Positions 1 to 64,000 of a DNA stretch of 64,000 bases are shown one piece after another; positions within the stretch are counted from its first letter, which is position 1; every line of letters begins with the position of its first letter. The notes beneath the pieces were generated by a model. That model had not been told where the DNA came from. It searched no databases and saw only the letters and a list, made by a program, of their open reading frames with translations. A program made the position numbers and the translations under genes. Origin of the DNA: Mangrovimonas spongiae (GTDB lineage: Bacteria > Bacteroidota > Bacteroidia > Flavobacteriales > Flavobacteriaceae); NCBI RefSeq assembly GCF_003944795.1, contig NZ_RWBG01000001.1, positions 868,001 to 932,000 on the forward strand, read 5' to 3'.

Positions 1-1025
1 CCAGCCATAACAGCTAAAAGTACTTGGGCGGTACAAATGTTTGATGTAGCGCGATCGCGTTTTATATGTTGCTCGCGTGTTTGTAAAGCCATACGCAAAG
101 CACGATTGCCATCCATATCTTTAGTTACACCAATTATTCGGCCTGGAATTTCACGTTTATAAGCTTCTTTTGTTGCAAAATAAGCAGCGTGAGGTCCGCC
201 GTAACCCATAGGGATACCAAAACGTTGTGTGGTTCCAATAACTACATCGGCACCAAATTTTCCTGGAGCTTCTAGTTTAACTAAGCTTAAAATATCGGCA
301 GCAACAGCTACTTTTATATTGTTGGTGTTAGCCTTTTCTATGAATGATTTTATATCGGTTACTTGACCGTATTTTCCAGGGTATTGAAGTATAGCTCCAA
401 AGAATTCAGAAGAAAAATTAAAATCATGTTCTTTTCCTATAACTAATTCAATACCTATAGGTAGCGCTCTAGATTTAAGAAGGGAAAGGGTTTGTGGCAA
501 AATGTCTTCGGAAACAAAAAACTTGTTAATGCCAGCTTTTTTTTGTGCTCTTTCTCGAACAGCAAATAATAAACTCATGGCCTCAGCAGCAGCTGTACTT
601 TCATCTAAAAGCGAGGCGTTAGCGAGTTCCATTCCTGTAAGATCGGCAATCATGGTTTGGAAGTTTAAAAGAGCTTCCAAGCGTCCTTGGGCAATTTCGG
701 CTTGATAAGGTGTGTAAGCCGTGTACCAACCTGGATTTTCCAAAATGTTACGTTGAATAACAGCAGGTAAAATGGTTGGGTGATAGCCTAAACCAATATA
801 GGTTTTATAAACTTTGTTCTTTTTTGATAAGTTATGAATATGAACCAGATATTCTTGTTCGCTCATGGCTTCGTCAAGATTAAGAGGTTCTTCAAGTTTT
901 ATACCATCTGGAAGAGTTTCAAAAATAAGTTGTTCTAGAGAGTCTACACCAATGGTGTTTAACATCTCTTTTTGTTCCTGTTGATCTGGGCCAATATGGC
1001 GCAGTGCAAAAGACGTTGTATTCAT
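1..1025 (-). CDS. gcvP: Glycine dehydrogenase (decarboxylating), P-protein, N-terminal part
   Basis: This is the first 341 codons of the pyridoxal-phosphate P-protein of the glycine cleavage system, which decarboxylates glycine and passes the aminomethyl group to the lipoyl H-protein. The reading frame is open from the ATG at 1025 to the window edge. It begins [13 protein letters not shown] and contains the family stretches [21 protein letters not shown], split here by the edge of what can be quoted, and [14 protein letters not shown]. The usual protein is about 950 residues, so the PLP-lysine half lies outside the window. A TAATTTTG box about 27 bases upstream fits a promoter. The neighbour at 1146 is divergent. 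Confidence 0.95.
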
Positions 1026-1051
1026 TAAAATTATAGTTGCGTTTAAAGCTG

Positions 1052-1059
1052 CAAAATTA
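1052..1059 (-). promoter_or_regulatory. -7 promoter box for gcvP
   Basis: On the minus strand the box reads TAATTTTG followed by CAGC, matching the Bacteroidota -7 consensus TAnnTTTG. It lies 27 bases before the gcvP ATG. No clear TTTG -33 box was found at the usual 19-20 base spacing, so the call rests on the -7 box and its position. Confidence 0.45.
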
Positions 1060-1133
1060 CGGAATAATTCAGGGTTTTTTGTTAAAGAGAACTAAAGTTT
1101 TTAACCAAAAATAGTGGTTATTAACACATTGCT

Positions 1134-1141
1134 TATTTTTG
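1134..1141 (+). promoter_or_regulatory. -7 promoter box for the UbiA-like gene
   Basis: TATTTTTG matches TAnnTTTG and ends five bases before the ATG at 1146. If it is used, the transcript would start at or within a few bases of the start codon, giving an almost leaderless mRNA. No good -33 box is visible. Confidence 0.35.
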
Positions 1142-1145
1142 TGGT

Positions 1146-1976
1146 ATGCAGTTGGCAAAAAATCTTTTTAACTTTTATCTTAATAGTAGTATTCACGTGG
1201 CTTTAAGTGTGTTGGCGTTGTCGTGGATTACGACTATTGAATTTGATTTCTCCTTTGATAAAAATGTGATGAGCTTTATTTTTTTTGCGTCGATTACAGG
1301 CTATAATTTTGTGAAGTATTTTGGGTTAGCAAAATTTCATCATAGAAGTTTGGCAAAATGGCTTAGAGTCATACAGGTTTTTTCGTTGTTGTGCTTTGTA
1401 GCCATGATTGTTTTTTTCTTTACATTAAAGCAAAGTACATGGTGGTATATTTTAGGAATGGCTGCGGTTACTTTTTTATATGCGATACCTTTTATACCTC
1501 GAAAATATGTGTTTGATTCTCATAATAATTTGCGAGATATTGGTGGTATAAAAGTTTATATTATAGCTTTTGTTTGGGCTATTGTAACGGTATGCTTGCC
1601 TTTAGTGAACGGTGGTTATGAGGTGAGTTTTGATGTGTTAATTACGGTATTGCAACGGTTTGTGTTTGTGTTGGTGCTTATGTTGCCTTTTGAAATTAGA
1701 GATTTACAATATGATAGTTTAAAATTGGCAACTATTCCGCAGAAAATAGGTGTAAAGCGAACAAAAATTTTAGGAAGTTTAGGGTTAGTTGTGTTTTGTT
1801 TGCTGGAATTAATGAAAGATGATGTTCAAAGAGGTTTTTTAACATCTACAGTTGTTATTTCAATTATAATACTGTTGTTTTTATGGTTTTCAACACAAAA
1901 GCAAAAGGTTTATTATTGTGCGTTTTGGGTAGAGGCTATTCCTATATTTTGGTTACTGTTATTGCTGCTTTTTTAA
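1146..1976 (+). CDS. UbiA-like polytopic membrane protein, catalytic motif 1 degenerate
   Basis: A 276-residue, very hydrophobic protein with about seven to eight membrane helices. It resembles UbiA prenyltransferases around residues 180-205, where EIRDLQYDS...IPQKIG matches the second Asp-rich motif and its following Thr/Pro/Gly pattern. The first Asp-rich motif (NDxxDxxxD in active enzymes) would fall at about residue 53-61 but reads YNFVKYFGLAK, with no aspartate. This argues against normal prenyl-diphosphate chemistry, or points to a different substrate. Its 3' end overlaps the convergent small ORF by 18 bases. Function unknown; the family link is inference from one motif and topology. 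Confidence 0.75.
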   Translation: MQLAKNLFNFYLNSSIHVALSVLALSWITTIEFDFSFDKNVMSFIFFASITGYNFVKYFGLAKFHHRSLAKWLRVIQVFSLLCFVAMIVFFFTLKQSTWWYILGMAAVTFLYAIPFIPRKYVFDSHNNLRDIGGIKVYIIAFVWAIVTVCLPLVNGGYEVSFDVLITVLQRFVFVLVLMLPFEIRDLQYDSLKLATIPQKIGVKRTKILGSLGLVVFCLLELMKDDVQRGFLTSTVVISIIILLFLWFSTQKQKVYYCAFWVEAIPIFWLLLLLLF

Positions 1977-2222
1977 TTCCTGTTTAAACTGTTTTTGTAA
2001 GTGTTGTTTTTCAGAATTATTTAAACAGTTAATATTTGAGCTTTTAATTGTATGGGTAAGTTTTTTATTTCTCTTAATGTAAGAGCGTGTAACTTTACAC
2101 CACAAATATCTGACGTTTAATTTCATTTTTTCTAGAATAGAGGCTTCTTTGTATTGTGCCTTGTCGCAAATATGCTTTGCTTCGTCACAAGAAATAAATA
2201 AAAAAGACTTTTTTTGCTTCAT
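1959..2222 (-). CDS. Small Cys/His protein, candidate anti-sigma factor
   Basis: An 87-residue protein encoded three bases after the ECF sigma factor stop codon, so almost certainly co-transcribed with it. Its start resembles the small zf-HC2-type anti-sigma proteins that follow this kind of sigma gene in Proteobacteria: C12, H17, C19, an AQ dipeptide at 22-23 and C42 are present. The usual downstream His and second Cys of the CxxC pair are replaced (NVRYLWCKVT). Zinc binding may therefore be weakened or lost. The last 30 residues are Lys/Gln-rich. The role as anti-sigma is inferred from position and partial motif only. Confidence 0.65.
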   Translation of the reverse strand: MKQKKSFLFISCDEAKHICDKAQYKEASILEKMKLNVRYLWCKVTRSYIKRNKKLTHTIKSSNINCLNNSEKQHLQKQFKQELKKQQ

Positions 2223-2225
2223 AAT

Positions 2226-2777
2226 TTAAAACCAAGTTTTTTCCATACAATCTGCCATAGCATTTCTAGCTCTATGGATAATTACCCAAAGGTTAGACGC
2301 AGTAATATTTAATTCATTACAAATAGTCTCGGTATCAAGACCTTCAATTGTTTTCATTCTAAAAACGCTAGCTTGTTTTTCGGGAAGTTTGTCTAAGCAT
2401 TTAAAAATGGCATCACCTAATTCGTCGTTTTCTAAATCATCTTCAGCAGTTTTGTCGTAAGGATCGGCAACTTGTTCTTCTAACCAGTCACCATCATTGT
2501 CTTCTGCATTATAACTCATTCTTACTTCTGCTTGCCCTTTTTTAGAATTTATTTTACGGTAATAGTCAATTATTTTTCGTTTTAAAATAGCAATAAGCCA
2601 CGTACGTTCGCTGGCATTGCCTTTAAAGTTTTTCATAGATTTTAATGCCGCAAAAAACGTGTCTTGAACTAAATCCTTAGCCATTTCACGGTCGTTAACA
2701 CGTGAAATAGTGTAGTTAAAAAGATAATCGGAGTATTTGTTTATCCAATTATCAGGATTTAGTTTGTGGGTTGGCAT
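2226..2777 (-). CDS. ECF-type RNA polymerase sigma factor
   Basis: A 183-residue sigma-70 family protein with region 2 (YLFNYTISRVND...AKDLVQDTFFAALKS, residues about 17-50) and region 4 (LPEKQASVFRMKTIEG...ICNELNITASNLWVIIHRAR, about 130-175). It would direct RNA polymerase to a small regulon, probably stress related. I start it at the ATG at 2777 because the longer frame needs a TTG start, and a purine-rich stretch precedes this ATG. The small Cys/His protein follows at once and may be its regulator. The C-terminus MEKTWF resembles the TIGR02943-type group, from memory. Confidence 0.9.
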   Translation of the reverse strand: MPTHKLNPDNWINKYSDYLFNYTISRVNDREMAKDLVQDTFFAALKSMKNFKGNASERTWLIAILKRKIIDYYRKINSKKGQAEVRMSYNAEDNDGDWLEEQVADPYDKTAEDDLENDELGDAIFKCLDKLPEKQASVFRMKTIEGLDTETICNELNITASNLWVIIHRARNAMADCMEKTWF

Positions 2778-2822
2778 TTTCTTTTTCAAGGGTTTACTCA
2801 AAGTTAGGTAAAAAAATTAGTT

Positions 2823-3227
2823 CTATAACTTATTCATGTAATATGTTAGTAAGAAGGTAAAGCTAAAATATAACCACAATAATGAAAACAAGATATGAAT
2901 TACGGTTTCAAATATTTTGCCTTTCCATAATTTAGGAGAATACACAAAGAATTGAAACAATAGTCTGAAACTCCAAAATACACCTAGTCCTAATGTTGTT
3001 TTTTTACCTAATAAAGTTTCGGTTAGTTCTACTGAAGAAGTAATGCATAGCAATCCCATTAAGCCAACTGTAATTGCAATAAAGAATGTATGAATTCGCA
3101 TCATTTGATTATTAATTAAACTCAAATGTTTTAGTTCTTTATTCCACTTAAAATACTTTGGGAAAGCAATGTGGATACATGCTAGTACTAGTAAAAGATA
3201 GCCCGCTATTTTTATATGAATTATCAT
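2823..3227 (-). CDS. Small four-helix membrane protein
   Basis: A 134-residue protein with four predicted membrane helices and conserved-looking polar spots (H19 in the first helix, MMRIHTFF after the first loop). The start at ATG 3227 lies ten bases after the stop of the methyltransferase gene. A longer frame to 3359 would overlap that gene by over 120 bases and is rejected. It is the last gene of the leftward GbsR-DoxX-DUF2071-methyltransferase cluster. I do not recognise a named family, and the role is unknown, presumably linked to membrane or lipid functions of the cluster. Confidence 0.75.
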   Translation of the reverse strand: MIIHIKIAGYLLLVLACIHIAFPKYFKWNKELKHLSLINNQMMRIHTFFIAITVGLMGLLCITSSVELTETLLGKKTTLGLGVFWSFRLLFQFFVYSPKLWKGKIFETVIHILFSLLWLYFSFTFLLTYYMNKL

Positions 3228-3237
3228 AATGTGTTTA

Positions 3238-3990
3238 TTAAGGTTGGCAATTGAATACTGACATAAAAGGAGTGAATTTATTTTCGTTAAACGTTGAGAA
3301 ACCAGCATTTTTAAAAGCTGTTTCCCAATGCTTTCTTGAAAAGAAATGTGTAAAACCAACAGAAAAAGCCAAAAAGTTTGGAAAGTCTCGTAAGTGTTCT
3401 ACCATAATGAGTTTTCCGTTAGGTTTACAGATTCTGTGGCATTCTTTTAAAAATTGAACTTTTTCATTAAAAGATCGAATTTCATGAGCTGCTGAAAGAA
3501 GAAAAATAATGTCTACAGAATTTGTTTGAAGCGGAATGTAATCAGTTTTTATTTGTGAAGTGTTAGGGTAGGTTAAACTTACTTTTCTTGCTCTAACAAT
3601 TGCAGGTTCTGTATGTTGTTCAGCATTATAAAAATCAAATACCTGAAGTTTTGATTTTGGAAATTTATTCTTCAAAATATAGCTTGTTTCATCAAAACCT
3701 GCATTAATGTTTACTGCTAGCTTTTTTTCAGAATCTTCAAGTTGTAATGATTTTAGCCAATCAAAATTATAGTAACCTGAAAAATCGTAGACATAAGCCG
3801 AAACTATCAATGGCATCAATAATCCATATAAGAATAGACCTATAATTATCCATAATAGTGCTTGCGACCACTGAAAATATAATTGACTTAAAATTATTAT
3901 TGTAATTGCTGTAATTCCTATAACATAAAAGTGTCTGTTAAAGCTTAAAATGTTTAGGACGCCTTGAAATTTTTTTCGTTTTGTTTCCAT
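3238..3990 (-). CDS. Membrane-anchored SAM methyltransferase-like protein
   Basis: A 250-residue protein with two N-terminal membrane helices (about residues 20-65) followed by a class I methyltransferase-like fold. Support comes from the acidic strand VDIIFLLSAAHEIR (motif II/post-I region), the HRICKPNGKLIMVEH motif typical of Methyltransf_11/ubiE-type proteins, and KNAGF near the end. The glycine-rich motif I is unusual: it reads NINAGFDETSY instead of DxGxGxG. I chose the ATG at 3990 over a TTG at 4014 because a GGAAAGAAAG stretch precedes it. It overlaps the upstream DUF2071 gene by 37 bases, implying translational coupling. Substrate unknown. Confidence 0.8.
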   Translation of the reverse strand: METKRKKFQGVLNILSFNRHFYVIGITAITIIILSQLYFQWSQALLWIIIGLFLYGLLMPLIVSAYVYDFSGYYNFDWLKSLQLEDSEKKLAVNINAGFDETSYILKNKFPKSKLQVFDFYNAEQHTEPAIVRARKVSLTYPNTSQIKTDYIPLQTNSVDIIFLLSAAHEIRSFNEKVQFLKECHRICKPNGKLIMVEHLRDFPNFLAFSVGFTHFFSRKHWETAFKNAGFSTFNENKFTPFMSVFNCQP

Positions 3991-4721
3991 AATTCTTTCT
4001 TTCCTTTTTTCCAATAATACGGGATGTGTTCAATAATAAATGCGTTTGCTAGATGATGGTTTTTTAATTTAAGGGCATTGATAAACTCAAATTTATACTC
4101 AATTACTTTTAACGGTTTTGGTTTCCAGTTTTGTCTTACACCTTCAATAATCAATACTTCTTTTTCCACTTTATTATAAGTAAATGTAAAGGGTAAAGGA
4201 CCAGCAAATCGTCGTGCTTCTTTCCAGCTTAAAAACGGTGAGTTTTTAGGTAAACCTGTAGCTTTATCATCTTTTTTGTAAGTGATTTTAAAATTTGATT
4301 TTTTAGAGGTTATTTCAACATTGTTTTTGGTTTTTATTTTTGTAATATCAGTAGTTGTATAGTTATAATGGGTAAAAATGTTGCCCATGAAGGCCATTTT
4401 CTGTTTATCAGTTTCTGACTTTATGATGTATAATCCGCGTAAACGTTTGCCTTTGTTAGTGGTGTAGCGCACAAAAATGCGATAGCCAATTAAGAAAAAA
4501 TCATTACCTAATAATTTTGGAAATCCTTTAGGACGTAAATTTTTGGTTTGTACCATGGCTACAGCTATGAATGCCCATTTATCTTGAAATGTGTCTAGTT
4601 GTAAACAATCAGGTATTAAGGGTTCCAACTGTTTTTTTGGCACGGCAAATGTTAATACAACCGAGCTTTCAAAAAAAGCTTCAACTCCAAACGGATGATT
4701 TTTAAGATTAGATAAGTTCAT
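3954..4721 (-). CDS. DUF2071 (YqjF-like) family protein
   Basis: A 255-residue soluble protein recognised as DUF2071 from its start (FFESSVVLTFAVPKKQLEPLIPDCLQLD), the phrase DKWAFIAVAMVQTKNLRPKG, and the GYRIFVRYTT strand. The family has an acetoacetate-decarboxylase-like barrel in known structures, but no established reaction. It overlaps the DoxX-like gene upstream by 14 bases and the methyltransferase downstream by 37 bases, so the three are one operon under the palindrome at 5102-5121. Confidence 0.85.
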   Translation of the reverse strand: MNLSNLKNHPFGVEAFFESSVVLTFAVPKKQLEPLIPDCLQLDTFQDKWAFIAVAMVQTKNLRPKGFPKLLGNDFFLIGYRIFVRYTTNKGKRLRGLYIIKSETDKQKMAFMGNIFTHYNYTTTDITKIKTKNNVEITSKKSNFKITYKKDDKATGLPKNSPFLSWKEARRFAGPLPFTFTYNKVEKEVLIIEGVRQNWKPKPLKVIEYKFEFINALKLKNHHLANAFIIEHIPYYWKKGKKELWKQNEKNFKAS

Positions 4722-5085
4722 GATGCGTTTTGTTAATATGAAAGTGATTGCAGTAAATAACGACGATTAATACAAGGGCGAACAATGCGTTTAGCTTTCC
4801 CCAGAATAATAGTTCAGGAGCGATTATGAATTCTAAAATATTCATGCTTGCTATAATTACAATTTGGGTAATAGTATTAAATTTTGTGGCTTTATTGGAT
4901 AGAATCCAAAACGCCATAGCAATTTCTAAAATTCCTATTATTATGGTTAAAGGTCTTGAGTAGTCTTCACTCAAAATTTTTGAAACAATTTGTTCGTGTC
5001 TAGGTACTGCATTTAAAACCTTACAAAACAGTCCGTTTATAAACCAGATACTTGCTATAATTATATTGTTTATTTTTTGATTCAT
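4708..5085 (-). CDS. DoxX-like small membrane protein
   Basis: A 125-residue protein with four hydrophobic helices. The start (IASIWFINGLFCKVLNAVPRHEQIV) and the ILEIAMAFWILS helix resemble DoxX-like membrane proteins of Bacteroidota. It is the first gene after the regulator, and a palindrome lies 16 bases upstream of its ATG. Its end overlaps the DUF2071 start by 14 bases. The precise role is unknown. DoxX relatives are often tied to redox or thiosulfate functions, but nothing here proves that. Confidence 0.75.
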   Translation of the reverse strand: MNQKINNIIIASIWFINGLFCKVLNAVPRHEQIVSKILSEDYSRPLTIIIGILEIAMAFWILSNKATKFNTITQIVIIASMNILEFIIAPELLFWGKLNALFALVLIVVIYCNHFHINKTHHELI

Positions 5086-5101
5086 CTTCGTGTATTTTGA
5101 A

Positions 5102-5121
5102 CTTTCAAAAAATATTGAAAG
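5102..5121. promoter_or_regulatory. Palindromic operator candidate in front of the DoxX-like gene
   Basis: The inverted repeat is CTTTCAA-N6-TTGAAAG and lies 16 bases before the DoxX-like ATG and 18 bases after the GbsR-type regulator stop. A copy identical at 19 of 20 positions lies just upstream of the regulator gene. Two copies flanking one MarR/GbsR gene and its neighbours are what one expects of its own binding site. Binding is inference. Confidence 0.7.
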
Positions 5122-5138
5122 ATCATTGCAAATTTTTT

Positions 5139-5642
5139 TTATTTAAAAAGTTTAAGTAATGATTTTGTTAACCAATTTTGCTTTTGGTTTACAGCCTTAT
5201 TAATCATAAGGTCTATTGTATCGGTTAATTCGTGTAGTGCTTTAGTTTGTTTTATTAGTTCTTTAGTGTTTTTTGTGCCATCATCTTCTATGGATGAAAC
5301 GTCTTTAAGTATTTTTATAACTGGCTTTATCTCACGTCTGCTTCGTTCTTTAGCTACAATCCTTGCTAATTCTTGTACATCTTTTTCTGTTGTAAAGTAT
5401 TCTCTACGTTCACCAGGGATAATTTCTTTAGTAACAATCCCCCAATCCATTAACTGCCTTAGATTCATGCTTGTATTACCTCTGGATATTTTTAGTTCGT
5501 CCATGATGTCTTCCATAGATAAAGGTTTTGTGGCTATAAAAAGAAGGGCTTGTATTTGTGCCATAGCTTTATTTATGCCCCAAAGAGAACCTAAACTTCC
5601 CCATGTGCTAATAAATTTGTCTTTGGCTTCTTTGTATTTCAT
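5139..5642 (-). CDS. GbsR/MarR family transcriptional regulator
   Basis: A 167-residue winged-helix protein of the GbsR type. It has the N-terminal helix FISTWGSLGSLWGINKAMAQIQALLF, then the HTH (MEDIMDELKISRGNTSMNLRQL, about residues 43-64) and a wing (VTKEIIPGERREYFTTEKD). GbsR relatives act as repressors of osmolyte or small-molecule genes. Here the likely targets are its own gene and the DoxX-DUF2071-methyltransferase-membrane protein genes, because both are preceded by the same 20-base palindrome. The -7 box TATATTTG sits five bases before the ATG, so the mRNA may be nearly leaderless. Confidence 0.88.
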   Translation of the reverse strand: MKYKEAKDKFISTWGSLGSLWGINKAMAQIQALLFIATKPLSMEDIMDELKISRGNTSMNLRQLMDWGIVTKEIIPGERREYFTTEKDVQELARIVAKERSRREIKPVIKILKDVSSIEDDGTKNTKELIKQTKALHELTDTIDLMINKAVNQKQNWLTKSLLKLFK

Positions 5643-5646
5643 AAGA

Positions 5647-5654
5647 CAAATATA
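5647..5654 (-). promoter_or_regulatory. -7 promoter box of the GbsR-type gene
   Basis: TATATTTG on the minus strand matches TAnnTTTG. A TTTG (plus-strand 5673-5676) lies 18 bases further upstream and is part of the palindrome at 5669-5688, so a protein bound there would cover the -33 box. This arrangement supports autorepression. Confidence 0.5.
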
Positions 5655-5668
5655 TAAAACATTTTAAA

Positions 5669-5688
5669 TTTTCAAAAAATATTGAAAG
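5669..5688. promoter_or_regulatory. Second palindromic operator candidate, in front of the GbsR-type gene
   Basis: TTTCAA-N6-TTGAAA with the same six-base centre AAAATA as the copy at 5102-5121. Only the outermost base of one arm differs. It lies 26 bases before the regulator's ATG and includes its probable -33 box. Confidence 0.7.
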
Positions 5689-5702
5689 TTTATTTTGTTT
5701 TC

Positions 5703-5790
5703 AGTTTGTTATTCTGAGATCAGTGAAAAATTCCTTGTCAAGAAAGGATGAGATGCTGAATCAAGTTCAGCATGACAAGCTCTACTTCTC
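5703..5790. repeat. Intergenic repeat-like element with TGCTGAA hairpin
   Basis: The stretch holds TTATTCTGAG, then GATGAGATGCTGAATCAAG directly followed by TTCAGCATGACAAG. ATGCTGAA and TTCAGCAT form a hairpin with a short loop. The wording strongly resembles the short interspersed repeats seen between genes of many Flavobacteriia (TCATGCTGAACTTG...TTCAGCATCTC), recalled rather than searched. It lies just after the M3 peptidase stop and could also help end its transcript. Its right end runs into that gene's last codons. Confidence 0.6.
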
Positions 5791-7815
5791 AATTAACCCT
5801 GCGCGTTTTAATAAAGCTTCGGGTTGGGGTTCTTTACCGCGAAAACGTTTGTACAACGTCATGGGATCTTGAGTGCCACCTTGAGAGAGTACATTTTCTT
5901 TAAATTTCTCTGCTACGGTTTTACTAAAAATACCTTCTTCTTTAAAATATTCAAAAGCATCGGCATCTAACACTTCTGCCCATTTATAGCTATAATATCC
6001 AGAAGAATACCCGCCTTGAAAAATATGAGAAAACGAGGTGCTCATACAGTTTTCTGGCGTATCTGGATAGAGTTTGGTGTTTTCAAAAGCCTTAAGTTCA
6101 TGGGCTTTTACATTTTTTATAAGTGAAGGATCCTGCCCATGCCAACTCATGTCTAACAAACCAAAGCTTAATTGACGTAACGTTTGCATACCTTCGTGAA
6201 AAGTTGATGACGCTTTAATTTTTTCTATTAAATCCATAGGAATCACTTCACCAGTTTCGTAATGTGTGGCAAACAACTCTAAAGCCTCTTTTTCGTAACA
6301 CCAATTTTCTAACACTTGGCTTGGTAGTTCAACAAAATCCCAAAAAACACTTGTTCCCGAAAGGCTAGGGTAGGTTGTATTTGCTAACATGCCATGTAAG
6401 GCGTGACCAAATTCGTGAAATAAGGTTGTAACCTCATTAAAGGTTAATAACGATGGTTTTGTTTTTGTTGGTTTGGTGAAATTGCATACAATAGAAATAT
6501 GTGGTCTACTGTTTTCATTGTTTTTAACATATTGTGGCTTGTAAACAGTCATCCAAGCACCATTGCGTTTTCCTTCTCGCGGAAAAAAATCGGCATAGAA
6601 AATAGAAATATAATTTCCGTCGTTATCGGTGACTTTATAGGTTAATACATCTGGATGGTATTTATCAATGGTGTCAATTTCTTCAAAATTTAACCCGTAA
6701 AGTTTATGGGCAATCGTGAAAACGCCGTTAATAACGTTTTCAAGTTTAAAGTAGGGTTTTAGCTTTTCATCATCGAGATCGAAAAGTTTTTGTTTTAGTT
6801 TTTCTGAATAATAAGCGCCATCCCATTTTTGTAGCTGTTCGATATTATCCAAGTTTTTAGCAAACTCGCTTAGTTTTTTAAACTCTTTAGTTGCAGCAGG
6901 CTTGGCTTTTTCTAAGAGGTCGTTTAAAAAGGTGTTTACGGTTTCTGGATTTTTAGCCATACGTTCTTCGAGAACAAAATGCGCGTGGGTTTTATACCCT
7001 AATAAATTAGCGCGTTTATGACGCAGATTGGCGATTTTTAAAACAATATCTTGGTTGTCAAGATTATCATTATGAAATCCTTTTGACCCAAATGCAAGCG
7101 CTAGTTTTTTTCGTAATTCACGATTATCTGCATAGGTCATAAATGGAATATAACTAGGATATTGTAATGTAATAATCCAGCCTTCTTTTCCTTTTTGTTC
7201 GGCAGTTTGTTTGGCATCTTCTTTAGCGCTTTCAGGAAGTCCAGATAAATCGGCTTCGTTGGTAATATGAAGTTCGTATTTGTTAGTTTCTGCTAGAACA
7301 TTTTCACCAAATGTAAGTTTTAGTTTACTTAGCTCTTTATCTATTTCGCGGAGTTGCAGTTTTTTGTCTTCTGGTAAGTTAGCGCCATTTCTAGAAAAGC
7401 TTTTATATTTTTTATCTAAAAGTGTTTGTTGTTCTTTATTAAGGTTTAAAGAGTCTTTTTGATTATAAACTTCTTTAACACGTTTAAATAATGCTTCATT
7501 TAAAGTAATGTCGTTACTAAACTCAGAAAGCAAAGGCGATACTTCTTGTGCTATTTTTTGAATGTCTTCGTTGGTTTCGGCAGAATTCAGGTTGAAGAAA
7601 ATACTAGACACTCTATCCAACTGTTCACCAGAGAAATCTAAAGCTTCAATTGTATTGCTAAAAGTAGGTGGTTCTGGATTATGAGTAATGTTGTTTATTT
7701 CGGCCTTAGCATGTTCTATTGCTTTTTTAAAAGCGGGAAGGAAATGGGCGTTTTTTATTTTTGAAAAAGGCGCTGTATTGTATTGTGTATCAAAAGGTTG
7801 TTTTAAAATAATCAT
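5782..7815 (-). CDS. M3 family metallopeptidase (peptidyl-dipeptidase Dcp-like)
   Basis: A 677-residue zinc metallopeptidase with the M3 signature HEFGHALHG starting at H467, followed by the conserved GTSVFWDFVELPSQVLENW region and the C-terminal GGYSSGYYSYKWAEVL signature. These identify the oligopeptidase A/Dcp group, which cleaves dipeptides or short fragments from oligopeptides. No signal peptide is seen (MIILKQPFDTQYNTAPFSKI), so it is probably cytoplasmic. Length matches the family. It is transcribed alone: a repeat element follows it and a candidate small RNA promoter points away from its start. Confidence 0.93.
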   Translation of the reverse strand: MIILKQPFDTQYNTAPFSKIKNAHFLPAFKKAIEHAKAEINNITHNPEPPTFSNTIEALDFSGEQLDRVSSIFFNLNSAETNEDIQKIAQEVSPLLSEFSNDITLNEALFKRVKEVYNQKDSLNLNKEQQTLLDKKYKSFSRNGANLPEDKKLQLREIDKELSKLKLTFGENVLAETNKYELHITNEADLSGLPESAKEDAKQTAEQKGKEGWIITLQYPSYIPFMTYADNRELRKKLALAFGSKGFHNDNLDNQDIVLKIANLRHKRANLLGYKTHAHFVLEERMAKNPETVNTFLNDLLEKAKPAATKEFKKLSEFAKNLDNIEQLQKWDGAYYSEKLKQKLFDLDDEKLKPYFKLENVINGVFTIAHKLYGLNFEEIDTIDKYHPDVLTYKVTDNDGNYISIFYADFFPREGKRNGAWMTVYKPQYVKNNENSRPHISIVCNFTKPTKTKPSLLTFNEVTTLFHEFGHALHGMLANTTYPSLSGTSVFWDFVELPSQVLENWCYEKEALELFATHYETGEVIPMDLIEKIKASSTFHEGMQTLRQLSFGLLDMSWHGQDPSLIKNVKAHELKAFENTKLYPDTPENCMSTSFSHIFQGGYSSGYYSYKWAEVLDADAFEYFKEEGIFSKTVAEKFKENVLSQGGTQDPMTLYKRFRGKEPQPEALLKRAGLIEK

Positions 7816-7920
7816 AGTTCTTTAGCTGATGTGAATTAAAAAAAGTAATTGCTTTCCTACTAATGAGTTGTAAATCTGAATATTAACAAAAAATTTGGTT
7901 TTTTTTTAAATATTAGGTGT

Positions 7921-7928
7921 TATATTTG
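7921..7928 (+). promoter_or_regulatory. -7 promoter box for a candidate small RNA
   Basis: TATATTTG followed by CACC is an exact TAnnTTTG match on the plus strand, in a gap where no plus-strand protein gene begins. A TTTGG lies about 23 bases upstream, slightly too far for the usual 19-20 base spacing. Confidence 0.5.
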
Positions 7929-7932
7929 CACC

Positions 7933-8025
7933 GATTTTTCATAAGTGATTTAAAAGGACCCCCCTTTTAAATAAATTGGTTAATAGCGTTAAAAGCCTCG
8001 ACAATTGTCGAGGCTTTTATTTTTA
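7933..8025 (+). ncRNA. Candidate small RNA, about 93 nt, two hairpins
   Basis: From the expected transcription start near 7933 the sequence forms two strong hairpins. The first is 7948-7972: ATTTAAAAGG paired with CCTTTTAAAT, with a C-rich five-base loop. The second, 7991-8018, is a perfect 28-base palindrome with an AAAAGCCTCGAC arm, followed by ATTTTTAT, and has the form of an intrinsic terminator. No open frame of useful size exists on the plus strand. A C-rich loop plus terminator resembles regulatory RNAs that pair with ribosome-binding regions. It could instead be only the purE terminator plus unrelated sequence. Confidence 0.5.
7991..8024. terminator. Bidirectional-type terminator downstream of purE and the candidate small RNA
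   Basis: A perfect 28-base palindrome (arms AAAAGCCTCGACAA / TTGTCGAGGCTTTT) is followed by a T-rich run on the plus strand and a shorter TTTT on the minus strand. It lies about ten bases after the purE stop, so it can end purKE transcription as well as rightward transcripts. Confidence 0.8.
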
Positions 8026-8027
8026 TA

Positions 8028-8507
8028 CTATAAACTTTTTGCAGACTCGTGAACTTTTGTTTTTAAGGTTTCTTTGTACTCTATAATTTTTTCTAGGATA
8101 TTCTTATTAGAACTCCCCAAAATTTGTGCAGCTAAAATGCCTGCGTTTTTTGCGCCATCTAAGGCCACGGTAGCAACAGGAACGCCGCCAGGCATTTGTA
8201 AAATGGATAAAACAGAATCCCAGCCATCAATAGAGTTTCTACTTTTTACAGGAACACCAATTACCGGAAGTGGCGATAAAGAGGCAACCATACCAGGTAA
8301 ATGAGCAGCGCCACCAGCACCAGCAATTATGACAGAAATATCTCTCTTATGAGCATTGGAACCATAATCAAATAATTTATCTGGAGTGCGATGTGCCGAT
8401 ACAATATCAACGTCTACTTCTATATCAAATTCTTTTAAAATATCGATAGCGTCTTGCATGATAGGCAAATCGCTTTTACTTCCCATTATTACACCTACTT
8501 TACTCAT
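8028..8507 (-). CDS. purE: 5-(carboxyamino)imidazole ribonucleotide mutase
   Basis: A 159-residue PurE, class I. It converts N5-carboxyaminoimidazole ribonucleotide (made by PurK) to CAIR in purine synthesis. The start [15 protein letters not shown] carries the family GSxSD motif, SAHRTPDKL follows, and [12 protein letters not shown] is the conserved active-site segment. Its ATG is two bases from the purK stop, so purK and purE form one operon running leftward and ending at the palindromic terminator. Confidence 0.97.
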
Positions 8508-8509
8508 AA

Positions 8510-9664
8510 TTATTTGCTTATTACTTTAATTGTGTTTTTTACTTGTTCTGCTATTTGTCTTGCTGTATTAATGTCTTTATCTACTATAGTAACGTGCCCC
8601 ATTTTTCTAAATGGTCTGGTTTGTTTTTTGCCGTAAATATGTGGTGTTACACCATCCATTTTCATAATGCTTTCAATGTTTTCGTATACAACATCGCCAG
8701 TATAATTTTCTGCACCAACTAAATTTACCATAATGCCACCAACTTTACTATCTGTTTTTCCCAAAGGAAGGTTTAAAATGGCACGCAAATGTTGTTCGAA
8801 TTGCGACGTATAACTAGCTTCTATCGTTTGATGCCCCGAATTGTGTGGCCTTGGAGCAACTTCGTTTACTAAAATATGGTCGTCTTGTGTTTGAAACATT
8901 TCTACGGCTAATAAGCCAACATGATTAAATGCTTTGGATGTTTGAAGCGCAACCTCTTGCGCTTTTTTAGCCACAGTTTCATCTATTCTAGCCGGGCAAA
9001 TAACATATTCTACTTGATTGGCTTCTGGGTGAAACTCCATTTCTACAACAGGGAATGTTTTAACCTCACCATCTGCATTCCTCGCCACAATAACAGCTAA
9101 TTCGTTTTTAAAAGGAATCATTTTTTCGGTAATGCACTCTACATTGGGTAACCCTTCCAAATCGTTAAGTTGTCTTATTACCTTAACTCCATTACCATCA
9201 TAACCAAATTGTGCACTTTTCCATACAAAAGGTAATTCTAAACCGCCATTATTTAAGGCTTCTCTTATTTCGGAAGTATAAGCAAATCTTGAAAATTCGG
9301 CAGTAGGAATATTGTTGTCAATATAAAATAACTTTTGTTTGGCCTTGTTTTGAATAGTGCGTAATGTTTTAGAGGAAGGGTAAACAGTAACGCCTTCTTT
9401 CTCTAAAGTCTCTAAAGCATCAACATTAACATTCTCAATTTCTATAGTTAATGTATTTACTTTTCGTCCAAAGGCGACAACAGTATCATAATCCATTAAA
9501 TTGCCTTGATAAAATTCGTTACAAGCAATTTTGGATGGTGCTTCGTTACTAGGATCTAAAACACATGTGTAAATATCAAATTTCCTTGTGTTGTAAAGAA
9601 TCATTTTACCAAGTTGTCCGCCACCCAGGATACCAAGTTTAAAGTTAGATGAGAAAAAATTCAT
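8510..9664 (-). CDS. purK: 5-(carboxyamino)imidazole ribonucleotide synthase
   Basis: A 384-residue ATP-grasp enzyme that carboxylates AIR with ATP and bicarbonate, the step before PurE. Visible features are the N-terminal [12 protein letters not shown] motif, the ATP-grasp segment [32 protein letters not shown] and the C-terminal [15 protein letters not shown] signature. I start it at the ATG at 9664 because the longer frame needs TTG. A TATTTTTG box lies 19 bases upstream. It faces the hpt-adk fusion across a 134-base divergent promoter region, so purine synthesis and purine salvage genes are back to back. Confidence 0.96.
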
Positions 9665-9682
9665 TCTACAAAATATTTTTAG

Positions 9683-9690
9683 CAAAAATA
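9683..9690 (-). promoter_or_regulatory. -7 promoter box for purK-purE
   Basis: The minus strand reads TATTTTTGC, matching TAnnTTTG, 19 bases before the purK ATG. A T-rich stretch without a perfect TTTG occurs near -33. Confidence 0.5.
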
Positions 9691-9765
9691 CAAATCAATA
9701 TGCTGTGAAAAAAGCTAAAATACAAACAATGTAAAGGCAAATTCGCAAAACGTTAATCAAATGAT

Positions 9766-9773
9766 TATCTTTG
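9766..9773 (+). promoter_or_regulatory. -7 promoter box for the hpt-adk fusion gene
   Basis: TATCTTTGC matches TAnnTTTG and ends 25 bases before the GTG start. The expected transcript start near 9780 rules out upstream start codons, which supports the GTG at 9799. Confidence 0.55.
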
Positions 9774-9798
9774 CTTTTCTAAAAATAAAAAACAAGAG

Positions 9799-10905
9799 GT
9801 GAAGCTTCACGATTTAGAATTTAAACCGTTTATAAGAGCCAAAGAAATTGAGCAAACTGTTAACCGAATGGTAACAGAAATTGCTAATGATTTGAAAGAT
9901 GAAATCCCAGTATTTGTAGGTATTTTAAACGGCTCGTTTATGTTTGTTAGTGATTTTGTAAAGGCTTATCCCAAGCCTTGCGAGGTTACTTTTATAAAAT
10001 TAGCCTCTTATGAAGGTGTGAAATCTACAGACGATATTCAAAGACTAATAGGGTTAACACAAGATCTTACAGGGCGAACAGTAGTTATTCTAGAAGATAT
10101 TATCGATTCTGGAAAAACTCTAGCCGAAGTACATCGCATTTTCAAAAATGAGAATGTGAAAGAACTTAAAATAGCAACACTATTTTACAAACCCGAAGCC
10201 TATAAAAAAGACTTTAAATTACACTATGTAGGTATAGAAATTCCAACAAAATTTATTGTAGGCTATGGTTTAGACTACAGTGGTTTAGGGAGAGACTTGC
10301 CTGAAGTATATCAACTTAAAACAACACAACACATGACAAATTTAGTCCTATTTGGACCTCCAGGTGCTGGAAAAGGAACACAAGCAGAGTTTTTAAAAGA
10401 AAAATACAATTTAGTACATATTTCTACAGGAGATGTGTTTCGATACAATATAAAAAATGAAACCGCTTTAGGTATGTTAGCAAAGTCTTACATGGACAAA
10501 GGCGAATTGGTTCCAGACCAAGTAACCATAGATATGCTAAACGCTGAAGTTGAAAAAAATGCCGATGCTAACGGCTTTATTTTTGATGGTTTTCCAAGAA
10601 CTAATGCGCAAGCAAAAGCTTTAGATAAGTTAATGGATGAAAAAGACTCTCAAATTAATGCTATGATTGCCCTTGAGGTTGATGATGAGGTACTCGTTCA
10701 ACGTTTATTAGAACGTGGGAAAACAAGTGGTCGTGCCGATGATGCCGATGAAAACATTATTAGAAACCGCATTACAGAATATTACAAAAAAACAGCTATT
10801 CTTAAAGACTTTTACTCTGCACAAGACAAGTTTTATGGTGTAGATGGCGTAGGAAGTATAGAGGAAATTACAGAGCGATTAAGCAAGGTTATAGATAACC
10901 TTTAA
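9799..10905 (+). CDS. Fused hypoxanthine phosphoribosyltransferase - adenylate kinase
   Basis: One uninterrupted 368-residue frame joins two enzymes of purine salvage. Residues 1-176 are a hypoxanthine/guanine phosphoribosyltransferase with the PRPP loop EDIIDSGKT at 99-107. Residues 179-368 are adenylate kinase with the P-loop GPPGAGKGT at 186-194, the GFPRT nucleotide motif and a short LID (RGKTSGRADDADE) without zinc cysteines. The Adk part begins at an ATG (10333) exactly where a free enzyme would start, so the fusion looks like loss of an hpt stop codon, or a second start is still used. The start codon is GTG. The gene is followed by obg and faces purKE. I believe other Flavobacteriaceae share this fusion. 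Confidence 0.95.
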   Translation: MKLHDLEFKPFIRAKEIEQTVNRMVTEIANDLKDEIPVFVGILNGSFMFVSDFVKAYPKPCEVTFIKLASYEGVKSTDDIQRLIGLTQDLTGRTVVILEDIIDSGKTLAEVHRIFKNENVKELKIATLFYKPEAYKKDFKLHYVGIEIPTKFIVGYGLDYSGLGRDLPEVYQLKTTQHMTNLVLFGPPGAGKGTQAEFLKEKYNLVHISTGDVFRYNIKNETALGMLAKSYMDKGELVPDQVTIDMLNAEVEKNADANGFIFDGFPRTNAQAKALDKLMDEKDSQINAMIALEVDDEVLVQRLLERGKTSGRADDADENIIRNRITEYYKKTAILKDFYSAQDKFYGVDGVGSIEEITERLSKVIDNL

Positions 10906-10948
10906 GAGTCTAATCTAAAAAATAGTCCTGTATTTACGGGAAATAACT

Positions 10949-11947
10949 ATGACAGAAGGAAATTTTGTAGACTACGTAAAACTATATGTGTCATCGGGTA
11001 AAGGTGGAAAAGGATCTGCACATTTACACCGTGAAAAGTATATAGCTAAAGGCGGGCCAGATGGTGGTGATGGTGGTCGTGGAGGTAACGTAATAATACG
11101 CGGTAACAAAAACCTTTGGACACTTTTTGAATATAAATTTAAACGCCATTTTAGAGCAGAACACGGTGGCGATGGCGGTAAACAGCGTAGTACAGGAGCC
11201 GATGGCGCAGACGTTTACATGAATGTGCCTTTAGGAACGGTTGTTAGAGATAAATCAACCAATGAGATCCTTTTTGAAATTACCGAGGATGGTGAGGAGA
11301 AAATTATAGCACAAGGCGGAAAAGGTGGGCGTGGTAATTGGCATTTTAAAAGTGCTACCAATCAAACGCCACGTTATGCGCAACCAGGAATACCAGGTGA
11401 GGAGAAAGAAATTATTTTAGAACTAAAAGTTTTAGCCGATGTAGGTTTAGTAGGGTTTCCTAATGCAGGGAAATCTACTTTACTATCGGTAGTTACTGCA
11501 GCAAAACCCAAAATTGCAGATTACGAATTTACAACACTTAAACCCAATTTAGGCATTGTAAAACATAGAGAATTTCAAACGTTTGTTATGGCAGACATTC
11601 CTGGGATTATTGAAGGCGCAGCCGAAGGAAAAGGTCTAGGACATTACTTCTTGCGTCATATCGAGCGTAACTCCACCTTACTGTTTTTAATTCCTGCAGA
11701 TGCCGATGATATTAAAAAACAATACGATATTTTGTTGGATGAGCTAAAACGCTATAATCCAGAAATGCTAGATAAAGAACGGTTTATTGCCATATCGAAA
11801 AGCGATATGCTAGATGATGAGCTAAAAGCCGAATTAAAAACCGAGCTCGATAAAACACTTCCTGTAAATTATATGTTTATTTCTGCTGTAGCACAACAAG
11901 GTATTACCGAGTTAAAAGATAAATTATGGGACATGCTTAATAGCTAA
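10949..11947 (+). CDS. obg: GTPase Obg
   Basis: A 332-residue Obg/CgtA GTPase that acts in late 50S ribosome assembly and growth control. The N-terminal Gly-rich Obg domain (about residues 7-163) shows [15 protein letters not shown] and [11 protein letters not shown]. The G domain follows with [10 protein letters not shown] (G1), [16 protein letters not shown] (G3) and a SKSD G4 motif. It lacks the C-terminal extension found in some species. It lies 43 bases after the hpt-adk gene and is probably co-transcribed with it. Confidence 0.96.
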
Positions 11948-11959
11948 AATTTCACTTAG

Positions 11960-12667
11960 ATGAAAGACTTTGTTAAAAGCGTTGTAGAAATTAACGATAA
12001 TAAATTAAGCCGATGGTTTGCATTTATTATTCAAGGCTTAATTTTATTATCAGTCATTGCTTTTACGGTTGAAACCTTACCAGACCTAAAACCGCAAACC
12101 AGAGATATACTTAAATCTATAGAGATTGTCACGGTTATTGTTTTTACCGTAGAATATTTATTGCGAATTTATGTAGCAGATAATAAATTAAAATTCATTT
12201 TTAGTTTTTATGGAATAATCGATTTGGTGTCAATTCTACCATTTTACCTAGCGATAGGTTTCGATTTAAGATCGCTTCGTGCCCTTCGTTTTTTACGAAT
12301 TTTTAGGGTGCTAAAAATGGTTCGCTATAATAAAGCTATGGCACATTTTATTTTTGCTATAAAATCGGTAAAAGAAGAAATTATATTATTTGTCATGGTA
12401 ACCATGATATTAATTTACTTTTCAGGAGTAGGGATATATTATTTTGAAAATCAAGCGCAACCAGAAAATTTTTCATCAATTTTTGATAGTCTATGGTGGG
12501 CAATTATTACCTTAACAACCGTAGGTTATGGCGATGTTTATCCTGTAACAATAGGGGGGAGAGTTTTTACATTTTTAATTTTAATGATAGGGTTAGGAAT
12601 TGTAGCTATTCCAACAGGAATTATTTCATCAGCGTTAACCAAAACTATGGATGAAAAAAATGAGTAA
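11960..12667 (+). CDS. Voltage-gated-type potassium channel
   Basis: A 235-residue six-helix ion channel. The S4-like segment at residues 104-122 carries regularly spaced arginines (RSLRALRFLRIFRVLKMVR), and the selectivity filter TTVGYGD at 186-192 indicates K+ selectivity. Helices S1-S3 lie at about 20-100 and the pore helix plus S6 at about 175-222. No cytoplasmic RCK or cyclic-nucleotide domain follows. It starts 12 bases after the obg stop and may be transcribed with it. Confidence 0.92.
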   Translation: MKDFVKSVVEINDNKLSRWFAFIIQGLILLSVIAFTVETLPDLKPQTRDILKSIEIVTVIVFTVEYLLRIYVADNKLKFIFSFYGIIDLVSILPFYLAIGFDLRSLRALRFLRIFRVLKMVRYNKAMAHFIFAIKSVKEEIILFVMVTMILIYFSGVGIYYFENQAQPENFSSIFDSLWWAIITLTTVGYGDVYPVTIGGRVFTFLILMIGLGIVAIPTGIISSALTKTMDEKNE

Positions 12668-12685
12668 CTTTAAACATAAAAAATT

Positions 12686-13204
12686 ATGAGACATATACCT
12701 TTTATTCTGCTTTTGTTAGTTGTGTCGTGTGCACCAGTTAAAGTAAGTTACGATTATGACGAAACCGTAAACTTTTCAGCATATAAAACCTATAATTATT
12801 ATTCCGATATAAAAACAGGGTTAAGTGAGTTAGATAGTAAGCGCATCTTTAATATTTTAGACAAAGCCTTAGAAAAGAAAAACCTTACCTTATCGGAAAA
12901 TCCAGATTTCTATATCGATCTTCAAACCTCACAGCATAAAGAAGCCAATAGGAGCAGAGTTGGTATAGGTATTGGCGGCGGTGGAAGACATGTTGGCGGG
13001 CGTGTTTCGGTTGGTGTTCCTGTAGGAAAGGATAATATTAAAAGAGCCATTCAGTTTGATTTTGTCGATGAAAATGGCAAAGGACTTTTTTGGCAAGCTA
13101 TTAGCGAAAGTTCTTATAACCCCAACGATACTCCAGAAAAACGCTTAACGCAACTACAAACCATTGTAGATAAAGTATTAGAAGGCTATCCACCTAAAAA
13201 ATAA
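12686..13204 (+). CDS. DUF4136 domain lipoprotein
   Basis: A 172-residue lipoprotein with a signal peptide and lipobox LVVSC ending at C15. After that comes the DUF4136-type start VSYDYDETVNFSAYKTYNYY, the phrase NPDFYIDLQTSQ and a glycine-rich loop (GIGIGGGGRHVGG). Such proteins sit in the outer membrane or periplasm; their role is not known. It follows the channel gene by 18 bases. Confidence 0.85.
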   Translation: MRHIPFILLLLVVSCAPVKVSYDYDETVNFSAYKTYNYYSDIKTGLSELDSKRIFNILDKALEKKNLTLSENPDFYIDLQTSQHKEANRSRVGIGIGGGGRHVGGRVSVGVPVGKDNIKRAIQFDFVDENGKGLFWQAISESSYNPNDTPEKRLTQLQTIVDKVLEGYPPKK

Positions 13205-13286
13205 TACTTATTCGTTAAGTTGATGTTAATGGTTTTTGGTTACATTTTAGGTTGTGTATCTTGAGGTACTTTAAAAAACAACCATT

Positions 13287-13838
13287 ATGAAAAATCATTT
13301 TCTTGCTTTAATTTTCTTATTTTCTGTATTCACGGCGTCGTCTCAATATAAAGTAGAACCTCCAAAAGGATTTAGTCAAAATATTGGGAATATGGTAAGT
13401 ATGTTAGATAATTTAAAAGATAGAGTAGAACGGTTGGTAAAAGACTTAAATGAAGAGCAAACCGATTTTCTTATCGATGAAAATGCCAATAGAATAGGCG
13501 CTATTATTTATCATCTAGCAGCTACCGAAGCGTATTATCAAATATACACGTTTGAAGGAAGACAGTTTAACGAAGAAGAAAAAGTAATGTGGGAGACCGC
13601 ATTAAGTTTAGGTGAAAAAGCACGTCAAGATATACAAGGTAAACCTATAAAATATTACTTAAATATTTATGACGATGTTAGAAAGAAAACCAAAAAGTTA
13701 TTAAAACAAAAAGATGATACTTGGTTTTCTGAAAAGAATGGCGTTATGACAAATCATTGGGCTTGGTTTCACGTTATGGAGCATCAAGCAAACCATATGG
13801 GGCAATTAGCCTTTTTAACAAAACGATTACCAAATTAA
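13287..13838 (+). CDS. DinB-like secreted protein
   Basis: A 183-residue protein with a Sec signal peptide (MKNHFLALIFLFSVFTASSQ). The four-helix DinB-like fold is suggested by the helix IGAIIYHLAATEAYY with a candidate metal His, and by HVMEHQANHMGQL near the C-terminus with the second and third His ligands. DinB/YfiT relatives bind a metal and often act as thiol-dependent transferases, but the substrate here is unknown. An exported DinB-like protein is a little unusual. It is followed after 12 bases by an SDR gene. Confidence 0.82.
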   Translation: MKNHFLALIFLFSVFTASSQYKVEPPKGFSQNIGNMVSMLDNLKDRVERLVKDLNEEQTDFLIDENANRIGAIIYHLAATEAYYQIYTFEGRQFNEEEKVMWETALSLGEKARQDIQGKPIKYYLNIYDDVRKKTKKLLKQKDDTWFSEKNGVMTNHWAWFHVMEHQANHMGQLAFLTKRLPN

Positions 13839-13850
13839 AATAGATATATT

Positions 13851-14567
13851 ATGACACATAAAGTAGCTTTAATAACAGGCGGAACAAAAGGTATTGGTTT
13901 TGGCATTGCAAAAGCATTATTAGACCAAAATATTAATGTAGCCATAACAAGTAGAAGTAGCGCCAAAGCGCATGAAGCAGCAGGTAAATTAAATGCAGCC
14001 TCTAAAACCGATGCTAAAGTTTTTGGCTTAAAAGCCGACGTACGAAGTCTAGAAAGCCAGCAAGAAGCCGTTAACGATGTTTTAAAAGAATTTGGGCAAT
14101 TAGATATTGTTGTTGCTAATGCTGGTTTAGGACATTTTGCTAATATTGAAGATTTAACACCCGAACAATGGCAAGAAACTATCGATACCAATTTAACTGG
14201 GGTTTTCAATTCTATAAAGGCAAGTGTTGATGCTCTTAAAAAAAGTAAAGGGTATTACATTACCATTTCTAGTTTGGCAGGAACCAATTTCTTTGCCAAT
14301 GGCTCTGCGTATAATGCGAGTAAGTTTGGAGTAACAGGGTTTACGCAATCTGTTATGTTAGATTTAAGACAGCATGGTATAAAAGTGAGTACGATTATGC
14401 CAGGGTCGGTTTCTACAAATTTTAATGGTAACGAACCAAGCGATAAAGATGCCTGGAAAATTCAAAGTGAAGATATTGGTGAACTGGTTGTCGATTTAAT
14501 AAAAATGAATCCACGCACCTTACCAAGTAAGATTGAAGTAAGGCCAAGTATGCCACCAAGTAAATAA
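13851..14567 (+). CDS. SDR family NAD(P)-dependent oxidoreductase
   Basis: A 238-residue classical short-chain dehydrogenase. It has the cofactor motif TGGTKGIGFGIA near the start, the NAG motif (VVANAGLG), the catalytic Ser in ISSLAG and YNASK with the catalytic Tyr and Lys. Substrate cannot be told from the sequence. It ends at a strong bidirectional terminator shared with the convergent macroglobulin gene. Confidence 0.92.
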   Translation: MTHKVALITGGTKGIGFGIAKALLDQNINVAITSRSSAKAHEAAGKLNAASKTDAKVFGLKADVRSLESQQEAVNDVLKEFGQLDIVVANAGLGHFANIEDLTPEQWQETIDTNLTGVFNSIKASVDALKKSKGYYITISSLAGTNFFANGSAYNASKFGVTGFTQSVMLDLRQHGIKVSTIMPGSVSTNFNGNEPSDKDAWKIQSEDIGELVVDLIKMNPRTLPSKIEVRPSMPPSK

Positions 14568-14570
14568 ACA

Positions 14571-14603
14571 AAAAGCGGTTTCAAATTGAAACCGCTTTTT
14601 TTG
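14571..14603. terminator. Bidirectional terminator between SDR and macroglobulin genes
   Basis: Arms AAAAGCGGTTTCAA and TTGAAACCGCTTTT pair perfectly over 14 bases. T runs follow on the plus strand and, in the complement, on the minus strand, so the hairpin can serve both convergent genes. Confidence 0.85.
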
Positions 14604-17600
14604 TTAGTTTTTAACTGAAATCCTTACACCTTCGCTATGGCTGCTAAACTCTGGCGCGTACATACTTTGTAAGGTAGTGATGCCATTACTCATATTACCA
14701 GCGTTGTTAACACGTAAATCGTATTCAAAAACGTAAACGCCTTTTGGTAGATAATCGAAAAAGAAATTGGTGCTCGCATCCTTGGTACTTTCGTAGTATC
14801 CCAAACCATCTTGCCATTTGTATTGCGAGAGTACATTTACAGGCTCCAATCCAGAAGCACGCATATCTTTCATGTGAATAAACTCCATATCACGATCGCT
14901 TCGTAATTCAATACGTACACGAACTAAATCGCCAACTTCAAGTAGCGTTTCAGGTGTGATTTCGGTAATTACCTCGCCTGTATTGGTGTTGGTTTTCTTA
15001 AATAGTTTTTTCTTCAAAGACAATGGTGTTTTGGCAGAGGTGATGTTATCCAAATCCTCAAAATATTGCCAGTATAAACCTCCCCAAGCAATACCACCGC
15101 CTTCCTGCCTGCCGGCTGGCAAGGTTTTGGTTAGGGTTACATTGGCCATTTCTGGTGTAATTTCTGAAGCATCCCAAGCGGTTTTAAAATAACCTGTTCC
15201 AGCTTCCACTTTTACATTGTCCAATTTTGAAGGATCGATTTGTTTTCCGCCAACTTGAACATCAACAGCTTCGGTTACAGATAACCAATCGCTACCTTGA
15301 AGTAACAGCGCATAAACAGCATCGATTGTGGCTTTGGTGGTTTCCCATTTGTTGGTTTGCTTGTTTTTAAGCAACCAGATTTTTAGGTTGTCAATAGTTT
15401 CAAGATTTTTTGTGTCACTCTGAAAAACCGTACCAACTTCAGAAAATACTTCAATCATTAAGGCCTGGGTTTCAATAGGCGCTTGATACCAATGCCAAGA
15501 GGCTGTATTGTCTTTCCAATACATGCCTAACTCATCGTTAGTGATGCTGTTTTCGTTGAGTGATTTTAAAATGCTTTCGGCTGTTTTGTTATCGTTCATT
15601 CTATGCGTTATCAACGCCATTAATCCTTTGGAGTAAAGAGAACGTTTTAACCAATATTTCTGGATTTGCGATAAGTAATAAGCAGAGATTTCTTGCACTT
15701 CATTGGATTGCTTCACTTCAGGGAAAAAGCTTCGCATATACAAGTAATGCAGTTGTGTATAACTCAAATGATCTTTACTTAAATCAACATTTTTATTATG
15801 TTTTTTAAGGTTGTTGTATTCTTCAATAAATTTTGAATCGAGATACGATATAGCTTTATTGATTAAAGACGTCTCGACTGCGCTCGACGTGACATTAAGG
15901 TGTTTTAAATGTCCAAATCCTGTTATGATGTGCTGGGTGATAAAACGGTTTGGTCGTCCGCCATTAAACCATGGCCAAGCGCCATTATCCATTTGATTTT
16001 GTTTGAGCTTACGTAAAGCGTTTTGTAGCTCGTTGTTCATTTTGTTGAGGTCAAACAACAAGGCAATGCGCTTTTTTTGTTCGGTTTCACTTTGGGCATC
16101 GCGTAACCAAGGCGTTTCTTGAATAAGAATGTTTTTTAGGTCTTCATTCTTTTCCAGATTACTAATAAGTGCCTCTTGAGAAGCCCATTGGTTAAACACC
16201 TCCTGAATTCTCGGATTGCTGTTTGCAATATTACTAGCCAAGGCGTTGGCGTAATAGCGACTAAAGGTTTGCTCGTTGCAATCATACGGATACTCCATTA
16301 AGTATGGTAATGCTTGAATTGCATACCAAGCCGGATTGGAGGTCATCTCCAAAGTTAATTTATGATGCTTTAAAGTAGATGAGGTGTTGTTTTGTAACTT
16401 ATCTAGTGTAAAGGTTCGGGTTTCGTTGCTTTTTATCCACATCGGTAACGTTTCAGTAACTAACATTCGGTTTGATAATACTGGTAAGGCATTTTGCTCG
16501 CCATCGCTAAAATCACCTGCTTTGGCGATAATTTTATATTGAACGGCATTGATGTTTTCTGGGATTGACAAGCTCCAAGCGATTTGGGTGTTGCCATTTT
16601 GTTTTACAGAGAAATTCCGATGCTTGTTTGGTATCATATTATCAAAAGGTAGCGATGTTAATAATGTACTTGTTACTTCTTTTCCAGTTACAGCATCAAG
16701 TAATTGCAATTGCGCTTGTCCGGATAGGTCTTTATTGGATAGATTGGCAATTTTGATGCTAATAACAATCTTGTCACCGTGACGTAAAAATCGTGGCGCG
16801 TTTGGTATGACCATAAGTTCTTTTTGTGTTACGGTTTCCAAACGGGTTACGGTGCTTTCCAGCGTTTTGGTATGCCCTAAAAGTTGTAACTTCCATTGGG
16901 TTAAAGCTTCTGGTGTTGTAAAACTAAAACTTACATTGCCGTCTTTATCGGTTTGTAACTGCGGATAGAAAAAAGCCGTTTCTTGGAGGTTTTTACGGAT
17001 TTTAACTGAAGATAAATCAGCTTTTTTAGTTGTTATGATAAGTACACCATTAGCTCCTTGAGAGCCATAAAGTGTTGCACCAGTTGCACCTTTTAGAACG
17101 TCTGTTTTTAGGATGTCATTTGAGGATAAATTTTGAAATTCTTCTTCAGAGGCTATTCTACCATCGATAACAATTAGTGCTTTATTTTTGCCTGATATAG
17201 ATCTATTTCCTCTAAAAGTTATTTTAGTGTTTTTTGCAACACCAAATGATGTAGTAACAACTTCGTCCATTTCAGCATCTTCAGCAACCATTTCGTTTAT
17301 CGCAATACCAGAAACCTTACCACGTAACATCTGGTATCGGTTTCCTAAGTGTAATCCAAACCAATTTAATTCATCATATTCTTGTAGTGGATAATTAGCA
17401 TAAAAACGGTTTTGGTTATATACTCTAAAGCCATTAATGGCAAAACTTAAACGGGCGTTTTTACGTAAATACGAATTGTAAATAGGTTGTTGTAATGGGG
17501 TGAAATTCCAACTATGTGGTTTAAATTGATCCAGCGACATATCGTACATGCTTGCCAATAATTCAGCTGAAACTTGCTCACCTTTAGGGCCTTTTATCTT

Positions 17601-20600
17601 AAAGCTCCAAGTCTCATCTTGGCCGGGTTGTAATTTGTCTCTAAAGGTTGTGGTTTCAATCTCTAAATCGGTTTTAGGGTAAGGAACAGCAATCATTTTA
17701 ACCCCAGAACCAAAACTATTAGCAAAAGCATAGCTGTAATGTACAGCAAAACCACCTAAATCATTTTTAGTAACAGGAACAGAAATGGTTTTTTTCTGGT
17801 TGTTGATTGTAATGATTTCAGTTTTTACAAGACGTTTATCTTTTTCAACAGCCAGTGTTACAATCATATTTTTAGCGGAAGACCCTAAAGTTATTTGTAC
17901 TCTGTCGTTGGGGCGATAGCTTGATGTATCGGTTGTAATACTGAATAATTGATTATCGGCTAAGGTTTTGTCTTTAGCGCTATAAAGTGTTGTTCTAGTT
18001 TGGTCTTTTACGGGCTGTCCAAATTTGTCCTTCGTTTCCAATGTGATAAGATATTCGCCAGATGCCCATTTTTTAATGTTGCCTAACAAAAGCTCTTTAG
18101 AGCTTTCAGTATTGAAAGGTTTTTCAAACACCAACTCACCTTTTTTCCAGTTTTTTGAATCACTTTCATTGGTGTAAGCTTCGTTTGGGAATTTTTCCAA
18201 AAACTCATTTTTGGCAATTTCTTGATAATCTGGAGCGTCCCAAGGTCGTGGTCTAAGTACACGTTTTGGGGCGTTTAGTTTGTATATTTTTATGGTTCCA
18301 GTGGCTGGGACAAACTCGCCATTTAGGTTTTTTGTGTCAATGGTGAGCTTGTGGTTTTTATTGGTTTTATCTAAAACACTTTCAATAATTATTTGAGCTG
18401 TCAAAGCGTGATAGCCAACATTAATAACGGTTGTGCTACTTCTAGTCTCACCGTTAATATCGGTAACATCTGCTGTGACTTCATATTGAAATGTAGGTAG
18501 GTTTTCTTTGTTCACACTTTGGTCTGGAAGTGCCAGGAAGGTAATGTCAAATTCTCCTTTGTCATTGGTTGTGGTTTCGCCATGAGTAATTTCTTGAGGC
18601 TCACTATTAAACCAAGGTCTCGACCAATAATACCATCTTGGAAATTGCACCTTTCTGTGTACACGATAGACCACTTTGGCGTTGGAAATATTACTTCCCG
18701 CATAAGCTTTTGCAGTTCCGTTTACTGTGACAGAATCGTTGACTTTAAACGTCTCGCTTACAGGATTGAAATTGGTCTCGAATTTTGGGCGTTTGTATTC
18801 TTCAACAGAGATGTTAGTATAAGTATATTCGCCACAAAACATATCCAAACTATAACTTCCAGTTAGGCCGTTATTTGGTAAAATGAATTCTCCTGAAACC
18901 GAACCATAATCGTTGGTTTTTAAAAGTAGTTCGTTAACTACTTCACCATTAACATTTTTGAGTCTGATTTTGGCGGCTTGTCCTGCGTTAATTTTGGTCG
19001 TTCCGTTTTTTATAATAGTGTTTATTCCTTTGAAATACACCGTTTGCCCAGGTCTGTATATGCTTCTATCGGTAAATAAAAAACCTCTATATTGTGTTTC
19101 GTTTTCTTGGTTTTGGTTACGGTAGTTATACAAATAATACTCTCCAAAATCAGCTGTATCATTGTTGAAGCTTACATTAATATTAACGTTTCTTAACCGC
19201 TCATTGTCTTGTTTACTTCTACTAAAAAAACCTTGAGGATCTGTAGTGTAAGTTTCGTTGAAGGTAGTTTTATTATAGTTTTTTTGATACGTTAATACTA
19301 TTTTAGCACCACTAATAGGTTGTCCATTATTACGGTTAATAATTTGAAAACGATATTGAGAATCATCGGTTAATTCTATAATAGCAAGATTGGTTACTTG
19401 AATAGTTTTTGCGGCAAAAGTTTGTTCGGTGTTATTTACGTTGGCTGTAATAATGTAATGTCCATTATCGAGTTTAGGTATACTAACTTCGGTAGTGTGA
19501 AGTTGGTAATCGTTTTCGTTTTTTAATTTATTTGTAAATTGTTTATTCGTCGACAACTTGTTGATAAACTGTTGCTTTTTATCTTCTCGGTAAATTTTAT
19601 TAAAAGCCTTTATTTGCGAATACGATGCGTTGTAGATTTTAAAATTTAAAGCATTTAAATTTTTATAACGTACTAAAACTTTACTAAATGTATTTATTGG
19701 AAGTTGTGTTTCTGTGGTTATTTGAAGCTGCTCGTTAAGAATTTGCTCTTTAAGGACTTCTAATTTTTTTGCTGCCCGACTTTTAGGGAAAGCAAAAATG
19801 TAATTGTTGCAAATCGCCAAGGCTTCCTTTAACTTCCATCTATTGTCTTCGTTTATTTTTGCATTATAAGTATGTCCTTGTTGCTGTAAGATTTTAGCTT
19901 TTTCAAAAGCATAAAAACCAGAAATAGCTTGTCCTTTGTATTTTTCTATACTTTGATTAAGTGTTTTTAAAAATAGCGCATCTTTATTAGGGAATGTACT
20001 ATTGCCATAAACAAAGTTTAAACGTTCAATATCAACTTCGACTAGGGCTTCTAGCAACTGTTTCTTTACATGAAATATGGTAAGATTCTGATATAACTTC
20101 AAGGCATTAAGTTGAAGAGATGTAGAATCTTTTGATGTTATATTTAACGTTGAAAACTCACTAGCTGTAGCTAAAAACTCAGGGTTGTCAATTTCAAATT
20201 TGTAAGCAGGTTTGCTTATGTTGTTCTCATCGGTTTTGTAAAATGATAGCGCGTTGTGTGCTAAAATATCATAGAGTGTAGGTCTGAGTTTTTTAGAGCC
20301 TTCAGCTGTTGTAAGAATACTTTTAAAATCATCTACAGCTATGTTTTGTAAAAGCTTGTAATCGCTTAATGAGTTTTGGTAATGGCAATGAATTTCCTCA
20401 AACAACGTTTGTAAATCCCAAGTTCTAAAATCGGAAGTGTCCATTTTTTCAGAAGTTTTAGTACGGTCGTAAAACCTCCATCTGTTCTGCTGAAAATATT
20501 GCCAATATAAGGTAGCCAACATATTTTCTAAAACCGATTTTGTAGGAGTCGAGTTACTAGATATTTCAGTTTTAAAGTCATTAATAATGTTGAGTTGTGC

Positions 20601-20837
20601 TTCTTCTTCAAGGATTAAAGCATATTTACTTTTAAACAATAAAGTTTTTATTTGCTGTGGTTTATTATCCTCTTTTTTGGCTTGATTTTCAATTTGCTTT
20701 ACAATTTTTAAAGCCGATTTTGGTAAACCTTTGTTGTCAAAACTTTCAACTTGTTTCCAAAGCGATTGGTAATTGTCTTGAGCTTGAGAAGTGTGAGCAA
20801 AAAGTATAATCATTAAAAGTGTTGTAAGATGCTTCAT
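14604..20837 (-). CDS. Alpha-2-macroglobulin-like protein with TonB plug-like insert
   Basis: A 2077-residue exported protein; the start at ATG 20837 gives the signal peptide MKHLTTLLMIILFAHTSQA. The family is shown by the MG2-type DRSIYRPGQTVYFKG segment, the FTTPEALTQWKLQLLGHT region and the thioester-type site DCNEQ at C1520, followed by alpha-helical toroid repeats. Bacterial members are thought to trap proteases. Residues about 1183-1273 instead look like a TonB-receptor plug: ALIVIDG, NDI, VLKGATGATLYGSQGANG and LIITTK match the SusC plug in this same window almost word for word. Two further oddities are short in-frame inserts, LPAGRQ near residue 1905 and TSSAVETS near 1650. The gene stands alone between a terminator and a divergent TPR gene. 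Confidence 0.92.
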   Translation of the reverse strand: MKHLTTLLMIILFAHTSQAQDNYQSLWKQVESFDNKGLPKSALKIVKQIENQAKKEDNKPQQIKTLLFKSKYALILEEEAQLNIINDFKTEISSNSTPTKSVLENMLATLYWQYFQQNRWRFYDRTKTSEKMDTSDFRTWDLQTLFEEIHCHYQNSLSDYKLLQNIAVDDFKSILTTAEGSKKLRPTLYDILAHNALSFYKTDENNISKPAYKFEIDNPEFLATASEFSTLNITSKDSTSLQLNALKLYQNLTIFHVKKQLLEALVEVDIERLNFVYGNSTFPNKDALFLKTLNQSIEKYKGQAISGFYAFEKAKILQQQGHTYNAKINEDNRWKLKEALAICNNYIFAFPKSRAAKKLEVLKEQILNEQLQITTETQLPINTFSKVLVRYKNLNALNFKIYNASYSQIKAFNKIYREDKKQQFINKLSTNKQFTNKLKNENDYQLHTTEVSIPKLDNGHYIITANVNNTEQTFAAKTIQVTNLAIIELTDDSQYRFQIINRNNGQPISGAKIVLTYQKNYNKTTFNETYTTDPQGFFSRSKQDNERLRNVNINVSFNNDTADFGEYYLYNYRNQNQENETQYRGFLFTDRSIYRPGQTVYFKGINTIIKNGTTKINAGQAAKIRLKNVNGEVVNELLLKTNDYGSVSGEFILPNNGLTGSYSLDMFCGEYTYTNISVEEYKRPKFETNFNPVSETFKVNDSVTVNGTAKAYAGSNISNAKVVYRVHRKVQFPRWYYWSRPWFNSEPQEITHGETTTNDKGEFDITFLALPDQSVNKENLPTFQYEVTADVTDINGETRSSTTVINVGYHALTAQIIIESVLDKTNKNHKLTIDTKNLNGEFVPATGTIKIYKLNAPKRVLRPRPWDAPDYQEIAKNEFLEKFPNEAYTNESDSKNWKKGELVFEKPFNTESSKELLLGNIKKWASGEYLITLETKDKFGQPVKDQTRTTLYSAKDKTLADNQLFSITTDTSSYRPNDRVQITLGSSAKNMIVTLAVEKDKRLVKTEIITINNQKKTISVPVTKNDLGGFAVHYSYAFANSFGSGVKMIAVPYPKTDLEIETTTFRDKLQPGQDETWSFKIKGPKGEQVSAELLASMYDMSLDQFKPHSWNFTPLQQPIYNSYLRKNARLSFAINGFRVYNQNRFYANYPLQEYDELNWFGLHLGNRYQMLRGKVSGIAINEMVAEDAEMDEVVTTSFGVAKNTKITFRGNRSISGKNKALIVIDGRIASEEEFQNLSSNDILKTDVLKGATGATLYGSQGANGVLIITTKKADLSSVKIRKNLQETAFFYPQLQTDKDGNVSFSFTTPEALTQWKLQLLGHTKTLESTVTRLETVTQKELMVIPNAPRFLRHGDKIVISIKIANLSNKDLSGQAQLQLLDAVTGKEVTSTLLTSLPFDNMIPNKHRNFSVKQNGNTQIAWSLSIPENINAVQYKIIAKAGDFSDGEQNALPVLSNRMLVTETLPMWIKSNETRTFTLDKLQNNTSSTLKHHKLTLEMTSNPAWYAIQALPYLMEYPYDCNEQTFSRYYANALASNIANSNPRIQEVFNQWASQEALISNLEKNEDLKNILIQETPWLRDAQSETEQKKRIALLFDLNKMNNELQNALRKLKQNQMDNGAWPWFNGGRPNRFITQHIITGFGHLKHLNVTSSAVETSLINKAISYLDSKFIEEYNNLKKHNKNVDLSKDHLSYTQLHYLYMRSFFPEVKQSNEVQEISAYYLSQIQKYWLKRSLYSKGLMALITHRMNDNKTAESILKSLNENSITNDELGMYWKDNTASWHWYQAPIETQALMIEVFSEVGTVFQSDTKNLETIDNLKIWLLKNKQTNKWETTKATIDAVYALLLQGSDWLSVTEAVDVQVGGKQIDPSKLDNVKVEAGTGYFKTAWDASEITPEMANVTLTKTLPAGRQEGGGIAWGGLYWQYFEDLDNITSAKTPLSLKKKLFKKTNTNTGEVITEITPETLLEVGDLVRVRIELRSDRDMEFIHMKDMRASGLEPVNVLSQYKWQDGLGYYESTKDASTNFFFDYLPKGVYVFEYDLRVNNAGNMSNGITTLQSMYAPEFSSHSEGVRISVKN
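15104..15124. repeat. Repeat-like insert coding for LPAGRQ inside the macroglobulin gene
   Basis: CCTGCCTGCCGGCTGGCAAGG is locally GC-rich in an AT-rich gene and holds a GCCGGC core with near-palindromic flanks. Read in frame it gives LPAGRQ, a peptide that turns up in many Bacteroidota proteins where an intergenic repeat has entered a coding region. It sits between TLTKT and EGGGIAWGG, which join smoothly without it. Confidence 0.6.
15868..15893. repeat. Repeat-like insert coding for TSSAVETS inside the macroglobulin gene
   Basis: GTCTCGACTGCGCTCGACGT is GC-rich, with inverted CGACTGCG/CGCTCG character, and matches the wording of a common flavobacterial intergenic repeat (CGACTGCGCTC...GTGACA). 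In frame it reads TSSAVETS between HLNV and LINKAISYLD. It is the second repeat-like insert in the same gene. Confidence 0.5.
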
Positions 20838-20977
20838 AGTTCCTATTTTCTTCAAAACTACTTTCAAAATGTATTCCAAAATAGGGATAATAGTGTAAAA
20901 TGTAGTTTTGAATGAGTAAAGTTAGCCAAATTTTAAGTAATCTTGACAAAGCAATTTTTTAATTTCTACAGTTTGAT

Positions 20978-21715
20978 ATGCTTCGGTTAGTTATCTTTTT
21001 TTTGTGTACTATTTCAGCTTTTGGACAATCTGAAGTAGAGAATATATCAAGTTTAATAGCCCAAAAAAAATATTACGCAGCAAAAGAACAAGCCAAAACA
21101 TATATAGAGTCCCAGCCAGAAAGTTTAAAGTTACAAGAACTTTTAGGAGATGCTTACAGTCATTTAAAAGAATGGGATCATGCTATTAACATTTATAAAA
21201 ACTTGGTTGAATTACAGCCACAAAACGCCAATTATCATTATAAATATGGTGGTGCGTTAGGTATGAAAGCTAAAACGGTTAGTAAATTACAGGCCTTAAT
21301 GATGATTAATGATGTTGAGCTAGCTTTCTTAAAGGCAATACAACTCAACCCCAGTCATATTAACGCACATTGGGCTTTGGTACATTACTATTTGTATGTT
21401 CCAGGAATTGTAGGAGGAAGCAACAAGAAAGCCTTGAATTACGCTAAAAAATTGCAAGCTTTATCCGTTGTTGATGGTTTTCTAGCTTTAGGACAAGTGT
21501 CTGAATACAAAAAAGACTTTAAAACTGCTGAAACTAATTACAAACACGCCATTACTATTGGTGGTAGCAAAACCTGTTACATGCATTTGGTAGACTTATA
21601 TATAACTTTTGAAAAATACCAAATGGCTGTCAATACTCTACAAGAAGCCTACAAAAAGTTAGGAGACGATAGCCTTTTGGAGCGCATTTCTGAAATAGAA
21701 ACGAAAATAGATTAA
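20978..21715 (+). CDS. Exported TPR-repeat protein
   Basis: A 245-residue protein with a signal peptide (MLRLVIFFLCTISAFGQ) and several tetratricopeptide repeats, for example LGDAYSHLKEWDHAINIYKNLVELQP and LAFLKAIQLNPSHINAHWALVHYY. TPRs mediate protein contacts, here in the periplasm. The gene lies divergent from the macroglobulin gene with 140 bases between the starts, but no joint role can be shown. Confidence 0.85.
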   Translation: MLRLVIFFLCTISAFGQSEVENISSLIAQKKYYAAKEQAKTYIESQPESLKLQELLGDAYSHLKEWDHAINIYKNLVELQPQNANYHYKYGGALGMKAKTVSKLQALMMINDVELAFLKAIQLNPSHINAHWALVHYYLYVPGIVGGSNKKALNYAKKLQALSVVDGFLALGQVSEYKKDFKTAETNYKHAITIGGSKTCYMHLVDLYITFEKYQMAVNTLQEAYKKLGDDSLLERISEIETKID

Positions 21716-21750
21716 GACTTTCTATGCTTCATGCTTCCAAGAAAAACCTA

Positions 21751-21758
21751 TATCTTTG
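21751..21758 (+). promoter_or_regulatory. -7 promoter box for mpl
   Basis: TATCTTTGAG matches TAnnTTTG and lies 20 bases before the ATG at 21779. It falls inside the longer frame beginning at 21731, which supports the later start for Mpl. Confidence 0.5.
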
Positions 21759-21778
21759 AGGTTTCAATCGCAAGTTTT

Positions 21779-23131
21779 ATGAATGTACATTTTATCGCTA
21801 TTGGTGGTGCAGCTATGCATAATTTAGCCATAGCATTGCACAATAAAGGATATCAAGTAACTGGTAGTGACGACACGATTTTCGATCCGTCAAAATCACG
21901 ATTAGAAGCCAAAGAGTTGCTACCAAAAGCGTTTGGATGGTTTCCTGAGAAAATTAACAAAACCCTTGATGCCATTGTATTAGGAATGCATGCCAAGGCA
22001 GATAACCCCGAGCTGTTAAAAGCCCAAGAATTAGGATTAAAAATCTATAGTTATCCCGAGTTTTTATACGAACAATCTAAAGATAAAACACGTGTAGTTA
22101 TTGGCGGAAGTCATGGTAAAACTACCATAACATCTATGATTTTACATGTGATGAACTATCATGATCGCGATGTCGATTTTATGGTTGGCGCACAGCTAGA
22201 AGGGTTTGATGTGATGGTGAAACTCACCGAAGACAACGATTTTATTGTTTTGGAAGGCGATGAATATTTAAGTTCTCCCATAGACAGACGTCCCAAATTT
22301 CATTTGTACAAACCCAATATCGCTTTATTGAGTGGTATTGCTTGGGATCATATTAATGTATTTCCAACTTATGAAAACTATGTGGAGCAATTCAAAATTT
22401 TTGTTGATAGCATTGTACAAGGCGGTAGTATTAACTTTAATGAAGAAGATGATGAGGTGAAACGCGTTGTAGAAGCTAGCGAAAACCCGATACGAAAAAT
22501 AGGGTATCACACTCCAGAATATACTATTGAAAATGGCGAAACACTTTTAGACACGCCAGAAGGGCCAATGCCTATTGAAATTTTTGGCGCTCATAATTTA
22601 AATAATTTGGCTGGCGCTAAATGGATTTGCCAACATATGGGTATTGATGAGGATGATTTTTACGAAGCCATTGCCACTTTTAAAGGTGCAAGCAAACGCT
22701 TGGAAAAAATAGCCGATAGCGAAACTAGTGTAGCTTACAAAGATTTTGCGCATTCACCAAGTAAAGTAAAAGCAACTACCAAAGCTTTAAAAGAGCAATA
22801 CCCTAACCGAACTTTGGTAGCCTGTTTAGAATTACATACTTATAGTAGTTTAAATGCCGGGTTTTTAAAAGAATATAAAGGCGCTTTAGATGCTGCCGAT
22901 GTTGCCGTAGTGTTTTACTCACCACACGCTGTTGAGATTAAAAAACTTGATGCTATTACTCACGAGCAAATAGCCCAAGCTTTTGAGCGAGATGATTTAA
23001 TTATTTATACCAATCCAAGCGATTTTAAAGATTACTTATTTTCCCAAGATTTTAACAACAAGGCTTTGTTGCTAATGAGTTCTGGAAATTATGGTGGTTT
23101 GGATTTTAAAGAGGTAAAAGAATTGGTTTAA
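21779..23131 (+). CDS. mpl: UDP-N-acetylmuramate:L-alanyl-gamma-D-glutamyl-meso-diaminopimelate ligase
   Basis: A 450-residue Mur-ligase family enzyme that reattaches recycled murein tripeptide to UDP-MurNAc. The start MNVHFIAIGGAAMHNLA carries the nucleotide-binding Gly motif. GGSHGKTTITSMI is the ATP P-loop, and FAHSPSKVKAT with LELHTYSSLN mark Mpl rather than MurC. The ATG at 21779 aligns with family starts and follows a promoter box; the upstream ATG at 21731 would add 16 unrelated residues. Presence indicates peptidoglycan recycling and meso-DAP murein. Confidence 0.95.
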   Translation: MNVHFIAIGGAAMHNLAIALHNKGYQVTGSDDTIFDPSKSRLEAKELLPKAFGWFPEKINKTLDAIVLGMHAKADNPELLKAQELGLKIYSYPEFLYEQSKDKTRVVIGGSHGKTTITSMILHVMNYHDRDVDFMVGAQLEGFDVMVKLTEDNDFIVLEGDEYLSSPIDRRPKFHLYKPNIALLSGIAWDHINVFPTYENYVEQFKIFVDSIVQGGSINFNEEDDEVKRVVEASENPIRKIGYHTPEYTIENGETLLDTPEGPMPIEIFGAHNLNNLAGAKWICQHMGIDEDDFYEAIATFKGASKRLEKIADSETSVAYKDFAHSPSKVKATTKALKEQYPNRTLVACLELHTYSSLNAGFLKEYKGALDAADVAVVFYSPHAVEIKKLDAITHEQIAQAFERDDLIIYTNPSDFKDYLFSQDFNNKALLLMSSGNYGGLDFKEVKELV

Positions 23132-23173
23132 TGACCTTTGTCACTCTGAATTATGTTTCTCGTTCAAGATGGT

Positions 23174-23764
23174 TTATAAAAAAATCTTGCTCAAAAACGT
23201 TTCAATACTTTTTTGTGAATGCCTTTTAAGCGCTTTTGTAGCCAGCTCAAAATCCTCTTTATTTCGATTTTGCGAGAGTTTAAATTTACCTTCCCAATGT
23301 GTTATAGTTATTTCAAACCCAATTACGTAAGGCAAGTAAGCTTCCATTTTTGGGTTGCCGGCTTTTAAAACATAAGCATTTTCTGGTTCAAGAAATGCTG
23401 TCATGCTAATCATACTTTGCTTTACGGTTTCAACATTATCAATTTTAGAAACCGTACCTTTTAAATGCACTTTTACATAGTTCCAGGTGGGAAGCTGTTC
23501 GGTTTTGTATATGCTGGGTGAAATGTAACATTGTGGACCAGAAAAAATAATGGTAACTGCTTGGTTATCTTGTAATAATTCGGCGTGTGGATTAAATTTA
23601 TCTAAATGACCAATAAGTTTATCATTACTATAAATAAGTGGTAAATGTGTAATAATAGGATTACTATTTTTTACCGAAATAACTGTAGCTAGAGGAAACG
23701 CTTGCATCACGGCTATCATGTGTGCTTTGTTGTTATCTTGATGAATTTTAGGTGGGTACGCCAA
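23174..23764 (-). CDS. PaiB-like FMN-binding protein
   Basis: A 196-residue protein of the PaiB family (split-barrel, FMN-binding negative regulator type). The family pattern is visible: YPPKIHQDN at the start, HLPL, GHLDKFNPHAELL, VTIIFSGPQCYISPSIY, then PTWNYVKVHLKG and a C-terminal KLSQNR motif. I chose the TTG at 23764, because homology begins at AYPPK; starting further upstream would run into the radC promoter and overlap radC. PaiB is named after repression of protease genes in Bacillus, but in most genomes its role is open. Confidence 0.85.
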   Translation of the reverse strand: MAYPPKIHQDNNKAHMIAVMQAFPLATVISVKNSNPIITHLPLIYSNDKLIGHLDKFNPHAELLQDNQAVTIIFSGPQCYISPSIYKTEQLPTWNYVKVHLKGTVSKIDNVETVKQSMISMTAFLEPENAYVLKAGNPKMEAYLPYVIGFEITITHWEGKFKLSQNRNKEDFELATKALKRHSQKSIETFLSKIFL

Positions 23765-23817
23765 TTTAGAATGTCCTGTAAGTTGATTTATAAAAATACA
23801 ATATTTATATTTATAAA

Positions 23818-24516
23818 ATGACCGATAAATCAAGTTCGTTTTCTATAAAACATTGGAATCAAGATGACCAACCAAGAGAAAAACTCCGCGATAAAGGCAA
23901 AGCTGTATTAAGCGATGCCGAGTTGATAGCTATTCTTATAAGTTCAGGAAGTCGAGAAGAAAGTGCTGTCGAGCTTTGTAAACGTATTTTAGCGAGTGTA
24001 GATAATAACTTAAATGAATTAGGGAAACTCTCCTTAAAACAATTAATGGCATTTAAAGGAATAGGTGAAGCTAAGGCTATAAGTATTGCTGCAGCTATGG
24101 AGTTAGGTAGGCGACGTAGAGGAGAGGAAGCTTTGGAACGAAAAAAAATAACTTCCAGTATTTCGGTTTTTGAATTAATGCAACCTATTATAGGCGAATT
24201 ACCACACGAAGAGTTTTGGATTGTATATTTAAACAATTCTAATAAAGTTTTACAAAAGCTTCAATTAAGTAAAGGTGGTATTACGGGAACTTTGGTTGAT
24301 GTACGTTTGGTAATGAAAACGGCTTTGGAATGTGGTGCTACAGCGGTGATTTTAGTTCATAATCATCCATCGGGAACGTTAAAGCCGAGTGAAGCCGATA
24401 AACAAATCACCCAAAAATTAAAGCAGGCAGGACAAAGTTTGGATATAAAAGTCTTGGATCATCTTATCGTAACCGAAAATGCTTACTTTAGCTTTGCCGA
24501 TGAAGGTATTATGTAA
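23818..24516 (+). CDS. radC: RadC/JAB-domain protein
   Basis: A 232-residue RadC. An N-terminal helix-hairpin-helix region (LMAFKGIGEAKAISIAAAMELGRR) precedes the JAB/MPN metalloprotease-like domain with the metal motif HNHPSGTLKPSEAD and the family ending VLDHLIV. Named for DNA repair, its actual function is uncertain. It is divergent from the paiB-like gene and nine bases ahead of the deacetylase-like gene. Confidence 0.95.
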   Translation: MTDKSSSFSIKHWNQDDQPREKLRDKGKAVLSDAELIAILISSGSREESAVELCKRILASVDNNLNELGKLSLKQLMAFKGIGEAKAISIAAAMELGRRRRGEEALERKKITSSISVFELMQPIIGELPHEEFWIVYLNNSNKVLQKLQLSKGGITGTLVDVRLVMKTALECGATAVILVHNHPSGTLKPSEADKQITQKLKQAGQSLDIKVLDHLIVTENAYFSFADEGIM

Positions 24517-24524
24517 ATTATTTT

Positions 24525-25826
24525 ATGCTATTAGTTTATACCCATAAAATTACGCCGCGATTAACCTATGCGTTTAAGCATATTTGTACACGAATTTTAG
24601 GTATTCCTGTAAATTTCACGACCAAAGTAGAAGAGTTTATTGCACACGATAGTATAAAAATGTCTTACACGAAACAGTCACTAAGTAGTGAGGTTTTTGT
24701 AAGAAGCCATGAGTTATTATTTGAGCAAGGATTATCCGATTTAGATATTCACGTTCAAAAATGGGACGATACTAAAGGCTTTTTTTCTACATCAGAAAAG
24801 AGTACTTTACCTTTTGATGTTTTTGCAGCAACGTTTTACTTATTAAGTCGTTACGAAGAGTATTTGCCGCATGTAAAAGACGATTATGGGCGTTTTACAG
24901 CCACAGAAAGTATGGCATTTAAGCACGATTTTTTACATCAGCCTGTTATTGATATTTGGGCTTACAAACTAAAAACCGTCTTGCAAAAGCAGTTTCCAGA
25001 GTTTCAATTTCCAGAAAGGAGCTATACCGTGAAACCTATAATAGATGTTCCTTCACCTTACGATTTTAAACAAAAAGGCCTGCTTAGAACTATAGGAGGA
25101 ATTTTAAAAGATGTGGTAAATTTAAAGTTTAAAAAATTATACTTAAGATTTTTAGTACTGTTTGGTTTACGTCATGATCCTTTCGATACTTATAAGTACA
25201 TTCTTAATAAACAAAAACAGTATAACTTTAAGTTTCAATTTTTCTTTTTAATTGGTGATTATTCAACTTTTGACAAAGGTGTTAGCGCACAAAAAAAGCA
25301 ATATATTTCATTAATAAAACATGTAGCAGATTATTGCCATGTAGGCTTAAAAGCTTCGTATTTTGCTTTAGAGAATAGTACTATTCTTAAAAAAGAAAAA
25401 AAGCGAATGGAATCTATATTAAATACCTCATTATCGGCTTCTAGACAATCGTTTTCAAAACTTAATTTACCCGAAGCTTATCGTAATTTGGTTGATTTAG
25501 AAATTTTTGAGGATTATACTATGGGCTATGTTAATCATTTAGGTTTTCGTGCAGGAACATGTACGCCATTCTTTTTTTACGACTTAGATTATGAAATACA
25601 AACGCCATTAAAGGTTCATCCTTACCATTTAATGGACTATGCGTTATTAAAAACGCACTCGCAATTAGATAAGAAAAAAGCCGTTAATGAGTTGATTCAT
25701 GAAATTAAAGCGGTAAATGGTGAGTTTGCTCCAGTGTTTCATAATTATACCTTTAGCGAAATAGAACGTTGGCAAGGATTTAAAGAACTTTTTAATTTAA
25801 TGTTAGATTCTACATATGAAGCTTAA
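24525..25826 (+). CDS. Polysaccharide deacetylase-like protein, active-site motifs degraded
   Basis: A 433-residue protein matching the Bacteroidota group with an N-terminal DUF7033-like domain (about residues 1-150, FDVFAATFYLLSRYEEYLPH) and a C-terminal NodB-like barrel (EDYTMGYVNHLGFRAGTCTPF). Family members I recall carry DxD, GLHPSY and SRQHF motifs. Here these read IIDVPSP, GLKASY and SRQSF, so both histidines and one aspartate appear replaced. It may be non-catalytic or use a different mechanism. Its stop overlaps the next gene by 11 bases. Confidence 0.82.
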   Translation: MLLVYTHKITPRLTYAFKHICTRILGIPVNFTTKVEEFIAHDSIKMSYTKQSLSSEVFVRSHELLFEQGLSDLDIHVQKWDDTKGFFSTSEKSTLPFDVFAATFYLLSRYEEYLPHVKDDYGRFTATESMAFKHDFLHQPVIDIWAYKLKTVLQKQFPEFQFPERSYTVKPIIDVPSPYDFKQKGLLRTIGGILKDVVNLKFKKLYLRFLVLFGLRHDPFDTYKYILNKQKQYNFKFQFFFLIGDYSTFDKGVSAQKKQYISLIKHVADYCHVGLKASYFALENSTILKKEKKRMESILNTSLSASRQSFSKLNLPEAYRNLVDLEIFEDYTMGYVNHLGFRAGTCTPFFFYDLDYEIQTPLKVHPYHLMDYALLKTHSQLDKKKAVNELIHEIKAVNGEFAPVFHNYTFSEIERWQGFKELFNLMLDSTYEA

Positions 25827-26505
25827 CGGAATAACAGATATCTTTTTTGATTTAGACCATACACTTTGGGATTTTGATAAAAACTCAAAGCTAACTTTTG
25901 ATAAAATATTTAAAATAAATGATATTGAAATAGATTTAGATGAGTTTGTCTCTGTATACGAACCCATAAATTTTCAATATTGGAAACTATACCGTGAAGA
26001 AAAAATTGATAAGAAAAACCTTAGATTTAATAGATTACATGACACGTTTTCTATGCTAAAATTAGAAGTACATGAAACCACAATAAATAAACTTTCAGAC
26101 GATTATATTACTTATCTATCTACTTATAACCATCTTTTTAGCAATGCTGTAGATATATTGCACTATTTGTCAAATGATTATACATTGCATATAATTACCA
26201 ATGGTTTTAATCAAGTACAGCGAAAAAAATTAGTCAATTCTAAAATTGATGTTTTCTTTAAATCGGTAACCGATTCTGAATCAGTTGGGGTAAAGAAACC
26301 AAACTCGAAAATTTTTAATCATGCTATAACAGCAGCAAATACATCAGCAGAGCAAAGTATTATGATAGGTGATAATTTGGAAGCCGATATTTATGGCGCA
26401 TTAGATGTTGGTATTGATGCTATTTTCTATAATTTAAATAATACTCCTGTAGATAATAGTATTAAACAGATTAAGGATTTACAAGAGCTAGAAAACTACT
26501 TATAA
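25816..26505 (+). CDS. HAD-family nucleotidase, YjjG-like
   Basis: A 229-residue HAD hydrolase. Motif I FFDLDHTLWDF is typical of YjjG-type non-canonical pyrimidine nucleotidases; motif II is IITNG, with KKPNSKIF providing the lysine and MIGDNLEADI the acidic motif. It would dephosphorylate nucleoside monophosphates, including damaged ones. It overlaps the preceding gene by 11 bases. Confidence 0.92.
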   Translation: MKLNGITDIFFDLDHTLWDFDKNSKLTFDKIFKINDIEIDLDEFVSVYEPINFQYWKLYREEKIDKKNLRFNRLHDTFSMLKLEVHETTINKLSDDYITYLSTYNHLFSNAVDILHYLSNDYTLHIITNGFNQVQRKKLVNSKIDVFFKSVTDSESVGVKKPNSKIFNHAITAANTSAEQSIMIGDNLEADIYGALDVGIDAIFYNLNNTPVDNSIKQIKDLQELENYL

Positions 26506-26534
26506 ATATTATATTTACAATTAAAATATTAAAC

Positions 26535-27356
26535 ATGAAAAAGACTTGTTTAGTGTTGATAACGCTGTTTTTAACATTATCAGCTTACGCACAAAAAACT
26601 ATAAACAACTATAAATATGTTGTCGTTCCTAAGAGTTATGATTTTTTAGGGGAACCAGATAAATACCGATTAAACTCATTATCAAAATTTTTATTTGAGA
26701 AATATGGTTTTACAGCTCTTATGGAAGGCGATGAATATCCAGAAGATTTGCAAAAAAATGGTTGTTTAGCTTTGTATAGCAATGTAGAAAAAGATGGGGG
26801 GCTGTTTTTAACCAAATTAAAAGTAGTTTTAAAGGACTGCAAAAAGGATATCGTTTACGAATCTAAACTAGGAGAAAGTAGAGAAAAAAAGTATGTTGTA
26901 GCTTATAATAAAGCACTTAGAGATGCTTTTGTGTCTATAGATATGTTACAATACGCTTACGAACCATTGCCAGAGGATAACAAAAGCGATAGTGAAGAGG
27001 TGAAACAACTAAAGGCAGAAATAAAACAACTAAAAGAAGATAACACAAAATCAGTAGATAATACTGTTAACTTAGGTATTGCTACAACAAATAAGGAAAT
27101 AAAAGAAGTTTCTCCTTCTAAGGACACTGATTCAGCGTTAGTGTATCAAGCCAAACTTATTTCCAATAGCGTATTTTCATATGATGTTTTTGCCAATGGT
27201 GAAAAGGTGTTTACATTATTATATACAGGAAAGGAAGATATTTATATGATTAAAGATAAAAATGCTGTTGTTTATAAACTTAACGGTAATTGGGTAAAAG
27301 CAGAGCAATTAAATGCTGAAAACTTAAAAGTTAAAGTTATAAATCTTAAGTTTTAA
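26535..27356 (+). CDS. Exported protein of unknown function, flavobacterial
   Basis: A 273-residue protein with a signal peptide (MKKTCLVLITLFLTLSAYAQ). The first half (NYKYVVVPKSYDFLGEPDKY...KFLFEKYGF) is a domain I associate with conserved Bacteroidota periplasmic proteins without a known function. Residues about 145-170 form a charged coiled coil (EEVKQLKAEIKQLKEDN), and the C-terminal third is beta-rich. It ends against rarA, with the two stop codons sharing TTAA. Confidence 0.75.
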   Translation: MKKTCLVLITLFLTLSAYAQKTINNYKYVVVPKSYDFLGEPDKYRLNSLSKFLFEKYGFTALMEGDEYPEDLQKNGCLALYSNVEKDGGLFLTKLKVVLKDCKKDIVYESKLGESREKKYVVAYNKALRDAFVSIDMLQYAYEPLPEDNKSDSEEVKQLKAEIKQLKEDNTKSVDNTVNLGIATTNKEIKEVSPSKDTDSALVYQAKLISNSVFSYDVFANGEKVFTLLYTGKEDIYMIKDKNAVVYKLNGNWVKAEQLNAENLKVKVINLKF

Positions 27357-28630
27357 TAATTGTATTTATTTTTCCAACGATTTTTTAAAAAGTCACGGTG
27401 TGCCTTTTCTCGTGCATTATTACCAGGATCGTAAAATTTTTCTCCGGTAATTTCTTTAGGAAGAAATTCTTGTTCGGCAAAATTGTTAGTGTAATTATGG
27501 GCGTATTTATAATTATCGCCATACCCTAAATCTTTCATTAATTTAGTTGGCGCATTTCTAATTTCAAGAGGTACACTTAAATCACCAGTTTGTTTTACCA
27601 AAGTTTGTGCCGAATTAATGGCTTGATATGCAGCATTACTTTTAGGCGAGCAGGCTAGGTAAGTGGCACATTGACTTAAAATAATTCTAGATTCTGGATT
27701 GCCTATAACAGAAACCGCTTGGAATGTATTATTAGCAATTACTAATGCCGTAGGATTAGCATTTCCAATATCTTCACTTGCTAAAATTAATAAGCGTCTT
27801 GCTATAAATTTAACATCTTCACCACCTTCAATCATTCTTGCCAACCAGTAAACAGCGCCATTGGGGTCGCTACCACGAATAGATTTTATAAAAGCAGAAA
27901 TAATATCGTAATGTTGTTCGCCTGTTTTATCGTAACGCACTGTATTACTTTGTACTTTATTTAAAACAAATTCGTTTGTTACGGTAATTTCTTCTGCGGT
28001 TTCCGATGTAATGATTAATTCAAAAATATTAAGTAGTTTCCTAGCGTCGCCACCAGAAAGACGTAATAAAGCATCGGTTTCTTTGAGAGTAATATTTTTT
28101 TTGGCTAGTTGTTCATCTTTTTCAATCGCACGCGTTAAGAGTGCTTCTAAATCGCTTTTTTCAAAAGCATTTAAAATATAAACCTGACATCGCGATAATA
28201 GTGCAGGAATAACTTCAAAGCTTGGGTTTTCTGTTGTGGCACCAATTAAAGTAACCCAGCCTTTTTCAACGGCTTGCAATAAGGAGTCTTGTTGCGATTT
28301 ACTAAACCTATGGATCTCATCAATGAATAAAATAGGGTTTTTAGTTGTAAACAAGCCGCCACTATTTTTTGCTTTTTCAATAACTTCTCGAACGTCTTTT
28401 ACACCAGAATTTATAGCACTAAGTGTATAAAATGGTCTTTTTGATTGTTCAGCAATAATGTTGGCTAAGGTCGTTTTTCCTGTTCCGGGCGGTCCCCAAA
28501 AAATCATAGATGGAATAATACCTTGCTCAATATGTTTGGTTAGTACACCTTTGTCACCCACAAGATGTTTTTGACTAATGTAGTCTTCCAATGATTTTGG
28601 TCGTAATCGTTCTGCCAATGGTTCGTTCAT
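27353..28630 (-). CDS. rarA: Replication-associated recombination protein A
   Basis: A 425-residue AAA+ ATPase of the RarA/MgsA/WRNIP1 family, acting at stalled replication forks. It shows MNEPLAERLRPKSLEDYISQ at the start, Walker A GPPGTGKTT, Walker B ILFIDEIHRFSKSQQD, sensor GATTENPSFEV and the arginine finger region LLSRCQVY. The C-terminal tetramerisation part includes ASEDIGNANP. Length is normal. Confidence 0.96.
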   Translation of the reverse strand: MNEPLAERLRPKSLEDYISQKHLVGDKGVLTKHIEQGIIPSMIFWGPPGTGKTTLANIIAEQSKRPFYTLSAINSGVKDVREVIEKAKNSGGLFTTKNPILFIDEIHRFSKSQQDSLLQAVEKGWVTLIGATTENPSFEVIPALLSRCQVYILNAFEKSDLEALLTRAIEKDEQLAKKNITLKETDALLRLSGGDARKLLNIFELIITSETAEEITVTNEFVLNKVQSNTVRYDKTGEQHYDIISAFIKSIRGSDPNGAVYWLARMIEGGEDVKFIARRLLILASEDIGNANPTALVIANNTFQAVSVIGNPESRIILSQCATYLACSPKSNAAYQAINSAQTLVKQTGDLSVPLEIRNAPTKLMKDLGYGDNYKYAHNYTNNFAEQEFLPKEITGEKFYDPGNNAREKAHRDFLKNRWKNKYNY

Positions 28631-28731
28631 GTGGTAAAAATAATGTAATTTATGTGGAATTAAAAGACGTTAATTGCTGACATTTTATCACATCTGTCTA
28701 TATTGGATTAGCTTTTGCTAATAATGTTTCT

Positions 28732-29481
28732 ATGAATCACTTACAAGACGACAATTTTAAGTTTACTAATGGTGTTATACTTTACCCAATTCTATTTGTT
28801 TTAATTATTTGGATTGTATTTTGGGTTGAGATTAGATTTGGCATAGATTTTACCTTTTTAGGTGTTTACCCACAAACGTTGCCTGGTCTAAAAGGTGTTT
28901 TTTTTAGCCCTTTAATACATTCCAATATTACGCACTTATATCATAATACAATACCGTTATTTGTTTTAACAGCGGCCATGTTTTTTTTCTATAAAGACAT
29001 TGCATGGAAAGTTATTGTGTATGGTATTTTACTATCGGGTTTGCTAACTTGGGTTATTGGGCGACCATCTTACCATATTGGAGCAAGTGGCGTTATTTAT
29101 GTATTAGTAAGTTTTACTTTTTTTAAGGGCGTTTTTGCGAAACATTTCCGACTTATTGCTTTGTCTTTATTGGTTGTTTTTCTCTATGGAAGTATGTTAT
29201 GGTACATTTTTCCTGTTAAAGAACAAATGTCTTGGGAAGGCCACTTGTCGGGGTTAATAACAGGATTATTGTTTGCTTTTATTTTTAGAAATAAGATAGC
29301 AAAACCTATTAAATATGAATGGGAAAATCCTGAGTATAATGAAGATGATGATCCATTTTTAAAACATTTTGATGAAGATGGTAATTTTATTGAAACATTG
29401 CCAGACCAAGAAGAAAACCCTGAAACTGATGAAAGCTCCTCTATTGAGGTAAATTATATTTTTAAAGAAGACGAGGATTAA
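28732..29481 (+). CDS. Rhomboid family intramembrane serine protease
   Basis: A 249-residue protein with six membrane helices. The catalytic Ser lies in HIGASGVIY (GxSG motif) and the catalytic His in WEGHLSGLITG; HSNITHLYHN in the second helix is also typical. The C-terminal 60 residues are an acidic cytoplasmic tail (YNEDDDPFLKHFDEDGN). It cleaves membrane proteins; the target is unknown. It converges with rlmB, the stop codons overlapping by four bases. Confidence 0.93.
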   Translation: MNHLQDDNFKFTNGVILYPILFVLIIWIVFWVEIRFGIDFTFLGVYPQTLPGLKGVFFSPLIHSNITHLYHNTIPLFVLTAAMFFFYKDIAWKVIVYGILLSGLLTWVIGRPSYHIGASGVIYVLVSFTFFKGVFAKHFRLIALSLLVVFLYGSMLWYIFPVKEQMSWEGHLSGLITGLLFAFIFRNKIAKPIKYEWENPEYNEDDDPFLKHFDEDGNFIETLPDQEENPETDESSSIEVNYIFKEDED

Positions 29482-30212
29482 CGTCTTTGCCTAACTACTT
29501 CATATAAAAATGCTCCACACGCCACAGATACATTTAAAGAGTCTATATCACCTAGTAAGGGTAGTTTAGCTTTAGCATCTACAGCTTTTAAAACTGATGG
29601 AGAAATACCTTTGCCTTCAGCTCCCATTATAATACCTGTAGGTTCTTTAAAAGATACATCGTAAATATAGTGATCTGTCTTTTCGGTAGCAGCGACCACT
29701 TTTATACCAGAAGCTTGTAAATGAAATACGGCATCTTTAATATGGTCTACTTTACAAATAGGAATTTTAAATACAGCCCCAGCACTTGTTTTAATAGTAT
29801 CAGCATTTACTGGAGCACCACCTTTTTTCTGAATAATGATACCATTAACGCCTGTGCATTCGGCAGTTCTTATAATAGCACCAAAGTTTCTAACATCGCT
29901 TAGTTGGTCTAACAACAAAAATAGAGGCGTTTTCCCAGATTCTATAACACTCATAACCAAGTTATCTAAATCATAAAAGTCGATAGGTGAGATTTGCGCA
30001 ACAACACCCTGATGATTTTTATGTGAGAGTCTATTTAATTTTTCAACAGGAACTACGCTATAGGAAATATTTTCTTTTTTAACGAGATCATGTAGCTCTT
30101 TATATAATTCGCCTTGTAAGCCTTTTTGGATAAAAAGTTTATCGACTGTTTTTCCAGATTCTATGGCTTCAATAATAGCACGTAAACCAAATATTTGAGT
30201 GTTTTTTTCCAT
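29478..30212 (-). CDS. rlmB: 23S rRNA (guanosine-2'-O-)-methyltransferase RlmB
   Basis: A 244-residue SpoU/TrmH-family enzyme that methylates G2251 (E. coli numbering) of 23S rRNA. It has an N-terminal L30e-like substrate domain (IFGLRAIIEAIESGKTVDKLFIQ) and a SPOUT domain with the three motifs: DQLSDVRNFGAIIRTAECTG, IIMGAEGKGIS and LNVSVACGAFLYE. It stands alone, separated from the lipoprotein operon by a terminator. Confidence 0.95.
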   Translation of the reverse strand: MEKNTQIFGLRAIIEAIESGKTVDKLFIQKGLQGELYKELHDLVKKENISYSVVPVEKLNRLSHKNHQGVVAQISPIDFYDLDNLVMSVIESGKTPLFLLLDQLSDVRNFGAIIRTAECTGVNGIIIQKKGGAPVNADTIKTSAGAVFKIPICKVDHIKDAVFHLQASGIKVVAATEKTDHYIYDVSFKEPTGIIMGAEGKGISPSVLKAVDAKAKLPLLGDIDSLNVSVACGAFLYEVVRQRR

Positions 30213-30225
30213 GGGGTAAAGGTAT

Positions 30226-30257
30226 AAAAAAAGCGACTGAAATTTTCAGTCGCTTTT
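30226..30257 (-). terminator. Terminator of the susC-susD-lipoprotein operon
   Basis: AAAAGCGACTGAA pairs with TTCAGTCGCTTTT around a three-base loop, followed on the minus strand by further T's. It lies 24 bases after the last lipoprotein stop and just before rlmB. Confidence 0.85.
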
Positions 30258-30280
30258 AAGTTTATAAAGTTAAAAGAAAA

Positions 30281-31267
30281 TTATTTTCTTAAAGCACCTT
30301 CATAACCGTGTAAGTTATTTAACGATATGTTAGAGTTAGGAGCTGCAGCTCTACCTGAACCAATTTCTGTTCCAGTAGTATCATCAAAAAGCGTTACAAC
30401 ACCATTAGTGATATTAAAAGACATAACATATGTTAAATCTAATCCATCAGGGTCTGATCCATGAGTTGAGCTATATGCATTAGCATCAGCTTGAGTATAT
30501 GAACCACTTAAAGTAGAACCACCTCTAGAATATTCAACGGTAACTGGGATTAAGAAATCTAAACCAGTTGGCTGTAATCCACCATCATCCCAGATATTTT
30601 GAATGATAAGGTAATCACCATCGGCTAATGAAGAAATATCTACATGAGCAACTTCAGGACAATCTGCAGTAGCAGCTAAATAATCAATAAAGCTACCGTC
30701 TGCACCATTAAATAAAAGAAAGTCATTATCATATGCTATTTGGCATAATGTAAATTCACTTCCTGAGTAAGTAAATGTTTGATCCCAATCAAATACTAAA
30801 TCTAACTCATTTGAAGCTACATTTTTAATAGTAAATGTGCCCGCATTTAGATTACTATCTGGGTGAACATAATAAGAACTAGCTGGACTAGCTGGTTCTA
30901 TATGAATAGTTGCTGTTTCATCTTCTTCATAAAGATCATCAGCGGAAATAGTAACAGAAACAGTAGTTGAGGTGCTATAAGCAGAAATTCTACTTCCTCC
31001 TAATTGTACATCGTCTTCATCTGCAGTTCCACTTTTTAATACAGCAACTAAATCTACGTTGTAAGCTGTAGGCTTATCAAATTCAACTAAAAAGTCGATA
31101 GTTTGCCCTTCGTTTACATCACCAGAAACACTACTTGTTATAGTTGCTGTTGATTTATTGTTCACAGAACCTGGATCTTCAGTATCTATCTTAGCTTTTT
31201 CATAATCACATGAAAAAACCAAAACTAAAGATAGAAGAGAGGTATATAAATATTTTAAATTTTTCAT
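30281..31267 (-). CDS. Calx-beta-like lipoprotein of the SusCD operon
   Basis: A 328-residue lipoprotein; the lipobox ends at C20 (VLVFSCDYEKAKID). Residues about 45-150 have the Calx-beta-like phrases GDVNEGQTIDFLVEFDKP and DDLYEEDETATIHIEP. The C-terminal half is beta-rich and acidic and has two cysteines (LCQIAYD, ADCPEV) that could pair. As the last gene of the operon it may be a surface-exposed ligand-binding accessory to the SusCD transporter. The specific ligand is unknown. Confidence 0.8.
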   Translation of the reverse strand: MKNLKYLYTSLLSLVLVFSCDYEKAKIDTEDPGSVNNKSTATITSSVSGDVNEGQTIDFLVEFDKPTAYNVDLVAVLKSGTADEDDVQLGGSRISAYSTSTTVSVTISADDLYEEDETATIHIEPASPASSYYVHPDSNLNAGTFTIKNVASNELDLVFDWDQTFTYSGSEFTLCQIAYDNDFLLFNGADGSFIDYLAATADCPEVAHVDISSLADGDYLIIQNIWDDGGLQPTGLDFLIPVTVEYSRGGSTLSGSYTQADANAYSSTHGSDPDGLDLTYVMSFNITNGVVTLFDDTTGTEIGSGRAAAPNSNISLNNLHGYEGALRK

Positions 31268-31285
31268 AATCGTTATTTAATTTAA

Positions 31286-32128
31286 TTATTGTCTTGTATA
31301 AGTTGATGTCCAGAAGAATGGTCCTCCATTAAAGAATACATCTTGATGTTGCATAGTTAAAACACCTGTTTCACCATTCCATGTACCTCCTAGTATATCT
31401 CCAATACCATATCCTCCATCTGTACCAAATTCTAAGTTTGTACTAGGTAAAATCTCACCACATAGCTCAATGATAGTACCAGCATTTAATAAAGATGTGT
31501 TAGAAGTACATTGGTGTAAGAAACCACCATCTGCACTACCTATAAGCCATCCACCTTGTCCGTCAGATGCAATTGTAGTAGTAAAAGTTGGACCACAAAA
31601 ATCATTAGTTACTACATAAGTTCCAGATAGGTCTGCAAAACATTGGTAAATAAAAGTTAATGTGATTCCATCTTTTAATCCGTTAGGAATTACATTAGAT
31701 CCATTTACAGACTCAATATTCAGTTTTAAAACTGGAGATACAGCTAGTGGAGGCGTAATTCCTTCGGTAATTACCGTTAAAGGTAGGCTTCCGATATAGT
31801 TGTTTGAAGCTTGCAGAGTAGTAGACATAGAAGTTAAACTGTAATGAGTCCCTTCAATTGCAGTAGAAGATGGATCAACAGATACAACAACATCAACACT
31901 ACCTACGTTACCTACAGAAGCAGGTCCAACTAAACTTAAGTCGATACCAAACTGCTTATCTTCGCCATCAGCTACAGCACTTAGATTTCTTGCAGCTGAT
32001 GTGAAACCAGCCAAACTAGGAGAATCACCATAGCTATCAGATTCAACTTCATCATCAACTAAACAAGAGGTTGTCATAGTTAATGCTACAAAACATAATA
32101 ATAAACTTAATATTCTATAATTTTTCAT
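31286..32128 (-). CDS. Accessory lipoprotein of the SusCD operon
   Basis: A 280-residue lipoprotein starting at ATG 32128 (MKNYRILSLLLCFVALTMTTSC, lipid-attached Cys at 22). The N-terminal half resembles the DUF1735-type beta domain of SusCD accessory lipoproteins (VVVSVDPSSTAIEGTHYSL). The C-terminal half (residues about 160-280) is a separate beta domain with several cysteines. The longer frame to 32152 would overlap susD and spoil the signal peptide. Role: probably ligand capture at the cell surface; inference from position. Confidence 0.78.
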   Translation of the reverse strand: MKNYRILSLLLCFVALTMTTSCLVDDEVESDSYGDSPSLAGFTSAARNLSAVADGEDKQFGIDLSLVGPASVGNVGSVDVVVSVDPSSTAIEGTHYSLTSMSTTLQASNNYIGSLPLTVITEGITPPLAVSPVLKLNIESVNGSNVIPNGLKDGITLTFIYQCFADLSGTYVVTNDFCGPTFTTTIASDGQGGWLIGSADGGFLHQCTSNTSLLNAGTIIELCGEILPSTNLEFGTDGGYGIGDILGGTWNGETGVLTMQHQDVFFNGGPFFWTSTYTRQ

Positions 32129-32139
32129 TTTTCTATTTT

Positions 32140-33624
32140 TTAGTTTGCCCAAAATATTTTTGTATTGAATACATCAGGCTGGTTAGGTAAATTTCCTGAG
32201 TTAGAAGTAACTTCACTATTAGGATAAGCTAATCTTACAGGTCTATCAGGAGTAGTCGCTAACATTGATACTGGTACATCAGAAGGGAATCCTGTTCTAT
32301 TATATTCAATCCAAGATTCAAAACCGTTAGTACCATTTAAAGCGATCCACTTTTGAGTTATAATAGCTTCTATTTTATCACTAGAAGCATTCCAACCTAC
32401 ATTTTCTATAGATTGGCTATAATATGCAGAAGCATCTCCAGCACCTAAGAAATTAAATGAAGCTGTAATAGCAGACTCATATAATGATTGAGCATCTCCA
32501 GTCATTAGATTTCTTTGGGCAGCTTCAGCTTGTAAAAATAAAGCTTCATCAAGTGTGAAAATAGTCGCATCTTGCTGAGGACTGCTTAAAACACCAGGAC
32601 CTAATAAAGAAACATGTTCTGGCTCCCAGGAATCGTCCGCAGGGTAATTAAGTACACCTTGTGGTATACCAACATGACCTATGGTTAATGGCTCTACAGG
32701 TAAAGTGTAAAGACGGTCTATTCTAGGATCATTAAAGTTAATCAATTTCTGAACCACGTAATCTGAAGCACAAGTAGCTTGACCGTTATTTTGCGTTTCA
32801 CCAGCAACAGTTAAACCATAAGCGGCATAAAATGGACTTTGTTTACCTTCTTCATTAAGGTAACCTGGGTTTACAGCAACATTGTTTGTAATAAATCCAG
32901 AGCCTTCATTCATTATAGCATTCATTTCAGTGGTGATATAAGCTTGTTTAGAAGCCATACCAGATTGTCTTACTAAAATTCTTAATTTGACGGTATTAGC
33001 AAATTGTTTCCAAGACGTCATATTACCACCAAACATGATATCATCTTCACCAGGAATTACAGCAGTTTCATCTGCATTGTTTATCATGGCAATAGCATTA
33101 GTTAACTTTACAATTAAATCATCATAAATAGTTTCTGCATCATCGTAACCAGGAGTTGGATTATCTCCTCTTTGTAAAGCTTCAGAGTATGGTACATCTC
33201 CATAAGCATCTACTAATATTTGCATGTGAAAGGCTTTCATGATTTCAGCGATAGCTACATAATTAGCATTTTCAGCTCCTTCTAGATTAGCTAAAGCTTG
33301 GTATTGCTTTAACGTATTTCCATACGAATAATCAAAAATTCTATCATAAAAGGTAGCATTTACTTGATATTCAAATTCATCGTAATACCAAGAGAATCCA
33401 TCACTTTGACTCCAGTTGTACATAAGCATATTCCCTAGAGTATTTGTATATCTATTTGCAAATTGAGTGTTAGCAGAATATACCTGTGCAACAGGAAGCA
33501 TTAATTCTGCACCAACTTCAGTTGGATTATTTGGATCTTCATTTACATCTAAATAGCTATCGCTACAAGAAAATAAACCTATAGAAACAAATAATACTGT
33601 TATTATATTTTTTATTCTTTTCAT
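32140..33624 (-). CDS. SusD/RagB-like outer-membrane lipoprotein
   Basis: A 494-residue SusD-like protein (SusD-like_2 type) that caps a SusC channel and captures the nutrient. The lipobox is GLFSC, followed by SDSYLDVNEDPNNPT, typical of this group. Further support is the TPR-like NYVAIAEIMKAFHMQILVDAYGDVPYSEAL motif and EAIITQKWIALNGTNGFESW. It follows susC by 11 bases. No glycoside hydrolase or protease gene is nearby, so the substrate cannot be guessed. Confidence 0.93.
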   Translation of the reverse strand: MKRIKNIITVLFVSIGLFSCSDSYLDVNEDPNNPTEVGAELMLPVAQVYSANTQFANRYTNTLGNMLMYNWSQSDGFSWYYDEFEYQVNATFYDRIFDYSYGNTLKQYQALANLEGAENANYVAIAEIMKAFHMQILVDAYGDVPYSEALQRGDNPTPGYDDAETIYDDLIVKLTNAIAMINNADETAVIPGEDDIMFGGNMTSWKQFANTVKLRILVRQSGMASKQAYITTEMNAIMNEGSGFITNNVAVNPGYLNEEGKQSPFYAAYGLTVAGETQNNGQATCASDYVVQKLINFNDPRIDRLYTLPVEPLTIGHVGIPQGVLNYPADDSWEPEHVSLLGPGVLSSPQQDATIFTLDEALFLQAEAAQRNLMTGDAQSLYESAITASFNFLGAGDASAYYSQSIENVGWNASSDKIEAIITQKWIALNGTNGFESWIEYNRTGFPSDVPVSMLATTPDRPVRLAYPNSEVTSNSGNLPNQPDVFNTKIFWAN

Positions 33625-33635
33625 TATCTTTTTTT

Positions 33636-36600
33636 TTAAAATTCAATATTTACATTAAATCCATACGAACGTGTTGGAGGTGATTGGAAGTAACCACCAG
33701 TACCAATAGCATTACTGTTAGTGTTATTAAATTCTGGATCTGAAAATCTATTTTCTTCAGGCAACCAAGTAATTAAGTTTCTACCAACAACACCTATAGA
33801 TACTTTAGATAGCTTTAAGTTTTCAATTAACTTACTAGGTAAGTCATAAGATAAAGCAATTTCACGTAGCTTAACTGCTGTAGCATCTCTTACGTAATTT
33901 TCTTTAATGTCATTATATGTGTCTGTCCAATAACTTTGTCTACCACCTGTTACAGGTATATTATTGTTTGCAACGTATTGTGGGTTTTCAGCTGTACCTA
34001 CGTTAATAACGGAGTTAGGCATCACAAAATCTTGTCTATTTGTAGATACACTTTCTACAGATCTACCGGTAAACTCCATAGCATCTGCTAATTGAGAGTA
34101 ATATACGTGACCTGTTCTATAATCTAGCGTACCAGATAAATTAAAGCCTTTATAGCTTAAAGAGTTAGTCCAACCAATAACATAATCCGGGGTTGTTTTT
34201 CCTAATGGCTTTAAATCACCAATTAGAGGTCTACCATTAGTAGCATCTACAACAATTCTACCTTGAGGGTCTCTAACATAAGAGGTTGCTTGTATTTGAG
34301 GGAAAACCTCTCCTTCAATAGCATAAATATTGCTACCTAAGTTAACACTAGTAACTCCATTTCCAATCTTATTTACTGTAGTTTCTGCAGATGAGAATGT
34401 TAGTGCAGAGTTCCAGTTTAATCCATTATCTGATCTTAAAATATCACCAGCTAAGGTAAAATCAAAAGCATTGTTTTCTAACTCACCAATATTAGTTAAG
34501 AAGTTAGTACCACCAGATGCTACAGAAGGCGTGGTGTTTACAATGTTATCAGTAATCATAGTTTTAGCATAAGAACCATCTAAAGTAAGACGTCCTGTGA
34601 ACATAGATAAATTCAAGTTAATCTCAGTTGAATTTATTTTTTCTTTCTTAATATCAGGATCAACAAAAGTTCCTGGAGCAAAGAATCCATTTATAGTACC
34701 AAAAGGGAATGATCCTGATTGAGCATAACGTTCATTAATTTGGTATATTGGTAAATCGTTATATACTGTAGAATTGTTAGCTGATATTTTAAGTAAATCT
34801 ATAGGTCCTTCTTTAATTGATGGGAAAGCTTCAGATACTACAAAAGACAATCCGATAGCAGGATAGAAGTAACTATTATCATCAGGATTTAGTGTAGATG
34901 TGTAATCTTGTCTTCCTGATGCATTTAAGTATATAAAGTCACGGTATCCTAAGGTAACATCAGCAAAGAAACCATAGGTTCTTTTCTCTTGTTCATCTAC
35001 TGTTCCTTGTAATTCACCTGTACCATTTGAAATGTCATAAAAACCTAAAATACTTAAGTTGTTAGCCGTAATAGAACTCTGTCTATAACGTTGATTGTAA
35101 CTTGTAGCACCTAAGATAGTTTTAAGGCTAAAATCCTCAAATAAAGTAAAATTACCTGTAGCTAATAAATCTGATGTATAAATAGTAGATTGAAACTCAC
35201 TATCTGTAACAAAAGAAGATACTGCATCAGGTCTTGTGTAAGCTCCTGTATAATTTTGTTCAGCTCTCCAGTTTTTACCAGTACCTGTAGCTCTATTCAA
35301 ACTAAACCTTCCTGTAATATTTAACCAGTCAGCAACATCCCAACTTGCTTGAATGTTACCATTCAATCTGTTAGTTCTATCAGTGTTTCTGTTAGTATCG
35401 ATTGCCCAATAAGGGTTTTGATAATATCCGTTAAAGTAGCCATCAGGAGAGGCATACAAATCGTTTCTCCAATCTTGATAATTTTCTAAAGGAATATTTG
35501 CAGGGGTATTCAATACAAACCAGTATAGAGGTCTGTCTTGAGAACCTATAGTACTCCCTACAACATTTGTATTGTCTCTGAAAAAACTAGAGTTTAAAGA
35601 TAATTCTAGATTACCTAACCTTTGAGAAGCATTAACTCTAACAGTTGTTCTTTCGTAATCATCATTCTTAATAATACCTTCTGTATCTTGATGACCTAAA
35701 GACATGTAGAAAGAACTGTTTTTACCCCCACCTGTAAAGTATACATTGTTTTGAAGGTTAACCCCCGTTTGATAAAAATTCAATAAATTATCATCTACTG
35801 GCGCATATGGTAAGGTTTGGTATGTACCATCATCAAAAGTTGGTCCAACTTGTCTTGGAACACCGTCAAAACGAGGTCCCCAGTTAGTGTTTTCAATTGG
35901 GTCATAGTCACCTTGCCATCCAGTACCATATTCAGTTTGGAAATCAGGCATATAAGCCACTTGAGTAAATGTGGTAGTTGATCTTACGCCAACAGTGAAC
36001 TTAGAGTTCTCTTTACCTCTTTTAGTGGTAACAATTAAGGCACCATTTGCAGCATCTGATCCATATAAAGCAGCAGCCGTAGATCCTTTAAGAACGTTGA
36101 TATTCTCAATATCATTTGGGTTTAAATCATCAAACGCCCCTTGAGTAGCTCTAGAACCGTCAATAACAATCAATGCTGAGTTGTTTTGACCAATAGAACG
36201 TAAACCTCTTAACAGTATCTGAGAAGAAGGATTTACACCGTTATCTTGAACATTAATTTGAAGACCAGAAATCTTACCAACAAGACCTTGAGCAGCTGTA
36301 GTAGGGTTAACCGTACTTAACTTCTCACTCTCAATGGCTTCTGCTTGATAAGCAATTTCTTTCTTTTCCCTTTTAATACCTAAGGCTGTAATTACTACTT
36401 CGTCAATAGCCTGAACATCAGGATCCATAGCGAAGCTCATGGTGTTAGAAGCACCAACAGTCATTTCTTTAGTAGCGTAACCTACGAAAGAGTAAGACAA
36501 TACATCACCTTGGTTTGCAGTGATAGAGTAATTACCGTCGAAGTCTGTTTGGGTACCGTTAGTAGTCCCTTTAACAATGACATTAACTCCAGGAAGAGGT

Positions 36601-36710
36601 AATCCGTTTTCATCGGAAATTGTTCCTGAAATTTGTTTTTCTTGCGCGAACGAAAGTTGCACAACAAACGCTAGGAATAGCGTTAAAATTCCACTAAACT
36701 TTGTTTTCAT
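33636..36710 (-). CDS. SusC/RagA-like TonB-dependent outer-membrane transporter
   Basis: A 1024-residue receptor. After a signal peptide (ending SFAQ) comes a carboxypeptidase-D-regulatory-like domain (about residues 27-100: ISGTISDENGLPLPGVNVIVKG). Next is the plug (IDEVVITALGIKREKKEIAY, ALIVIDGSRATQG, VLKGSTAAALYGSDAANGAL), then the beta barrel ending in Phe (NVNIEF), as needed for barrel insertion. With SusD it imports an oligosaccharide, peptide or similar ligand, energised by TonB. It is first in a four-gene operon. No regulator lies beside it. Confidence 0.95.
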   Translation of the reverse strand: MKTKFSGILTLFLAFVVQLSFAQEKQISGTISDENGLPLPGVNVIVKGTTNGTQTDFDGNYSITANQGDVLSYSFVGYATKEMTVGASNTMSFAMDPDVQAIDEVVITALGIKREKKEIAYQAEAIESEKLSTVNPTTAAQGLVGKISGLQINVQDNGVNPSSQILLRGLRSIGQNNSALIVIDGSRATQGAFDDLNPNDIENINVLKGSTAAALYGSDAANGALIVTTKRGKENSKFTVGVRSTTTFTQVAYMPDFQTEYGTGWQGDYDPIENTNWGPRFDGVPRQVGPTFDDGTYQTLPYAPVDDNLLNFYQTGVNLQNNVYFTGGGKNSSFYMSLGHQDTEGIIKNDDYERTTVRVNASQRLGNLELSLNSSFFRDNTNVVGSTIGSQDRPLYWFVLNTPANIPLENYQDWRNDLYASPDGYFNGYYQNPYWAIDTNRNTDRTNRLNGNIQASWDVADWLNITGRFSLNRATGTGKNWRAEQNYTGAYTRPDAVSSFVTDSEFQSTIYTSDLLATGNFTLFEDFSLKTILGATSYNQRYRQSSITANNLSILGFYDISNGTGELQGTVDEQEKRTYGFFADVTLGYRDFIYLNASGRQDYTSTLNPDDNSYFYPAIGLSFVVSEAFPSIKEGPIDLLKISANNSTVYNDLPIYQINERYAQSGSFPFGTINGFFAPGTFVDPDIKKEKINSTEINLNLSMFTGRLTLDGSYAKTMITDNIVNTTPSVASGGTNFLTNIGELENNAFDFTLAGDILRSDNGLNWNSALTFSSAETTVNKIGNGVTSVNLGSNIYAIEGEVFPQIQATSYVRDPQGRIVVDATNGRPLIGDLKPLGKTTPDYVIGWTNSLSYKGFNLSGTLDYRTGHVYYSQLADAMEFTGRSVESVSTNRQDFVMPNSVINVGTAENPQYVANNNIPVTGGRQSYWTDTYNDIKENYVRDATAVKLREIALSYDLPSKLIENLKLSKVSIGVVGRNLITWLPEENRFSDPEFNNTNSNAIGTGGYFQSPPTRSYGFNVNIEF

Positions 36711-36830
36711 TTTATATTTTATTTGAATTAGTCTACGCCAAAAATCATAATAAAAAGTTAATTAAACAATAAATAAGGGTTAAAATTTTGAATTTTTTTG
36801 CGAAAATCACCGTGTGAAGCTAAAGTTTTC

Positions 36831-38528
36831 CTAAAAAAATGAAGTTAAGCTTAGGTGTACTTGAGAGTTTGAAAACTTGAAGTTTTGGGTTTCAGTTTTG
36901 CCGTTGGCGTAGTTAAATTTTAATAGTCCTGCTTTTGTTAATATGCCAAAACCTAATCCAAAACCGTAAAGCTTTTCTTTTTGGTTTGCTATATCATTTT
37001 CTAAGTAAGAGAAATCTATAATGGTATGAAGGTAAATGCTTTGACTTAGCAAATATCTGTATTCCGTATTAAGGATACCATATAAATTTGCAGACAGGCT
37101 GTTTTCTTTAAATCCTCTAATGGAATTTATTCCTCCAAACCGGTAGAGTTCGTTTTCTAAATAATTATTGGAGATTAAATAGCCGCCATTTGCTCTTAAG
37201 AAAATACTGTTTTTCCGGTTTAAATTAAAGGTTTTATAAGTGTCGATAAATAAATCATGTTGTTCGTGTTTTTCTTCATTATTTCTATATCCTGTCCCGA
37301 ATTCTAGGTTTATATATGTGGAAATAGGGAATAAACGATTATTTGTTTGAAGGTTTTGGTGTAGGTAGCCTATGCTGTAGAAAAAGGATTCGTAATCTTC
37401 AATAGGTGTAAAATTGCTGGTGTTACTTAATAAGTTATTTGACTTTATTGATTTTATCCCCGCCGATATTTCATTTTTTGTATTTAACTGATATAAAAGT
37501 TTGACGTTTTGCGATGCTGTTGTAAATGAGGAGTCTTTTTTAAATAAGTTTAATTGTAATTGGGCTCCTATTGGAGAGTTAAAAAGATACGGTATTTTTA
37601 AGTTAGCATTAAACGTGCGTTGGTCGTTTTCATCACTTTTATATATTAAGGAGAACGATTCACCTAAATTTAGATTATTGTTTAAATCGAGGTTAAGGTA
37701 GCCATTAAATTCTAAGTTGCCGTTTTCTTCATTTGTTCCAAAACCTAAAAAGCCATCAAAATTATTGCTTTTGGTTTTTTTAAGATATACATATAATATA
37801 GTAGAGTCTTTGGTGAATAAAACTTCAGGATCTTTAATTTGACTCGAAAATCGAAGCTGATTTAAATTAGATAGTTGTTGTTTAATTTTATTTAAATTGA
37901 ATACGTTCCCTTCTTTAATTTTTAGATTATGCTTTAAGTATGCCTTTGGGAATTTTTCATAACCTTTAATTATAATCTTGTCAATTTTTCTACTCTCTGT
38001 TTTTTGAGTTATGTCCAAATTGGCTTCTAGGATGTTTTTATTTATAAATTGTTTTGTCAGTTTTACTGTCGAAAATGGGTCTCCCGATTCAATTATCTTG
38101 GCACTTAGTTGTTCGAGTGTGTTTTGAGTTTGTTCGAAAGGGATTGTAATATAATTCTCAAAAACTTCACTATTAGTAATGTTGTTAAGGTGTGTTTTGA
38201 TGTTGTGCTCTTTGTTGTTAAAGAAAATTTTTACCGAATCAATTTTGCTTCCTAGCAACATCTTGCAGGTTACAAGACTGTCGTGCTTTTTTTTAACGTT
38301 GTAAACTTTTGCTTCTATAAACCCACTTTTAATGAGTTTGGATTTTAAACTGTCGATTTCGTTGATTGCGGATTTAAAATTATCGTGAGTGGTTTTGTAT
38401 CCTGTTTGGTGTATAATTTGTGTCTCTAAGCTATCTTTGCTGGTAATTTTTAATTTTAAGTTTTGGCTAAAACCTAAATCAATATTTACACAGTATATAA
38501 TAAGGAGTAAAATAAAAGTTCTAAACAC
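36831..38528 (-). CDS. BamA/TamA-like (Omp85 family) outer-membrane protein
   Basis: A 565-residue protein with a signal peptide (to about residue 22), POTRA-like repeats in the first half (RKIDKIIIKGYEKFPKAYLKHNLKIKEGNVFN, residues about 180-215) and an Omp85-type barrel in the second half. The barrel contains the family FRFGG-like signature as YRFGGINSIRGFKENS and ends LHLSLTSFF with a terminal Phe. Such proteins insert or export others through the outer membrane. It is smaller than BamA. It lies divergent from the str operon and follows no obvious partner. Confidence 0.85.
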   Translation of the reverse strand: MFRTFILLLIIYCVNIDLGFSQNLKLKITSKDSLETQIIHQTGYKTTHDNFKSAINEIDSLKSKLIKSGFIEAKVYNVKKKHDSLVTCKMLLGSKIDSVKIFFNNKEHNIKTHLNNITNSEVFENYITIPFEQTQNTLEQLSAKIIESGDPFSTVKLTKQFINKNILEANLDITQKTESRKIDKIIIKGYEKFPKAYLKHNLKIKEGNVFNLNKIKQQLSNLNQLRFSSQIKDPEVLFTKDSTILYVYLKKTKSNNFDGFLGFGTNEENGNLEFNGYLNLDLNNNLNLGESFSLIYKSDENDQRTFNANLKIPYLFNSPIGAQLQLNLFKKDSSFTTASQNVKLLYQLNTKNEISAGIKSIKSNNLLSNTSNFTPIEDYESFFYSIGYLHQNLQTNNRLFPISTYINLEFGTGYRNNEEKHEQHDLFIDTYKTFNLNRKNSIFLRANGGYLISNNYLENELYRFGGINSIRGFKENSLSANLYGILNTEYRYLLSQSIYLHTIIDFSYLENDIANQKEKLYGFGLGFGILTKAGLLKFNYANGKTETQNFKFSNSQVHLSLTSFF

Positions 38529-38631
38529 GTTTTAAAGCAGGGTTTGGTGTGTAAAGCTAACGTAAAATGTAATTATATGATATGAAAGGCGTGTCAAAAT
38601 TTTAATTCGCTTGAAAATTAATGTAATAACA

Positions 38632-38662
38632 TTTGAAAAATTAATTTTTATTTCTACCTTTG
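38632..38662 (+). promoter_or_regulatory. Main promoter of the str ribosomal operon
   Basis: TTTG (38632-38635), 19 bases, TACCTTTG (38655-38662), then CAGCC. This matches the Bacteroidota housekeeping promoter consensus TTTG-N19-TAnnTTTG exactly. Transcription should begin near 38668, and the leader then carries a CCCTC/GAGGG hairpin at about 38666-38681. Confidence 0.85.
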
Positions 38663-38665
38663 CAG

Positions 38666-38681
38666 CCCTCAAAAGTGAGGG
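38666..38681 (+). promoter_or_regulatory. Leader hairpin ahead of rpsL
   Basis: CCCTCAAAAGTGAGGG forms a five-base-pair hairpin right at the expected 5' end of the str transcript. It could protect the mRNA end or serve in S7/S12-type feedback; the role is not shown. Confidence 0.45.
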
Positions 38682-38706
38682 TTAAAATAATTTTATATAG
38701 AAATAT

Positions 38707-39081
38707 ATGCCAACAATTTCACAATTAGTACGAAAAGGAAGAGCCAAAATAACCAAGAAGAGTAAATCGGCTGCTTTAGATTCGTGTCCACAAAGACGTG
38801 GGGTTTGTACGCGTGTATATACGACTACACCAAAAAAACCTAACTCAGCAATGCGTAAAGTTGCAAGGGTAAGGTTAACTAATGGTAAAGAAGTAAACGC
38901 ATACATCCCAGGAGAAGGACACAATTTACAAGAGCACTCGATAGTATTGGTTAGAGGTGGAAGGGTAAAAGATTTACCAGGTGTTAGATATCACATTGTT
39001 CGTGGTGCATTGGATACCGCAGGTGTTCAAGGTAGAACGCAACGTAGATCTAAGTATGGTGCAAAACGCCCTAAGAAGTAA
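38707..39081 (+). CDS. rpsL: 30S ribosomal protein S12
   Basis: 124 residues starting [20 protein letters not shown], with the decoding-centre loop [22 protein letters not shown] and [11 protein letters not shown]. It lies near the A site and is the usual place of streptomycin-resistance changes; the K in TPKKPNS is the wild-type residue. First gene of the str operon, 45 bases after the TACCTTTG box. Confidence 0.98.
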
Positions 39082-39103
39082 TTAAAAACTTTAAGAAGAA
39101 GAC

Positions 39104-39580
39104 ATGAGAAAAAGACAAGCGAAAAAAAGGCCTCTTTTGCCGGATCCACGTTTTAACGACCAGTTAGTAACTCGTTTCGTTAATATGATGATGTGGGATG
39201 GGAAGAAGTCTGTGGCTTTTAAAGTGTTTTACGAAGCAATAGATATCGTAGAGCAAAAGAAAACAGATGACGAAAAAACAGCTTTAGAAATATGGAAAGA
39301 TGCACTTTCAAATGTGATGCCACACGTAGAAGTACGTAGTCGTCGTGTAGGTGGTGCAACATTTCAAATTCCAATGCAAATTCGTCCAGACCGTAAAGTG
39401 TCAACTGCTATGAAGTGGTTAATTAACTTTTCGAGAAAAAGAAACGAAAAATCAATGCCTCAAAAATTAGCTGCTGAGATTTTAGCTGCAGCTAAAGAAG
39501 AAGGTGCTGCCGTTAAGAAACGTTTAGATACTCACCGAATGGCAGAAGCAAACAAAGCATTCTCTCACTTTAGATTCTAA
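39104..39580 (+). CDS. rpsG: 30S ribosomal protein S7
   Basis: 158 residues, [19 protein letters not shown] at the start and the helix-rich body with [13 protein letters not shown] and [14 protein letters not shown]7 starts assembly of the 30S head and, in E. coli, represses the str operon. It follows rpsL by 22 bases. Confidence 0.98.
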
Positions 39581-39588
39581 AATATAAA

Positions 39589-41721
39589 ATGGCACAAAGA
39601 GATTTAAAATATACAAGAAATATAGGGATTGCCGCTCATATTGATGCAGGTAAAACAACAACTACAGAGCGTATTCTTTTCTATACAGGAGTTTCTCATA
39701 AAATAGGTGAAGTGCACGATGGTGCTGCAACTATGGACTGGATGGAACAAGAGCAAGAAAGAGGTATTACCATTACTTCGGCTGCAACAACTTGTACTTG
39801 GAAATTCCCAATGGAAAATGCTAAAGAATTACCAGATACAAAAGGATACCATTTTAACATTATTGATACTCCAGGACACGTTGATTTTACCGTAGAGGTA
39901 AACCGTTCGTTAAGAGTATTAGATGGTTTAGTGTTCTTGTTTAGTGCTGTTGATGGTGTTGAGCCACAATCAGAAACTAACTGGAGATTAGCAGATAACT
40001 ACAAAGTACCACGTATGGGATTTGTTAACAAGATGGACCGTCAAGGATCTAACTTTTTAGCAGTATGCCAACAAGTAAAAGATATGCTAGGGTCTAACGC
40101 CGTACCAATTGTATTACCAATTGGTGATGAAGCAGACTTTAGAGGTATTGTAGATTTAGTAAAAAACAGAGCTATCGTTTGGCATGAGGATAATTTCGGT
40201 TCTACGTTTGACGTAATCGATATTCCTGAAGACATGAAAGACGAAGTAAAAGAATATAGAGCAAACCTTATCGAGGAAGTAGCTGGATACGACGAAAATC
40301 TTCTAGAAAAATTCATGGAAGATGAAGAGTCTATCACAGAAGATGAAATCCACGCAGCATTACGTGCAGCAGTTATGGATATGTCTATTATTCCAATGAT
40401 TTGTGGTTCGGCATTTAAGAACAAAGGTGTACAGTTTTTATTAGATGCTGTTTGCCGTTACTTGCCTTCACCAGTAGATAAGGATGCTATCGTGGGTACA
40501 GATCCAAATACAGGAGAAGATACAACACGTAAACCAGATGTAACAGCGCCTTTTTCAGCGTTAGCATTTAAAATTGCAACCGATCCTTTTGTTGGTCGTT
40601 TAGCTTTCTTCCGTGCATACTCTGGTAGATTAGATGCAGGTTCTTATGTGTTAAATAACCGTTCTGGTAAAAAAGAGCGTATTTCACGTATTTACCAAAT
40701 GCATTCAAACAAGCAAAATGCAATCGAATATATTGAAGCAGGAGATATTGGAGCTGCAGTAGGATTTAAAGATATTAAAACAGGTGATACATTATCAGAT
40801 GAAAAATCACCAATCGTTTTAGAATCTATGGAATTCCCAGACCCAGTAATTGGTATCGCTGTTGAGCCTAAAACTAAGGCCGATGTAGATAAATTAGGTA
40901 TGGCTTTAGCTAAATTAGCAGAAGAAGATCCTACATTTACTGCAAGAACAGACGAAGCTTCAGGACAAACAATTATATCAGGAATGGGTGAGCTTCACTT
41001 AGATATTATTGTAGATCGCCTTAAACGTGAATTTAAAGTAGAGGTTAACCAAGGTCAACCTCAAGTAGAGTACAAAGAAGCCGTAACACAAAGAGCTGAA
41101 CACAGAGAAACTTACAAGAAACAATCTGGTGGTCGTGGTAAATTCGCAGATATCGTATTTACTCTTGAACCAGCTGAAGAAGGTAAGCAAGGTCTTGAGT
41201 TTGTCTCTGAAATTAAAGGTGGTAACGTACCAAAAGAATTCATTCCTTCTGTAGAAAAAGGATTTAAAATGGCTATGCAAAACGGTCCATTAGCAGGATA
41301 CGAAGTAGATGCTATGAAAGTTACTTTAACAGATGGATCTTATCACGATGTGGATTCAGATCAATTATCATTCGAATTGGCTGCTAAATTAGGATTTAAA
41401 GCTGCTGCAAAAGCTGCAAAAGCTGTAATCATGGAGCCAATCATGAAATTAGAAGTGTTAACTCCTGAAGAAAACATGGGAGATATTGTTGGAGACCTTA
41501 ACCGTCGTCGTGGCCAAGTTAATAACATGAGCGACAGAGCAGGTTCTAAAGTAATAAAGGCAGATGTGCCATTATCTGAAATGTTTGGATATGTAACATC
41601 GTTACGTACTTTATCATCTGGTAGAGCAACATCTACTATGGAATTTTCACATTATGCAGAAACACCTTCTAACATTGCAGAAGAAGTGATTAAAGCTGCG
41701 CAAGGAGGAGTTGAAGCTTAA
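39589..41721 (+). CDS. fusA: Elongation factor G
   Basis: A 710-residue translocation GTPase: G1 [13 protein letters not shown], switch [11 protein letters not shown]4 NKMDR, domain II onwards with [10 protein letters not shown], and domain IV with GRGKFADI and [15 protein letters not shown]. Length and domains are normal. It follows rpsG by eight bases. In contrast to enteric bacteria no tuf gene follows; the next gene is rpsJ. Confidence 0.98.
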
Positions 41722-41732
41722 ATTTTACGAAA

Positions 41733-42038
41733 ATGAGTCAAAAAATTAGAATAAAACTAAAATCATACGATCACAACTTAGTAGATAAATCTGCTGATAA
41801 GATTGTAAAAACAGTAAAAAGCACTGGAGCTGTAGTAACGGGACCAATTCCATTACCAACACACAAGAAAATTTTTACTGTACTACGTTCACCACACGTA
41901 AACAAAAAATCTAGAGAGCAATTTCAATTAAGTTCTTACAAAAGATTACTTGATATCTATAGCTCGTCATCAAAAACTATCGATGCTTTGATGAAACTAG
42001 AGTTGCCAAGTGGTGTAGAAGTTGAGATTAAAGTATAA
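41733..42038 (+). CDS. rpsJ: 30S ribosomal protein S10
   Basis: 101 residues, [20 protein letters not shown] with [29 protein letters not shown]10 is in the 30S head and is also NusE, a transcription antitermination partner. It ends the str part. A 177-base gap with repeat sequence and a terminator-like hairpin separates it from rplC. Confidence 0.98.
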
Positions 42039-42042
42039 TCAC

Positions 42043-42131
42043 ACACCTGTGTAGGCAGGTATCTCTCAGAAAGAGATTCCCGCTTTCGCGAGAATGAAAA
42101 TGTCCCACCGATGCGGTCGCGGGAAAAACGG
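42043..42131. repeat. GC-rich intergenic repeat element between rpsJ and rplC
   Basis: The stretch holds several small inverted repeats: ACCTG..CAGGT, ATCTCT..AGAGAT, a CCCGCTTTCGCGAGAATGA segment and TCCC..GCGGGA. It is much richer in GC than its surroundings. The wording (GTAGGCAGGTATCTC, GATTCCCGCTTTCGCG) matches a dispersed Flavobacteriia intergenic repeat that I know by memory. Its presence inside an essential ribosomal transcript is unusual. Confidence 0.65.
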
Positions 42132-42140
42132 TAAAAATAC

Positions 42141-42179
42141 ATTTCAGGGTTGAAAAGTATTTTGACCCTGAAATTTTTT
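42141..42179 (+). terminator. Terminator- or attenuator-like hairpin ahead of rplC
   Basis: ATTTCAGGGT pairs with ACCCTGAAAT over ten bases around a 14-base loop and is followed by a T run. It has the form of an intrinsic terminator, 37 bases before the rplC ATG. No TAnnTTTG box follows it, so rplC and its 20-odd downstream genes appear to depend on read-through, as expected of an attenuator. Confidence 0.7.
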
Positions 42180-42215
42180 AAATAAGTAAGTAATAATAAA
42201 TTTTAATTAATAATT

Positions 42216-42833
42216 ATGTCTGGGTTAATAGGAAAAAAAATCGGTATGACCAGCATTTTCGATGACAATGGAAAGAACATTCCATGTACAGTTATCCAAG
42301 CTGGACCATGTATCGTTACCCAAGTCAGAACTGACGAAGTTGATGGCTACAACGCTGTTCAATTAGGTTTCGATGACGCGACAGAAAAAAGTGCTACAAA
42401 AGCAGACTTAGGTCATGCTAAAAAAGCAGGTACTTCTGTAAAACGCAAAGTTGTTGAATTTAAAGGTTTTGATGAGGAGTACAAGTTAGGCGATGCTATT
42501 ACAGTAGAGCATTTTGCTGAAGGAGAATTTGTTGATGTTTCAGGTACATCAAAAGGTAAAGGATTCCAAGGTGTTGTTAAAAGACACGGTTTTGGTGGAG
42601 TTGGTCAAGCAACACACGGTCAACATAACCGTTTAAGAGCTCCTGGATCTATTGGTGCTGCATCATATCCTGCACGTGTATTTAAAGGTATGCGAATGGC
42701 CGGAAGAATGGGTGGCGAGAAAGTGAAAGTTCAAAATTTAAGAGTTTTAAAAGTAGTTCCAGAAAAGAACTTACTTGTTGTTAAAGGATGCGTTCCTGGA
42801 CACAAAAACGCTTATGTAATTGTAAGAAAGTAA
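42216..42833 (+). CDS. rplC: 50S ribosomal protein L3
   Basis: 205 residues, [20 protein letters not shown] start, and the conserved loop [25 protein letters not shown] that reaches the peptidyl-transferase centre. L3 starts 50S assembly. Its TAA shares its last A with the rplD ATG (TAATG), so the two are translationally coupled. Confidence 0.98.
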
Positions 42834-43462
42834 TGAAAGTAGCAGTTTTAGATATAAACGGAAAAGACACAGGAAGAAAGGTTGAACTTTCTAAAGATGT
42901 GTTTGCTATAGAGCCAAACAACCATGCTGTTTATTTAGACGTGAAGCAATATTTAGCTAATCAACGTCAAGGAACACACAAGGCTAAGGAAAGAGCAGAA
43001 ATTGCTGGAAGTACACGTAAAATTAAAAAACAAAAAGGTACTGGTACTGCAAGAGCAGGAAGTATTAAATCTGGTGTTTTTAAAGGTGGTGGACGTATGT
43101 TTGGTCCAAGACCTAGAAATTACGGGTTTAAATTAAACAAAAACCTTAAACGTTTAGCACGTAAATCAGCTTTAACAATTAAAGCAAATGAGAAAGCGAT
43201 TACAGTACTAGAAGACTTAAACTTTGAAACTCCAAAAACAAAAGAGTTCAAAGCAGTGCTAAAAGCCTTAAGCCTAGATGATAAAAAATCACTCTTTGTG
43301 TTGGGAGCGTCAAATAATAATGTATATTTGTCGTCACGTAATTTACAAGGGCACGAAGTTGTAAATAGCTCTGAATTAAGCACTTATAAGATTGTTAATG
43401 CAAATCAAGTAGTGCTTTTTGAGAGTTCATTAGAAGGAATTGAAACGAATTTAAGTAAATAA
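42833..43462 (+). CDS. rplD: 50S ribosomal protein L4
   Basis: 209 residues starting [13 protein letters not shown] at the ATG that overlaps the rplC stop; a longer frame from 42788 lies inside rplC and is rejected. The tunnel loop is seen in [19 protein letters not shown]...[14 protein letters not shown]4 in E. coli represses the S10 operon by causing termination in its leader, so it is the natural candidate to act on the hairpin at 42141-42179. Confidence 0.97.
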
Positions 43463-43468
43463 GGAACC

Positions 43469-43759
43469 ATGAACATCTTAATAAAACCTATAATCACAGA
43501 AAAAGCGACCACTCAAAGTGAGACTTTGAATGCTTATGCTTTTGAGGTGAATACAAAGGCGAACAAGATAGAAATTAAAGAAGCGGTAGAAGCTGCTTAT
43601 GGTGTTTCTGTTGAAAAAGTTCGTACGATAAATGTCCGCCCAGAAAGAAGTACTCGTTATACAAAAACGGGAATTCAAAACGGAAAAACAAAAGCTATTA
43701 AAAAAGCTATTGTTCAAGTGGCGGAAGGTGAGATTATTGATTTATACAGTAATATGTAA
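43469..43759 (+). CDS. rplW: 50S ribosomal protein L23
   Basis: 96 residues, MNILIKPIITEKATTQSE start and YAFEVNTKANKIEIKEAVEAAYGV, the family core. L23 sits at the tunnel exit and binds trigger factor and SRP. It lies six bases after rplD. Confidence 0.97.
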   Translation: MNILIKPIITEKATTQSETLNAYAFEVNTKANKIEIKEAVEAAYGVSVEKVRTINVRPERSTRYTKTGIQNGKTKAIKKAIVQVAEGEIIDLYSNM

Positions 43760-43769
43760 ATAGACTAAA

Positions 43770-44597
43770 ATGTCAGTAAAGAAATTAAAACCAATCACGC
43801 CAGGTCAGCGTTTTAGAGTAGTTAATGGGTATGACGCCATTACTACTGATAAGCCGGAGAAAAGTTTACTTGCTCCGAAAAAAAGATCTGGTGGTAGAAA
43901 CAGTCAAGGAAAAATGACCATGCGCTACATAGGTGGTGGTCATAAGAAACGTTATCGTATCATCGATTTTAAACGTAACAAAGCAGGAGTATCTGCAGAA
44001 GTTATGTCTATCGAGTACGATCCAAACAGAACTGCATTCATCGCTTTATTAAAATATGAAGATGGTGAAAAGAGATATATTATCGCGCAAAACGGTCTTC
44101 AAGTTGGACAAAAAGTGGTTTCGAATACCGAAAATGTACCAACTGAAATCGGTAACGCTATGCCATTAAATAAAATTCCATTAGGAACAATTATTTCATG
44201 TGTTGAGTTAAGACCAGGACAAGGTGCTGTAATGGCGCGTTCAGCTGGAGCCTTTGCTCAATTAATGGCAAGAGAAGGTAGATTTGCTACTATTAAATTG
44301 CCTTCTGGAGAAACACGTATGGTTCCTGGATCTTGTATGGCAACAATAGGCGTTGTGTCAAATTCAGATCATCAATTACTTGTAGCTGGTAAAGCTGGTA
44401 GAACACGTTGGTTAGGTAGAAGACCAAGAACAAGACCAGTAGTAATGAACCCAGTTGATCACCCAATGGGTGGTGGTGAAGGACGTTCTTCTGGAGGACA
44501 CCCTCGCTCAAGAAAAGGATTGCCAGCTAAAGGTTATAGAACGCGTTCTAAAACTAAGGCAAGTAACAAATATATTGTAGAACGTAGAAAGAAATAA
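43770..44597 (+). CDS. rplB: 50S ribosomal protein L2
   Basis: 275 residues. The start [18 protein letters not shown], the [23 protein letters not shown] segment and the C-terminal [17 protein letters not shown] motif with the active-site-near histidine identify L2, needed for subunit joining and peptidyl transfer. Confidence 0.98.
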
Positions 44598-44603
44598 TAA
44601 GAC

Positions 44604-44882
44604 ATGGCAAGATCATTAAAAAAAGGACCTTACGTTCATTATAAATTAGAAAGAAAAGTTCAGGCCAATGTTGAGTCTGGTAAGAAAACCGTAATCAAAA
44701 CTTGGTCAAGAGCCAGTATGATTACTCCAGATTTTGTTGGACAAACGATAGCTGTGCATAACGGACGTCAATTCGTGCCAGTATATGTAACAGAAAACAT
44801 GGTAGGACATAAATTAGGAGAATTTTCACCAACACGTTCATTCCGTGGACACGCTGGTGCTAAAAACAAAGGAAAAAGGTAA
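44604..44882 (+). CDS. rpsS: 30S ribosomal protein S19
   Basis: 92 residues, [19 protein letters not shown] start, with [42 protein letters not shown]-type body; the ending [19 protein letters not shown] is normal. S19 forms part of the 30S head with S13. Confidence 0.98.
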
Positions 44883-44888
44883 TAAGCT

Positions 44889-45296
44889 ATGGGAAGTCGT
44901 AAAAAACAAATGGCAGACGCTATTAAGGAACAGAAAAAGCAAATTGCTTTCGCTAAGCTTAATAACTGTCCTACGTCTCCAAGAAAAATGCGTTTAGTAG
45001 CTGATTTAGTAAGAGGCGAACGCGTGGAAAAAGCTCTAAATATCTTAAGATTTAGCCAAAAGGAGGCATCAAATCGTTTAGAGAAACTTTTATTATCGGC
45101 TATTGCCAACTGGCAAGCAAAAAATGAAGACGCCGATATTGAAGCAGCTGAGCTTTATGTGAAAGAAGTAAGAGTAGACGGAGGAGCAATGCTTAAAAGA
45201 TTGCGTCCAGCTCCACAAGGTCGTGCTCACAGAATTAGAAAACGTTCAAACCACGTTACATTAGTGGTGGATGCGAATAATAAAACACAAAGTTAA
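44889..45296 (+). CDS. rplV: 50S ribosomal protein L22
   Basis: 135 residues. The core [29 protein letters not shown] and the hairpin loop [29 protein letters not shown] line the exit tunnel; changes here can give macrolide resistance. It has a Bacteroidota-type N-terminal extension of about 20 residues ([18 protein letters not shown]). Confidence 0.97.
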
Positions 45297-45305
45297 GATA
45301 GAGGT

Positions 45306-46010
45306 ATGGGACAAAAAACAAATCCAATAGGAAACCGCTTAGGAATTATCAGAGGATGGGAATCTAACTGGTTCGGTGGCGACGATTATGGAGATAAACT
45401 TGCCGAAGACGACAAGATTAGAAAGTATATCCATGCACGTCTATCAAAAGCTAGTGTATCAAGAGTAATTATCGAGCGTACACTTAAACTTGTAACCGTT
45501 ACTATCACTACGGCTCGTCCAGGTATCATAATTGGTAAAGGCGGTCAAGAGGTAGACAAGTTAAAAGAAGAGCTTAAAAAAATTACAGGTAAAGAAGTTC
45601 AAATAAACATATTTGAAATTAAAAGACCGGAACTAGATGCGCACCTAGTAGCAGCAAGTATTGCACGTCAAATCGAGAATCGTATTTCTTACCGTCGTGC
45701 TATTAAAATGGCTATCGCTGCCACTATGAGAATGAATGCTGAAGGAATTAAAATTCAAATTAGTGGTCGTTTAAACGGCGCTGAAATGGCACGTAGCGAA
45801 CACTACAAAGAAGGACGTATTCCTTTATCAACATTTAGAGCCGATATTGATTATGCACTTGTAGAAGCACATACTACTTATGGTAGATTAGGTGTAAAAG
45901 TGTGGATCATGAAAGGTGAAGTATATGGAAAAAGAGAGCTTTCTCCGCTTGTTGGATTGTCTAAGAAGCAAGGAAAAGGTGGACGCGGAAAATCCCGTCG
46001 TAGAAAGTAA
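45306..46010 (+). CDS. rpsC: 30S ribosomal protein S3
   Basis: 234 residues: [22 protein letters not shown], the KH domain [18 protein letters not shown] and the C-terminal domain with [23 protein letters not shown]3 lines the mRNA entry site and has helicase activity together with S4 and S5. Confidence 0.98.
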
Positions 46011-46030
46011 TTTTTTAAACAAGAAAGAAC

Positions 46031-46456
46031 ATGTTACAGCCTAAGAAAACAAAATTTCGTAAGCAACAAAAAGGACGCATGAAAGGAAATGCCGGAAGAG
46101 GGCATAGATTAACAAGCGGTTCTTTTGGAATAAAATCTTTAGACGCTAAGTTTATAACAGCACGTCAAATAGAAGCAGCGCGTATTGCCGCTACACGTTA
46201 CATGAAAAGAGAAGGATCTATCTGGATTAAAATATTCCCAGATAAGCCAATTACAAAGAAACCTCTTGAAGTACGTATGGGTAAAGGTAAAGGTGCCGTA
46301 GAATATTGGGCAGCAGTTGTTAAACCTGGTAGAATGTTGTTTGAAGTAGGTGGTGTACCTTTAGAAACAGCTAAAGAAGCATTACGATTAGCAGCACAAA
46401 AACTACCAGTAAGAACTAAGTTTGTTGTTGCAAGAGATTACGAACACGAAGCATAA
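46031..46456 (+). CDS. rplP: 50S ribosomal protein L16
   Basis: 141 residues, [19 protein letters not shown] start and [21 protein letters not shown]; the [11 protein letters not shown] segment near the A site is typical. It sits 13 bases ahead of rpmC. Confidence 0.98.
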
Positions 46457-46469
46457 TTTATTTGATATT

Positions 46470-46661
46470 ATGAAACAATCAGAAATTAAAGAATTATCTG
46501 TTGCTGAGTTGCAAGAGAAACTTAGTGAAACAAAACAGAGCTATTCAGAGTTAAAAATGGCTCATACTATTTCTCCTTTAGAGAACCCAATTCAGTTACG
46601 TGCTGCAAGACGTACAGTAGCTAGAATTGCAACCGAATTAACTAAAAGAGATTTACAATAA
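46470..46661 (+). CDS. rpmC: 50S ribosomal protein L29
   Basis: 63 residues starting MKQSEIKELSVAELQEKL at ATG 46470; the longer frame from 46422 overlaps rplP and adds unrelated residues. Two-helix protein at the tunnel exit; RAARRTVARIATEL is the family end. Confidence 0.96.
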   Translation: MKQSEIKELSVAELQEKLSETKQSYSELKMAHTISPLENPIQLRAARRTVARIATELTKRDLQ

Positions 46662-46675
46662 TTCTGCAGTAGAAT

Positions 46676-46933
46676 ATGGAAACAAGAAATTTAAGAAAAG
46701 AACGTATAGGTGTAGTTACCAGTAATAAAATGCAGAAGTCGATTGTGGTTTCTGAGGTAAAAAAGGTAAAACACCCTATGTACGGAAAATTCGTATTAAA
46801 AACGAAAAAGTACGTTGCACACGACGAAACAAACGATTGTAACATTGGAGATACTGTAAAAATCATGGAAACAAAACCCATGAGTAAATCCAAATGTTGG
46901 AGATTAGTTGAAATAATTGAAAGAGCGAAGTAA
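46676..46933 (+). CDS. rpsQ: 30S ribosomal protein S17
   Basis: 85 residues, [20 protein letters not shown] with [10 protein letters not shown] and the ending [20 protein letters not shown], an OB-fold 16S rRNA-binding protein. It is two bases ahead of rplN. Confidence 0.98.
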
Positions 46934-46935
46934 TT

Positions 46936-47304
46936 ATGGTACAGACTGAATCAAGATTAAAAGTAGCAGATAACACCGGAGCTAAGGAAGTATTAACAAT
47001 ACGCGTTCTTGGTGGTACTAAAAGAAGATATGCCTCTGTAGGAGATAAAATAGTTGTTTCTGTAAAAGAAGCCACTCCTAACGGAAATATCAAAAAAGGT
47101 GCTGTCTCTACAGCAGTAGTAGTACGTACTGTAAAAGAAGTACGTCGTCCAGATGGATCTTATATTAGGTTCGACGATAATGCTTGTGTCCTTTTAAACC
47201 CACAAGGTGAAATGAGAGGAACACGTGTATTTGGACCTGTAGCAAGAGAACTTCGTGATAAACAATTCATGAAAATTGTATCATTAGCACCAGAAGTGCT
47301 TTAA
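46936..47304 (+). CDS. rplN: 50S ribosomal protein L14
   Basis: 122 residues, [27 protein letters not shown] start and [26 protein letters not shown] end, both diagnostic. L14 forms an inter-subunit bridge. Confidence 0.98.
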
Positions 47305-47316
47305 TGAAATTATAAA

Positions 47317-47628
47317 ATGACAAAGCTTAAAATCAAATCAGGAGATACTGTAAAAGTAGTAGCTGGAGATCATAAAGGATCAGAAGGTAAAGTACTTAAA
47401 GTATACAAAGATAAAAACAAGGCGATTGTTGAAGGTGTGAACATGGTGAAGAAACACACAAAACCAAGTGCACAAAACCCTCAAGGAGGAATCGTTGAAA
47501 AAGAAGCAGCTATTCACATATCTAACTTATCATTGTTAACCGCTAAAGGAGAAACAACACGAGTAGGATACAGAATGGAAGGAGACAAGAAAGTAAGATT
47601 TTCCAAAAAATCTAATGAAGTAATTTAG
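47317..47628 (+). CDS. rplX: 50S ribosomal protein L24
   Basis: 103 residues with the KOW motif near the start ([25 protein letters not shown]) and [20 protein letters not shown]. Needed for early 50S assembly. In E. coli-type order it starts the second part of the spc operon. Confidence 0.97.
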
Positions 47629-47630
47629 TT

Positions 47631-48182
47631 ATGGCATATACACCGAGACTTAAAGAAGAGTACAAGAGCAGAGTAATCTCAGCTCTTACAGAGGAATTTG
47701 GTTATAACAACGTAATGCAAGTTCCTAAACTAAAAAAGATAGTTTTATCTAGAGGTATTGGCGCTGCTGTTGCAGACAAAAAGTTAATCGATCATGCTAT
47801 CGACGAGCTTTCTGCTATAACAGGACAAAAGGCTGTTGCAACTATGTCTAAAAAAGACGTTGCATCATTTAAACTTCGTAAAGGAATGCCTATTGGAGCT
47901 AAAGTTACTTTACGTGGAGAGCGTATGTACGAATTTTTAGATCGTTTAATAACATCGGCACTTCCACGTGTAAGAGATTTTAATGGTATTAAAGCCACAG
48001 GTTTTGACGGTAGAGGTAATTATAACCTAGGAGTTACTGAACAAATTATCTTCCCAGAAATTGATATCGATAAGGTAAACAAAGTTTCTGGAATGGATAT
48101 TACATTTGTAACTAGCGCAGAAACCGATAAAGAGGCAAAATCATTATTAACAGAATTAGGATTACCTTTTAAAAAGAATTAA
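47631..48182 (+). CDS. rplE: 50S ribosomal protein L5
   Basis: 183 residues: [27 protein letters not shown] start, [32 protein letters not shown] core and [10 protein letters not shown]-like ending ([13 protein letters not shown]). L5 binds 5S rRNA and contacts the P-site tRNA. Confidence 0.98.
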
Positions 48183-48186
48183 TACT

Positions 48187-48456
48187 ATGGCTAAAGAATC
48201 AATGAAAGCCCGTGAGGTAAAAAGAGCAAAAACAGTAGCTAAATATGCAGAAAAACGCAAAGCTTTAAAAGAAGCTGGCGATTACGAAGCACTACAAAAG
48301 TTACCAAAAAATGCTTCTCCAGTACGTATGCACAACCGTTGTAAACTAACTGGAAGACCAAAAGGTTACATGAGACAATTTGGTATCTCACGTGTAATGT
48401 TCAGAGAGATGGCTAACAAAGGGTTAATACCTGGAGTTAAGAAAGCTAGCTGGTAA
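48187..48456 (+). CDS. rpsN: 30S ribosomal protein S14, cysteine-free type
   Basis: 89 residues, [24 protein letters not shown] start and [25 protein letters not shown] end. It is the long form that lacks the CxxC-CxxC zinc site, so it does not need zinc. Confidence 0.97.
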
Positions 48457-48530
48457 AAAACAAATATAAACTGGTCTCAGGTTTAATGTTGAAAGACAAT
48501 ATTAAAAACCGTTACCGAAATTAAATAACT

Positions 48531-48929
48531 ATGTATTCAGATCCAATTGCGGATTATTTAACGCGAATTAGAAATGCTGTGCGAGCAAACCACAGAGTGG
48601 TAGAGATTCCAGCATCTAACTTAAAGAAAGAAATAACTAAAATATTATTCGATCAAGGATTTATTTTAAGTTATAAATTTGACGACTCGTCTGCTCAAGG
48701 AGTAATAAAAATTGCCCTTAAGTATAACAAAGACACCAAAGAGTCTGTAATTAAAAAAATACAGAGAATAAGTAAACCAGGTTTACGTAAATACTCAGGT
48801 TCAAAAGAAATGCCACGTATTTTAAATGGTCTTGGAATTGCAATTGTTTCTACCTCTCATGGAGTTATGACAGGAAAACAAGCACAACAAGCAAACGTTG
48901 GTGGAGAAGTATTGTGTTACGTATACTAA
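48531..48929 (+). CDS. rpsH: 30S ribosomal protein S8
   Basis: 132 residues, MYSDPIADYLTRIRNAVRANHRVVEIPASNLK and the end GIAIVSTSHGVMTGKQAQQANVGGEVLCYVY are diagnostic. S8 is the usual spc operon autorepressor in E. coli. A 74-base gap, longer than its neighbours, precedes it, but no promoter box is obvious there. Confidence 0.98.
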   Translation: MYSDPIADYLTRIRNAVRANHRVVEIPASNLKKEITKILFDQGFILSYKFDDSSAQGVIKIALKYNKDTKESVIKKIQRISKPGLRKYSGSKEMPRILNGLGIAIVSTSHGVMTGKQAQQANVGGEVLCYVY

Positions 48930-48942
48930 AAAGCTGAAAAAA

Positions 48943-49485
48943 ATGTCAAGAATAGGTAATAGCCCAATAGCAATCCCAGAAGGAGTAACAGTAGACGTTA
49001 AAGATAACGTTGTTACAGTAAAAGGGAAGTTAGGAGAACTAACCCAAGAATTTTCAGCTGTATCAATAAAAGTTGAAGAAGGAAATTTAACGGTTGAACG
49101 TTCTTCTGAGAAAAAAGATGAAAAATCGAAACACGGTTTGTACAGAGCTTTAATCAATAACATGATTGAAGGTGTTTCTAAAGGTTGGACAAAAGAATTA
49201 GAGTTAGTAGGTGTAGGATATAGAGCAAGTAATCAAGGACAAAAATTAGATTTAGCCTTAGGTTTCTCTCATAATATCGTTTTAGATCTTGCACCAGAGG
49301 TAAAAGTGGAAACTATCTCTGAAAAAGGAAAGAACCCAATTATCAAGTTAACATCGCATGATAAACAACTTGTAGGACAAGTAGCGGCAAAAATTCGTTC
49401 TTTCCGTAAGCCAGAACCTTATAAAGGAAAAGGAGTGAAATTTGTTGGTGAACAAATTAGAAGAAAAGCAGGTAAATCAGCATAA
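48943..49485 (+). CDS. rplF: 50S ribosomal protein L6
   Basis: 180 residues starting MSRIGNSPIAIPEGV at ATG 48943; the longer frame from 48898 overlaps rpsH. The C-terminal motif PEPYKGKGVKFVGEQIRRKAGK is diagnostic. L6 lies at the base of the factor-binding site. Confidence 0.98.
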   Translation: MSRIGNSPIAIPEGVTVDVKDNVVTVKGKLGELTQEFSAVSIKVEEGNLTVERSSEKKDEKSKHGLYRALINNMIEGVSKGWTKELELVGVGYRASNQGQKLDLALGFSHNIVLDLAPEVKVETISEKGKNPIIKLTSHDKQLVGQVAAKIRSFRKPEPYKGKGVKFVGEQIRRKAGKSA

Positions 49486-49495
49486 TAATTAAGTT

Positions 49496-49852
49496 ATGGC
49501 ATTAACAAAGAACGAAAGAAGACAAAGAATAAAAAACAGAGTTCGTAAAATAGTTTCTGGAACTGAAGCTAGACCAAGACTATCTGTTTTTAGAAGTAAT
49601 AAAGAAATTTATGCTCAAATAGTTGACGATGTAACAGGAAAAACCATTGCATCATCATCATCAAGAGATAAAGAAATTAGTTCTGCTAAAGGAACCAAAA
49701 CTGAAGTTGCTACATTAGTAGGGAAGTCGGTTGCAGAAAAAGCCCTTAAAGCAGGTGTAGAAACCATTTCTTTTGATAGAGGTGGGTACTTATATCACGG
49801 AAGAGTAAAATCATTAGCTGAAGGAGCTAGAGAAGCAGGACTTAAATTCTAA
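49496..49852 (+). CDS. rplR: 50S ribosomal protein L18
   Basis: 118 residues: [38 protein letters not shown] and [26 protein letters not shown]. It binds 5S rRNA with L5. Confidence 0.98.
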
Positions 49853-49859
49853 ATATATT

Positions 49860-50384
49860 ATGTATCAAAAATATAAAAGCGCAGAATTAGTAAAACCAGG
49901 TGGATTAGATCTTAAAGATCGTTTAGTTGGTGTACAAAGAGTAACAAAAGTAACTAAAGGTGGTAGAGCATTTGGTTTCTCAGCAATTGTAGTAGTTGGT
50001 AACGAAGCAGGTGTTGTTGGACACGGTTTAGGAAAGTCTAAAGACGTAGCAAGTGCTATTTCTAAAGCTGTAGAAGACGCTAAGAAAAACTTAGTTCGTA
50101 TTCCATTAGTGAAAGGAACACTACCACACGAGCAAAAAGGTAAATACGGCGGAGCAAGAGTAAACATTATTCCTGCTGCCCCTGGTACCGGAGTTATTGC
50201 TGGTGGTGCTGTAAGAACTGTATTAGAAGCAGTTGGTGTACATGATGTATTATCAAAATCTCAAGGGTCATCTAACCCACATAATGTGGTAAAAGCAACT
50301 TTCGATGCGTTACTTCAATTAAGAGATGCTAAAGCAGTTGCTAGAGAAAGAGGAATCTCTCTTGAGAAATTGTATAAAGGTTAA
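49860..50384 (+). CDS. rpsE: 30S ribosomal protein S5
   Basis: 174 residues with the double-stranded RNA-binding fold [33 protein letters not shown]-like and [37 protein letters not shown]5 acts in decoding accuracy. Confidence 0.98.
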
Positions 50385-50396
50385 TAAAGGATAACG

Positions 50397-50579
50397 ATGG
50401 CAAAGATTAAAGTTACAAAAGTAAAAAGTGCAATCAACCGTACCCAAAGACAAAAAAGAACCCTTGAAGCATTAGGGCTTAAAAAAATTGGTCAAGTAGT
50501 TGAGCACGATGCCACACCAAACATCCTTGGTATGGTTAATAAAGTTAAACATTTAGTTTCTATAGAAGAAACAAAATAA
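50397..50579 (+). CDS. rpmD: 50S ribosomal protein L30
   Basis: 60 residues: MAKIKVTKVKSAINRTQRQKRTLEALGLKKIGQVVEHDATPNILGMVNKVKHLV pattern, here with VEHDATPNILGM as the family core. Small, often lost in other lineages, present and intact here. Confidence 0.97.
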   Translation: MAKIKVTKVKSAINRTQRQKRTLEALGLKKIGQVVEHDATPNILGMVNKVKHLVSIEETK

Positions 50580-50591
50580 TAAGATACTGAA

Positions 50592-51044
50592 ATGGATTTA
50601 AGTAATTTAAAACCTGCTGAAGGTTCAGTTAATAACAACGCAAAGCGTGTTGGACGCGGACAAGGATCTGGAAAAGGTGGCACAGCAACAAGAGGTCACA
50701 AAGGAGCAAAGTCTCGTTCTGGATACTCTAAGAAAATAGGATTTGAAGGTGGACAAATGCCACTACAAAGACGTGTGCCTAAATTTGGTTTTACTAATAG
50801 AAACCGTGTAAGCTATCAAGGTGTAAACTTAGATACTATACAACAATTAGTAGACGATAAAAAGATTACCGATACTTTAGATTTTGAAACTATGGTTTCT
50901 TTAAGATTAGCTAGAAAAAACGATCTAGTAAAAATCTTAGGAAGAGGCGAATTAAAATCAAAAGTAAAAGTATCTGCTCATAAGTTTACTGCGTCAGCTC
51001 AAGCAGCTATTGAAGGTGCTGGTGGTGAAGTTGTAACTTTATAA
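50592..51044 (+). CDS. rplO: 50S ribosomal protein L15
   Basis: 150 residues. The Gly-rich start VGRGQGSGKGGTATRGHKGAKSRSG and the GGQMPLQRRVPKFGF motif identify it. It lies 14 bases ahead of secY. Confidence 0.98.
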   Translation: MDLSNLKPAEGSVNNNAKRVGRGQGSGKGGTATRGHKGAKSRSGYSKKIGFEGGQMPLQRRVPKFGFTNRNRVSYQGVNLDTIQQLVDDKKITDTLDFETMVSLRLARKNDLVKILGRGELKSKVKVSAHKFTASAQAAIEGAGGEVVTL

Positions 51045-51058
51045 TCACGTTTAAGCGC

Positions 51059-52405
51059 ATGAAGTTTATAGAAACAATAAAGAACGTTTGGAAAATAGAA
51101 GAACTAAGAAACAGAATTATAGTAACCCTAGGTCTGTTATTAGTTTACCGTTTTGGTGCACAAGTAGTTTTACCTGGTATTGATGCTGCTCAATTAGAGA
51201 GCTTACAAAGCAATACAGAAACAGGATTGTTAGGATTACTTAATGCGTTTACCGGAGGAGCATTTGCAAATGCATCGGTTTTTGCTTTAGGTATTATGCC
51301 TTACATTTCGGCTTCTATTGTGGTACAGTTAATGGGAATAGCTATTCCTTACTTACAAAAACTACAAAAAGAAGGCGCTAGTGGTCAAAAGAAAATCACT
51401 CAAATTACACGTTGGTTAACCATTGCTATTTGTTTGGTGCAAGCACCAGGATACTTAGCTAGTTTACCAACAGCATTTGGAATTCCTCAAAGTGCCTTTT
51501 TATTAGGAACAGGAGGATTATTCTATTTTTCATCTATAGTTATTTTAGTAACAGGTTGTATATTTGCAATGTGGTTAGGTGAAAAAATCACTGATAAAGG
51601 AATTGGTAATGGTATATCCCTATTAATTATGGTAGGTATTATTGCAACATTACCTAAAGCATTCTTACAAAATGCCTCTTCAAGATTAGAAGGAAACAAT
51701 GTTATGTTAATCCTTTTTGAATTGGTAATTTGGTTAGTGATAATCCTAGCTTCTATAATGCTAGTAATGGCTGTAAGAAAAATAGCCGTTCAATATGCTA
51801 GAAGAACAGCTTCTGGTGGCTACGAGAAAAATGTATTTGGATCAAGACAATATATTCCATTAAAGTTAAATGCTTCTGGAGTAATGCCAATTATATTTGC
51901 TCAAGCTATTATGTTTGTGCCAGGTTTAATAGGCGGAACATCTTTAATGAAAGATTCTGCTGTAGGACAATGGTTGCAAACTCAGTTTGCTGACATATTT
52001 GGGTTTTGGTATAATTTAGTATTTGCCTTATTAATTATAGTATTTACATACTTCTATACGGCAATTACAGTACCAACAAACAAAATGGCTGATGATTTAA
52101 AACGAAGCGGCGGATTTATACCAGGTATAAGGCCAGGTAGCGAAACGTCGGAATATTTAGATAAAATAATGTCTCAAATAACCTTACCAGGATCTATATT
52201 CTTAGCCCTAATAGCAATTTTCCCTGCTATTATTGTTAAGGTGTTAAATGTACAATCTGGTTGGGCACTATTTTTTGGAGGAACATCATTGTTGATTATG
52301 GTAGGAGTTGCAATCGATACCATGCAACAAGTAAACTCTTATTTGTTGAATAGACATTATGATGGCTTGATGAAAACAGGTAAAAATAGAAAAGCAGTCG
52401 CTTAA
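51059..52405 (+). CDS. secY: Protein translocase subunit SecY
   Basis: A 448-residue membrane protein with ten helices forming the Sec channel. Signatures are AFTGGAFANASVFALGIMPYISASIVVQL-type plug region, the loop RKIAVQYARR, NASGVMPIIFAQ and the C-terminal loop KRSGGFIPGIRPG. In many bacteria adk and map follow; here infA follows directly after nine bases. Confidence 0.98.
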   Translation: MKFIETIKNVWKIEELRNRIIVTLGLLLVYRFGAQVVLPGIDAAQLESLQSNTETGLLGLLNAFTGGAFANASVFALGIMPYISASIVVQLMGIAIPYLQKLQKEGASGQKKITQITRWLTIAICLVQAPGYLASLPTAFGIPQSAFLLGTGGLFYFSSIVILVTGCIFAMWLGEKITDKGIGNGISLLIMVGIIATLPKAFLQNASSRLEGNNVMLILFELVIWLVIILASIMLVMAVRKIAVQYARRTASGGYEKNVFGSRQYIPLKLNASGVMPIIFAQAIMFVPGLIGGTSLMKDSAVGQWLQTQFADIFGFWYNLVFALLIIVFTYFYTAITVPTNKMADDLKRSGGFIPGIRPGSETSEYLDKIMSQITLPGSIFLALIAIFPAIIVKVLNVQSGWALFFGGTSLLIMVGVAIDTMQQVNSYLLNRHYDGLMKTGKNRKAVA

Positions 52406-52414
52406 AAAAATACT

Positions 52415-52630
52415 ATGGCAAAACAAGCACCTATAGAACAAGATGGAACAATTATAGAAGCATTGTCTAACGCAATGTTTCGCGTAGAGTTAGAGAACGG
52501 TCACATAGTGACAGCTCATATCTCAGGAAAAATGAGAATGCACTACATAAAATTGTTACCAGGAGACAAAGTAAAATTAGAAATGAGTCCTTACGATTTA
52601 ACTAAGGCTCGAATAACTTATAGATACTAA
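52415..52630 (+). CDS. infA: Translation initiation factor IF-1
   Basis: 71 residues, one OB fold: [30 protein letters not shown] and [33 protein letters not shown] core (ends RYRY-like as ITYRY). IF-1 occupies the A site during initiation. Confidence 0.98.
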
Positions 52631-52634
52631 TACT

Positions 52635-52751
52635 ATGAAAGTAAGAGCATCAGTAAAAAAAAGAAGTGCAGATTGTAAAATCGTGCGTAGAAAAGGTAGA
52701 CTTTACGTAATCAACAAAAAGAATCCTAGATTCAAACAAAGACAAGGATAA
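52635..52751 (+). CDS. rpmJ: 50S ribosomal protein L36, zinc-free type
   Basis: A 38-residue gene: [20 protein letters not shown] at the start and [11 protein letters not shown] at the end. The zinc-ribbon form has three Cys and a His; only one Cys remains, so it is the zinc-independent form. It fits between infA (four bases) and rpsM (two bases). Confidence 0.95.
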
Positions 52752-52753
52752 TT

Positions 52754-53128
52754 ATGGCAAGAATTGCAGGTGTAGACATACCAAAACACAAAAGAGGTGT
52801 TATCTCTTTAACTTACATCTATGGTGTAGGAAAAAGTAGAGCAAAAGACATTTTAGCAGAAGCTAAAGTTGATGAAAACACCAAAGTTCAAGATTGGAAC
52901 GACGATCAAATTAGTAGCATTCGTGCTGCTGTAGCAAACTATACTATTGAAGGTGAGCTACGTTCTGAAACACAATTAAACATTAAGCGATTAATGGATA
53001 TAGGATGTTACAGAGGAATTCGTCATAGAGCGGGACTTCCATTAAGAGGTCAACGTACTAAAAACAACTCTAGAACAAGAAAAGGTAAAAGAAAAACAGT
53101 TGCTAACAAGAAAATGGCAACTAAGTAA
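52754..53128 (+). CDS. rpsM: 30S ribosomal protein S13
   Basis: 124 residues: [30 protein letters not shown] start and [30 protein letters not shown] end. S13 bridges to the 50S subunit in the 30S head. Confidence 0.98.
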
Positions 53129-53139
53129 TAATTTTTTTG

Positions 53140-53237
53140 AGACGTTAGTCATTAGTATTTAGAAGTTAGACGAATCTGCTTGAAATAGAAATGTTTAGGA
53201 TTCTAATAACTATAAACTAACAACTAAAAACTAATAT
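53140..53237. repeat. Low-complexity inverted repeat region between rpsM and rpsK
   Basis: The left part has GTTAGTCATTAGTATTTAG and GAAGTTAG; the right part has CTAATAACTATAAACTAAC and CAACTAAAAACTAAT. The two halves are roughly inverted copies of TTAGT-type units around a central spacer. Such TTAGT repeats are scattered between genes in many Flavobacteriia. It makes the rpsM-rpsK gap (114 bases) much longer than other gaps in the operon. Confidence 0.5.
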
Positions 53238-53242
53238 TTAAT

Positions 53243-53626
53243 ATGGCAAAGTCAAATACAAAGAAACGTAAAGTTATTGTAGACGCAGTTGGAGAAGCTC
53301 ATATTACAGCTTCTTTCAATAACATAATCATCTCTCTTACCAACAAAAAAGGTGACGTAATTTCATGGTCATCAGCTGGTAAAATGGGATTTAGAGGATC
53401 TAAGAAAAACACACCTTACGCTGCTCAATTAGCTGCTGAAGATGCTGCAGGAGTAGCACAAGAGGCAGGATTGAAAAAAGTAAAAGTTTACGTTAAAGGT
53501 CCTGGAAATGGTAGAGAATCTGCTATTCGTTCTATTCATAATGCAGGTATTGAAGTAACAGAAATTATAGATGTTACACCATTACCACATAACGGATGTA
53601 GACCTCCAAAACGCAGAAGAGTTTAA
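53243..53626 (+). CDS. rpsK: 30S ribosomal protein S11
   Basis: 127 residues: [46 protein letters not shown]-type core, and [26 protein letters not shown], the diagnostic end. Followed by a strong terminator. Confidence 0.98.
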
Positions 53627-53640
53627 TTACATGTAACCTC

Positions 53641-53683
53641 AAATTAATATCAACTGTTCTAAATAGTTGATATTAATTTTTTT
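53641..53683 (+). terminator. Terminator after rpsK
   Basis: AAATTAATATCAACT pairs perfectly with AGTTGATATTAATTT (15 bases, nine-base loop), followed by seven T's. It ends the long S10-spc transcript, 14 bases after the rpsK stop. The GTTG at 53666-53669 in its right arm lies 19 bases before the next promoter box. Confidence 0.85.
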
Positions 53684-53688
53684 ATATG

Positions 53689-53696
53689 TAAATTTG
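53689..53696 (+). promoter_or_regulatory. -7 promoter box for rpsD-rpoA-rplQ
   Basis: TAAATTTGC matches TAnnTTTG, and a GTTG at -33 lies 19 bases before it within the terminator arm. Transcription would start near 53702 and give a leader of about 90 bases before rpsD. Confidence 0.6.
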
Positions 53697-53794
53697 CAAA
53701 CTGAAAAAATTTAAACAAGTATAACAAGAGATTAACGATTATCGAAGGATAAGACTAAGACCTTAATTCAATAATCACTCTAAAATTAATTAAA

Positions 53795-54400
53795 ATGGCA
53801 AGATATACTGGTCCTAAAACTAAAATAGCTCGTAAATTTGGAGAAGCTATTTTTGGAGAAGATAAATCTTTCGAGAAAAGAAACTATCCTCCAGGTCAAC
53901 ACGGTGCAAATAAACGTCGTGGAAAAAAATCTGAATACGCAATCCAATTGCAAGAAAAGCAAAAAGCTAAGTACACTTACGGTATCTTAGAGCGTCAATT
54001 TAGAAACATGTTTAAAAAAGCAACAGCAGCTCCTGGAATTACAGGTGAAGTATTGTTGCAATTATGCGAGTCTAGATTAGACAACGTCGTATTTAGAATG
54101 GGAATCTCTCCTTCTCGTCGTGGCGCTAGACAATTAGTTTCTCACAGACACATTACTGTAAATGGTGAGTTAGTAAACATTCCTTCTTACCAATTAAAAG
54201 CTGGCGATGTTGTAGGTGTAAGAGAAAAATCAAAATCACTTGAAGCTATCAATAACTCGTTAGCAAATTCAAGCAACGTATACGAATGGATTACTTGGAA
54301 TAACGAACAAAAAGAAGGAACATATGTTTCAGTTCCTGCTAGACTTCAAATTCCTGAAAATATCAACGAGCAATTCATCGTCGAATTATATTCTAAATAA
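53795..54400 (+). CDS. rpsD: 30S ribosomal protein S4, cysteine-free type
   Basis: 201 residues: [21 protein letters not shown] start, [20 protein letters not shown], and the S4 RNA-binding domain [31 protein letters not shown]-like. The N-terminal zinc knuckle of the other S4 type is absent. S4 starts 30S assembly and is a likely repressor of its own short operon. Confidence 0.98.
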
Positions 54401-54497
54401 TAAATTAACAACATTGGTATTTAGCCAAAGGGTTTATTCGTACTTCTTCAAACTTATAAACCGCGCAACTAAATAACAATTAAAACGAAGAAAACAA

Positions 54498-55490
54498 ATG
54501 GCTGTATTTAATTTTCAGAAACCAGATAAAGTAATCATGATCGACTCGACAGATTTCGAAGGTAAATTCGAATTCCGTCCTTTAGAGCCTGGTTACGGAT
54601 TAACAGTAGGAAATGCCCTTAGACGTGTGTTATTATCTTCTTTAGAAGGTTTTGCAATCACATCAGTAAGAATTGAAGGTGTTGATCACGAATTTTCTAC
54701 CATCTCAGGTGTTGTAGAAGATGTTACCGAAATTATCCTTAATTTAAAACAAGTACGTTTTAAAAGACAAATAGAGGATGTTGATAACGAATCTGTATCA
54801 ATAGCAATTTCTGGACAAGAGCAAATTACTGCTGGCGATTTCCAAAAATTTATCTCAGGATTCCAAGTGTTAAACCCAGAATTAGTTATATGTAACTTAG
54901 ATTCTAAGGTTAACATTAACATGGAAATTACTATAGAAAAAGGAAGAGGATATGTACCTGCAGAAGAAAACAAAAAAGCATCTGCACCAATAGGTACCAT
55001 TTTTACCGATTCTATTTACACTCCTATAAAGAATGTAAAGTATAGTATTGAAAACTATCGTGTAGAACAAAAAACAGATTACGAAAAATTAGTTTTTGAA
55101 ATTATTACAGATGGTTCTATAAATCCACAAGATGCTTTAACCGAAGCTGCTAAAACATTAATTCATCACTTCATGTTATTCTCTGATGAAAGAATAACGC
55201 TTGAAGCCGATGAAATTGCACAAACAGAAACTTATGATGAAGAATCACTTCACATGAGACAACTACTTAAAACTAAATTAGTAGACATGGATCTTTCTGT
55301 ACGTGCTTTAAACTGTTTAAAAGCAGCCGAAGTAGATACTCTAGGAGATTTAGTATCATACAATAAGAACGATTTAATGAAATTCCGAAACTTTGGAAAA
55401 AAATCATTAACAGAACTAGAAGAGTTAGTTAGTGTAAAAGGATTAAGTTTTGGTATGGATTTATCAAAGTATAAATTAGATAAAGAATAA
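54498..55490 (+). CDS. rpoA: RNA polymerase alpha subunit
   Basis: 330 residues: the N-terminal dimerisation domain with [26 protein letters not shown] and the C-terminal domain (residues about 255-325) with [34 protein letters not shown]. The 97-base gap after rpsD holds a GGTTTAT/ATAAACC inverted pair that may form a leader hairpin. Confidence 0.98.
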
Positions 55491-55555
55491 TAAATGCTTC
55501 ATAATTTGCTCTCCTATCGTGGATTGAAGCAAGATGAAAGCGAAATTTAAACGTC

Positions 55556-56029
55556 ATGAGACACGGAAAGAAATTTAACCACTTAGGTAGAAAAACAGCT
55601 CATAGAAAAGCAATGCTTGCTAATATGGCTTGTTCTTTAATCGAACACAAACGTATTAATACTACCGTAGCAAAAGCTAAAGCGCTTAAACAATTTGTTG
55701 AGCCATTAGTAACTAAGTCTAAAGAAGACACAACTCACAATAGAAGAGTCGTATTTTCTAAATTAAGACAAAAAGATGCCGTAGCAGAGCTTTTTAGAGA
55801 AGTAGCTCCTAAAGTTGGGGATAGACCAGGCGGATACACTAGAATTATTAAATTAGGTAATCGTTTAGGTGATAATGCAGACATGGCAATGATCGAGTTA
55901 GTTGATTACAACGATACTTATAACCCATCTGGAACAGCTAAAAAGAAAACTCGTAGAAGTAGAAGAGGCGGTGGTAGTAAACCTACTGCAGCAGCAGCTA
56001 AGCCAGAAGCTACTAACGAAGAAGAATAA
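55556..56029 (+). CDS. rplQ: 50S ribosomal protein L17
   Basis: 157 residues. The core [34 protein letters not shown] is diagnostic. Beyond residue about 125 is a basic, Ala/Glu-ending extension ([14 protein letters not shown]...EATNEEE) found in Bacteroidota but not in E. coli. Last gene of the cluster, followed by a terminator. Confidence 0.98.
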
Positions 56030-56051
56030 AATGTTTTTAGCATGATAACAT

Positions 56052-56085
56052 AAAGGATAAACTATTTTAGTTTATCCTTTTTTTT
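56052..56085 (+). terminator. Terminator after rplQ
   Basis: AAAGGATAAACTA pairs with TAGTTTATCCTTT (13 bases, short loop) and runs into eight T's. It ends the rpsD-rpoA-rplQ transcript 22 bases after rplQ. Confidence 0.88.
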
Positions 56086-56134
56086 ATGCAATTTTGCAAA
56101 ACCTTTTTTCAAAACAAAACAACAACACAGCACA

Positions 56135-57241
56135 ATGAAGTACAAGAAAAGAGATAAAGCACTTATTTTACTAGCCGATGGTACCATTTTTTATGGTAAA
56201 TCGGTTGGAGGAAAAGAAGGAACTTCTTTTGGAGAAATATGCTTTAATACAGGTATGACAGGGTATCAAGAAATTTTTACAGATCCATCATACTACGGTC
56301 AACTAATGGTTACCACAAATGCACATATAGGTAACTATGGCGCAAATAATGAAGAAGTAGAATCCGATTCCATAAAGATTGCAGGTTTAATCTGTAGAAA
56401 CTTTAGTTACGAATATTCAAGGGTTAATGCCGATTTTTCTTTAGAAGAATTCTTAAATAAACATAACCTATTAGCTATTTCAGATGTCGATACAAGAGCT
56501 TTAGTTAGTTACATTAGAGACAATGGTGCTATGAACGCCGTTATATCAACAGATGTAGATAATATTGAAGGACTTAAAAAGCAATTGGCCGATGTACCGA
56601 ATATGAATGGGTTAGAGTTAGCCTCTAAAGTATCAACCAAAGAGCCTTATTATTTTGGTAATGAAAATGCCACCTATAAAATAGCTGCATTAGATATTGG
56701 TATTAAAACCAATATCCTTAGAAACTTTGCAGAAAGAGATGCCTATATAAAAGTGTTCCCTTATAATACATCTTTTGAGGAGATGCAGGCTTGGAGCCCA
56801 GATGGTTATTTCTTATCTAATGGTCCTGGAGATCCAGAGCCATTACAAGAAGCACAAACCTTAGCTAAAGAAGTTTTAGAAAGAAATTTACCTTTATTTG
56901 GTATTTGTTTAGGGCATCAAGTTATCGCATTGGCTAATGGAATATCAACGTATAAAATGCACAATGGCCACCGCGGGATTAACCATCCTGTTAAAAACTT
57001 AGTTACAGGAAATGGCGAAATAACCTCACAAAATCACGGTTTTGCTATTAATAGAGAAGACACCGAAAATCATCCAGATATCGAGATTACACATGTTCAT
57101 CTTAACGATGACACCGTAGCAGGTATTAAAATGAAAAATAAAAACTGTTTTTCAGTTCAATATCACCCAGAAGCTAGTCCTGGACCACATGATGCGTCGT
57201 ATTTATTTGACCAGTTTATGGAGAATATCAAGAATGAATAA
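56135..57241 (+). CDS. carA: Carbamoyl-phosphate synthase small subunit
   Basis: A 368-residue glutamine amidotransferase subunit that supplies ammonia to CarB for arginine and pyrimidine synthesis. N-terminal domain: GTSFGEICFNTGMTGYQEIFTDPSY. C-terminal class I glutaminase: the nucleophile in GICLGHQ, and the His-Glu pair in YHPEASPGP. carB is not adjacent; it stands alone between two terminators. Confidence 0.97.
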   Translation: MKYKKRDKALILLADGTIFYGKSVGGKEGTSFGEICFNTGMTGYQEIFTDPSYYGQLMVTTNAHIGNYGANNEEVESDSIKIAGLICRNFSYEYSRVNADFSLEEFLNKHNLLAISDVDTRALVSYIRDNGAMNAVISTDVDNIEGLKKQLADVPNMNGLELASKVSTKEPYYFGNENATYKIAALDIGIKTNILRNFAERDAYIKVFPYNTSFEEMQAWSPDGYFLSNGPGDPEPLQEAQTLAKEVLERNLPLFGICLGHQVIALANGISTYKMHNGHRGINHPVKNLVTGNGEITSQNHGFAINREDTENHPDIEITHVHLNDDTVAGIKMKNKNCFSVQYHPEASPGPHDASYLFDQFMENIKNE

Positions 57242-57246
57242 TAAAG

Positions 57247-57284
57247 AAACCTCAAAGATTACCGAAATTCTTTGAGGTTTTTTT
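57247..57284 (+). terminator. Terminator after carA
   Basis: AAACCTCAAAGA pairs with TCTTTGAGGTTT (12 bases, ten-base loop), followed by TTTT. It lies six bases after the carA stop. Confidence 0.85.
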
Positions 57285-57356
57285 GATACGAAAACATTAT
57301 CGTTAAATTTAAATTGAATAATAATTAAGCTATTAACAAGAAGCGCAAGTATTTTG

Positions 57357-57364
57357 TAAATTTG
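57357..57364 (+). promoter_or_regulatory. -7 promoter box for eno
   Basis: TAAATTTG matches TAnnTTTG and lies 25 bases before the eno ATG. No clear -33 TTTG is seen. Confidence 0.5.
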
Positions 57365-57380
57365 TTAGAATAGTAATTAA

Positions 57381-58682
<1,302 letters not shown>

Positions 58683-58704
58683 AAACATCATCAGTTTAAA
58701 AATT

Positions 58705-58741
58705 AAAAGCGGTTATTGATCTTTCAATAATCGCTTTTTTT
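58705..58741 (+). terminator. Terminator after eno
   Basis: AAAAGCGGTTATTGA pairs with TCAATAATCGCTTTT (one G-T wobble), followed by more T's, 22 bases after the eno stop. Confidence 0.85.
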
Positions 58742-58814
58742 ATGCATAGTTTTTAACAATTTCTTAATAGCTAAAACCTTTACTAAGTTACTTCATAAAT
58801 CCTTAGATATTTCT

Positions 58815-58822
58815 TAAATTTG
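58815..58822 (+). promoter_or_regulatory. -7 promoter box for gltA
   Basis: TAAATTTGTGAC matches TAnnTTTG and lies 45 bases before the gltA ATG. The -33 region is AT-rich but has no exact TTTG. Confidence 0.5.
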
Positions 58823-58867
58823 TGACACTTTCAAAAAAACGTCAAATTAATAAAATATAACAGACAT

Positions 58868-60154
58868 ATGTCAGATAAAGCTACATTAGAAATTAATGGC
58901 CAAAAGCATGAATTTCCTTTAATTACTGGGACAGAAAATGAAGTCGCCATAGATATTAAAACGCTAAGAGGAGTTACAGGTGGAGTTACTACCATAGATC
59001 CAGGTTATAAAAACACAGGATCATGTGAAAGTGCTATAACATTTCTTAATGGAGAAAAAGGAATTTTAAGATACAGAGGATATTCTATTGAAGACCTTGC
59101 CGAAAAAGCCGATTTCTTAGAAGTAGCATATTTATTAATTTTTGGAGAACTGCCAACACAAGAGCAATTAGATAAGTTTCATGGTGATATTAAAAAACAC
59201 TCTGTCGTAGATGACGATGTGAAAAAGATATTAGATGCTTTTCCAAAATCGGCACATCCAATGGGCGTTTTAGCATCATTAACAAGTGCGTTAACAGCAT
59301 TTAACCCATCTTCTGTAAATGTAGAGTCCGAAGAAGATATGTATAATGCTATTGTTAGAATTTTAGGTAAATTCCCTGTTTTAGTAGCATGGACCATGCG
59401 TAAAAAGCAAGGGTTGCCACTTAACTACGGTAGCGAAGACTTAGGATATGTAGAAAACATCCTAAAAATGATGTTTGAAAAGCCTAATAAAGAATACCAA
59501 CAGAGCGAGATATTAGTAAACGCTTTAGATAAGCTATTAATTCTTCATGCCGATCATGAGCAAAACTGTTCAACATCTACTGTCAGAATAGTTGGTTCAT
59601 CACATGCTGGGTTATTTGCGTCTTTATCTGCTGGAATATCTGCGCTTTGGGGACCATTACATGGTGGTGCTAACCAAGCTGTTCTAGAAATGTTAGAAGG
59701 TATTAAAGAAGATGGTGGCGATACTAAAAAATACATGGGTAAAGCAAAAGACAAAGAAGATCCATTCCGTTTAATGGGATTCGGTCACCGTGTTTATAAA
59801 AACTTCGACCCACGCGCAAGAATTATTAAAAAATCTGCCGATGAAGTGTTAGGTGATTTAGGTGTAGAAGATCCAATTTTAGATATTGCTAAAGGTTTAG
59901 AAAAAGAAGCTTTAGAAGATGACTACTTTGTAAAACGTAAACTTTATCCAAACGTAGATTTTTACTCAGGAATTATTTATCGTGCTATGGGCATTCCAGT
60001 AGAAATGTTTACAGTAATGTTTGCCTTAGGTAGACTACCAGGTTGGATTGCACAATGGAGAGAAATGAGATTGAGAAAAGAACCAATTGGTCGTCCAAGA
60101 CAAGTTTACATTGGCGAGAACCATAGAGATTTTAAAACTATAGAAAACAGATAA
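58868..60154 (+). CDS. gltA: Citrate synthase
   Basis: A 428-residue type II (hexameric-group) citrate synthase. It has an N-terminal beta domain, GILRYRGYSIEDLAEKADFLEVAYLLIFGELP, the first catalytic His in LILHADHEQNCSTST and the second in GPLHGGANQAV; MGFGHRVYKNFDPRA is the conserved third block with the catalytic-site region. It feeds acetyl-CoA into the citric acid cycle. Confidence 0.97.
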   Translation: MSDKATLEINGQKHEFPLITGTENEVAIDIKTLRGVTGGVTTIDPGYKNTGSCESAITFLNGEKGILRYRGYSIEDLAEKADFLEVAYLLIFGELPTQEQLDKFHGDIKKHSVVDDDVKKILDAFPKSAHPMGVLASLTSALTAFNPSSVNVESEEDMYNAIVRILGKFPVLVAWTMRKKQGLPLNYGSEDLGYVENILKMMFEKPNKEYQQSEILVNALDKLLILHADHEQNCSTSTVRIVGSSHAGLFASLSAGISALWGPLHGGANQAVLEMLEGIKEDGGDTKKYMGKAKDKEDPFRLMGFGHRVYKNFDPRARIIKKSADEVLGDLGVEDPILDIAKGLEKEALEDDYFVKRKLYPNVDFYSGIIYRAMGIPVEMFTVMFALGRLPGWIAQWREMRLRKEPIGRPRQVYIGENHRDFKTIENR

Positions 60155-60171
60155 AATACATTTTATAAATT

Positions 60172-60204
60172 AAAAAGCTTCATAGGCATTATGAAGCTTT
60201 TTTT
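60172..60204 (+). terminator. Terminator after gltA
   Basis: AAAAAGCTTCATA pairs with TATGAAGCTTTTT (13 bases, five-base loop) followed by T's. The next gene starts only 15 bases later, so the gene at 60219 is either read through or has its promoter in the hairpin region. Confidence 0.85.
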
Positions 60205-60218
60205 ATTTTATTTCCTTT

Positions 60219-61133
60219 ATGTTGAAGTTACATGTTAAAAACGAAACGTCTAGACTACGAGCAGTTGTTTTAGGTACAGCAGAAAGCAATGGGCCAATTC
60301 CTAAAATTGAAGATACTTACGATCCTAAATCGCTTCAGCATATAAAAGCTGGTACTTATCCTAAAGAATCTGATATGATTAAGGAAATGGAAGCTGTCGT
60401 TCAGGTTTTAAAAAAGTATGATGTTACAGTTTACAGGCCAGATATTATAACAGATTACAATCAAATTTTTTCAAGAGATATTGCTTTTGTTATTGATGAT
60501 AAATTTATAAAAGCCAATATCCTACCAGACCGCGATAAAGAATATCAAGCCATTCAACATGTCATTAAACAAATTCCTAAGGAGGATATAGTTATTTTAC
60601 CAGAAGATTGTCATATTGAAGGTGGCGATGTTATGCCTTGGAACGATTATGTTTTTATAGGAACTTATTCGGGTAAAGATTATCCCGATTATATTACCGC
60701 AAGAACAAATACAAAAGCTGTTGATGCGATAAAAGCACTTTTTCCAAATAAAACAGTAAAATCATTTGAATTGCGAAAATCTAATACAAATCCAAAAGAA
60801 AACGCCCTTCATTTAGATTGCTGTTTTCAACCGGTAGGAAAGGATAAAGCGATTATTCATAAAAATGGATTTTTAGTTGAAGAAGAATATCAATGGTTAG
60901 TCGATTTTTTTGGTAAAGACAACGTTTTTGAAATTACTAAAGATGAAATGTACAACATGAATAGCAATATATTTTCTATCTCTGAAGATGTTGTAATTTC
61001 AGAAAAAAACTTTACACGATTAAATACTTGGTTACGCGAGCAAGGTATTACTGTTGAAGAAGTGCCTTATGCCGAAATAGCTAAACAGGAAGGATTGCTG
61101 CGTTGTAGTACATTGCCGCTTATTAGAGATTAA
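60219..61133 (+). CDS. DDAH/amidinotransferase-family enzyme
   Basis: A 304-residue guanidino-group-modifying enzyme of the arginine deiminase superfamily. The catalytic triad is visible: EGGD with its Asp (about residue 143-146), His in ALHLDCCF and Cys in LLRCSTLPLIRD at the C-terminus, like dimethylarginine dimethylaminohydrolases. The substrate may be arginine or a methylated or other guanidino compound. It begins just after the gltA terminator and converges with yceI, the stop codons sharing TTAA. Confidence 0.88.
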   Translation: MLKLHVKNETSRLRAVVLGTAESNGPIPKIEDTYDPKSLQHIKAGTYPKESDMIKEMEAVVQVLKKYDVTVYRPDIITDYNQIFSRDIAFVIDDKFIKANILPDRDKEYQAIQHVIKQIPKEDIVILPEDCHIEGGDVMPWNDYVFIGTYSGKDYPDYITARTNTKAVDAIKALFPNKTVKSFELRKSNTNPKENALHLDCCFQPVGKDKAIIHKNGFLVEEEYQWLVDFFGKDNVFEITKDEMYNMNSNIFSISEDVVISEKNFTRLNTWLREQGITVEEVPYAEIAKQEGLLRCSTLPLIRD

Positions 61134-61654
61134 TCTTTTACAGCGCAAATAATAGTCACTTCAGCTTCTTCGCCAACTTTAAACGTGCCAATATCGTTAC
61201 CAATATTGTAATGAAATCGGTTTATAGTTAATTGGCCTTTAAACGTGTTGTTTTTAAAAGTAAAAGGAATACTAACCGTTTTAGAAACCCCATGCATGCT
61301 TAAATTACCTGTAGTTGAATACCCTTTATTTGTTTTAGTGACGGATGTAGATTTAAAACAGATATTTGGATACGTTGATACTTCAAAAAAATCAGGATTT
61401 TTTAAATGGGCATCCCTTTTGTCATTACCAGTATTTACAGTTGAGGCATCGATACAGATATTAAAAGCAGAATTTTCCAGACTCTCAGGGGTAAACCTAA
61501 AGTCTCCTTTCATGCCTTTAAAAGACCCTTTTACATTAAAAATTCCACCACCTTTTATTTTAAATTCAACTTTAGAATCTTTAGGAAGGATGTCTTGTGT
61601 GTAAGAGAACGTTATACACATAGAACAGAAGAGAATACTCAAGTAAGTTTTCAT
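61130..61654 (-). CDS. YceI family periplasmic protein
   Basis: A 174-residue protein with a signal peptide (MKTYLSILFCSMCITFSYTQ) and the lipocalin-like YceI barrel: GGGIFNVKGSFKGMKGDFRF, KRDAHLKNPDFFEVSTYPNICFKS and GNLSMHGVSKTVSIPFTF. YceI proteins bind isoprenoids or other lipids in their cavity. It lies 51 bases downstream of the hybrid kinase stop on the same strand and may be transcribed with it. Confidence 0.9.
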   Translation of the reverse strand: MKTYLSILFCSMCITFSYTQDILPKDSKVEFKIKGGGIFNVKGSFKGMKGDFRFTPESLENSAFNICIDASTVNTGNDKRDAHLKNPDFFEVSTYPNICFKSTSVTKTNKGYSTTGNLSMHGVSKTVSIPFTFKNNTFKGQLTINRFHYNIGNDIGTFKVGEEAEVTIICAVKD

Positions 61655-61705
61655 AACTAAAGTGTTTATTTACACTTAAAAGTAAATAAAAAAAATGAGT
61701 CCTGT

Positions 61706-63772
61706 TTACTTGTTGTTGGGGAAGTACATGTTTATAAGTTTGTAAAGGCGTTCTTTAACAAATGGTTTGGTAAGGTAATTTGTCATACCACTATTTATGG
61801 CCTTTTCTATAGCAGTTGTAGTAACGTTTGCCGATAAGCCAATAATAACCACTTGATCGTTAACTTTTCGTATGTTTTTGGTTGCCTCATACCCATCCAT
61901 TTCTGGCATGTGAATATCCATGAAAATTAGATGGTAATCTGCTGTTTTTGTCTTTTTTAAGGCTTCTAAACCATTGTTGGCAATATCAACTTGAATATTA
62001 ACCTCTTCAAGTAATTTTTTTAATACAATTACATTAATGTTGTTATCATCTACAATTAAAACGTTTAGATGTTCTAATTGTAAATTGTCGATAGATTTTT
62101 CGGTAACATACTCTTGGTTATCACTTACTTTAAATGAGGACGTGAAAACAAAAGTACTACCATTATCTTCAGAACTTTCAACAGTAATATTACCATTTAA
62201 AAGTTCGGAAAACTCTTTGCTAATAGCTAAACCTAGTCCACTACCTTCATGCTGTTTTTTTAAACTACTGTCTAATTGTGTAAATCGTTTAAAAATAGTT
62301 TTTACTTTACTTTCAGGTATGCCAACTCCAGTGTCTTTAATACTAACTTTTATGTTAAGTTTATCATCAATAAGTTGTTCTGTGTAACTTACATTAATGC
62401 CGCCTTTTTCGGTGAATTTAAGGGCGTTTTTTAAGAGGTTTGTAAAAACTTGAGAGAACTTATTTTTGTCACCATAGGCTTTAATACCTACATTTTGCGT
62501 TAAATTGGTTTTTAAAAACAGATTTTTTTCTGCAAACTGAAGTTGAAAAGTATCGGTAATATCTTTAACCTTTTTTAATGGTGAAAAAGAGGATTCTTCA
62601 AGTGTGACAGTTCCAGATTCTATTTTATGTATTTCAAGAATGTCGTTTACAATAGCTAAAAGATTTTTTGAGGATTTGCCCATTAAATCGATATATTCTT
62701 TTTCACTATCGTTAAAGTTACCTTGTTTTAAAATTTGAATAAACCCTAAAATAGCGTGAAGGGGCGTTCTTATTTCATGGCTCATATTAGACAAAAAGTC
62801 GGTTTTGGCTTTAGAGGCTTCTTCTGCTTTTCGTTTTTCTTTTTTTAAGCTTAAGTTTAAGTTTGCCAATCTGGTATTACTGTCTAAAGCTTTTTGTGTT
62901 TCTTTTAAAGATTTATGATAAAAATAGCTTAACAGGCTTAGAAGAAACGATAGCATTAAACCAAAAAGTAAAGTGTAATTTATAAACGTCCTTTCTTCAG
63001 TAGATGAGAGTAGTTTTTTTGTAGGATATAGTTTTAATTCCCAATCTTGATTTTTTAGTTTATCTGCTTTTAATAAGCTAGTGAAAGTGTAGCTGTCATC
63101 TACATTAGCTTTTTTAGGCATATTGTAGCTATAAAAAACTGTGCCATTATGATCGGTTAACTCTACACAAAAGTTATCCAAACCTTGTGAAAATGCTTCA
63201 AAATTTTGCGTAAAATCCATGCCAGCCGTTACAGTACCTTGAAATGTATTGTTATAATAGGCGGGTACATCAATTAAAAAAGCGTGGCCACCTTGTGTCA
63301 TTCTAGACCATGGCGTAATGTTAATGGTGTTTTGTTTTGTATGCTTTATCCAATCATCTTTTCTGTAATCTACTTTAGATATATCTAAACCAATAGCATT
63401 AATATTTTCTTTTACAGGTGTTATTTTTGTTATAACCATGGAGCTATCTATCCATTCAATGAATTTTATTGAATGGGATTGATTTAAAATCATCTGGGTT
63501 TCTTTTTTCCAATGTTTATGGTAATCACCTTCAGAAATTTCCAGACGATTTTTTAGGTTTTCAACTCTTTGGACTTCTTTGTTTATTGTTTTAATAAACT
63601 CTTGTGTTGATAACGTTCCTGTTAATTGAATTTGCTCTTTTACTCTTATTTGATAATCTTCGATAGATTTATCCCAGATAAAATAAGCAACAGTAGTAAG
63701 ACCAACAAATATGGCTATTGGAAGGATTAGGATATTTCTACCAGAAGTTAATATTTTGGATAAATCCTTCAT
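61706..63772 (-). CDS. Hybrid sensor histidine kinase/response regulator
   Basis: A 688-residue membrane protein. Two helices (about residues 13-32 and 264-285) enclose an extracytoplasmic sensor (CHASE/PDC-like, with FQGTVTAGMDF). A coiled coil leads to the HisKA site SHEIRTP at H332, the ATPase domain (DTGVGIP, GSGLGLAISK) and a receiver domain (VLIVDDNNINV, phospho-accepting D619 in IFMDIHMPEMDG). No output domain follows the receiver, so the signal must leave by phosphotransfer. The ligand is unknown. Confidence 0.93.
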   Translation of the reverse strand: MKDLSKILTSGRNILILPIAIFVGLTTVAYFIWDKSIEDYQIRVKEQIQLTGTLSTQEFIKTINKEVQRVENLKNRLEISEGDYHKHWKKETQMILNQSHSIKFIEWIDSSMVITKITPVKENINAIGLDISKVDYRKDDWIKHTKQNTINITPWSRMTQGGHAFLIDVPAYYNNTFQGTVTAGMDFTQNFEAFSQGLDNFCVELTDHNGTVFYSYNMPKKANVDDSYTFTSLLKADKLKNQDWELKLYPTKKLLSSTEERTFINYTLLFGLMLSFLLSLLSYFYHKSLKETQKALDSNTRLANLNLSLKKEKRKAEEASKAKTDFLSNMSHEIRTPLHAILGFIQILKQGNFNDSEKEYIDLMGKSSKNLLAIVNDILEIHKIESGTVTLEESSFSPLKKVKDITDTFQLQFAEKNLFLKTNLTQNVGIKAYGDKNKFSQVFTNLLKNALKFTEKGGINVSYTEQLIDDKLNIKVSIKDTGVGIPESKVKTIFKRFTQLDSSLKKQHEGSGLGLAISKEFSELLNGNITVESSEDNGSTFVFTSSFKVSDNQEYVTEKSIDNLQLEHLNVLIVDDNNINVIVLKKLLEEVNIQVDIANNGLEALKKTKTADYHLIFMDIHMPEMDGYEATKNIRKVNDQVVIIGLSANVTTTAIEKAINSGMTNYLTKPFVKERLYKLINMYFPNNK

Positions 63773-63796
63773 GTTTTATAGTGAGGTTAAGATATT

Positions 63797-63837
63797 TTAA
63801 CCGTAGAGAAATTAACGGGGCTTTTCTCTACGGTTAG
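63797..63837. other. Long perfect hairpin between kinase and upstream gene
   Basis: TAACCGTAGAGAAA pairs with TTTCTCTACGGTTA over 14 bases around an 11-base loop. Neither side carries a U run, so it is not a typical intrinsic terminator. It lies 12 bases after the stop of the 3' fragment gene and about 25 before the kinase ATG, and could act as a leader structure, a processing site or a protein-binding site. Confidence 0.5.
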
Positions 63838-63848
63838 AAACTCTAAAT

Positions 63849-64000
63849 CTATAACATTTCTACAAATAAACCAGAGTCGGTTTTATTAACTTTAGCTAAA
63901 CCGTTTTTGGTTAACCCTTTAATAGACTTATCCCATTTTTTGTTACTTAAACCAGATTGTGTTTTAAGCTCGTTTAAATCAATTGGGTTATTGGCTTTTA
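63849..64000 (-). CDS. Small winged-helix-like protein, C-terminal fragment
   Basis: Only the last 50 codons are present. They read ...IDLNELKTQSGLSNKKWDK followed by SIKGLTKNGLAKVNKTDSGL and FVEML-stop, which looks like the recognition helix and wing of a small winged-helix protein. A DUF2582-like family is possible. The start lies beyond the window. The identity is tentative. Confidence 0.6.
   Translation of the reverse strand, partial: KANNPIDLNELKTQSGLSNKKWDKSIKGLTKNGLAKVNKTDSGLFVEML

Follow-up and report, generated by a model that had tools for sequence, protein, structure and literature searches.

A GbsR-type regulator with paired operators as the constant part of a variable, probably self-regulating gene unit in Flavobacteriaceae

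The GbsR-type regulator gene of Mangrovimonas spongiae analysed here is accompanied by two operator-like palindromes that recur, at the same places relative to the regulator, in its close relatives, while the genes that follow vary from one species to the next. We believe, with a probability of roughly 0.7, that this is a local self-regulating unit in which a cysteine-free GbsR-type protein represses both its own promoter and a swappable operon of membrane- and lipid-type genes. Regulator and operators would form the constant frame of the unit, whereas the downstream genes (the cargo) would be gained, lost and rearranged between species.

The window, that is, the whole stretch of 64,000 nucleotides that was analysed, belongs to a genome of 2.77 Mb in 9 contigs; among named organisms, its closest relatives found belong to the Flavobacteriaceae, for example Hanstruepera. 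In the order of transcription, all on the minus strand, an M3-family oligopeptidase gene is followed by palindrome 1, the regulator gene, palindrome 2, four tightly packed cargo genes, an ECF sigma factor gene and an 87-aa open reading frame (Table 1). The third cargo gene, given as 3238-4014 in the list of open reading frames, is taken from its conserved ATG (3238-3990). No recombinase is found by Pfam among the five genes of the unit in the window. A dispersed palindromic repeat, CATGCTGAACTTGATTCAGCATCT, lies at 5751-5774, between the M3 stop codon and operator 1; it has 10 copies in the genome at up to two mismatches, some of them paired about 1.2 kb apart, and the reversed control has none.

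Table 1. Features of the regulator unit and its neighbours, with positions in the 64,000-nucleotide window.
Feature	Position	Strand	Remarks
M3-family oligopeptidase	5782-7815	-	core neighbour, other side of block; PF01432, E 4.5e-144
Operator 1	5669-5688	-	CTTTCAATATTTTTTGAAAA on the minus strand; upstream of regulator
Predicted -33 TTG	5673-5675	-	within operator 1, by sequence
Regulator promoter -7 box	5647-5654	-	TATATTTG; four bases ahead of ATG
GbsR-type MarR regulator	5139-5642	-	167 aa, no cysteine; PF12802
TTT element	5130-5132	-	8 bases upstream of operator 2; conserved in 79/80 loci
Operator 2	5102-5121	-	CTTTCAATATTTTTTGAAAG on the minus strand; regulator/cargo junction
Cargo gene 1, DoxX_3 membrane protein	4708-5085	-	125 aa; PF13781, E 3.9e-16
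Cargo gene 2, DUF2071 protein (divergent type a)	3954-4721	-	255 aa; PF09844, E 3.1e-18
Cargo gene 3, membrane-anchored methyltransferase-like protein	3238-3990	-	250 aa from conserved ATG; PF08241
Cargo gene 4, small membrane protein	2823-3227	-	134 aa; start inferred from orthologues
ECF -7 box	2799-2806	-	TAACTTTG; belongs to neighbouring ECF sigma gene
ECF sigma factor	2226-2777	-	core neighbour, outside cargo count

The original prediction was of two near-identical inverted repeats, 26 bases from the regulator gene and 16 bases from the DoxX gene, respectively, and direct reading bears out their sequence, place and distances: TTTTCAAAAAATATTGAAAG at 5669-5688 and CTTTCAAAAAATATTGAAAG at 5102-5121 are identical at 19 of 20 positions. 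The predicted -33 box, also placed by that prediction within the regulator palindrome, does lie inside it. Their description as two arms around a free six-base spacer has to be corrected, since site 1 is a 20-bp palindrome throughout and its spacer is conserved. How rare such sites are depends on the tolerance of the search. The 14-base arm pattern with up to three mismatches occurs at chance level in the window (11 matches, 11.46 expected), and with at most one mismatch just the two sites appear in 64 kb, versus 0.033 per dinucleotide-shuffled window (60 shuffles). The pattern YTTTCAAN6TTGAAAR is matched exactly at three places in the whole 2.77-Mb genome, the third of which (L003) falls within the 3' end of a 491-aa open reading frame; one mismatch raises this to 25 places versus 18 for the reversed control, so the additional relaxed sites are close to noise. 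A stricter pattern derived from the relatives occurs at 10 places in 60 genomes, nine of them beside a regulator gene and the tenth (L103, in G030) inside a coding sequence, and at none in the reversed control. The motif is thus not spread at random density, as judged from the genome scans and shuffles. A wider regulon was considered and rejected, because the relaxed sites in the own genome are near noise and the sites in L003 and L103 lie within coding sequence.

Conservation at the orthologous regulators of relatives points the same way. From 184 relatives found, the 80 best were kept as named loci, all at least 80% identical, and this set is therefore biased towards close relatives; every one of its loci has site 1 with no more than two arm mismatches (57 exact, 18 with one mismatch and 5 with two), and 77 have site 2 at the same tolerance. 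Both sites occur together with at most two mismatches in 77 of the 80 loci and with at most one in 60. The 956 kb of these loci contain 144 places with no more than one arm mismatch. Of these, 138 fall in the two slots, and four of the six remaining places add a third site to the operon, one gene deeper into the cargo. Such a third operator is seen in Psychroserpens-type and related loci, at 6845 in L050 and in L084, 6851 in L065 and 6839 in L095. In Gelidibacter japonicus the locus is present with the same layout on two scaffolds (L039 and L040, near-identical and both counted among the 80), by true duplication or as an assembly artefact.

Beyond these relatives, 126 genomes in an even draw of 395 Bacteroidota carry the regulator at E 1e-15. 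The loci read from this draw are the 29 best-scoring of the 126 (window excluded; two, G040 and G053, had been seen earlier) and are, for that reason, also biased towards close relatives. Site 1 is present in 28 of them, and 23 have site 2 at the junction; among the six misses, three have a site with three mismatches and one runs off the contig end. In 26 of the 29, one of the first two genes is of a known cargo type. A more distant set comprised 20 stretches, four of which (L226, L231, L239 and L240) had no regulator ORF call and were set aside, and four of the 16 that were read (L241 to L244) are larger views of genomes in the 29-locus set. In the 12 readable loci from more distant families, a plain palindrome scan finds a TTTCA-to-TGAAA palindrome in five, and known cargo types are found in six, so that the pattern thins out. 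Two of the 13 regulator-bearing genomes in the 60-genome set, G039 and G049, lack such a site near the regulator even with two mismatches allowed.

The first operator is tied to the promoter of the regulator by a conserved geometry. Across the loci, 8 to 10 of its 10 base pairs are symmetrical, so that the palindrome is almost perfect; its consensus is CTTTCAATAATTATTGAAAG, preceded by AAA and followed by TTT. The -33 consensus is TTG, and this element stands 18-20 nt from the -7 box in 76/80 loci, the box itself (TAnnTTTG) being present at the regulator promoter in 77/80. The distance from the -7 box to the start of the operator is 34-36 nt in 76/80 loci and is kept even where the start codon is farther away; in 58/80 loci, and also in the window, the box lies exactly four bases from the ATG. 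The flavobacterial sigma-A box, TAnnTTTG, is located at -12 to -5 (PMC9723704). Since a box at this position ends four bases before the ATG, transcription is predicted to start at the A of the ATG, and the regulator mRNA is probably leaderless in the window and in the 58 loci, a class that accounts for 5.5% of mRNAs in the flavobacterial species described (PMC9723704). Relative to the predicted start, operator 1 reaches from about -46 to about -27, with its centre near -36. Because the palindrome covers the -33 element, autorepression is the natural reading: a dimer of the regulator would bind the 20-bp site on its own sigma-A promoter and would thereby repress its own transcript. It is improbable that the regulator instead acts as an activator or has a dual role. 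Some proteins that overlap the -35 region do activate from a position such as the one centred near -36, and the MarR superfamily is described as including activators too, but those GbsR-type proteins that have been studied (GbsR, OpuAR and CydE) are repressors by description (PMC6207618). Moreover, help from an activator seems superfluous at a promoter that already has a good -7 box and a -33 TTG.

The protein itself is of the GbsR type. Its assignment as a GbsR/MarR-type regulator is supported by a PF12802 match above cut-off and by homology, along most of the protein, to MJ223 (1ku9), its best relative by sequence among solved structures: the 1ku9 profile matches positions 3-152 with an E value of 6.1e-25, and together with the winged helix this places the protein in the GbsR family. 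The structural model, which has a pLDDT of 90.5 and is less certain over the final 20 residues, aligns with 1ku9 over 148 residues at 3.5 A with a Z score of 15.0, tied with 5jbr at 15.6. Cysteine is absent from 85 of 88 regulators, which makes a thiol switch unlikely; a ligand of another kind would release both operators. The model of the choline regulator CudC (NF047500) scores 46.6 bits against a cut-off of 218, that is, the protein is related to this subfamily and does not belong to it, and Pfam finds no genes for osmoprotectant synthesis or transport next door among the window genes and the cargo representatives, which stand for all clusters of at least three members except cluster 13. 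The aromatic cage for choline is described as a feature of the osmostress branch only, which the other GbsR-type groups lack (PMC6207618).

Operator 2 goes with the junction between regulator and cargo rather than with any particular cargo gene. It lies 15-24 bases past the regulator stop codon in 77/80 loci, regardless of the gene that comes next, the start of which is 16 bases away in the window and mostly less than 40 in relatives. The second palindrome had originally been assigned to the DoxX-DUF2071-methyltransferase genes, and this assignment fails on two counts: most of the 80 relatives place other genes behind site 2, and in 7 of the 15 loci that have the module it stands further down, without an operator of its own. 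Of the original proposal, a compact local unit with four cargo genes stands; the tie of the palindrome to these particular genes does not. The TAnnTTTG box is absent from the junction, from -60 to +42 bases of the site 2 start, in all 80 loci (4.6 expected after shuffling). Because there is no sigma-A box at the junction, the cargo would probably be read from the regulator promoter, as one transcript with the regulator.

In its make-up, site 2 departs from site 1. In relatives it is mostly an imperfect palindrome (5-9 of 10 pairs, mostly 6-8, versus the 8-10 of site 1), its core is a conserved strand-asymmetric TTTTC (TTTTT in the window), and a TTT stands at a fixed distance of 8 bases upstream. 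This asymmetric core with its fixed TTT is beyond what simple dimer binding explains; it may belong to a promoter, may gate the passage of polymerase, or may do both. A rival reading takes site 2 not for an internal lock but for an element of a promoter that the cargo has to itself and that an unusual or alternative sigma factor would recognise, perhaps that of the neighbouring ECF gene. The asymmetric core and the upstream TTT would suit such a promoter, as would the fact that the whole block is kept intact in L036, L101 and L102, where about 100 bases separate it from the regulator stop codon. However, the usual box is missing from every junction, there is scant room before the next start codon, and regulator and ECF gene lie on separate contigs in G013 and G035, so we regard a separate cargo promoter as rather unlikely. 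An RNA hairpin at site 2 is not supported: the flanking TTTAAA stretches can pair, yet there are no compensatory changes. When 20 of the 80 loci were folded, the mean z was -1.78 versus simple shuffles; the stem pair -8/22 is A-C in 11 and G-C in 3 of 92 rows, and pairing along the stem is 0.85 and still 0.75 when slid by one.

Under the autorepressor reading that we prefer, operator 2 would probably be a second lock that either stops RNA polymerase or pairs with operator 1, and this is the weakest step of the mechanism. The arrangement matches that of autoregulated MarR-type systems with paired operators, in which one palindrome lies at the regulator's own promoter and one at the regulated genes, site 2 being only partly palindromic in most relatives. 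A bolder proposal, which we hold only tentatively and consider somewhat less probable than its opposite, is that the frame of promoter, operator, regulator and second operator serves as a platform for expression from the chromosome well beyond one Bacteroidota family, a fixed, self-limiting switch for interchangeable cassettes of membrane- or lipid-modifying genes in which the asymmetric operator 2 both binds the regulator and gates transcription of the cargo. If so, one internal signal would evoke a different chemistry in each species.

The unit occupies a recurrent chromosomal position. It sits between the M3 peptidase gene and the ECF sigma gene, and the latter follows the cargo in 74 of the 80 named loci. 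In the set of 60 genomes, the ECF gene is present in 36 and the regulator in 13 (the own genome being in both counts). Loci were examined for 22 of the 27 regulator-less genomes that have the ECF gene. In 12 of the 22, including that of G002 from the same genus, M3 and ECF genes are less than 150 bases apart, as at an empty site; in five others the gap is 0.4-1.3 kb, and in the last five there is no M3 gene in the short stretch examined. On the evidence of these empty sites, the unit is an accessory block, some 3 kb long, that recurs at this position within the group. The core block at 1146-2777, which comprises the ECF sigma factor, the 87-aa open reading frame and a convergent gene for a 276-aa membrane protein (the latter two without a Pfam family above cut-off), is present with and without the regulator block. 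A -7 box lies within 60 bases of the ECF start codon in 67 of 73 filled loci and in 15 of 18 regulator-less loci with a placeable start; as the ECF gene thus has a box of its own, the cargo unit probably ends before it, and transcripts may read through from the cargo into the ECF gene. Membership of the ECF gene in the unit was rejected on the grounds of this box, its different distribution (36/60 versus 13/60 genomes) and the separate contigs in G013 and G035.

Presence or absence at one site and turnover of the cargo are also what might be seen if variable genes at a fixed insertion point formed a phage-defence island. This is very improbable: nine of ten cargo proteins scanned have no PADLOC match, the lone match, of one methyltransferase to mad2, covers 142 residues only (E 2.7e-10) and is to be expected for a common fold, and other Bacteroidota carry cargo of the same types. 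The PADLOC scan of the ten proteins thus gives no known defence protein in the cargo.

The cargo pool of the 80 loci consists of DoxX proteins, two types of DUF2071 protein, methyltransferases, TIGR01777 oxidoreductases, DCC1-like proteins and small membrane proteins. The module of the window, DoxX-DUF2071(a)-methyltransferase-membrane protein, is found in 15 named loci; the pool also includes a pair of membrane proteins of about 115-140 aa, a TIGR01777 oxidoreductase or a CFA-like methyltransferase, and in a few loci a fatty-acid desaturase or a weakly SRPBCC-like protein (below cut-off). The DUF2071 protein of the window is 17-21% identical to five members of the second DUF2071 type. Cargo gene 4, which matches no Pfam family above cut-off, belongs to a cluster of 14 related open reading frames across the named loci. 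Among the 60 genomes, the small membrane pair occurs in 5, the window methyltransferase in 4, the cargo-type TIGR01777 protein in 5 and the CFA-like methyltransferase in 2; all four families are confined to regulator-bearing genomes, within about 2.5 kb downstream of the regulator, and none is found in the 47 regulator-less genomes. A TIGR01777 paralogue of about 30% identity, present in most genomes, was split off by identity (the cargo type being at least 44% identical). One genome (G049) has the regulator without any of the four families and another (G039) has the small membrane protein only.

This association with the regulator goes along with much turnover. Seven cargo types form 21 combinations in 70 loci (73 of the 80 have a full M3 gene, and 70 of those a cargo call), and on the M3 tree the combination changes at least 45 times, versus a mean of 55.8 and a minimum of 51 in 200 shuffles. 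The order of genes conflicts as well, TIGR01777 preceding the CFA-like gene in L057 and following it in L048. A strictly inherited operon was rejected on these grounds. Pairwise distances of cargo and M3 are still correlated (Spearman 0.17 to 0.84), and the sequences suggest a history of some inheritance and much turnover, with which both loss and exchange would be compatible.

As to function, the types of protein encoded suggest that the cargo would remodel or protect the membrane in some way, a role that is read from family names, several of them weak matches. Motif I of class I methyltransferases usually follows a glycine-rich pattern, which cargo gene 3 does not show; the oddness of its motif I had been noted at the outset, and the motif is indeed both unusual and conserved, reading NINAGFDETS in 13 of 14 aligned sequences and NIHAGFDETS in the other. 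The model (pLDDT 82) has two long N-terminal membrane-type helices followed by a class I methyltransferase fold, and Foldseek gives 1007 PDB matches at E 0.001 or better, in keeping with a Rossmann methyltransferase fold, the best being 4a6d (E 1.5e-10, TM 0.48 by query). Because of the unusual conserved motif, methyltransferase activity is not to be assumed, and the protein may bind its cofactor differently.

It is conceivable, if doubtful, that the cargo serves a response to light or singlet oxygen akin to the LitR or RpoE-ChrR regulons. Those regulons also use methyltransferases and epimerase-like proteins, and TIGR01777 proteins, CFA-like methyltransferases and the fatty-acid desaturase of the cargo would fit such a response. 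CrtR, a MarR-type repressor of light-induced carotenoid genes in Corynebacterium, is a further parallel (PMC6739363). A mild point against this reading is that no photolyase, cryptochrome or carotenoid enzyme is found among the cargo representatives scanned with Pfam. A LitR/CarH or RpoE-ChrR regulon would be marked by a MerR-B12 or ChrR-type sensor together with photolyase-type genes; the sensor here is of the GbsR type. None of the present analyses shows a link of the unit to light, osmotic stress or defence.

Osmotic stress and respiration are the settings in which GbsR-type regulators are known, and for the Bacteroidetes group the reference study reports no consistent picture from gene neighbourhoods (PMC6207618). 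A consistent picture is offered here, of a single operator, a single gene arrangement and a shared pool of cargo families, which spans 80 named Flavobacteriaceae-type loci and can be traced, with losses, into other Bacteroidota. The operators provide a precise DNA target with which to find the ligand, making this regulator group directly testable. DUF2071, DoxX_3, TIGR01777, DCC1-like and several unnamed membrane families are tied to a single switch, which narrows their possible roles. Searches of the open-licence literature returned no paper on DUF2071 together with DoxX, no match to four operator strings, nothing related, by title, for GbsR with Flavobacteriaceae, and nothing on the unit, by title or start of abstract, for light, Dokdonia or the domain names.

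Compared with known systems, the regulator promoter shares the TAnnTTTG -7 box with flavobacterial sigma-A promoters and differs in having it four bases before the ATG. GbsR and OpuAR of Bacillus are, like the protein described here, MJ223-type winged-helix regulators that are expected to be dimers and are encoded beside their would-be targets (PMC6207618). Unlike in their case, no choline, betaine or transporter family is found among the cargo clusters scanned. The cioRAB regulator is reportedly another GbsR-type regulator, of cytochrome bd genes. CydE, also linked to cytochrome bd genes, is described as a GbsR-type protein without the cage that responds to sulfate (PMC6207618). Both are of the same regulator family as the protein studied here and differ in their genes, since no cytochrome bd family occurs among the cargo clusters scanned. 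A further likeness, by description, is to the MarR-type CrtR of Corynebacterium, which represses membrane-lipid-type (carotenoid) genes beside its own gene and binds across promoter elements, and which differs in its divergent arrangement, its carotenoid genes and its dependence on light (PMC6739363).
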